In this document: one piece after another, positions 1-33,462 of the stretch
How positions within the stretch are numbered: position 1 is the stretch's first letter
Layout of the letters: every line of letters begins with the position of its first letter
NCBI RefSeq assembly: GCF_000310185.1
Contig: NZ_AMXD01000028.1
Coordinates: forward strand, 1 to 33,462
DNA from: Thauera aminoaromatica S2
Lineage (GTDB): Bacteria; Pseudomonadota; Gammaproteobacteria; Burkholderiales; Rhodocyclaceae
DNA: 33,462 nt
Direction of reading: 5' to 3'
Position numbers and translations under genes: made by a program
The notes under the pieces: generated by a model
The model's input: only the letters and a program-made list of their open reading frames with translations
Database searches by the model: none
Told to the model about the DNA's origin: nothing

Positions 1-45
1 CGCCCGCCCCGCGCGGACGCGGCGCCGCACGCGGCCGCTGAGCCG

Positions 46-79
46 CACCCGCCCGGCTCGCCCACCCGCCCGGCTCGCC
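46..79. repeat. 17-bp tandem duplication
   Basis: The 17-mer CACCCGCCCGGCTCGCC occurs twice back to back, at 46-62 and 63-79, with no mismatch. It lies in the extremely G+C-rich stretch beyond the greA terminator. I see no gene in 1-92. It may be part of a gene that continues outside the window, or simple slippage in low-complexity sequence. Confidence 0.7.
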
Positions 80-92
80 TTGCGCCGAGGCT

Positions 93-124
93 GCAAACAA
101 AGGGGCGGTGCATCGCACCGCCCT
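93..124 (-). terminator. Rho-independent terminator of greA
   Basis: Read on the minus strand, a perfect 9-bp stem GGGCGGTGC / GCACCGCCC with a 3-nt loop (stem positions 123-115 and 111-103) is followed by CTTTGTTTGC. It starts about 29 nt after the greA stop codon, so it fits the end of the carA-carB-greA transcript. Confidence 0.75.
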
Positions 125-152
125 CTTCATCGCCACGCCGGCAAGGTGCAGA

Positions 153-625
153 TCAGACGTAGCGCACGTCCAGGATCTCGTACTCGCGCACCCCGCCGGG
201 CGCCTGCACCTCGGCGATGTCCCCCGCGTATTTTCCGATCAGCGCACGCGCGATCGGCGAGCTGATCGAGATCTTGTTGTCCTTGATGTCGGCTTCATCG
301 TCGCCGACGATCTGGTAGGTCACGACCTGGCCGGACTCGAGGTCTTCGAGCTCGACCGTGGCGCCGAACACGCAGCGACCGTCCGCATCGAGCAGTGTCG
401 GATCGATGATCTGCGCGTTGGCGAGCTTGGACTCGACCTCCATGATGCGGCCCTCGATGAAGCCCTGGCGATCCTTGGCAGCCTCGTACTCGGCGTTCTC
501 GGAGAGGTCGCCGTGCGACCGCGCCTCGGCGATCGCGGCGATCACGTTGGGGCGCTCGACGGTCTTCAGTCGATGGAGTTCGGTGCGCAGCTTCTCGGCG
601 CCGGCGACGGTAAGCGGGGTCTTGT

Positions 626-629
<4 letters not shown>
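153..629 (-). CDS. greA: Transcription elongation factor GreA
   Basis: 158 aa, the usual GreA length. GreA enters the RNA polymerase secondary channel and stimulates cleavage of backtracked transcripts. The N-terminal half is the coiled coil carrying the conserved tip [13 protein letters not shown] at about residues 36-48, including acidic D41 and E44. The C-terminal half is the FKBP-like domain with the family motifs IVGDDEAD and [10 protein letters not shown]. The ATG at 629-627 shares four bases with the carB stop (ATGA), so translation is probably coupled. A longer in-frame start inside carB exists but adds residues not found in GreA. It is the last gene of the carAB-greA run and is followed by a terminator at 93-124. 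Confidence 0.97.
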
Positions 630-3856
<3,227 letters not shown>

Positions 3857-3900
3857 TGTCTTGCCTCGATGATTCCTCGACGCCGCGACTGTCGCGCGTC

Positions 3901-3929
3901 AAAAACTGGGGGGCAGGCCGCAGCCTGCC
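3901..3929 (-). terminator. Hairpin with U-tract between carA and carB
   Basis: On the minus strand GGCAGGC-TGCG-GCCTGCC (3929-3912) is followed after six bases by five T residues (3905-3901). The stem is only 7 bp and the spacer before the T run is long, so it would be a leaky terminator or an RNA-processing/stability hairpin that could set the CarA:CarB ratio. The hairpin is seen directly; its function is inferred. Confidence 0.4.
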
Positions 3930-3939
3930 GCGGGCCGGG

Positions 3940-5082
3940 TTACTTGGCGGCTTCCATCAGACCGATGAAGCGGTCGAACAGGTAGGCGACGTCATGCGGC
4001 CCGGGGCTCGCTTCCGGGTGTCCCTGGAAGGAGAAGGCGGGCACGTCGGTGCGCGCAATCCCCTGATTGGTGCCATCGAACAAGGATACGTGCGTCACCT
4101 TCAGGTTCGCCGGCATGGTCGCCGGATCGACCGCGAAGCCGTGGTTCTGGCTGGTGATCAGCACTTTGCCGGTGTCGAGATCCTTGACCGGATGGTTGGC
4201 GCCATGGTGACCGGTGGGCATCTTCATGGTCTTCGCGCCCGAGGCCAGCGCCAGCAGCTGGTGGCCGAGGCAGATGCCGAAGGTCGGCATGCGCGCGGCG
4301 ACGAGCTCGCGGATCGCGGCGATCGCGTAGTCGCAGGGCTCGGGGTCGCCGGGGCCGTTGGACAGGAACACCCCATCCGGATTCAGCGCCAGCACTTCGG
4401 ATGCCGGCGTCTGCGCCGGCACCACCGTGAGGCGGCAGCCGCGCTCGACCAGCATGCGCAGGATGTTGTACTTGACGCCGAAGTCGTAGGCGACGACGTG
4501 GAAGCGCCCGTCGGCGCGGTCGCTGTAGCCGCTCCCGAGCGCCCACTCGGCCTGCTTCCATTCATAGCGCTCGGCGACACTGACGACCTTGGCGAGGTCC
4601 ATGCCCGCGAGGCCGGGAAAGGCGCGCGCCTGGGCCACGGCAGCCTCGGCGTCGAGCGCCTGGCCCGCGGCCGCAGTGACGATGCAGCCCGCCTGCGCAC
4701 CCTTCTCGCGCAGCACGCGGGTGAGCTTGCGGGTGTCGAGGCCTGCGATCGCGACCACCTTCTCGGCGCGCAGGTAGGCGTCCAGGCGCTGGGTCATGCG
4801 AAAGTTGGACGGCAGGATGGGCAGGTCGCGGATGACCAGACCGGCCGCCTGCACGCGCGAGGACTCGATGTCCTCGGGGTTGATGCCGGTGTTGCCGATA
4901 TGCGGATAGGTCAGGGTGACGATCTGGCGGCAATAGCTCGGGTCGGTCAGGATTTCCTGATACCCCGACATCGAGGTGTTGAACACCACCTCGCCGACCG
5001 TGCTGCCAACCGCGCCGATACCCTTGCCGTGGAAGACGGTTCCATCGGCGAGCGCAAGAAGGGCGGGCGGGAATGCACTCAC
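3940..5082 (-). CDS. carA: Carbamoyl-phosphate synthase small subunit CarA
   Basis: 380 aa from a GTG start at 5082. I chose it because AGGAG lies 6 nt upstream and the protein then begins as CarA does ([22 protein letters not shown]). An in-frame ATG further upstream at 5148 lies inside the leader hairpin tail and adds atypical residues. CarA is the class I glutamine amidotransferase subunit that hydrolyses glutamine and passes ammonia to CarB. The N-terminal half carries the CarA-specific domain ([21 protein letters not shown]). The C-terminal half carries the GATase with nucleophile Cys in [11 protein letters not shown] and the catalytic His-Glu in [11 protein letters not shown]. It is first in carA-carB-greA and is preceded by a promoter and terminator-like hairpin. 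Confidence 0.96.
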
Positions 5083-5143
5083 GAGAAGCTCCTGGAATCT
5101 GCTTGGGAAGTCATGCGGGCACGCGAACGACGCGCCCGATATG

Positions 5144-5181
5144 TACAAAAAGCGGGACGGGCCTCCGGGCCGATCCCGCTT
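5144..5181 (-). promoter_or_regulatory. Terminator-like hairpin in the carA leader (candidate attenuator)
   Basis: On the minus strand AAGCGGGA pairs with TCCCGCTT (5181-5174 with 5157-5150), extended by three inner pairs past one bulge, and the 3' arm runs straight into TTTTTGTAC. This is a textbook intrinsic terminator. It lies 62 nt beyond the stop of the upstream sensor kinase gene but also downstream of the best carA promoter candidate. It may therefore be an attenuator for carA, the kinase terminator, or both. Confidence 0.65.
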
Positions 5182-5194
5182 CGAAAACCTTTCA

Positions 5195-5223
5195 ATTGTA
5201 TATTTCCGGCGGATTCAAGGCAA
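5195..5223 (-). promoter_or_regulatory. Putative sigma-70 promoter for carA
   Basis: Minus strand TTGCCT (5223-5218), a 17-nt spacer, then TACAAT (5200-5195), in a short A+T-rich island between the kinase stop and carA. The predicted start is near 5188, only a few bases before the terminator-like hairpin. No other good -10/-35 pair is visible between that hairpin and the carA GTG. Confidence 0.5.
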
Positions 5224-5242
5224 ATCGCCCGCGCACCTCCGC

Positions 5243-7762
5243 TCACCCGCCGCAGGCCGTTTCTTCCCGCAGAACCTCGCCGAGCAGCTCGATCTCGCGC
5301 GCCGCAAGGCCCGCCTGGCTGGTCAGCGCGCGCGGATCGCCCGCCGCGGCCAGCTCCTCCAGACGGCGCGCGGCATCCACCGCACGCTGCGCCGAGAACA
5401 CCCCGACCGAGCCCTTGATCATGTGCCCGAGCTCGCGCAGGCGCGCGAAATCCATGTCGGCGGCGCCCTTGTGCAAGTCGGCGACCGTGCGCGGCAGATC
5501 GCGCAGGAAGACCTCGACCAGTTGCTCGACCACCCCGTCCTCGCCTGCGAACATCGCGCGCGCGTCGTCGAGGCAGGCGATGCGGCGACGGTCGGCAGGA
5601 TCGAGCTCGAGCAGGGTGATGTCGCCGGCGGCCTCGTCGGCATCCGCCGGACCCAGCACGCGCTCGATCGCGGCGAACAGCGCCTCGGGGCGGACCGGCT
5701 TGGCGACGTAGTCGTCCATCCCCGCCTGCAGGCAGCGCTCGCGGTCGCCCTCCATCGCGTGCGCGGTCATCGCGATGATCGGCACCGGCTTCCAGTCGCC
5801 CGCGAGCACCCAGCTGCGCCGCGCCTCGCGCGCGCGGATGGCCTGCGTGGCCTCGATGCCGCCCATCACCGGCATCTGCACGTCCATCAGCACCACGTCG
5901 AAGTGACGGTTGTCGATCGCCTCGAGGGCCTCCTCACCGTTGTTCGCCACCGTCACGCTGTGGCCGACGTGCTCGAGCATGCGCTTGGCCACGGTCTGGT
6001 TGACCGGGTTGTCCTCGACCACCAATACCTCGAGCACGCGCGCCGGCGGCTCCATCCCCACCGTGGAGCGCAGCTCCACCGTGGAGCGCAGCTCGACCGG
6101 TGCGAGCTCGAAGGGCGGCGGCTCGGCAGCCTCGCGCTCGCCGCCCTGCGCCATGCGCAGCACGGCCAGCAGGTCCTCGGCCGAGAAGGGCTTGGCGAGG
6201 CGGTAGCCGAGCCCGAGCTCCTCGCAGCGCAGGGCATCGTTGCGCTGCGAGTGGCTCGCCATCATCGGAATGATGCGGTCCGGCCGCGGCCACGCGGCGG
6301 CGAAGCGCTGCGCCAGCGCGAAGCCGCCCGGCTCCGGCAGGTCCGCATCCATCAGCAGGAACGCGAAGGGATCGCTGCCGTCCGCGGCGCGCGCCAGCGC
6401 CTGCTCCACCGCCACGCCACTGCAGGCCGCCTCGGCACGCAGGGCGGCCTCCTGCAGGGTCGCGCACAGGAAATCGGCGAAGGCGGCGTTCGCGCTCGCC
6501 ACCAGCACCCGCGTCCCGGCGAGTGCGCCGACGCGCAGCGGGGTCGGGTCGGCGACCGCGCGCAGCGGCAGGGTCACCTCGAAGCGGCTGCCCGCACCCG
6601 GCACGCTATCGACACCGATCCGGCCCCCCATCAGCTCGGTGAGCTGGCGGCAGATCGCCAGACCGAGGCCCGTGCCGCCGTACTTGCGCGTGGTCGAATT
6701 GTCCGCCTGCGAGAAGGCACCGAAGATCGCCTCGAGCTTGTCGGGCGCGATGCCGCAGCCGGTGTCGCGCACGAGGAACTCGATGCTGGCCGCGCCGCCG
6801 TTGCGCTGGACGCAGCGCACGCGCACCTCGACCTCGCCGTGCTCGGTGAACTTGATCGCGTTGCCGATGAGATTCACCAGGATCTGGCGCAGCCGGGTGG
6901 GGTCGCCGCGCAGCACCGAGGGCACGTCGGGCGCGACGTCATAGTAGAGCTCCAGCCCCTTCTGCGAAGCACGCAGCGCGAGCGCGCGACAGGTCTCCGA
7001 CACCACCGAGTGCAACGAGAAGTCGATCTGCTCGACGCTCAGGCGGCCAGCCTCGATGCGCGAGAAGTCGAGGATGTCGTTGATGATGGTCAGCAAGGCC
7101 TCGGCCGAGGACTTGACCGTCTGCAGGTACTCGCGCTGCTCGCCCGCGATCGTGGAGTCGAGCAGCAGGTCGGTCATGCCGATGATGCCGTTCATCGGCG
7201 TGCGGATCTCGTGGCTCATGTTGGCGAGGAAGTCGCCCTTGGCCCGGCTCGCCGCCTCGGCTGCCTCCTTGGCCTGGAGCAGTTCGATCTCGCGCAGCTT
7301 GCGCTCGGTGACATCACGGTAGGTGCCCTCGACGCGCGCCCAGCGCCCGTCCTCGCCGCGGCCGCTCGCGTTGCCGCACACCTCGATCCAGTGCCAGCTC
7401 GCGTCCTGCGCGCGAATGCGGATCTCCGCGCGCAGCTCGGCCGCTTCTCCGCCGAGGTGGGCGCGCAGCGCCTGCTGCAGCGCCGCCCTGCCCTCGTCGT
7501 CCACCAGCGCCATCCAGTCGCCCGCATCCCCGCCGTCGTAACCGAGCAGCCTGCGCCAGCGTTCGTCGAGCCGGATCGAGCCGCCACGCAGGTCCATGTA
7601 CCACACGCCGGCACCCGCATTCGCCGACACCAGGTCGAGGTGCCGGCGCGCGCGCGCCAGGCTGCGCAGCGCCGCATCGCGCTCGGCGCGCAGGCGGGAG
7701 AGCTCCGCCTCGACGGAACCGGGATCGGGAGGACTCCCGCGCGATTCGGCCGCGCCGCTCAT
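5243..7762 (-). CDS. Hybrid sensor histidine kinase: PAS-HisKA-HATPase-REC-REC-HPt
   Basis: 839 aa with no obvious membrane segment, so probably cytoplasmic. Domains in order: coiled coil (about 15-40), PAS/PAC sensor (about 40-155), HisKA with phospho-acceptor H184 in MSHEIRTP, HATPase (N-box around N301, [15 protein letters not shown]), a first receiver with D472 and K524, a second receiver with E573/D574, D627 and K688, and a C-terminal HPt domain with H780 in GHMIKGS. This is the layout of BarA/ArcB-type phosphorelay kinases. The first receiver lacks the usual acidic pair (ASANAAF instead of EDN) and may be inactive. The linker between receivers has a perfect hexapeptide duplication (VELRST twice). 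It starts 8 nt after the dapB stop, so they are probably cotranscribed. The signal and output regulator cannot be told from here. Confidence 0.9.
6059..6094. repeat. Perfect 18-bp tandem duplication inside the kinase linker
   Basis: The 18-mer CACCGTGGAGCGCAGCTC is present twice without mismatch (6059-6076 and 6077-6094). It keeps the reading frame and doubles VELRST in the linker between the two receiver domains. It looks like recent replication slippage. Confidence 0.8.
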
Positions 7763-7770
7763 GGCAGGCC

Positions 7771-8577
7771 TCAGCGCAGGCCGAGCACGTCCTGCATGTC
7801 GTAGAGCCCCTTCGCACGACCGGCGAGAAAGCGCGCCGCCCGCATCGAGCCGAGCGCATAGGGCATGCGGCTGCCCGACTTGTGGGTGATCTCGATGCGC
7901 TCGCCGATGCCGGCGAACAGCACCGTGTGGTCACCCACCACATCGCCGCCACGGATCGTCGAAAAGCCGATGGTCTCGGCGCTGCGCTCGCCGGTGTGGC
8001 CCTCGCGGCCATAGACAGCGCAGGTCTCGAGGTCGCGTCCAAGCTCGCGGGCGACGACCTCGCCCATGCGCAGCGCCGTGCCGGAGGGGGCATCGACCTT
8101 GAAGCGGTGGTGGGCCTCGATGACCTCGACGTCGTAGCCCTCGGAGAGGATGCGCGCGGCGACCTCGAGCAAGCGGAACACCGCGTTCACGCCCACCGCC
8201 ATGTTGGGCGCGAAGACCACGGGAACGTGCTCGGCAGCGGCGGCGATCGCGGTCTTGCCGGCGGCATCGAAACCGGTCGTGCCGATCACCATCGCCTTGC
8301 CGGCGGCACGCGCGAGCGCGAGGTGCGCGAGCGTGCCCTCGGGTCGGGTGAAGTCGATCACGCAATCGGCCGCGCCGATCGCGGCGGCGGCATCGTCGGT
8401 GATGAGCACGCCGGTGGCCACGCCGGCCATCTCGCCGGCATCGCGACCGATGAAGGGGGTGTCGCTGCGATCGAAGGCGGCGGCGAGCACGACGCCCTCC
8501 TCCTTCAGCGCGGCCTCGATCAGCATTCTGCCCATGCGCCCGGAGGCACCGGCGATCGCGACTCGAATCTGGGACAT
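7771..8577 (-). CDS. dapB: 4-hydroxy-tetrahydrodipicolinate reductase
   Basis: 268 aa. DapB reduces 4-hydroxy-tetrahydrodipicolinate with NAD(P)H in the diaminopimelate/lysine pathway, in the cytoplasm. The N-terminal Rossmann fold has the dinucleotide motif GASGRMG (residues 10-16). The substrate-binding domain has the family signature [15 protein letters not shown], with H156, H157 and K160. I chose the ATG at 8577, which gives the standard N-terminus SQIRVAIAG and has AGGA upstream. An ATG seven codons earlier lacks a ribosome-binding site. It lies between bamE and the hybrid kinase on the same strand, a common bamE-dapB arrangement in betaproteobacteria. Confidence 0.97.
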
Positions 8578-8643
8578 CGGATTGTTTTCCTGCATCAATG
8601 GGCCGGCGCGGACGGCCGACCCGGGATGAACCCGGGCGCCGCC

Positions 8644-9051
8644 TCAGCGCGCGCTGGCGGGGGGGATCTCGACCACGCGCGAGCGCTCCTGCGCCGCCGC
8701 GGCGGGCGTACCCGAGGCGGCAGCGACGTCGCCCTCGATGCGGTCGAGCACGTCGCCCGTGAAGAACAGCGAGATCACGCGCTGCTGCGCCTCGCCACTG
8801 CCCGGGCGGAAGCGATAGACGTAATCCCAGCGGTCCTTGCGGAACATGTCGACCACCAGGGGGGAGCCGAGCACGTAGCGCACCTGGTCGCGGGTCATGC
8901 CGCGGCGAAGCTGCGCGACCATCTCCTGGTCGACGTAATTGCCTTGGCGGATGTCGATCCGGTAGGGGTCGACCAGGCCGACAACGGAGTCGAAGGAGCA
9001 GCCTGCAAGCAGGCCGGAAGAGACGATGAGCGCAGCGAGGAGGGAACGCAT
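8644..9051 (-). CDS. bamE: Outer membrane assembly lipoprotein BamE (SmpA)
   Basis: 135 aa. A lipoprotein signal peptide ends in the lipobox LLAGC, with Cys18 the predicted lipidation site. The mature part carries the BamE core: YRIDIRQGNYV, then GMTRDQVRYVLGSPLV and RWDYVYRF. BamE is a small lipoprotein of the BAM complex that inserts beta-barrel proteins into the outer membrane. The C-terminal tail is alanine-rich and low in complexity. It is divergent from fur across a 249-nt gap, the usual arrangement in proteobacteria, and lies 66 nt upstream of dapB. Confidence 0.95.
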   Translation of the reverse strand: MRSLLAALIVSSGLLAGCSFDSVVGLVDPYRIDIRQGNYVDQEMVAQLRRGMTRDQVRYVLGSPLVVDMFRKDRWDYVYRFRPGSGEAQQRVISLFFTGDVLDRIEGDVAAASGTPAAAAQERSRVVEIPPASAR

Positions 9052-9300
9052 GGGAGAGTGGGCGCCGGGATGCGACCGGGGTCGCAGTTCTCAGTTAGGG
9101 GCAAAAAATATAACATAGCCGCGATCGACGGCGCTCGACCGCCATTGCCGGAGACTGCCCGCGGGGGCTCCTGCCTGCTGCGGCGTACACCGTAACGGGC
9201 TGGCATCGACCTCCCGCGAGTCCCTGGACAACGGTCGGCCAAACGGCCTTCGCAGGCTCCCGCAACCCGATCTCCCGCAAGTCAACCTCATCCAGAGCCC

Positions 9301-9741
9301 ATGTCCGACAACTCCAGGAACCTGAAAAGCATCGGCCTGAAGGCGACCTACCCCCGCCTGAAGATCCTCGACCTCTTCCAGAGCTCGGAGCAGCGCCACC
9401 TGACCGCGGAGGATGTATACCGCACGTTGATGAACGAAGGCATGGACATCGGCTTGGCCACGGTCTACCGCGTACTGACGCAGTTCGAGCAGGCCGGACT
9501 GCTCGAGCGCCACTACTTCGAGTCGGGCAAGGCGGTGTTCGAACTCGCCGAAGGCGGCCATCACGACCATCTGGTGTGCATGCAGTGCGGCAAGGTCGAG
9601 GAGTTCTTCGACGCCGAGATCGAACGTCGGCAGAACCAGATCGCACTCGAACGCGGCTTCGCGATCCGCGAGCACGCGCTCTACATCTACGCCGACTGCC
9701 AGCGCGAGAACTGCCCCAACCTCGGGCGCGAGAAGGACTGA
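9301..9741 (+). CDS. fur: Ferric uptake regulator Fur
   Basis: 146 aa. Fur is a dimeric metal-sensing repressor of iron-uptake genes. The N-terminal winged helix contains [11 protein letters not shown] and the recognition segment [18 protein letters not shown]. The C-terminal dimerisation/metal domain has the HHDH cluster (87-90) and two Cys pairs at C93/C96 and C133/C138, the same numbering as E. coli Fur. No strong ribosome-binding site is visible before the ATG. It faces bamE divergently. I see no classical Fur box in the intergenic region, so autoregulation is not supported by sequence here. Confidence 0.97.
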
Positions 9742-9809
9742 AGCCGCGCCGGACCGAGGCATCGCGACGGATGCGCGCCAGCGCCGAGGGCGCGTGGACG
9801 ACGCGGAAA

Positions 9810-11465
9810 TCAGCGCCGGCCGAGCATCTCGGCCGCGTGATCGCGGGTGGTCGCGGTGATATTCACGCCGCCGAGCATGCGCGCGACCTCCTCCACCCGC
9901 GCCGCGTCGTCGAGCGGCGCGACCTCGCTCAGCGTCTCGCCGCCCTGCTCGCGCTTGGCGATGCGCCACTGCCAGTCCGCGCAGGCCGCCACCTGGGGCA
10001 GGTGGGTGACGCAAAGCACCTGGCGATCCTGCCCGAGGCGGGCGAGCAGCTTGCCGACGATCTCGGCGACGCGACCGCCAATGCCCACGTCCACTTCGTC
10101 GAAGATCAGCGTGGGCACCGCGCTGTCGCGGCTGGTGATGACCTGGATGGCCAGCCCGATGCGCGACAGTTCGCCGCCGGAAGCCACCTTGGCGAGGCTG
10201 CGCAGCGGCTGGCCGGCATTCGCGGCAACACGGAACTCCACCTCCTCGACGCCTGCCGCGGAGGGTGCGCAAGGTGTGAGCGCGACCTCGAAGCGGCCAC
10301 CCGCCATCGCCAGGTCCTGCATCGCGGCGGCGATCTCCTCCGACAGCCGGCGCGCGGCGGGGAGGCGCGCCGCGGTGAGCTCGGCCGCGACGGACTCGAA
10401 GGCGGCCCGCGCCGCCTGCGCCGCCGCGGCAAGGCGCGCCGGATCGGCGGTCGCTTCCAATGTGTCCAGGCGCTCGCGCCACTGCTGCGCGAGCGCGGGC
10501 AGCTCCTCGGGCTGGACGCGATACTTGCGTGCCGCCTCCATGACCGCGGCGATGCGGCGCTCGAGCTCGGCGAGACGTCCCGGATCGAGGTCGAGCCGGT
10601 CACGATAGCGGCGCAGGGCGTGCAGGGCCTCGTCGGCCTGGATGGCGGCGGCGGAGATCAGTTCGCGCACATCCGCCAGCCCGGCGTCGAAGTCGGCCAG
10701 CGCGGCGATGCGGCCGTCGAGGCGGCCCAGCACGGAGCACACCGCAAGTTCACCCTCGCCGAGCGCCACCACCGCCGCCTCCGCCCCCTCGATCAGGCTC
10801 GCGGCGTGGGCCAGGCGAGCGTGCTCGGCATTGATCTCCGCCCATTCCTCGATGTCGAAGCCGACCTGCTCGAGCTCGCGCAGCTGCCAGGCGAGCAGCT
10901 CGCGCTCGCGCGCCGAGCTCGCCGAGTCGGCCTCCGCTTCGCGCTGCAGGCGCAGCAGGCGCTGCCACTCGCGGTGGCGCGCGGCCACCTCGGCGACCAG
11001 CGCCCCCGCGCCCGCCTGGGCGTCGAGCAGGGCACGCTGCGCGTCGGTGCGCAGCAACGCGTGGTGGGCGTGCTGACCATGGATGTCGGCCAGCCACTCG
11101 CCGGCGGCGCGCAGCTGAGCGAGCGTGGCCGCCACGCCGTTGATCCACGCGCGGCTGCGGCCGCCCATATCGATCGTGCGGCGCAGGATCAGCATGCCCT
11201 CGTCGGCGGGCAGTTCCTGCTCGACGAGCCAGGCAGCGAGTCCCTCGCCGGCGGGCAGGTCGAATTCGGCGGCCACGTCGGCGCGCTCGCGGCCGCTGCG
11301 CACCATGGCTGCCTCGCCGCGCCCGCCGAGCGCGAGCCCGAGCGCATCGAGCAGGATCGACTTGCCGGCGCCGGTCTCCCCGGTCAGCGCACCGAAGCCG
11401 GCGGCGAATTCGAGGTCGAGGCGATCGACGATGACGAAGTCACGGATGGTCAGGCGGCGGAGCAT
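9810..11465 (-). CDS. recN: DNA repair protein RecN
   Basis: 551 aa, full length. RecN is an SMC-like ATPase acting on double-strand breaks in recombinational repair. It has the Walker A motif GETGAGKS (29-36), a central alanine/arginine-rich coiled-coil region, the ABC signature ASGGELSRIGLA and the Walker B segment LIFDEVDVGIGG, followed by the D-loop/switch region VTHLPQVAA. It lies 82 nt downstream of nadK on the same strand, the common betaproteobacterial nadK-recN pair. No LexA box is obvious immediately upstream, so damage regulation, if any, would act from before nadK. Confidence 0.97.
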   Translation of the reverse strand: MLRRLTIRDFVIVDRLDLEFAAGFGALTGETGAGKSILLDALGLALGGRGEAAMVRSGRERADVAAEFDLPAGEGLAAWLVEQELPADEGMLILRRTIDMGGRSRAWINGVAATLAQLRAAGEWLADIHGQHAHHALLRTDAQRALLDAQAGAGALVAEVAARHREWQRLLRLQREAEADSASSARERELLAWQLRELEQVGFDIEEWAEINAEHARLAHAASLIEGAEAAVVALGEGELAVCSVLGRLDGRIAALADFDAGLADVRELISAAAIQADEALHALRRYRDRLDLDPGRLAELERRIAAVMEAARKYRVQPEELPALAQQWRERLDTLEATADPARLAAAAQAARAAFESVAAELTAARLPAARRLSEEIAAAMQDLAMAGGRFEVALTPCAPSAAGVEEVEFRVAANAGQPLRSLAKVASGGELSRIGLAIQVITSRDSAVPTLIFDEVDVGIGGRVAEIVGKLLARLGQDRQVLCVTHLPQVAACADWQWRIAKREQGGETLSEVAPLDDAARVEEVARMLGGVNITATTRDHAAEMLGRR

Positions 11466-11547
11466 GGCAGCGGCGGTCGCGGGTGGGGTTGGGACGGGAC
11501 GACGGGGCCTGAGGAGTGGCGGCGCGGAGATCGGGCGGCGGGTGCGC

Positions 11548-12429
11548 TCACACCCTCGGCGCCGCGCTCCAGTGCAGCTTCTGGCGCAGCATCGCGAAGT
11601 AGGAATAGCCCTCGGGATGCAGCAGGCGCAAGCTGCGGCTCGAGCGTGTCATGCGCACGCAGTCGCCCGCGCGCAGGTCGAAACGGGTCTGGCCATCGAA
11701 GTGCACCCGGGCGTCGTGCGGCGGCAGCAGCACGATGTCGATGCGGCAGGAGTCGGGCAGCGTGATCGGGCGTGCGGTGAGCGCGTGCGGGCACAGCGGC
11801 ACCAGCGCGATCCCGCCCACGCTCGGGTGCAGGATCGGGCCGTTGGCCGACAGCGCGTAGGCGGTCGAGCCGGTGGGGGTGGATACGATCATGCCGTCCG
11901 AGCGCTGGGTGTAGACGAACTCCTCGTCGATCGACAGCTCGAACTCGATCATGCGCCCGAGCTCGCCCTTGTTCACCACCACGTCGTTGAGGGCGAGCGT
12001 GTGGAACACGCGTGCGCCGCCGCGCAGCACCTCGACGTCGAGCATGAAACGGTCCTCGGCGGTGAAGGCGCCGTCGAGGATCTCGGCGAGGCGCTCGGTG
12101 GCCGAGCTGCGCGCGATGTCCGTGAGGAAGCCGAGGCGGCCGAGGTTGACGCCCACCAGCGGGACGCCGTGCTCGATCAGCCGGCGCGCGGTGTGCAGCA
12201 TGGTGCCGTCGCCGCCGATCACCACCGCGAGGTCGGCGCTCGCGCCGATATGCTCGTAGCTTGCCACCGGGAAGTCGTGGGCGCCGCCGATGGAACTCGC
12301 GGTGCCCTGCTCGATCAACACCGCAAGGCCGCGATCGCGCAGGAAGCGGGCGATCGACAGCACCGACTCGGCCACGTCGGGGCTCTGATATTTGCCGATG
12401 AGGGCAAGCGTGCGGAATGGCGTGCTCAT
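11548..12429 (-). CDS. nadK: NAD kinase
   Basis: 293 aa. It phosphorylates NAD to NADP using ATP (or polyphosphate in some families). The catalytic GGDGT motif is at residues 72-76, and the NAD-binding segments LALNDVVV and [16 protein letters not shown] are intact. The ATG at 12429 has no Shine-Dalgarno sequence. A -10-like TTTAAT begins 15 bases before the ATG, so the mRNA may be nearly leaderless (inference). It is divergent from hrcA across 119 nt and upstream of recN. Confidence 0.96.
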
Positions 12430-12519
12430 GGGCGCCGATTAAACCACAATCGTCCCCGCGCTTGACACCGCCGCGCCCGCGCGCGGTGGCCCGCAGTGGC
12501 CAGCGCGGGCGTGCTTCAA

Positions 12520-12525
12520 TAGAAT
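12520..12525 (+). promoter_or_regulatory. Possible -10 element of hrcA
   Basis: TAGAAT 23 bases before the hrcA ATG resembles a sigma-70 -10 hexamer. No convincing -35 is seen at 16-18 nt. A perfect TTGACA at 12462-12467 is too far upstream. No CIRCE inverted repeat is seen before hrcA. Confidence 0.25.
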
Positions 12526-12548
12526 CGGCCTCTCGACTCCAGGCAGCC

Positions 12549-13577
12549 ATGAATCCGCTCGACGCACGCTCCCAGATCCTCCTCAAGACCCTGATCGAAC
12601 GCCACATCGCGGACGGCCAGCCGGTCGGCTCGCGCGCGCTGTCGCGCTATTCCGGTCTGGAGCTGTCGCCGGCGACGGTGCGCAACGTGATGAGCGACCT
12701 CGAGGAGATGGGCTTCATCGCCAGCCCGCACACCTCGGCAGGCCGCATCCCGACCGCGCTCGGCTATCGTTTCTTTGTCGACTCGCTGCTCACCGTGCAG
12801 CCGCTCGAGAACGCCCGCGTGCGCGCCCTCGAAGGCCAGCTGCTGCCCAACCAGCCGCAGCGCCTGATCAGCTCGGCCTCGCACCTGCTCTCCGAACTCA
12901 CCCAGTTCGCCGGCGTGGTGGTGGCACCGCGCAAGGACGCGGTGCGCATCCGCCAGTTCGAGTTCATCAGCCTGGCCGAAAATCGCATCCTGCTGATCAT
13001 CGTCACCACCGGCGGCGACGTGCAGAATCGCCTGCTGATCACCCGGCGCGCCTACACGCCGACCGAGCTCAACGGCGCTGCCGCCTACCTCAACGAGCAC
13101 TTCGCCGGCCTGTCCTTCGAGGAGATCCGCCGCCGCCTCGGCGACGAGCTGCGCCAGCTGCGCAGCGACATGAGCGAACTGATGACCGCGACCGTCGACG
13201 CCGGCTCGGAAGCCGCCGAAGACAACGCGGCGAGCTACGTACTTTCGGGCGAAACCAAGCTGCTCGACGTCGAGGACCTGTCGAGCAACATGTCGCAGCT
13301 GCGCGAGCTCTTCAGGCTCTTCGAGCAGCGCACCGGCCTGCTCCAGCTGCTCGACCTGTCCAACCGCGCCGAGGGCGTGCAGATCTTCATCGGTGGCGAA
13401 TCCGGCCTCGCCCCGCTCGACGGCTGCAGCGTGATCACCGCGCCCTACGAGGTCGACGGCCAGGTGGTCGGCTCGCTCGGTGTCATCGGCCCCACCCGCA
13501 TGGCCTACGACCGCGTGATCCCGATCGTCGACATCACCGCCCGGCTGCTCTCGAACGCCCTCTCCTCCAAGCACTGA
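12549..13577 (+). CDS. hrcA: Heat-inducible transcription repressor HrcA
   Basis: 342 aa. HrcA represses groESL/dnaK-type heat-shock operons by binding CIRCE elements. The N-terminal winged helix has the family segments [30 protein letters not shown] (ending near residue 60) and [11 protein letters not shown]. The rest is the GAF-like/dimerisation domain ending in [23 protein letters not shown]. The start was chosen because it gives the standard N-terminus [15 protein letters not shown]; the open frame extends upstream only by chance. It is followed 51 nt later by hemH. Confidence 0.96.
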
Positions 13578-13628
13578 TTCCGGCGTGCGCCTGCCTTGCC
13601 GTGCGCACGCCCCCACCCGAGGACCACG

Positions 13629-14726
13629 ATGCCCCGTTACCGGCCCGAACCGATCCACCGTCACGACAGCACGCCGCGCACCGGCGTGCTGCTGGTCAAC
13701 CTGGGCACCCCCGCCGCCCCCACCGCCGCCGCGCTGCGTCCCTACCTCAAGCAGTTCCTTTCCGACCCGCGCGTGGTCGAGATCCCGCGCCTGGTGTGGT
13801 GGCCGATCCTCAACGGCATCATCCTCAACACGCGGCCCAAGGCCTCGGCACAGAAATACGCCAGCATCTGGACCGACGAGGGCTCACCGCTGCTGGTGCA
13901 CACCGTACGTCAGACCAAGCTGCTCGCCGGCTATCTCGCCAAGGACGGCTACGACGGGCTCGACATCGATTACGCGATGCGCTACGGCGCACCCGCGATC
14001 GGCGACACCCTGGACGCGATGCGCGCGCGCGGCTGCACCCGCATCCTGGTGGTGCCGATGTACCCGCAGTATTCCGCGAGCACCACCGCCACCGTGGTCG
14101 ACGAGGTCGGCAGCAGCCTGGCGCGCTGGCGCAACCAGCCCGAGATGCGCTTCGTGCGCAATTTCCACGACGACCCCGGCTACATCGATGCGCTGGTGAA
14201 GAGCGTGCGCGAGCACTGGGCGGCCAACGGCGAGCCCGAGCGCCTGCTGCTGAGCTTCCACGGCGTGCCGCGGCGCTCGCTCGATCTCGGCGACCCCTAT
14301 CACTGCGAGTGCCACAAGACCGGCCGCCTCGTCGCCGAAGGCCTCGGCGTGGCACGCGAGCGCGTACTGGTCACGTTCCAGTCGCGCTTCGGCAAGGCAG
14401 AATGGCTCAAGCCCTACACCCAGCCCACCCTGGAGCAGCTCGCCGCCGAGGGCGTGCGCCGCGTCGACGTGATGTGCCCGGGCTTCGTCGCGGACTGCCT
14501 GGAGACGCTGGAGGAGATCGCGCTCGAGTGCAAGGAAGCCTTCCTGGAGAAGGGCGGCCGGGCCTTCCACTACATCCCCTGCCTGAACGAGCGCGACGCC
14601 TGGATCAAGGCGCTGGCCGCGCTGGTGCGCAAGCACCTGGGCAACTGGCTGGAGATCGCCGCGCCGGACGCCGCCGCGCGCAGCGCCGCACTCGAGCGCG
14701 CACGCACGCTCGGCGCCGGGCAGTAG
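13629..14726 (+). CDS. hemH: Ferrochelatase
   Basis: 365 aa. It inserts Fe(II) into protoporphyrin IX, the last step of protoheme synthesis, at the cytoplasmic membrane surface. The N-terminal signature GVLLVNLGTPAAPTAAALRPYL is present (starting at residue 19). The catalytic His is H211 in LLSFHGVPRRSL, and the second conserved segment is CPGFVADCLETLEEI (around residues 283-297). GAGGA precedes the ATG at good spacing; an in-frame ATG 11 codons earlier lies before this site and is not preferred. It is downstream of hrcA and convergent with the kinase gene. Confidence 0.96.
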   Translation: MPRYRPEPIHRHDSTPRTGVLLVNLGTPAAPTAAALRPYLKQFLSDPRVVEIPRLVWWPILNGIILNTRPKASAQKYASIWTDEGSPLLVHTVRQTKLLAGYLAKDGYDGLDIDYAMRYGAPAIGDTLDAMRARGCTRILVVPMYPQYSASTTATVVDEVGSSLARWRNQPEMRFVRNFHDDPGYIDALVKSVREHWAANGEPERLLLSFHGVPRRSLDLGDPYHCECHKTGRLVAEGLGVARERVLVTFQSRFGKAEWLKPYTQPTLEQLAAEGVRRVDVMCPGFVADCLETLEEIALECKEAFLEKGGRAFHYIPCLNERDAWIKALAALVRKHLGNWLEIAAPDAAARSAALERARTLGAGQ

Positions 14727-14735
14727 CCGCGATGC

Positions 14736-14795
14736 CCGCCCGCACAGACTGGCCGAAACAGCCCGGCTCGGAGGGATTCAGGCGGGTGCGGGCGG
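14736..14795. other. Large inverted repeat between convergent hemH and kinase genes
   Basis: CCGCCCGCAC (14736-14745) and GTGCGGGCGG (14786-14795) form a perfect 10-bp stem around a 40-nt loop. It lies between two convergent genes and could end transcription from both sides or protect mRNA ends, but there is no T run. Confidence 0.35.
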
Positions 14796-14813
14796 ACTCC
14801 ACCCGCAATTCAT

Positions 14814-16177
14814 TCAGTAGTCGACGATCTGCAGGTCGTGCACGACCGGCGCCGCGCGCACCGCACGCACCGCCGCGGGGGCGTGCTCGGCCGCCTGGCG
14901 CGACACCGCCGCAAGCCGGCGCACGGCGACGGTGCCAAGCTGGCGACGGAAGCGCTCCAGCACTTCCTCGCTCGCAAGCGCGAGCGCGGCGGGGTTGACT
15001 TCGAGATAGCTGAGCTCGTCGAGCGACACCGCGCTCAGCAGCTGCTTGTGCTCGAGCTGGTCGAGCCAGGCCTGCTCGCCGAAAACCTCGCCCGGCCCCA
15101 CCTCCAGCACCCGCCGCCCGCCGATGGAGAGCTCGACCTTGCCCTCGAGCACGATCCCGAAGCGCTGATCGAGGTCGCCCTCGCGCATCAGGCCGAGGTC
15201 GCTGCCGACCTTGCGCCAGGCGCAGATCCGCATCACCTCCCACAGATCCACGTCCTCGAACTCGGTGAAGAAGGCCAGTTTGCGCAGGCGCGCGAAGCGC
15301 TCGGCGTCGTGGTGCACGTGACCTTCGTCGAGGATCTGGTAGCGGACCGCGGCGAGGTCCTTGGCGAACTCCGCGCCGTTGCGGTAGCGCGAGTAGAGGT
15401 CCTTCTCGAGCGCCTTGCGGATTACCGCGTCCATCTGCTCGGGCACGTCCGGGTTGAGCTGCGAGACCGAGGGCGGATCGGCGTTGATGATCTTATAGAC
15501 GAGCTGCGCCGGATTGCTCGCGCGGAAGGGCAGCCGTCCGGTCAGCATGTGGAACAGCAGCACGCCGAGCGAATACAGGTCGGTCTTCTGGTTGAGCGGA
15601 TAGCCCTTGATCTGCTCCGGGCTCATGTAGGCCGGGGAGCCTACGCCCATGATGAAGGTCGAGTCGGTGTCGAGCTTCTTGTTGATGTTGAGCGCGAGGC
15701 CGAAGTCGGTGATCTTCACGTTGTCCTGCTCGTCGACCAGGATGTTCGCCGGCTTGATGTCGCGGTGCACGATGCCCTGGCGGTAAGCGTGGTCGAGCGC
15801 CATGCAGCACTTGAACACGATCCCGATCGTGCGATGGATGGGCAGCAGGTTCTGGAAGCTGCAGTAGCGCTCCAGCGAGCCGCCCGGGAAGTACTCCATC
15901 ACCACGTAGGCCTCGTCGGGCTCGATCGAGGCATCGTGGATACGGATGATGTGGGGTGGTCGAGGCGGCCCGACACCACGCGCTCGGCCTTCAGCAGCTT
16001 GATCAGGCGGCGGTTCCACTTCGCCTCGTCGCGCGCCTTGTCGTCGAAGCGCACGTGCTTGAGCGCCACCGGCTCGGGGTAGTCCGGGGTCTCGGCGAGA
16101 TAGACCACCGCGGTCGCGCCGCGGCCGATTTCCTTGATGATCCTGTACTTGCCGATGCGTTCGGGAATCCGGTTCAT
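14814..16177 (-). pseudogene. Ser/Thr protein kinase with C-terminal cyclic-nucleotide-binding domain, frameshifted
   Basis: About 455 codons when two frames are joined. The first frame starts at the ATG at 16177 and gives IGKYRIIKEIGRGATAVVYL (Gly-rich loop) and the ATP-binding Lys in VALKHVR (K40), reading to RLDHP. The protein then continues one frame over with HIIRIHDASIEPDEAYVVMEY, the catalytic loop HRDIKPANIL, DFGLA, the APE-like SPEQIKG and a full C-lobe, then a cNMP-binding/CAP_ED fold (about residues 325-440). The break is at the four-G run 15953-15956: one more base (CACCCCCAC on the coding strand) would restore one continuous kinase. All catalytic residues are otherwise intact, which favours a sequencing error or a very recent mutation over old decay. 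It is divergent from the amidohydrolase gene. Confidence 0.8.
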
Positions 16178-16346
16178 GCTGTCTTGCAGGGCGGGGGCGC
16201 CCGCGCGGCCGGCGGGCTTCGGCGCGATTGTTGCACGATCCGGTGCCGGCGTGCGCCTCCACACCCGCAGCGACGCGCGGGATTGTCCGCCCGGGCCGCG
16301 CATGCTTGAATGAGGCTCTCCCCGCAACTGCCCGCCAGGAGCCGCC

Positions 16347-17666
16347 TTGAGCGAAGCCGTAGACCTGCTGATCAACGCCCGCTGGATCGTCCCCGTCGAA
16401 CCGCGCGACGCTGTGCTCGCCGACCACGCGGTGGCGATCCGCGGCGGACGCATCGTCGACCTCCTCGGCCAGGACGAGGCGCGCACGCGCTACGTCGCGG
16501 ACGAGGTGGTCGAGCTGCCGCGGCACCTGCTGATCCCCGGCCTGGTGAACCTGCACACCCACGCCGCGATGAGCCTGCTGCGCGGCATCGCCGACGACCT
16601 GCCGCTGATGCGCTGGCTGGAGGAGGCGATCTGGCCCGCCGAGAGCCGTCACGTTTCCGCCGCCTTCGTGCGCGACGGCACGCTGCTCGCCGCGGCCGAG
16701 ATGATCCGTGGCGGCATCACCACCTGCAGCGACATGTACTTCCACCCCGAGGCGGCGGCGGAAGCCTTCGCCGCCGCGGGCATGCGCGCGGTGGTCGGCG
16801 CGGTCGTGCTGGAATTCCCCACCTCGTACGCGAGCGACCCCGAGGACTACCTGCGCAAGGGCCTGGCCGCCCGCGACCGCTGGCAGGGCCACCCGCGGCT
16901 CGGCTTCTCGATCGCCCCGCACGCGCCCTACACCGTCTCGGACGACAGCTTCCACCAGGTGCAGACCCTCGCGGACGAACTCGGCCTGCCGATCCATGTG
17001 CACATCCACGAGACCGCACAAGAGATCGCCGACTCCCTCGCCGTCCACGGCTGCCGGCCGCTCGCTCGCCTCGCGCGCCTCGGCGTGCTCGGCAGCAATC
17101 TGATCGGCGTCCATGCGGTGCATCTGGACGAGGCCGACATCGAACTGCTCGCCCGCCACGGCTGCAGCGTCGCGCACTGCCCCACCTCGAACATGAAGCT
17201 CGCCAGCGGCATCGCGCCGGTGCCGCGCCTGCTCGCCGCCGGCGTCCCGGTCGGCCTCGGCACGGACGGCGCGGCGAGCAACAACCGCCTCGACCTGCTC
17301 CAGGAGATGCGCCACGCCGCGCTGCTCGCCAAGGTCGGCAGCCTGGATGCCACCGCGGTACCGGCGCATGCCGCCTTGCGCATGGCCACGCTCGGGGGCG
17401 CGCGCGCATTGGGCATGGACGATCGCATCGGCTCGATCGAAAAAGGCAAATGCGCCGATCTTTGCGCACTCGACCTTTCCGCACCGCAATGCCGGCCCTG
17501 TTTCGATCCGGTGTCGCATCTCGTCTACGTATGCGGTCGCGAAAACGTCTCCCACGTGTGGATCGACGGCGAAACCCGCGTGGACAAAGGCGTCTCGCTG
17601 TTGCATATTAACGACACCGAATTGCTCCGGCTCGTGTCGATGTGGCAAACTAAGCTCGGTAATTGA
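16347..17666 (+). CDS. TRZ/ATZ-family amidohydrolase, probable 5-methylthioadenosine/S-adenosylhomocysteine deaminase
   Basis: 439 aa from a TTG start with AGGAG 5 nt upstream. The family (MtaD, TrzA, guanine deaminase-like) hydrolytically deaminates purine- or triazine-type rings with one bound metal. Metal and catalytic motifs seen: HTH at 70-72, HVHIHE at 217-222, VHAVH with H256, and GTDGAASNN with D307. The N- and C-terminal composite beta-sandwich is present. MtaD-type activity is the likeliest, because this gene next to ompA and ubiG is typical of betaproteobacteria, but the substrate cannot be fixed from sequence alone. It lies 100 nt upstream of the ompA-family gene. Confidence 0.85.
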   Translation: MSEAVDLLINARWIVPVEPRDAVLADHAVAIRGGRIVDLLGQDEARTRYVADEVVELPRHLLIPGLVNLHTHAAMSLLRGIADDLPLMRWLEEAIWPAESRHVSAAFVRDGTLLAAAEMIRGGITTCSDMYFHPEAAAEAFAAAGMRAVVGAVVLEFPTSYASDPEDYLRKGLAARDRWQGHPRLGFSIAPHAPYTVSDDSFHQVQTLADELGLPIHVHIHETAQEIADSLAVHGCRPLARLARLGVLGSNLIGVHAVHLDEADIELLARHGCSVAHCPTSNMKLASGIAPVPRLLAAGVPVGLGTDGAASNNRLDLLQEMRHAALLAKVGSLDATAVPAHAALRMATLGGARALGMDDRIGSIEKGKCADLCALDLSAPQCRPCFDPVSHLVYVCGRENVSHVWIDGETRVDKGVSLLHINDTELLRLVSMWQTKLGN

Positions 17667-17672
17667 ACTGGA

Positions 17673-17678
17673 TATACT
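17673..17678 (+). promoter_or_regulatory. Putative -10 of the ompA-family gene
   Basis: TATACT in an A+T-rich patch just after the amidohydrolase stop, with an upstream TG as in extended -10 promoters but no clear -35. It would give a 5' leader of about 80 nt containing the hairpin at 17694-17718. Confidence 0.4.
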
Positions 17679-17693
17679 GGTACAAACCGACAC

Positions 17694-17718
17694 GAAGACG
17701 GCAGATTCGCCAGTCTTC
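17694..17718 (+). other. 5' leader hairpin of the ompA-family mRNA
   Basis: GAAGAC (17694-17699) pairs with GTCTTC (17713-17718), with an inner GGC/GCC stem and one bulged A. 5' stem-loops stabilise ompA-type mRNAs in enterobacteria; the same role here is inference. Confidence 0.45.
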
Positions 17719-17766
17719 ATTTCGTTCAGTGGCAATTCCGGCGACTCGCCCTTCAAAGAGGAAACC

Positions 17767-18465
17767 ATGATCAAACAATCCAAGAAGCAGATGCTCATGC
17801 TGGCCGCCATCGCCTCGATCGGCCTGTCCGCCCCGAGCGCTTTCGCTCAGGTCAGCGACGTCGTCGTCGCCGGCAAGGGTGAAATCCCCTACGTGATCGA
17901 CGCGCGCAACGTCGTCGCTCGCAGCGGCACCGGCCTGTGCTGGCGCACCGGCTACTGGAGCCCCGCCGCCGCCTCGACCGCCCTCGCCGGCGACCTGCCG
18001 GTCGGCTGCGCTTGCGACAAGGACATCGTCCCCGCCGACAAGTGCACCGTGAAGGCTGCTGCCGCGGCTCCGGGTCCGAAGCCCACCGCCGACAAGGTCA
18101 AGCTGTCGGCCGACGCCCTGTTCGACTTCGACAAGGCCGTCCTGAAGGCTGAAGGCAAGGCCAAGCTCGACCAACTCGCCGCCCAGGCCAAGTCGCTCAA
18201 GCTGGAAGTGATCCTCGCCGTCGGCCACACCGACCGCCTGGGTTCCAACACCTACAACCAGCGCCTGTCCGAGCGTCGCGCCGCCGCCGTCAAGACCTAC
18301 CTGGTCTCGAAGGGCGTCGATGCCAACCGCGTCTACACCGAAGGCAAGGGCGAAACCCAGCCCGTGACCGGCAACAAGTGCGACAAGGTCGGTGGCCGCG
18401 CCGCGCAGATCTCCTGCCTGCAGCCGGATCGTCGCGTCGAAGTGGAAGTCATCGGCTCCAAGTAA
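17767..18465 (+). CDS. OmpA-family outer membrane/peptidoglycan-binding protein
   Basis: 232 aa. A Sec signal peptide (KQSKKQ, hydrophobic core, SAFA|Q) gives predicted cleavage after residue 27. Then comes a short N-terminal region with four Cys ([19 protein letters not shown]), an Ala/Pro linker (about 95-108), and the C-terminal OmpA domain with [20 protein letters not shown], the peptidoglycan-contact motif [20 protein letters not shown] (153-172) and a final DRRVEVEV. The N-terminal part is too short for an eight-strand barrel, so the protein probably tethers peptidoglycan from the periplasm. GAGGA lies 5 nt before the ATG. Its codons are unusually uniform (GCC, AAG, CTG), as in highly expressed genes. 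Confidence 0.93.
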
Positions 18466-18484
18466 TTCCGGAGTCGGTAACCCG

Positions 18485-18510
18485 AAAGCCCTGCCTCGGC
18501 GGGGCTTTTT
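18485..18510 (+). terminator. Rho-independent terminator of the ompA-family gene
   Basis: AAAGCCCTGCC (18485-18495) pairs with GGCGGGGCTTT (18498-18508, one G-T pair), ending in five T residues and CGTTTG. It lies 20 nt after the stop codon. Confidence 0.9.
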
Positions 18511-18572
18511 CGTTTGTGCCGGGCGCGCGCGCACCCGGTGCCCGTGCGTGCAAGCAAGGACCCTCGAACGCC

Positions 18573-19277
18573 ATGAACACCGTCAACGCCGATCCCGCCG
18601 AACTGCAGAAATTCAGCGACCTCGCCCACCGCTGGTGGGACCCCGCCTCCGAGTTCCGTCCGCTGCACGAGATCAACCCGCTGCGCCTGGGCTGGATCGA
18701 CGGCAAGGCCGCGCTCGCCGGAAAGAAGGTGCTCGACATCGGCTGCGGCGGCGGCATCCTCGCCGAGGGCATGGCCGCGCTCGGCGCCGAGGTGACCGGC
18801 ATCGACCTATCCGAGAAGGCGCTCAGCGTCGCCCGCCTGCACCTTTTCGAGAGCGGCCACAAGGTCGACTACCGCCACATGAGCGCAGAGGCACTCGCCG
18901 AGGAATCGCCCGGCCGCTTCGACGTCGTCACCTGCATGGAAATGCTCGAGCACGTCCCCGATCCGGCCAGCATCGTCACCGCTTGCGCCCGGCTGGTAAA
19001 ACCCGGCGGCCACGTCTTCCTGTCCACGCTCAACCGCAATCCGAAGTCCTACCTGTTCGCGATCGTCGGCGCCGAATACCTGCTCAAGTTGCTCCCGGCC
19101 GGCACCCACGAGTACGCCCGCTTCATCAAGCCCTCCGAACTCAGCCGCCATTGCCGCAATGCGCACCTGGACGTGCAGGAGATCATCGGCCTGTCCTACA
19201 ACCCGCTCGCCAAGACCTACTCGCTCGGCCGCGACACGGACGTAAACTATCTGATGCACACCGTCGCCGCCGGCTGA
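18573..19277 (+). CDS. ubiG: Ubiquinone biosynthesis O-methyltransferase UbiG
   Basis: 234 aa. It performs both SAM-dependent O-methylations of ubiquinone synthesis. The SAM-binding motif [11 protein letters not shown] is at 53-63, preceded by the family start segment [26 protein letters not shown]. Further UbiG features are [10 protein letters not shown] and [27 protein letters not shown] (the latter part being the membrane-contact region). AAGGA lies 12 nt upstream of the ATG. In related genomes, as I recall, ubiG is usually followed by gph (phosphoglycolate phosphatase); here it is followed by the acetyltransferase gene instead. Confidence 0.96.
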
Positions 19278-19417
19278 ACCTCGTCCGGACAGCTCGAGTT
19301 CGACGCGGAGAACCGGGCGCTGGCGGGCCGCTCGACCCGGCCGCAATTCAGTTCATGCATGTGCGGCAGGCATGCATTAAACTGCAGACGAGCGATTCCT
19401 CCCCGGGGAGCAAGGCG

Positions 19418-22123
19418 ATGAGCTTCCGCCACCTGAAAAGCCTGTTCAATCCACGCTCGATCGCCGTGATCGGCGCGAGCGCGCGCGAGCGCCGCATGGG
19501 CAACGTGCTCATGCGCAACCTGCTTTCGGGCCAGTTCGCCGGCCCGATCATGCCGGTCAATCCCCGCCGAACCTCGGTGGCGGGCGTGCTCACCTATCCG
19601 AGCATCGCCGCGCTGCCGCAGACGCCCGACCTGGCGATCATCTGCACCCCCGCGCCGCTCGTGCCCCGCCTGGTGGAGGAGCTCGGCGAACGCGGCGCGC
19701 GTGCCGTGATGGTGATGGCCAACCAGCTCGACACCACGCTCGGCGCCGACGGCCGTCCGATCGAGCGCAGCATCCTCGAGATCACCCGCCGCTACGAGAT
19801 GCGCCTGCTCGGTGGCGGCACGCTGGGCATCCTGGTACCCGGACTCGGGCTCAACGCGACCTTCTCGCAGATCGCCGCGCGCCCCGGCAAGCTCGGCTTC
19901 GTCTCCCAGCGCGACACGGTCGGCACCATGGTGCTCGACTGGGCGCTGCGCAAGAAGGTCGGCTTCTCGCACTTCGTCTCGCTCGGCGACAGCCTGGACA
20001 TCGGCTTCGGCGAGGTGCTCGACTTCCTCGCCGCCGACTCGGGCACGCGCGCGATCCTGCTCTACATCGAATCCATCCAGGATCGCCGCGCCTTCATGTC
20101 GGCCGCGCGCGCCGCCGCGCGCAACAAACCGGTGATCGCGATCAAGGCCGGACGCTCGCCCGACAATCCGCTGATGGGCGTCTCCGACCCGCTCTTCCTC
20201 GAGATGCCCAACCTGGTCAGCCACGACGACGTGCACGACGCGGCGCTGCGCCGCGCCGGCATCCTGCGGGTGGATCAGCTCGAAGAAATGTTCGGCGCCG
20301 CCGAGACCGTGCTGCGCGCCCGCCCGCTGCGCGGCAATCGCCTGGTCGTGCTGAGCAACGGCGGCGGTGCCGGCCTGATGGTGGAGGACAGCCTCTACCT
20401 TGCCGGCTACAGCCTGCCGGCGCTCAAGGAGCAGACCATCGAGCGCCTGCGCCGCTTCATGTCGCCGGCCTGGAACGGACGCAATCCGCTCGAGATCCGC
20501 GTCGACTCCGAGCCGGCCTGCTACGAGCGCCTGCTCAAGATCCTGCAGGAAGAGCGCGACGGCGACGCCGTGCTGCTGATCCACACCCCGAACGCGCTAT
20601 CCAGCAGCATCGACACCGCGCAGCAGGTCATCGCCACCGCACGCGAGACCGGCATCAACCTGATGACCTGCTGGGTGGGCGACGAGAGCGTGGAGAAGGA
20701 GCGCAACCTCTTCATCAACGCCGGCATCGCCACCTTCGACTCGCCCGAGCACGCGGCCAGCGCCTTCCTGCACATGCACCGCCACCGCATCGCCTCCGAG
20801 GTGCTGATGGAGGTGCCGACCTCCGAACCCGAAGCCTTCAAGCCCGACGCCGCGCGCGCGCGCGCGGTGATCCAGGGCGCGCTCGCCCAATCGCGTGCCA
20901 GCCTGACCGAGTCCGAATCCAAGGACGTCCTCGCGGCCTACGGCGTGCCCGTCATCCAGACCCACCTCGCCGCCACCCCCGAAGAGGCCGCGCAGATCGC
21001 CGGCCGCATCGGCCTGCCGGTGGCCTTGACCCTGATGTCGCGCGACATCCGGCGCAAGTGGGACGTCGGTGGCGTCGCGCTCAACCTCGAGAGCACCGAG
21101 GCGGTCCAGGTCGCTGCACGCGGCATGATCGAGCGCGCCGGCCGCGCCGAGCCGCCGGTGTCGGTGAGCGGCTTCACCGTGCAGCGCATGGTGATGCGCG
21201 GGCACGCGCGCCAGCTGCTGATCGGCGTCAGCACCGACCGGCTGTTCGGACCGGTGATCGTGTTCGGCGAAGGCGGTCGCGCGCTGGAGATCTTCCGTGG
21301 CCTCGCGGTCGGCCTGCCGCCGCTCAACAAGCCGCTCGCCGACGACCTCATCACCCGCAGCAAGGCGGCAGCGCTGCTCGAGGCGCGCAGCCACCTCCCC
21401 GCGGCCGACCGCGACGCGCTCGCGCTCACCCTTACCAAGGTCTCGCAGATCGTCGTCGACCATCCCGAGATCCACGAGATGGACATCAACCCGGTGTTCG
21501 TCGACGAGCACGGCGTGCAGGCGCTCGACGCCCACATGCGCCTGCGTCCGGCCACCGCCCACGAGCACCGGCTGGCGATCCAGCCCTACCCGAAGGCGCT
21601 CGAGGAGCCCTCTCGGCTGCGCGACGGCCGCCCGATCCTGCTGCGCCCGATCCGCCCCGAGGACGAGCCGGCGCACTACGCCTTCCTGTCGCGGCTCACC
21701 CGCGAGGACTTCATCTATCGTTTCTTCAACTACATCCCCGAGTTCCCGCGTCGCGAGATGGCGCGCCTGACGCAGATCGACTACGACCGCGAGATGGCCT
21801 TCATCGCCACCGCGACCGGCCCCGACGGCAAGCCCGAGACCCTGGGCGTTTCGCGCGCGGTGGCCGATCCGGACAACCACACCGCCGAGTTCGCCCTCGT
21901 CATCCGTTCCGACCTCAAGCGCCAGCGCCTGGGCTCGATCCTCATGGACAAGCTGGTGCGCTACGCGCGCGAGATCGGCATCCAGCGCCTCGTGGGCGAG
22001 GTGATGGGCGAGAACGAACCGATGCTCGGCCTGCTGAAGCACCTGGGCTTCAAGCTCAAGGCCTCGGAGGAGCCGGGGGTGGTGCGGGCGAGCTTCGAGC
22101 TCCGACCACCATCGGAGGGGTGA
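19418..22123 (+). CDS. Pat/YfiQ-like protein lysine acetyltransferase (ADP-forming acyl-CoA synthetase-like + GNAT)
   Basis: 901 aa. In order: CoA-binding Rossmann domain (about 8-130, SIAVIGASARERRMGN), succinyl-CoA-ligase-like domains (about 150-460), ATP-grasp-like domain (about 490-715) and a C-terminal GNAT domain (about 725-890) with the acetyl-CoA loop RQRLGSILMDKL. This is the layout of Salmonella Pat/E. coli YfiQ (PatZ), which acetylates and inactivates acetyl-CoA synthetase and other proteins. The phospho-His motif SHTG of active ADP-forming synthetases is absent after KAGRSP, so the synthetase part is probably regulatory, as in Pat. The GGGGAG before the ATG supports the start. It stands alone between ubiG and the REP cluster. 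Confidence 0.9.
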   Translation: MSFRHLKSLFNPRSIAVIGASARERRMGNVLMRNLLSGQFAGPIMPVNPRRTSVAGVLTYPSIAALPQTPDLAIICTPAPLVPRLVEELGERGARAVMVMANQLDTTLGADGRPIERSILEITRRYEMRLLGGGTLGILVPGLGLNATFSQIAARPGKLGFVSQRDTVGTMVLDWALRKKVGFSHFVSLGDSLDIGFGEVLDFLAADSGTRAILLYIESIQDRRAFMSAARAAARNKPVIAIKAGRSPDNPLMGVSDPLFLEMPNLVSHDDVHDAALRRAGILRVDQLEEMFGAAETVLRARPLRGNRLVVLSNGGGAGLMVEDSLYLAGYSLPALKEQTIERLRRFMSPAWNGRNPLEIRVDSEPACYERLLKILQEERDGDAVLLIHTPNALSSSIDTAQQVIATARETGINLMTCWVGDESVEKERNLFINAGIATFDSPEHAASAFLHMHRHRIASEVLMEVPTSEPEAFKPDAARARAVIQGALAQSRASLTESESKDVLAAYGVPVIQTHLAATPEEAAQIAGRIGLPVALTLMSRDIRRKWDVGGVALNLESTEAVQVAARGMIERAGRAEPPVSVSGFTVQRMVMRGHARQLLIGVSTDRLFGPVIVFGEGGRALEIFRGLAVGLPPLNKPLADDLITRSKAAALLEARSHLPAADRDALALTLTKVSQIVVDHPEIHEMDINPVFVDEHGVQALDAHMRLRPATAHEHRLAIQPYPKALEEPSRLRDGRPILLRPIRPEDEPAHYAFLSRLTREDFIYRFFNYIPEFPRREMARLTQIDYDREMAFIATATGPDGKPETLGVSRAVADPDNHTAEFALVIRSDLKRQRLGSILMDKLVRYAREIGIQRLVGEVMGENEPMLGLLKHLGFKLKASEEPGVVRASFELRPPSEG

Positions 22124-22189
22124 GGCGAGTCGACGGAGGCGCGAGCAGCGATTCATGAGGCGACGCGGCGCCGGTAGGCGGTCGCCGCG

Positions 22190-22477
22190 ATCGCGACTTG
22201 CGTCGCTCCTACAGAAGAAGCTGCGGGTGCGGGAAGCGCGGCGATGGGCCGATCTCGGACATCGCGACTTGCGTCGCTCCTACAGAAGAAGCTGCGGGTG
22301 CGGGAAGCGCGGCGAGGGACCGGTCTCGGACATCGCGACTTGCGTCGCTCCTACGGAAGCGGCTGCGGGTGCGGGGTGCGTGGCGAGGGACCGGTCGCCG
22401 CGATCGCGCCTCGACGGAGCCGCGGAAACACCTCCGCATCGCCGGAGCCGCGCGGTAGGAGCGACGCGAGTCGCGAT
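22190..22477. repeat. REP cluster: three 71-bp tandem units, a diverged fourth start and one inverted copy
   Basis: Units begin at 22190, 22261 and 22332, exactly 71 bp apart; a fourth diverged start lies at 22403. Each opens with a 23-bp element containing GCGACTTGCGTCGC, a short palindrome, followed by TCCTAC, and then about 48 bp of shared spacer. The element recurs inverted at 22455-22477 (GTAGGAGCGACGCGAGTCGC...). Units 1 and 2 differ at about three bases; unit 3 is more diverged. This matches the shape of bacterial REP elements, with direct and inverted copies in a gap between convergent genes. The 22124-22189 stretch and 22478-22546 show no gene. Confidence 0.85.
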
Positions 22478-22546
22478 TCCGCCGCTCCGGCAAGCCGCGG
22501 TGTGGATCGTCGACACGGCCGGGCGCGCCCACGATCCGCGCCGCGC

Positions 22547-23218
22547 TCAGGCGTCCTCGATCACCAGCACCAGCAGCTCCTTCGGCCCGTGCGCACCGTA
22601 CGCCAGCGTCTGCTGGATGTCGGCCGTCTTGGACGGTCCCGACACCAACAGCGCGTTGGTCGGCAGGCCGTCGGTCCAGCGCTGCGCGTGCATGAGCTCG
22701 AAGAGGTTGTCGCGCACCTCGCTCGCGTTCAGCAGCGCGATGTGCAGCGGCGGCACCAGGCTCATCAGGCGCGGCTCCTGCGGGCTCGGCCACAGCACCA
22801 GGCTGCCGGTGGCGGCGATGCCGCCGAGCGTGCCGGTAAGGCTGGCGGGCGTATGGAAGAAGAGCTCGTCCTTCCAGGCCTCCACCGGGTTCTCGTAGCC
22901 CTTCAGGCGCAGCGCCGCATCCTGTGCACGCACGTGCTCCGCCAGGCGGCGGCCGTGCACGGTGGCAGGCGAAACCAGCAGCTCGTCGATACCGCGCGCG
23001 GCGAGCGCCTCCAGCACGCGCTGCGGCCACTGCGCCACCGTGGTGACGAGCGTCTCGCCATGCACCGCCTCGAGCATGCGGCGCAGGCGCGCGATGCGCT
23101 CGTCCGCCGCATAGCGCCAGGGATCGGTGACCAGGCCGATGTCGTAGTCGTCGGCGACCGGGGTCGTCCCCGCGAGGCTGGCGCGCAGCTTGCCGAGGAT
23201 CCGTTCTTTCGCATTCAT
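22547..23218 (-). CDS. lutC: LutC/YkgG-family lactate utilisation protein
   Basis: 223 aa of the LUD domain family, a subunit of the LutABC (LldEFG) L-lactate oxidation complex. Typical segments are MNAKERILGKLRASL at the start, GIAATGSLVLWPSPQEPRL in the middle, and the C-terminal GPSKTADIQQTLAYGAHGPKE (spanning about 195-215). The start at 23218 has AGGAG ten bases upstream. An ATG nine codons earlier (23245) would overlap the lutB stop as ATGA and is a fair alternative. It is the last gene of the lldP-lutABC run; the REP cluster follows. Confidence 0.93.
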   Translation of the reverse strand: MNAKERILGKLRASLAGTTPVADDYDIGLVTDPWRYAADERIARLRRMLEAVHGETLVTTVAQWPQRVLEALAARGIDELLVSPATVHGRRLAEHVRAQDAALRLKGYENPVEAWKDELFFHTPASLTGTLGGIAATGSLVLWPSPQEPRLMSLVPPLHIALLNASEVRDNLFELMHAQRWTDGLPTNALLVSGPSKTADIQQTLAYGAHGPKELLVLVIEDA

Positions 23219-23241
23219 TCGGGGTTCGCTCCTGGCGTCGT

Positions 23242-24681
23242 TCATTGCTCGCCCAGATGCTCGCGGGCGAGCTCGTGCAGGCTGCGCGCGGCCGGTTTCG
23301 GCGCGCTGCGGTAGCGCGTCCACGGCCCGATGTCGGCCGGCATCAGCCCGCGCAGGCGGGTGCCCGCGTACATCGCCGCGCGGTACAGGCCCGGAGAGGT
23401 GTTGAGCGTGCGCCACGCCCTCCACACCAGGGTCTCCTTCCTCGAGTGCTTGGCGCCCTGCCCGCGCACGTGATGCGGCTCGGCCGCGGGCGCACGCACC
23501 GCCTCCTCGCGCAGGCGGCGCAGCAGGGACGGGATGGGGATCTTCACCGGGCACACCTCGCCGCAGGCGCCGCACATCGACGAGGCCGTGGGCAGGTCGC
23601 GGGTGGTCTCCAGGCCGAGCATGTGCGGGGTGACGATCTTGCCGATCGGCCCGGGATACACCGTGCCGTACGCGTGGCCGCCGATCCGCGTATACACCGG
23701 GCAGTGGTTCATGCACGCGCCGCAGCGGATGCAGTTCAGCGTCTGGCGCAGCTCGCCGTCCGCGAAGGCCTGGCTGCGGCCGTTGTCGAGCAGGACCAGG
23801 TGGACTTCCTGCGGGCCGTCGAGCTCGTCGGCCTTGCGCGGGCCGGAGATCATGTTGACGTAGGTGGTGATCGGCTGGCCGGTGGCCGAGCGCGTCAGCA
23901 GCGACAGCAGCGGGATCACGTCGCGCAGGTTCTCGACCACCTTCTCGATGCCGGTGACGGCGATGTGCACCGGCGGCACCGTGGTCGACATGCGGCCGTT
24001 GCCCTCGTTTTCCACCAGCAGCAGCGTGCCGGTCTCGGCGATCGCGAAGTTCACCCCCGAGACGCCGATGTCGGCCTCGAAGAAGTTGCGCCGCAAGGTC
24101 TCGCGGCCGATCTGGATGAGGCGATCGACGTCCTCGGTGTACTCGACCGCGAGCTTGTCGTGGAACAGCTTCGCGACCTGGCCGGCGTTGAGGTGGATCG
24201 CCGGCATGATGATGTGCGAGGGCTTCTCCGCGCGCAGCTGCACGATGAACTCGCCCATGTCGGATTCGAGGCAGTCGACGCCGCGCGCACCGAGGTAATG
24301 GTTCATCTCCATTTCCTCGGACACCATCGACTTGCCTTTGATCACCTTCCTCGCCGCGTGGCGCTCGGCGATGCCATGCACGATGGCGTTGGCCTCCTCC
24401 ACCGTCTCCGCCCAGTGCACCTGCACACCATTGCGGACGAGATTGGCCTCGAGGCGCTCGAGCAGATCGGGCAGCTTGGACAGCGCGCGCGCCCGCACGC
24501 GGTTGCCGAAGGCGCGCAGGCGCTCGAGCTCGTCGCCGTCGGGAAACTGGTTGCGGCGCTTGTCCATCAGCGCATCCATGGCGCCGCGGAAGTTGCGCCG
24601 CAGCTGCGCGTCGGCGAGCGCCTCGCGCGCGTTGCGGGTGAAGGCGATCGGCTGCGCGGGGGTGTCGGCGACGTGGCTCAT
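23242..24681 (-). CDS. lutB: LutB/YkgF-family iron-sulfur lactate dehydrogenase subunit
   Basis: 479 aa. The N-terminal LUD domain (about 70-300) contains KVIKGKSMVSEEMEMNHYL and FAIAETGTLLLVENEGNGR. Two ferredoxin-type cysteine clusters follow, CIRCGACMNHCP and CGACGEVCPVKIP, for 4Fe-4S centres, and then a C-terminal helical domain. LutB carries electrons in oxidation of L-lactate to pyruvate by LutABC. GGGAGG lies about 6 nt before the ATG, which overlaps the lutA stop by four bases (ATGA). Confidence 0.95.
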   Translation of the reverse strand: MSHVADTPAQPIAFTRNAREALADAQLRRNFRGAMDALMDKRRNQFPDGDELERLRAFGNRVRARALSKLPDLLERLEANLVRNGVQVHWAETVEEANAIVHGIAERHAARKVIKGKSMVSEEMEMNHYLGARGVDCLESDMGEFIVQLRAEKPSHIIMPAIHLNAGQVAKLFHDKLAVEYTEDVDRLIQIGRETLRRNFFEADIGVSGVNFAIAETGTLLLVENEGNGRMSTTVPPVHIAVTGIEKVVENLRDVIPLLSLLTRSATGQPITTYVNMISGPRKADELDGPQEVHLVLLDNGRSQAFADGELRQTLNCIRCGACMNHCPVYTRIGGHAYGTVYPGPIGKIVTPHMLGLETTRDLPTASSMCGACGEVCPVKIPIPSLLRRLREEAVRAPAAEPHHVRGQGAKHSRKETLVWRAWRTLNTSPGLYRAAMYAGTRLRGLMPADIGPWTRYRSAPKPAARSLHELAREHLGEQ

Positions 24682-25511
24682 CGCACCCCTCCCGTGCTCG
24701 CGGAAGTCGTGCGGCGCAGCAGGAAGCTCGCCAGGTGCTCGCCGCGAAGCGTGTCGCCCTGCTTCTCGAAGCAGCCGTTGATGTTGAGCAGGCAGCCACA
24801 GTCCGCGCTCACCACCTCGGCCGCGCCCGAACCCTTCAGCGCGGCGGTCTTGTCCTGCACCATGGCGCCCGAGATCTCGGGCATGCGCACGCTGAAGCTG
24901 CCGCCGAAGCCGCAGCACTCGCTCTCGTGGTCGTGCTCGACGCGCTCGACCCCCGCCAGCTGCGCGAGCAGCGCGCGGCCATGCAGGTGGGTGTTCATCT
25001 CGCGTCGCGCCGAACAGGACGTGTGCAACGCGAGCCTGACCGGCGCGCCGGTGTGCTCGAAGCGGACCTTGCACACCTCCAGCAGGAACTCGGCGAGCTC
25101 GAAGGTGCGCGCGGACAGCGACGCGACCTGCTGCAGCGTCTCCGGCTCGTCCTTGAAGAGCTCGAAGTAGTGATGGCGGAACATGCCGGCGCACGAGCCC
25201 GACGGGATCACCACCGGCCAGTCGCCGGCGAAGAGCGCGAGCTGCGCGCGCGCCACCTCGCGCGCCTCGTCGGTATAACCCGAGGTGTAGGCCGGCTGCC
25301 CGCAGCAGCTCTGCGCCTGCGGAAAATGCACCCGGATGCCCTCGCGTTCGAGCAGGCGGATCGCGTCCATCCCGGCACCGGGAAAGAACACGTCGATCAC
25401 GCAGGTGCCGAACAGGTACACGTCGGCCGGCTTGGCCGGATAGCTGCGCGCGGCCTCGAGCGGCGGCGCGACACGTGTGGCGTTGGCGGGTGCGGAGGAC
25501 AGAGGACTCAT
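24678..25511 (-). CDS. lutA: LutA/YkgE-family lactate oxidation subunit (CCG domain)
   Basis: 277 aa. It has two cysteine-rich CCG domains, seen as QSCCGQPAYTSGY and ESECCGFGGSFS, preceded by VYLFGTCVIDVFFP and HTSCSARR. CCG domains bind Fe-S centres in heterodisulfide reductase- and glycolate/lactate oxidase-type complexes. The N-terminal 25 residues are a nonconserved Ala/Pro-rich extension. GGAG precedes the ATG at 25511. It heads lutABC with 4-nt overlaps to lutB, 113 nt downstream of lldP. Confidence 0.95.
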   Translation of the reverse strand: MSPLSSAPANATRVAPPLEAARSYPAKPADVYLFGTCVIDVFFPGAGMDAIRLLEREGIRVHFPQAQSCCGQPAYTSGYTDEAREVARAQLALFAGDWPVVIPSGSCAGMFRHHYFELFKDEPETLQQVASLSARTFELAEFLLEVCKVRFEHTGAPVRLALHTSCSARREMNTHLHGRALLAQLAGVERVEHDHESECCGFGGSFSVRMPEISGAMVQDKTAALKGSGAAEVVSADCGCLLNINGCFEKQGDTLRGEHLASFLLRRTTSASTGGVR

Positions 25512-25588
25512 GCGCTTCGGCTCCGGAATTTCATCGTTCTGAAGTGCGATGCAGCCGCGGCAGGGCCGCGACGGCAGGAAGGACGGAT

Positions 25589-25619
25589 GCGCGGGGGACG
25601 CCGATGCGTCCCTCCGCGC
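25589..25619 (-). terminator. Strong hairpin between lldP and lutA
   Basis: Thirteen base pairs interrupted by one bulged base (GCGCGG/CCGCGC then GGGACGC/GCGTCCC, 4-nt loop), starting six bases after the lldP stop. No T tract follows on the minus strand, so it is more likely a partial Rho-type stop or an mRNA-stability hairpin separating lldP from lutABC than a full intrinsic terminator. Confidence 0.5.
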
Positions 25620-25624
25620 AGGAC

Positions 25625-27325
25625 TCAGCTCGCGGCGAGCAGCGGATCGGACACCCCGAGGACGTAGATCGCGATCATCGCCACCGTGCCGGTCATCAGC
25701 ACGTAGTACACCGTCGGCCAGAAGGTCTTGCGCAGGATCGCGCCCTCGCGGCCGAGCAGACCCACCGTGGCCGAGGCCGCCACGACGTTGTGGATCGCCA
25801 CCATGTTGCCGGCGGCCGCACCGATCGCCTGCACCGCCACGACCATCGCCGTGGAGATGCCGAGCGAGGTCGCCACGCCGAACTGGAACTGGCTCAGCAT
25901 CATGTTGCTGACCGTGTTCGAGCCGGCGATGAAGGCACCGAGCGCGCCCACCGACGGTGCCAGCAGCGGATACACGTTGCCCACGCTGTCGGCCACCCAC
26001 TTCGCCATCGCGATCGGCATGCTGGGCAGGTCGGCGGCGTTCACCCCCGAGTTGATCAGGATGCGCACCATCGGCACGGTGAACAGCAGCACGAAGCCGG
26101 CGCCGAGCAGCACGCGCGAGGACTCGCCCACCGCCTTCACCAGCGAGCGCGCGTGCATGCCATGCAGGAACACGGTGATCAGCACCACCGCCACCAGGAT
26201 GCCGCCGGGCAGGTAGAGCGGCTGGAAGTCCGCCTTGATGCCCTTCTCGCCGAGGATGTCGGCGAACACGATCACCACCGACTTCATCGCCCCGCCGATC
26301 TCGGGGAACACGCGGCTCAGCACGAGCAGCGCGCCCACCAGCACATAGGGCAGCCAGGCGCGGAAGATGCTGATCGGCTGGTGACGCGGGAGCTGATCGA
26401 GCTTCATCTCGACGCTGCCCATCCACTCGCTCGGCCACTCCTTCGGGTCGGCAAAGTCCCAGGTCTTCTTCGGCACCAGGAAACCGAAACGCGCCGCGGT
26501 GGTGACGAGGGCCAGGCCGACCAGGCCGCCGAGCAGCGAGGGGAACTCAGGCCCCAGGAAGACGCCGGTGAAGGCGTACGGGACGGTGAAGGCCAGACCC
26601 GCGAAGATCGCGAAGGGCAGCACCTCGAAGCCAGCCTTCCAGCTCTTCTCGCGGCCGAAGAAGCGCGTCAGCATCATGACCATGATCAGCGGAATGACGG
26701 TGCCGACCATGGCATGGATGATCGCCACGTTGCTGGTGATCACCTGCAGGAAGACGTCCCAGCTCGAGCCCCTGGCGGCGAGCTGCGCGCCGATCGTCGC
26801 ACTGTCGAGGCCGCTATTGACGCCGATGATGATCGGCGTGCCCACGGCACCGAAGGACACCGGCGTGCTCTGCACCAGCATGCCGAGCAGCACCGCCGCC
26901 AGCGCCGGGAAGCCGATCGCCACCAGCAGCGGCGCGGCGATCGCCGCCGGCGTGCCGAAGCCCGAGGCGCCCTCGATGAAGCAGCCGAACAGCCAGCCGA
27001 TGATGATCGCCTGGATGCGGCGGTCGGGGCTAATCTTGGCGAAGCCCGCGCGGATCGCGGTGATCCCGCCCGAGTACTTCAGGGTGTTGAGCAGCAGGAT
27101 GGCGCCGAAGATGATCCACAGCACCCCGATCGTGATCACCAGCCCCTGCAGGGTCGAGGCGAGCACGCGGTTCAGGCTCATCTCCCACACATACAGGCCG
27201 ATGCCCGCAGTGAGGAAATAGACGACCGGCATCGCGCGCTTGGCGGGCCAGCGCAGGCCCACCAGCAGCACCGCGGCGAGCAGGATCGGAGAAAAGGCGA
27301 GGAATGCGAGCGTACCAGGCTGCAT
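25625..27325 (-). CDS. lldP: L-lactate permease
   Basis: 566 aa, a polytopic inner-membrane protein with many hydrophobic helices from residue 5 to the C-terminus. Family segments seen are [25 protein letters not shown] (starting at about residue 109), [15 protein letters not shown], and the late [20 protein letters not shown] with [20 protein letters not shown]. LldP imports L-lactate, and often D-lactate and glycolate, with protons. GGGGGAG lies 7 nt before the ATG. It is first in the lactate cluster, preceded by a small leader ORF and the candidate operator at 27449-27481. Confidence 0.96.
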
Positions 27326-27338
27326 CGGAATCTCCCCC

Positions 27339-27392
27339 TCAGGCCGGCGCGCGCATCACGCGCGCAGCCTTGAACATCGAACCAACCGTCAT
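27339..27392 (-). CDS. 17-codon leader ORF upstream of lldP
   Basis: ATG at 27392 to TGA at 27339 encodes [17 protein letters not shown]. It is preceded by a purine-rich GAGAGGGGAAGGGG and ends 13 nt before the lldP ATG, with the lldP ribosome-binding site between. It is basic and amphipathic, with no membrane segment. It may be a leader peptide coupling translation into lldP or a small protein; I recognise no family. Evidence is position and ribosome-binding site only. Confidence 0.45.
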
Positions 27393-27448
27393 TGCCCCTT
27401 CCCCTCTCGAATGCATTTCATGAAATCAGGATGTCGTGCACTTCCACT

Positions 27449-27481
27449 TTCTGGCTAAGTGGTCTTACCACTTAGCCAGAA
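27449..27481. promoter_or_regulatory. Perfect inverted repeat, candidate FadR/LldR-type GntR operator
   Basis: Two perfect 15-bp arms, TTCTGGCTAAGTGGT and ACCACTTAGCCAGAA, flank the 3-nt centre CTT. The core TGGTCTTACCA fits TNGTNNNACNA, the operator consensus of the FadR subfamily of GntR regulators that includes lactate-responsive LldR. It lies about 57 bp upstream of the leader ORF of lldP. The same sequence could form a long hairpin in RNA. Confidence 0.7.
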
Positions 27482-27654
27482 GTTGCACCAGACTAAGGGA
27501 GCCCGGAAGGCGTGTCAATGGAAATCATCAGATTTATCGATGCAAACATGAGAGCCCAATCCAACGGCCATGCGGGGCCTTTTCGGCGCGCTCCGCTCCA
27601 TGCGCCGCAGGGGCCGCGCCCTCATCGCGCGCGCGCTCGTTACTGGCGCGCGCA

Positions 27655-28125
27655 CCACCGGGGAGAAATCGGCGGTCCCCAGTGCATGGTTGCGCACGCG
27701 GAATCGACGGTCGTTGGTGGGCTGCCCGGCGGTGACGTAGTCATCGGGCAGGAAACAGGTCGACGTAGCCTCCCATCGGCAAGGCAGCTGCCTGCAGTTC
27801 TCGGCTCCGTCAGCCACTCCCAGAGATGGCACGCCCGCCGGATGTGCGCGCCGTTGGGCGCCGCGTTCAACCTGGCCAGCAAGTCCTCCGGCGTGAGGCG
27901 CTCGAACAGGGCGTCGATGACCTCAAGATTCACGCCTTCATGGCGCAGGGCAAACTCGCGGTGCCCGACAAGCGTGCCCTCGATGGCAACGCCGCAAGGA
28001 AGAAGCACGCGGTCGGCCGAGTCCACAGGCCGATTGACCGAACCGCTGATCTGCGCCGGCTTCGCCAGCGGTCGGACGACCAGACAGAGTCGGCTGATGA
28101 GTTGTGCGTAGCCAATCGTCGACAT
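27655..28125 (-). pseudogene. Fic-family protein, N-terminal remnant with frameshifts
   Basis: From the ATG at 28125 the frame reads IGYAQLISRL, then GHREFALRHEGVNLEVIDAL and HIRRACHLWEWLTEP (about residue 107), which I recognise as the N-terminal domain found before Fic domains in some Fic/DOC proteins. Near 27770 the frame breaks: YVDLFP is legible in one shifted frame and PDDYVTAGQPTNDRRFRVRN in another, so at least two indels are present. Similarity stops after FSPVVR near 27655, so the catalytic Fic motif is missing. The remains cannot make an active AMP-transferase. Confidence 0.65.
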
Positions 28126-28145
28126 CCCATTGCGGCCGGTACCCG

Positions 28146-28358
28146 TCCGCCAAAAGCATCGACTAACGCCGTGTAGTACCACAGCGATCCACCCTTCCCT
28201 CCGCTGAAGCGCGCCCAAACGGACTCACCGATTTCAGTCAGATCAAACAGGATCGCCTGCAGGTTGGCCAGCTTGTCGCACGCAGAGACGAGAATGCCCT
28301 CGCCTTCCGCCACACGCAGGTGAGCGAGGTACCGCTCCTTCCGCTCGCGCCAGGAGCT
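28146..28358 (-). pseudogene. HD-domain (RelA/SpoT hydrolase-like) remnant
   Basis: About 70 codons read SWRERKERYLAHL, then ILVSACDKLANLQAILFDL and VWARFSGGKGGSLWYYTAL. This is the C-terminal half of small HD-domain proteins of the ppGpp-hydrolase type. The N-terminal HD motif that should precede it is absent: upstream sequence runs into unrelated hairpin-rich DNA. The tail ends just before the Fic remnant. It is therefore a truncated fragment. Whether HD and Fic genes once formed one operon is unknown. Confidence 0.6.
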
Positions 28359-28412
28359 TTTGCGCCGCTGCGCATCGGGCAGGCCGCATGAGCACTCCGT
28401 GCTGGATGTAGT

Positions 28413-28511
28413 GCGGTGACTGTAATGCGCGACAGGCTCAGGAAGTGAGCCTGTCTTTCGCACAGCACGGCCAGCCGTGGTCCATGACGGTTCGAACCCG
28501 TTCACCTGCCA
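28413..28511 (+). ncRNA. Candidate structured RNA with tRNA-like T-arm next to rtcB
   Basis: A canonical T-arm is seen at 28486-28502: GACGG, loop TTCGAAC, CCGTT. Possible closing stem: GCGGTG (28413-28418) with CACC-T-GC (28503-28509, one bulged T). Between them are CTGT/ACAG (28420-28423 / 28432-28435), GCTCA/TGAGC (28436-28440 / 28446-28450), CTGT-CTTTCGC-ACAG (28451-28465), whose 7-nt loop resembles a tRNA-Glu anticodon loop, and CACGG-CCAG-CCGTG (28466-28479). A competing fold is a perfect 10-bp hairpin at 28431-28455. There is one arm too many for a normal tRNA, and no correctly placed CCA. It may be a Y-RNA-like or tRNA-derived RNA, or a decayed tRNA/attachment site. It ends 13 nt from the rtcB stop, on the opposite strand. 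Confidence 0.3.
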
Positions 28512-28524
28512 TCTGTTGCGCCCC

Positions 28525-29721
28525 CTACCCTTTCACGCACACCACCTGCTTCAGCGTGTGCAGCACCTCGGTCAGGTCCGACTGGTTGGCCATCACGGTG
28601 TCGATGTCCTTGTACGCGCCGGGGATCTCGTCCACCACGCCCTTGTCCTTGCGGCAGATCACGCCCTCGGTCTGGCGCGCAAGGTCAGCCTCGGTGAAGT
28701 GCTTGGTGGCCGCCGTGCGGCTCATACGCCGGCCAGCGCCGTGCGCACTGGAACAGAAGCTCTCCGCGTTCCCCCTGCCGCGCACGATGTAGCTGCGCGC
28801 GCCCATGCTGCCGGGGACGATGCCGAGCTCGCCCTCCCCCGCGCGGATCGCGCCCTTTCTGGTCACCCACACGTCGGCGCCGAAGTGGTGCTCGCGGGCG
28901 ACGTAGTTGTGGTGGCAGTTCACCGCCTCGGTAGTCACGGTAAAGGGCGGCAGGTGGCGCGCCAGCCCTGCGAGCACGAGCTCGAGCATCGCCTGGCGGT
29001 TGGCCATCGCATAGTCCTGCGCCCAGTGCACCGCCTCGACGTAGTCGTCGAAATGCGGGCTGCCCTCGCGGAAGTAGGCCAGGTCGCGGTCGGGCAAGTG
29101 GATCATGTGCCGTTCCATGTCCTTCCTGGCGAGCTCGATGAAGTAGGTCGCGATCGCGTTGCCGATGCCCCGGCTGCCCGAGTGCAGCATCACCCACACC
29201 CGGCGCTTCTCATCCAGGCAGACCTCGATGAAGTGGTTGCCACCGCCGAGCGTGCCCATCTGGTTGGCCCACTTGGAGAACCTGCCGAAGGCCTTGAGCA
29301 GCTGCGGGTGACGATCGGTCAGGGCCTTGAGGCCGGGCTCGAAGGGGCGCACCGCATCGACGAGCACGCGACCGTCGGCATGCTGGTCACGGCCGACGGG
29401 CACGTCGCGCGTGATCTGATCGAACACCTTCTTCAGCCGCTTCTCGTCGATGTCATTCGCCGTGAGCGACAGGCGCGCCGCGACCATGCCACAGCCGATG
29501 TCGACGCCCACCGCCGCCGGGATGATCGCCTGGTGGGTGGCGATCACCGAGCCGATGGTCGCGCCGATGCCCAGATGCACGTCGGGCATGGCGGCGACGT
29601 GGTGGTGGATGAAGGGCAGGCTGGCGAGGTTGGCGAGCTGCGCCTTCGAGCCCTCGTCGATGTCGTCGGTCCAGATCCTGACCGGCACGGTGCTGCCGTT
29701 CAGGACGGTCTTCACAGGCAT
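28525..29721 (-). CDS. rtcB: RNA-splicing ligase RtcB
   Basis: 398 aa. RtcB joins RNA 2',3'-cyclic phosphate or 3'-phosphate ends to 5'-OH ends using GTP and Mn(II), in RNA repair. Motifs seen: the metal-binding VDIGCGM (D74, C77), GGGNHFIE (159-166), LHSGSRGIGN, and the guanylylated His H327 in SSAHGAGR. Length and motifs match the E. coli-type enzyme. A strong AGGAGG sits 6 nt before the ATG, 27 nt after the stop of the VIT-vWA gene, so the two are surely cotranscribed. No rtcA, RtcR-type sigma-54 activator, archease or prfH is seen nearby; the operon regulator appears to be MerR-type. Confidence 0.97.
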   Translation of the reverse strand: MPVKTVLNGSTVPVRIWTDDIDEGSKAQLANLASLPFIHHHVAAMPDVHLGIGATIGSVIATHQAIIPAAVGVDIGCGMVAARLSLTANDIDEKRLKKVFDQITRDVPVGRDQHADGRVLVDAVRPFEPGLKALTDRHPQLLKAFGRFSKWANQMGTLGGGNHFIEVCLDEKRRVWVMLHSGSRGIGNAIATYFIELARKDMERHMIHLPDRDLAYFREGSPHFDDYVEAVHWAQDYAMANRQAMLELVLAGLARHLPPFTVTTEAVNCHHNYVAREHHFGADVWVTRKGAIRAGEGELGIVPGSMGARSYIVRGRGNAESFCSSAHGAGRRMSRTAATKHFTEADLARQTEGVICRKDKGVVDEIPGAYKDIDTVMANQSDLTEVLHTLKQVVCVKG

Positions 29722-29748
29722 GGCTGCCTCCTCGTGGCTCCCCTAGTG

Positions 29749-32274
29749 CTATTCAACGCCGACACCCGACCGTTCGAGCGCCGAGGCCGCGTCCCGGAGC
29801 GCAAAGACGCAGTCGGGCCAGGTTTCCGCCTGGAGCGTGCTGACGAACACCTGCAGGCGCGCCGCGAGCGACTCAGACGCCACCTCAACCTGTCGGGCCT
29901 CAGGCGCAGCGGCCGGCCTCACCCGCTGCGTCAGGGCCTTGAGCCGTCCGAGCATGCCGTTGGTCGAGCGCAGCGCGTCATGCAATTCGCGCTGAGCCAT
30001 CGCCTCGACGAAGCAGGCCACAACCTGCGCCTCGTCCTCCCCGTCGGCCAGGACGAACTCCAGCCAGTCGAGCACCGCCGTACCGACACCGATCCTGTGC
30101 AGCGCCGCATACGTGCGCGGCCATTCGGCCTGCGTATGACTGCGCAGCCAGTGGGTCAGGCCCAGCGGTGTGAGGCCGCTGTAATGAGGCTCGGCAGACC
30201 AGTAACGCGGATTGTCGCGCGGCGGCTCATCGGCTGCCCGGTCAGCGCCGCGTCGCAGGAATGCCGGGATATCGTAGGTGGAGGCCTGTGTTCGCCTTTC
30301 GCTGCGCAGCACGCGCGCACCCGAGCGCATCACGGCCGGCGCATCGAGCGCGTTCATGTCAAACGACCCGAAGCCCGCCGCTGCCGGCGCGCCATACGCG
30401 GTGGGCGTGTCATTCACCGTGAGCGGCGCCATGTTGGGCTCGATGTAAAGCAGATCGACGCTTCCCAGCCCGCCAAAGCCTGCAGGCAGCATCGCGGGGA
30501 CCTTCACGAGATCGGGCATGTCCTCGGGCTTGTCGGCTTCGGCACGCGCCTCGACCAGCAGGAAGTGCGTCAGCGGACTGACCAGTTGATACGCGACGGC
30601 CAGCGCGAGCGCCTCCGGTGCCCGGAGTGACTGCGCCCCTTCGCCGGCGAGGAGCTGCTCGACCTGCGCGGCCACCGCCATGCGGCCCAGCACGGCATGC
30701 GGCTCGACGGCACTGAGCGATGCCTCACCCAGCGCTACGGGCGCGTCCCCCTGTGCCATCCGGCCGACCAGACGCACCGGCTGATCCGGCACCCACCCAT
30801 GCGGCACCTGCGCAAAGCGCGCCCACACCGTGACTGCGTCGCCATCGAAGACCGAGCCGGGCAGCGGGCTCATCCACACCGGCTCGGCACCCGTCGGCCA
30901 CACCAGTTGCAGGGCGTCCATGCGCTGCGAGCGCAAACGCGCGAACATGCGCAGCACCGCCGGCTCCACGGCCTCGCCGGGCGCGACGAAGTCGCAGGCG
31001 CCGCCCGTCTCGTCAGCCAGCCGCCGCAGCACACCCTCGGCCGGCGCGCTGCCAATGCCGACCACGAAGATCCGATTCCCCAGCGCTCGCGCCCGTTTCA
31101 CCGTGCGATCGATGGCGTGGATCTGGCCGTCGGTGATCAACAGTAGATCGACCGCTGCGGCCCCCTCCTCCGTCCCAGGGCTCGGCTCGGCATCTCCGGC
31201 CAGGGCCAGCGTGGATGCCAGCGCGTTCTCCATCTCGGTGCCACCGAGATCGGCCTGCAACTGCATCGCCCAGCGCTGTCCCGCCTGGCGGGTGGCGGCG
31301 CTGGTGCGCCACAAGGCACGCGAGCGATGCTCGACCGTGCTGCCAAAGCGTGACAGCGAGAAGCGCTCGCCCTCGCGCAGGCCGGCGATGATGGCCTGCA
31401 GCGCACGGCGCGCAGCGGCAATGCTGTCGCCCTGCATCGAGCCGGAGCAATCCACGAGGATCTTGACCGCGAGCGGATGGGCCGCTGCCGGCACACGCGG
31501 GCAGAAGCTCGCCAGCACATTCACCGCGCCCTCATCGAGGGTGTCTTGCGCGCACACGGCAAGCGAATCCTGCGCAACCTCGTCGAGCACCAGGATGAAG
31601 TCGCGATCGAGTGCCCCGCCGCGACCGAGCGATACGAGCATCGCCGCCGTCTCCCCCTCTCCTTCGAGCCGCATCGACAACGGATGACTCGGCGAGCCGA
31701 TGCGCGCCCGCGCGAGCTCGCCTTCGATGCGCAAGGTGAGCTCAAGCGGATGGACCGCCATCAGGTCGTGCTCGACCACCTGATGCGGCTTCAGGCCGGC
31801 ATCGGCCACCGAATCGCCGTAGCGCGGGGCGATCACCGTGGGCACCACCAGGCGCAGGCCATGCTGCTCGAACTGCAGCACCTGGGCGTAACGCAGCCGC
31901 AGCACACAGGTTTCTCCGCGTGCGAGGTTGCCCAGGTTCAGCGTGTAGCTGCCATCGAAGTTCTGCTCGAGCAGGATGGCGGTGTTGCCCTCGGCCAGCG
32001 CGTCCTCGTAGCCCTGCTCGGCCTGCTTCTTCTCGATGACCGCTCCGGACAGGCAGCGCTCGCCAATCCGCACCTCCACCCCGAGGAGCACCGCCGCCCA
32101 CGGCAGCGGGAAGCTGTAGACGAGCTCGACATGGCGCTCGAAGGGGTTGGCAAAGCGCTGCTCGAGCTCCGCTTCGAAGAGCGTGCCGCGCAAGGTGCCG
32201 GTGAACCGCACGCCCTGCAGCGTCAGTGCCTCACCCGCGCGCGTCTCAAGTCGTGCCGATTGTTGCTGCATCAT
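29749..32274 (-). CDS. VIT and vWA domain protein
   Basis: 841 aa. N-terminal VIT domain (about 5-135, FANPFERHVELVYSFPLP and YTLNLGNLARGETCVLRLRY), then a vWA domain (about 265-440) with a complete metal site: D275-S277-S279 in LVDCSGSM, T346 in LGGTEMEN and D382 in LITDGQ. The rest (about 440-841) is a long region without recognised domain, ending in helical sequence. No signal peptide or membrane segment is seen, so it is probably cytosolic, unlike secreted VIT-vWA proteins. Eukaryotic relatives include inter-alpha-trypsin inhibitor heavy chains and vault PARP. The start ATGATG overlaps the regulator stop (ATGA at 32274-32271) and has GGGAG upstream. Its coupling to rtcB suggests a scaffold or RNA-protein assembly role in RNA repair (inference). 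Confidence 0.88.
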   Translation of the reverse strand: MMQQQSARLETRAGEALTLQGVRFTGTLRGTLFEAELEQRFANPFERHVELVYSFPLPWAAVLLGVEVRIGERCLSGAVIEKKQAEQGYEDALAEGNTAILLEQNFDGSYTLNLGNLARGETCVLRLRYAQVLQFEQHGLRLVVPTVIAPRYGDSVADAGLKPHQVVEHDLMAVHPLELTLRIEGELARARIGSPSHPLSMRLEGEGETAAMLVSLGRGGALDRDFILVLDEVAQDSLAVCAQDTLDEGAVNVLASFCPRVPAAAHPLAVKILVDCSGSMQGDSIAAARRALQAIIAGLREGERFSLSRFGSTVEHRSRALWRTSAATRQAGQRWAMQLQADLGGTEMENALASTLALAGDAEPSPGTEEGAAAVDLLLITDGQIHAIDRTVKRARALGNRIFVVGIGSAPAEGVLRRLADETGGACDFVAPGEAVEPAVLRMFARLRSQRMDALQLVWPTGAEPVWMSPLPGSVFDGDAVTVWARFAQVPHGWVPDQPVRLVGRMAQGDAPVALGEASLSAVEPHAVLGRMAVAAQVEQLLAGEGAQSLRAPEALALAVAYQLVSPLTHFLLVEARAEADKPEDMPDLVKVPAMLPAGFGGLGSVDLLYIEPNMAPLTVNDTPTAYGAPAAAGFGSFDMNALDAPAVMRSGARVLRSERRTQASTYDIPAFLRRGADRAADEPPRDNPRYWSAEPHYSGLTPLGLTHWLRSHTQAEWPRTYAALHRIGVGTAVLDWLEFVLADGEDEAQVVACFVEAMAQRELHDALRSTNGMLGRLKALTQRVRPAAAPEARQVEVASESLAARLQVFVSTLQAETWPDCVFALRDAASALERSGVGVE

Positions 32275-32750
32275 GGTTCTCCCGCCTGTCGGTCGTTCTT
32301 GTCCGTGTTGTGCGCGGCAGCGCCCTGCGACGCTGCCCCGCCTTGCCCCTGCACCGCCTCGAAGGCGGCCATCACGCCCTGGATGAACTGGCGCACCGCC
32401 TCGGGACTCAGGCCCGCGCGCTGGGCATCGATCACCACCTCGACCCCCTCGGCCACCGTCAGATGGCTGCACACCGACACGCTGCCGATGGCGCGCTCAC
32501 GCGGCGGCACCGGCGGCGGCGCACCGTGGAGCAGCTCGCGGATACGCTCGAGCGAGACGCCGGCAGCGGTCCATTTGCGGATCTGCAGCAGCTGCTCGAG
32601 ATGCCGCGTGCCGTAGCGGGCCGCCCGGGTCTCGCCCTCGGGTCGGTCGACCAGGCCGATCTGCACGTAGTAGCGCACCGTGCGCGGCGGCAGGTCCGCG
32701 AGCACGGCCAGTTCGGCCAGCGGGTAGCTTGGGGAGGTTTCGGAGTTCAT
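32271..32750 (-). CDS. MerR-family transcriptional regulator
   Basis: 159 aa. The N-terminal MerR winged helix (about 8-75) reads LAELAVLADLPPRTVRYYVQ (8-27) and GTRHLEQLLQIRKWTAAGVS, followed by a central helical region and a low-complexity Gln/Ala/Gly tail. The family binds spaced promoters and activates on an effector. Here the effector is unknown: the only Cys residues do not form a metal site. It overlaps the VIT-vWA gene by 4 nt and is first in the rtcB operon, so it probably controls its own operon. No strong ribosome-binding site precedes the ATG at 32750. Confidence 0.85.
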   Translation of the reverse strand: MNSETSPSYPLAELAVLADLPPRTVRYYVQIGLVDRPEGETRAARYGTRHLEQLLQIRKWTAAGVSLERIRELLHGAPPPVPPRERAIGSVSVCSHLTVAEGVEVVIDAQRAGLSPEAVRQFIQGVMAAFEAVQGQGGAASQGAAAHNTDKNDRQAGEP

Positions 32751-32772
32751 GACACAGATTAAGCCACCTTTA

Positions 32773-32807
32773 TTTATACAGTGAAACTGTCGTTTGATAC
32801 TGACAGT
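32773..32807. promoter_or_regulatory. Shared control region of the MerR-rtcB operon and the divergent gene
   Basis: On the minus strand TATAAA (32778-32773) is a good -10 for the MerR gene. Overlapping it upstream are ACAGT-GAA-ACTGT (32778-32790), and ACTGTC (32786-32791) with GACAGT (32802-32807) around a 10-nt spacer. On the plus strand TTGATA (32794-32799) and TAGCAT (32815-32820) could serve the divergent gene. The inverted repeats over the -10 are plausible binding sites for the regulator. No clear -35 is seen for the minus promoter, as in many MerR-controlled promoters. Confidence 0.45.
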
Positions 32808-32855
32808 GGACTGATAGCATCGGGGTGTCTCTTCACCGCACCCCGCCGAATCGCC

Positions 32856-33221
32856 ATGCCTACTCCACCCCGCGCCACTCCGCCCGCAGACAGCAAGGGA
32901 ACGCGCGCCGCGCTGATCTTCGCGCTGACGGCCGAGCGCCTGTCGATCTACTACGAGCATGGCCAGTGGCTGACCGAAGCGCAGGGCGCGAGCTTCATCG
33001 CCGACTGGCTGCGTCGCAGCGAGCGCACGCTGCCGCTGGCCGACCGCCGCCAGCTCTCCGCGCTCAGCGACGGGCTGGCGCGCCAGATCGCCGGCTCGCT
33101 GTCACGGGAGGCAGGGCTCTATACGGCTCACGAGATGATGGAGGCGCTTGATCCGAACTACGACTCGGACCTGGCGCGCTCGATGATGGACGAGTGCGCA
33201 CGCCTGCTGGACACCAACTGA
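32856..33221 (+). CDS. Hypothetical protein divergent from the MerR-rtcB operon
   Basis: 121 aa with no family that I recognise. After a Pro/Thr-rich N-terminus it looks wholly alpha-helical (ALIFALTAERLSIYYEHGQW, SFIADWLRRSERTLPLADRR) and is acidic at the C-terminus. No signal peptide, membrane segment or metal motif is seen. The ATG at 32856 is chosen over one 25 codons earlier, because the earlier one lies inside the operator-like repeats. Codon usage is like that of neighbouring genes. It shares the control region with the regulator and may be part of the same system. Confidence 0.6.
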   Translation: MPTPPRATPPADSKGTRAALIFALTAERLSIYYEHGQWLTEAQGASFIADWLRRSERTLPLADRRQLSALSDGLARQIAGSLSREAGLYTAHEMMEALDPNYDSDLARSMMDECARLLDTN

Positions 33222-33389
33222 TACGGGACGTTAACTGATACTCGACGGGACAAGCCGATCAGTCGCTCACCCTTCCGCGCCGGGCCTTGATCGACGCCCG
33301 CCGCGCCTTGCCCTCCAGCCTGCGTATGAAGAGCTGAAACCGTCTTCAGCCAAGCTGTGGCGATCGTACGTGCTCGGCGAGCTGCCCAG

Positions 33390-33435
33390 CGTCAATTACC
33401 TTGGCCGGTCGACGTCAATTATCCTGGCCGGTGGA
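33390..33435. mobile_element. Two 23-bp tandem direct repeats resembling an IS21-type terminus
   Basis: 33390-33412 and 33413-33435 are 23-bp direct repeats with 20 identical positions, both containing CGTCAATTA and TGGCCGGT. Multiple direct repeats of this kind with GTCAATTA...TGGCCGG occur at the ends of IS21-family elements, as transposase-binding sites. No transposase gene is in the window, so either an element begins beyond 33462 or this is a remnant. Between 33222 and 33389 I see no supported gene. Confidence 0.5.
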
Positions 33436-33462
33436 AGCGAGGCATGAGGGGTTCAGCCTTTC

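Follow-up and report, generated by a model that had tools for sequence, protein, structure and literature searches.

A MerR-linked VIT-vWA protein of Thauera aminoaromatica S2 with a copy of the FtsZ C-terminal tail and RtcB as probable accessory cargo

Ro60, Y RNA and RtcR are familiar parts of the Rtc RNA-repair operon. This operon, in which Ro60 is encoded by rsr (passages of PMC7790460), and the RtcB2-PrfH ribosome-repair pair (PMC9223846 and PMC1586002) served as comparison systems for the RtcB-encoding locus described here. In the field of cell division, passages of PMC4117426 name at least six readers of the C-terminal tail of E. coli FtsZ (DYLDIPAFLRKQAD), namely ZipA, FtsA, MinC, ZapD, ClpX and SlmA, and describe residues I374 and L378 as critical for several of these interactions. 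The VIT-vWA protein is a little-known bacterial protein, and the FtsZ-tail copy that it carries is a new result: no paper on an FtsZ tail in VIT-vWA proteins, or on a MerR/VIT-vWA/RtcB operon, was found in titles and abstract openings among the matches listed.

The window, i.e., the whole stretch of 33,462 nucleotides that was analyzed, harbors on its minus strand the three-gene operon recognized by the first-pass annotation, with a MerR/VIT overlap of 4 nt and a VIT/RtcB gap of 27 nt. The operon and its surroundings comprise the following features.

27650-28170, minus strand: Fic-family gene remnant in three pieces
28151-28385, minus strand: truncated remnant, whose match in genome G919 overlaps with the 3' portion of a match to the HD domain adjoining a Fic gene
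28386-28524, no strand assigned: spacer with a GACAGGCTCA hairpin and a T-arm string, not a tRNA; in genome G912 it lies between rtcB and an ADP-ribosylglycohydrolase gene
28525-29721, minus strand: RtcB 3'-5' RNA ligase family protein, 398 aa, accessory third gene (RtcB PF01139 7.8e-132, Pfam)
29749-32274, minus strand: VIT-vWA protein (P0002), 841 aa (VIT 4.9e-23, VWA_3 7.2e-16, Pfam)
30241-30369, minus strand: FtsZ C-terminal-tail copy, VIT-vWA residues 636-678, ending ...NALDAPAVMRSGARVLRSERRTQASTYDIPAFLRRGAD (the genome's own FtsZ ends ...TNLDVPAVMRSGRRTTVEAMSTSGVGTYDIPAFLRRQAD)
30253-30273, minus strand: core DIPAFLR of the FtsZ-tail copy, residues 668-674
32271-32750, minus strand: MerR-family regulator, 159 aa (MerR_1 7.1e-16, Pfam)
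32778-32790, no strand assigned: candidate MerR operator, inverted repeat ACAGT-GAA-ACTGT in the orf146/MerR intergenic region
32781-33221, plus strand: orf146, divergent small gene; in genome G017 it forms a contiguous run with an ArfB-like gene and rtcB
33262-33324, minus strand: ArfB-like (RF-1 domain) gene, C-terminal fragment only, intact in several relatives

The MerR gene is the first of the operon, and the top NCBIfam model of its product is HspR, with a score below the cut-off of that model. The inverted repeat of the candidate operator extends to a 17-bp palindrome in two of the four intact relatives aligned and is imperfect in the other two. In the VIT-vWA protein, the VIT domain (residues 20-129) is followed by the vWA domain (about 270-427) and then by a linker and a C-terminal region that matches no family. 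The protein has the metal-site motif DCSGS...T...TDG, which varies little across 10 aligned relatives, which bears out the earlier reading of an 841-aa VIT-vWA protein with an intact metal site and its assignment to the VIT-vWA family. The RtcB motifs DIGCG, GNHF, H-GSRG and SSAHGAG, which include the catalytic ones, align with the solved RtcB structures 1uc2 and 2epg, and with the full-length Pfam domain and its metal and nucleotide residues they point, as had been proposed, to an RtcB RNA ligase with a probably intact active site. No family match was obtained for orf146 (Pfam, NCBIfam) or for its G017 homolog, and none in Pfam for the remnant at 28151-28385. RtcA is not among the neighbors identified at the locus.

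Searching the genome with the 841-aa protein revealed a single other match at E<=0.001, the end of its FtsZ (E 2.9e-8). Residues 636-678 share 57% identity with the FtsZ tail over 43 residues, the local alignment score of 108 was reached by none of 500 shuffles, and at the DNA level the alignment of the segment with the end of ftsZ scored 38, compared to at most 19 in 200 shuffles. The segment contains the FtsZ-tail core D-[IVL]-P-x-F-[LM]-[RK] in an FtsZ-like context; beyond the core, linker letters of the own FtsZ and an upstream D-x-P-x-V-M-R element are common to both, and the equivalents of both I374 and L378 are kept. These comparisons covered FtsZ of the own genome and of E. coli. The structure model obtained for the 841-aa protein had a mean pLDDT of 36, with 8 close rows in its alignment, and was too poor to use. 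Since the protein carries a copy of the partner-binding tail of FtsZ, the locus may influence cell division.

The strict motif, a pattern composed after the first hits were seen, occurs after residue 470 in 13 of 31 MerR-linked clusters and in none of the 16 clusters that lack MerR, whose stretches past that residue are shorter; shuffles gave expectations of 0.106 and 0.015, respectively. The contrast is significant with the window's own cluster (Fisher p 0.0015) as well as without it (p 0.0022). One carrier, L081, has the motif but was scored as lacking a nearby MerR gene; its near-twin L082 has MerR, and L081 was counted on the MerR side because the two cluster together. The 18 MerR-linked clusters from which the strict motif is missing include the RtcB-linked module of G056, and a looser pattern fits 2 of these 18. 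Among 1534 background ORFs, the tight motif gave 12 matches, of which 10 are pieces of VIT-vWA proteins that the filter had missed and 2 are FtsZ. The strict pattern, with 19 matches in the 500,299 background residues, gave 7 beyond these 12.

The pair of MerR and VIT-vWA genes recurs in at least 16 families, all of one class, and has intact rtcB as a neighbor only in Thauera/Azoarcus and, as a separate case, in one other genus. In Thauera, intact rtcB adjoins the VIT-vWA gene in 7 of 29 genomes, and in an eighth place (G916) the neighboring rtcB contains a stop. Azoarcus sp. G091 and a genome of a third genus (G056) also have the arrangement with intact rtcB, the latter being a second, separate association on the tree of 57 RtcBs; across both associations the co-directional genes are spaced by 26 to 48 nt. 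Among 29 distinct MerR-VIT loci fetched with flanks (a set outside the later genus set, in which L042 and L108 were counted once and several contigs end close by), intact rtcB was found beside two and fragments beside one. In the order sample, RtcB occurs in 3 of the 19 other carriers, in none of them on the same contig, and shows no excess among carriers (2/15 vs 83/383, p 0.75); in the family sample it was encoded by 6 of 11 MerR-VIT carriers vs 49 of 188 other genomes (p 0.049), three of these six being the linked cases. Within Thauera, MerR-VIT and RtcB have each been lost in some genomes while the other remains, and in G908 two small ORFs occupy the place of MerR-VIT. Spread beyond the class was looked for in 339 genomes sampled across the phylum; two of them gave a match at E<=1e-100, namely the genome of the window and one that belongs to the same class. 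The earlier expectation that VIT-vWA next to rtcB would recur in other genera was borne out by Azoarcus sp. G091 and G056, but the tight VIT-vWA/RtcB machine was not, given intact rtcB at 2 of 29 loci and the separate losses. RtcB is optional, and its association with VIT-vWA has, as the RtcB tree indicates, arisen at least twice. An obligate partnership was rejected, as rtcB is rarely beside MerR-VIT and the parts are lost singly in the genus.

The first-pass annotation had further placed a tRNA-like RNA next to rtcB. The T-arm string exists (28486-28502, plus strand, i.e., opposite to rtcB), but it is the only one in the window, and 100 shuffles gave 0.31 such strings on average and up to 4, which places it within chance expectation. 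ARAGORN detected no tRNA in the window; Rfam gave no match at gathering in the window and, for 27000-33462 at E<=5, a sole, unrelated match. Folding z-scores were -1.76 and -1.46, and no second copy was found elsewhere in the genome at E<=0.1. The spacer is kept in one relative, G912, with 90% identity and a broken T-stem (3 of 5 pairs), and the sequence at this position differs in other Thauera loci; neither covariation, one of the two signs (the other being a transcript) by which the proposal was to be judged, nor a covariance-model match or conserved stem as expected of a tRNA or Y RNA was found. The candidate RNA, rejected by ARAGORN, Rfam at two thresholds, shuffles, folds and a genus-wide DNA search, is the spacer that separated rtcB from an ADP-ribosylglycohydrolase gene since lost.

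There are hints that the module sits in a defense-island setting. HmaA, ZorA1 and a type II methyltransferase are neighbors in other loci (PADLOC), and defense neighbors at E<=1e-15 were found in 4 of 10 vs 1 of 10 cases, a contrast that is not significant (p 0.15). The MerR protein matches PADLOC mad1 weakly (9.3e-6), and the operon proteins P0002 and P0001 gave 0 matches to PADLOC models at E<=0.001. An IMG/VR contig (L260) carries a MerR-VIT pair with the motif; it is not called viral, since the 9 neighboring or member proteins scanned had no match to a structural phage family in PHROGs, and a phage origin was rejected.

The explanation we prefer, to which we give about an even chance, is that a MerR-controlled VIT-vWA protein engages the readers of the FtsZ tail and that RtcB is accessory cargo. 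The functional core would be a two-gene module of a MerR-type regulator and the VIT-vWA protein translated with it, which is favored because the MerR-VIT pair is conserved while RtcB varies. Once MerR is triggered, the VIT-vWA protein would be made, its FtsZ-like tail would dock on the usual readers (FtsA, ZipA, MinC, ZapD, SlmA or ClpX) and its body would hold a second partner, with cell division delayed or redirected under stress or phage attack as the likeliest outcome. RtcB would be an accessory joined to such modules at least twice, and no RNA partner would be needed. Thauera islands also carry genes for a ribosome-rescue-like factor, an ADP-ribosylglycohydrolase, HD and Fic proteins, so that RNA repair and division control could be co-induced. 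More tentatively, and with the balance against it, the MerR-controlled VIT-vWA family might have repeatedly taken over the FtsZ tail as a decoy or docking tag, forming a stress- or phage-triggered division checkpoint co-induced with RNA repair in Thauera. Such a checkpoint would have its counterpart in SulA, whose induction accompanies that of DNA repair in the SOS response.

Several alternatives have to be weighed against this explanation. It is very unlikely that the locus is a module for RNA repair of the kind first proposed, with damaged RNA being held by the VIT-vWA protein, or presented by it to RtcB, and a tRNA-like RNA assisting, in analogy to the possible role of Ro60 and Y RNA. The close co-directional genes in 7 of 29 Thauera genomes and two further genera, the two separate associations on the RtcB tree and a gene for Ro60, another vWA protein, next to an rtcB of this clade in G198, a further genome from the family, would fit such a module, but its RNA was not found by ARAGORN, Rfam, shuffles, folds or comparison with G912, intact rtcB occurs at 2 of 29 MerR-VIT loci, each part is lost alone in the genus and P0002 has no TROVE domain (Pfam). 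Nothing found points to RNA binding by the VIT-vWA protein, which had been suggested as a possible holder of damaged RNA, and its FtsZ-tail copy points elsewhere. Less improbable, yet still doubtful, is that MerR-VIT-vWA and RtcB are unrelated cargo of a variable stress or defense island and came to have a promoter in common by chance insertion. The variable island content with its many losses and remnants, the two small ORFs in the MerR-VIT place of G908 and the match of some neighbors elsewhere to known defense genes argue for it, while the two separate co-directional associations with their 26- to 48-nt spacing argue against it, as does the somewhat more common RtcB in MerR-VIT carriers of the family sample, an excess that the order sample does not show.

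The tail itself could be explained in other ways. It might be a ClpXP degradation tag that renders the VIT-vWA protein short-lived and has no role in division; the FtsZ C-terminus is catalogued as a ClpX degron (in passages of PMC8138137), and in L042 and L054 the motif forms the very C-terminus, as it does in FtsZ. Most carriers, however, have it internally, and in several members the similarity to FtsZ reaches well upstream of the core, which makes this explanation rather unlikely. A functionless relic of a chance 3'-end capture would be in agreement with the patchy distribution: on the VIT-vWA tree the motif label shows no significant clustering (11 changes, of which at least 7 are forced, with 86 of 500 shuffles as low), and this spread fits turnover as well as function. 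Against it, the core is kept in 13 of 14 members of the window's 60% cluster, the 14th (L212) being a fragment with its tail unscored, and in 12 other clusters at differing positions, so that a mere relic is highly improbable.

A protein family other than FtsZ that bears the FtsZ tail would be naturally suited to act as a competitor or adaptor where the interactions of bacterial division converge. The idea gives an immediate test for bacterial VIT-vWA proteins annotated by domain only, plasmid-borne ones included, and the tail copy would be a ready-made peptide probe for betaproteobacterial tail readers. The findings also correct how the locus had been read, as an RtcB neighborhood may mimic an RNA-repair module when RtcB is optional cargo.

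Compared with known systems, the segment resembles the FtsZ C-terminal conserved peptide in DIPAFLR, the upstream D-x-P-x-V-M-R and the own-FtsZ linker letters, and differs in that its carrier is a VIT-vWA protein without FtsZ domain match, that the motif is usually internal and that reader binding is putative. With the Rtc/Ro60 operon the locus shares RtcB and a vWA-bearing protein in one neighborhood; the operon regulator here is, however, of the MerR_1 family rather than RtcR, the vWA protein is VIT-vWA and not TROVE-vWA, and there is no Y RNA or tRNA-like RNA at the locus. Similar to the RtcB2-PrfH pair, an RF-1-domain protein is encoded beside RtcB in G017 and several Thauera islands, but we read this protein of 134 aa as ArfB-like and not PrfH, the window retains a fragment only, and its RtcB reaches 172 bits with NCBIfam PRK09588 'RNA ligase RtcB family', far short of the cut-off of 407 bits. 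Sortase-target VIT-vWA proteins (TIGR03788) have the same VIT-vWA architecture, whereas P0002 falls below their curated cut-off (233.2 vs 551.65 bits) and has a MerR partner, a longer C-terminal region and the FtsZ-tail motif found in 0 of 16 clusters without MerR. Human PARP4 is the best sequence match among solved structures (VIT-vWA residues 6-429, E 2.1e-17), from which the VIT-vWA protein of the window differs by having no ADP-ribosyltransferase domain (Pfam).

The contig of 33,462 b is one of 317 in this genome, and the nearest named relatives of the window are Thauera and Azoarcus. The operon proposed in the first-pass annotation was confirmed: genes for a MerR regulator, a VIT-vWA protein and RtcB lie on the minus strand, joined by a 4-nt overlap and a 27-nt gap, with domains confirmed by Pfam. 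RtcB retains the motifs of solved RtcB structures, and the metal-site motif of the vWA domain varies little across 10 aligned relatives. An inverted repeat upstream of merR is perfect in the window and in 2 of the 4 intact relatives aligned.

Searching the 841-aa VIT-vWA protein against its own genome (E ≤ 0.001) revealed only one other match (E 2.9e-8, 52%): 65 codons of contig C46 that form the end of FtsZ, which closes with YDIPAFLRRQAD. The ORF that follows is presumably LpxC, judging by how it reads; ftsZ-lpxC is the E. coli gene order. Residues 636-678 of the VIT-vWA protein share 57% identity with the FtsZ tail, with a score of 108 that was matched by 0 of 500 shuffles, and the DNA of the tail copy aligns with the ftsZ end beyond shuffles. 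Proteins at two other loci, L050 (120) and L211 (114), outscore the window protein against the window genome's FtsZ tail, and at L042 (a Massilia plasmid) and L054 the motif forms the extreme C-terminus, as in FtsZ.

A strict pattern, [DE][IVLM]Px[FYLIM][LMFI][RKHN] after residue 470, composed after the first hits were seen, occurred in 13 of 31 MerR-linked clusters versus 0 of 16 without MerR, while shuffles, which allow for the shorter tails of the control clusters, expect 0.106 and 0.015, respectively. With the window's own cluster left out, the count was 12/30 (p 0.0022). Locus L081, scored without a nearby MerR, has the motif and was clustered and counted with its near-twin L082. Among 1534 background ORFs, the tight form of the pattern occurred 12 times (2 FtsZ and 10 VIT-vWA fragments) and the strict pattern 19 times, 7 of them outside the tight hits. 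The strict motif was absent from 18 of the 31 MerR-linked clusters, two of which fit a looser pattern; those without it include the module of G056, which is one of two kinds that have rtcB. In a 40-row tree of VIT-vWA proteins the motif label needs 11 changes, at least 7 of them forced, and the motif has therefore been gained and lost often; the label showed no significant clustering on this tree (86 of 500 shuffles as low).

The E. coli tail DYLDIPAFLRKQAD binds FtsA, ZipA, MinC, ZapD, ClpX and SlmA, and I374 and L378 are critical for several of these bindings (PMC4117426). The equivalents of both residues are kept in the VIT-vWA tail copy, and the protein has no signal peptide by eye. A cytosolic VIT-vWA protein with such a tail should encounter FtsZ-tail readers, and at the divisome this would lead to competition or recruitment, with delayed division as the simplest outcome. 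The main alternative for the tail, a ClpXP degradation tag, draws on the listing of the FtsZ C-terminus as a ClpX degron (PMC8138137), and we regard it as unlikely. Among the matches listed in a literature search that fell short of most subscription papers, none dealt with the FtsZ-tail copy or the operon.

MerR adjoins VIT-vWA in at least 16 families, all of one class (the window's own plus 11 more in the order sample, 3 in the class sample and 1 in the phylum sample), and the pair is also found on Massilia and Aquabacterium plasmids. Searching with the VIT-vWA protein gave matches in 41 of 199 genomes of the family sample (E ≤ 1e-20), the weaker matches among the loci fetched being without MerR. 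The order sample gave 30 of 399 genomes at E ≤ 1e-80, and in 20 of these 30 (window's own counted) the flank that was fetched also matches MerR. The phylum sample gave 2 of 339 at E ≤ 1e-100, namely the window's own and one of the same class. RtcB (E ≤ 1e-60) was present in 3 of 19 other order-sample carriers (G306, G445 and G474), always on a different contig.

Of 10 large neighbours of MerR-VIT pairs, 4 (L090, L088, L095 and L106) had a PADLOC match at E ≤ 1e-15, compared with 1 of 10 at rtcB-only loci (contrast p 0.15). The sample was small and hand-picked, with 10 neighbours scanned from 18 candidates and 10 from 17, respectively; it hints that the pairs may sit in defence islands. Earlier neighbour picks matched HmaA (L114), ZorA1 (L115) and a type II methyltransferase (L260). 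A SIR2 gene lies shortly downstream at L088 and matched no PADLOC model, nor did the VIT-vWA protein. L260, an IMG/VR contig of doubtful viral status, carries a MerR-VIT pair with the FtsZ-tail motif, the methyltransferase gene being about 1.6 kb off.

Recurrence of VIT-vWA next to rtcB, on which the earlier proposal of an RNA-repair module depended, was observed: the MerR-type VIT-vWA protein occurs in 12 of 29 genus genomes (a thirteenth match, G193, is without MerR), intact rtcB adjoins it in 7 of the 12, and G056 represents a separate association. At a second place in G916 rtcB contains a stop, G169 and G919 retain only rtcB pieces at the VIT-vWA locus, and full-length rtcB is absent beside VIT-vWA in G926, G914 and G915, the last having it on another contig. 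Genomes G912, G913, G908 and G915 carry rtcB without adjoining VIT-vWA. In G912 the 147 nt that precede rtcB retain the first MerR codons and last VIT-vWA codons, and G913 retains an apparent VIT-vWA end, so the MerR-VIT pair has been deleted. On a tree of 57 RtcBs, well-supported branches force two changes of the VIT-linked label: the first falls in Thauera/Azoarcus, the second in G056. The RtcB closest to that of G056, from G017, stands instead after an ArfB-like gene and the small gene orf146. That the association arose twice speaks against pure chance, and the separate losses speak against an obligate VIT-vWA/RtcB machine; judged from sequence comparison, RtcB is optional to the MerR/VIT-vWA module.

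The tRNA-like RNA proposed beside rtcB was described with this feature:

28486-28502, plus strand, sequence match to a T-arm

The string is present, but one per window lies within the chance range (shuffle mean 0.31, maximum 4, 100 shuffles). ARAGORN found no tRNA and Rfam no family at gathering threshold in the window; at E ≤ 5, positions 27000-33462 gave a single sub-threshold, unrelated match. Folding of both strands was unremarkable (z -1.76 and -1.46). Matches of 28150-28530 to the 29 genus genomes break at 28385/28386. The left part (28150-28385) is 84-88% identical to four relatives, far from any reported rtcB match in three and on the same contig as the rtcB pieces in G919. The right part (from 28386) matches G912 (90% over 145 nt), where the corresponding spacer separates rtcB from an ADP-ribosylglycohydrolase gene (domain confirmed on the L033 homologue); the window has probably lost this gene by deletion. 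By our reading of the aligned sequence, only 3 of 5 T-stem pairs form in G912, and the sequence 3' of rtcB differs in L003, L033, L036 and L039. On these results we conclude that no tRNA-like RNA adjoins rtcB.

Recurrent in Thauera islands are genes for a DnaQ-like exonuclease, an ArfB-like RF-1 domain protein, orf146, HNH, ADP-ribosylglycohydrolase, HD and Fic. Beside rtcB genes of the same clade there are also Ro60 (G198), NUDIX (G031 by Pfam; a look-alike by eye in G082), HD_4 (G031 and G082) and a broken ADP-ribosylglycohydrolase (G164). The Ro60 gene (TROVE plus vWA_Ro60; L179:3057-6415) adjoins rtcB, with tRNA genes just upstream. A NUDIX-domain gene, rtcB and an HD_4 gene stand in a row at L173:3335-7096 and L174:3806-7056, a candidate rtcB operon, and ADP-ribosylglycohydrolase genes lie near or downstream of this rtcB clade at L201, L243, L033, L096 and L171 (broken in L171). 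In G908 (L245:2924-3733) two small ORFs, which we take to resemble a ParD/ParE toxin-antitoxin pair, replace MerR-VIT between orf146 and rtcB. The ArfB-like RF-1-domain gene, orf146 and rtcB are contiguous and co-directional in G017 (L177:4848-6872), and in G912 (L243:6214-8419) the ArfB match is split and orf146 divergent, both adjoining rtcB. These genes might constitute a ribosome-rescue plus RNA-ligase module, an arrangement that would parallel PrfH-RtcB2.
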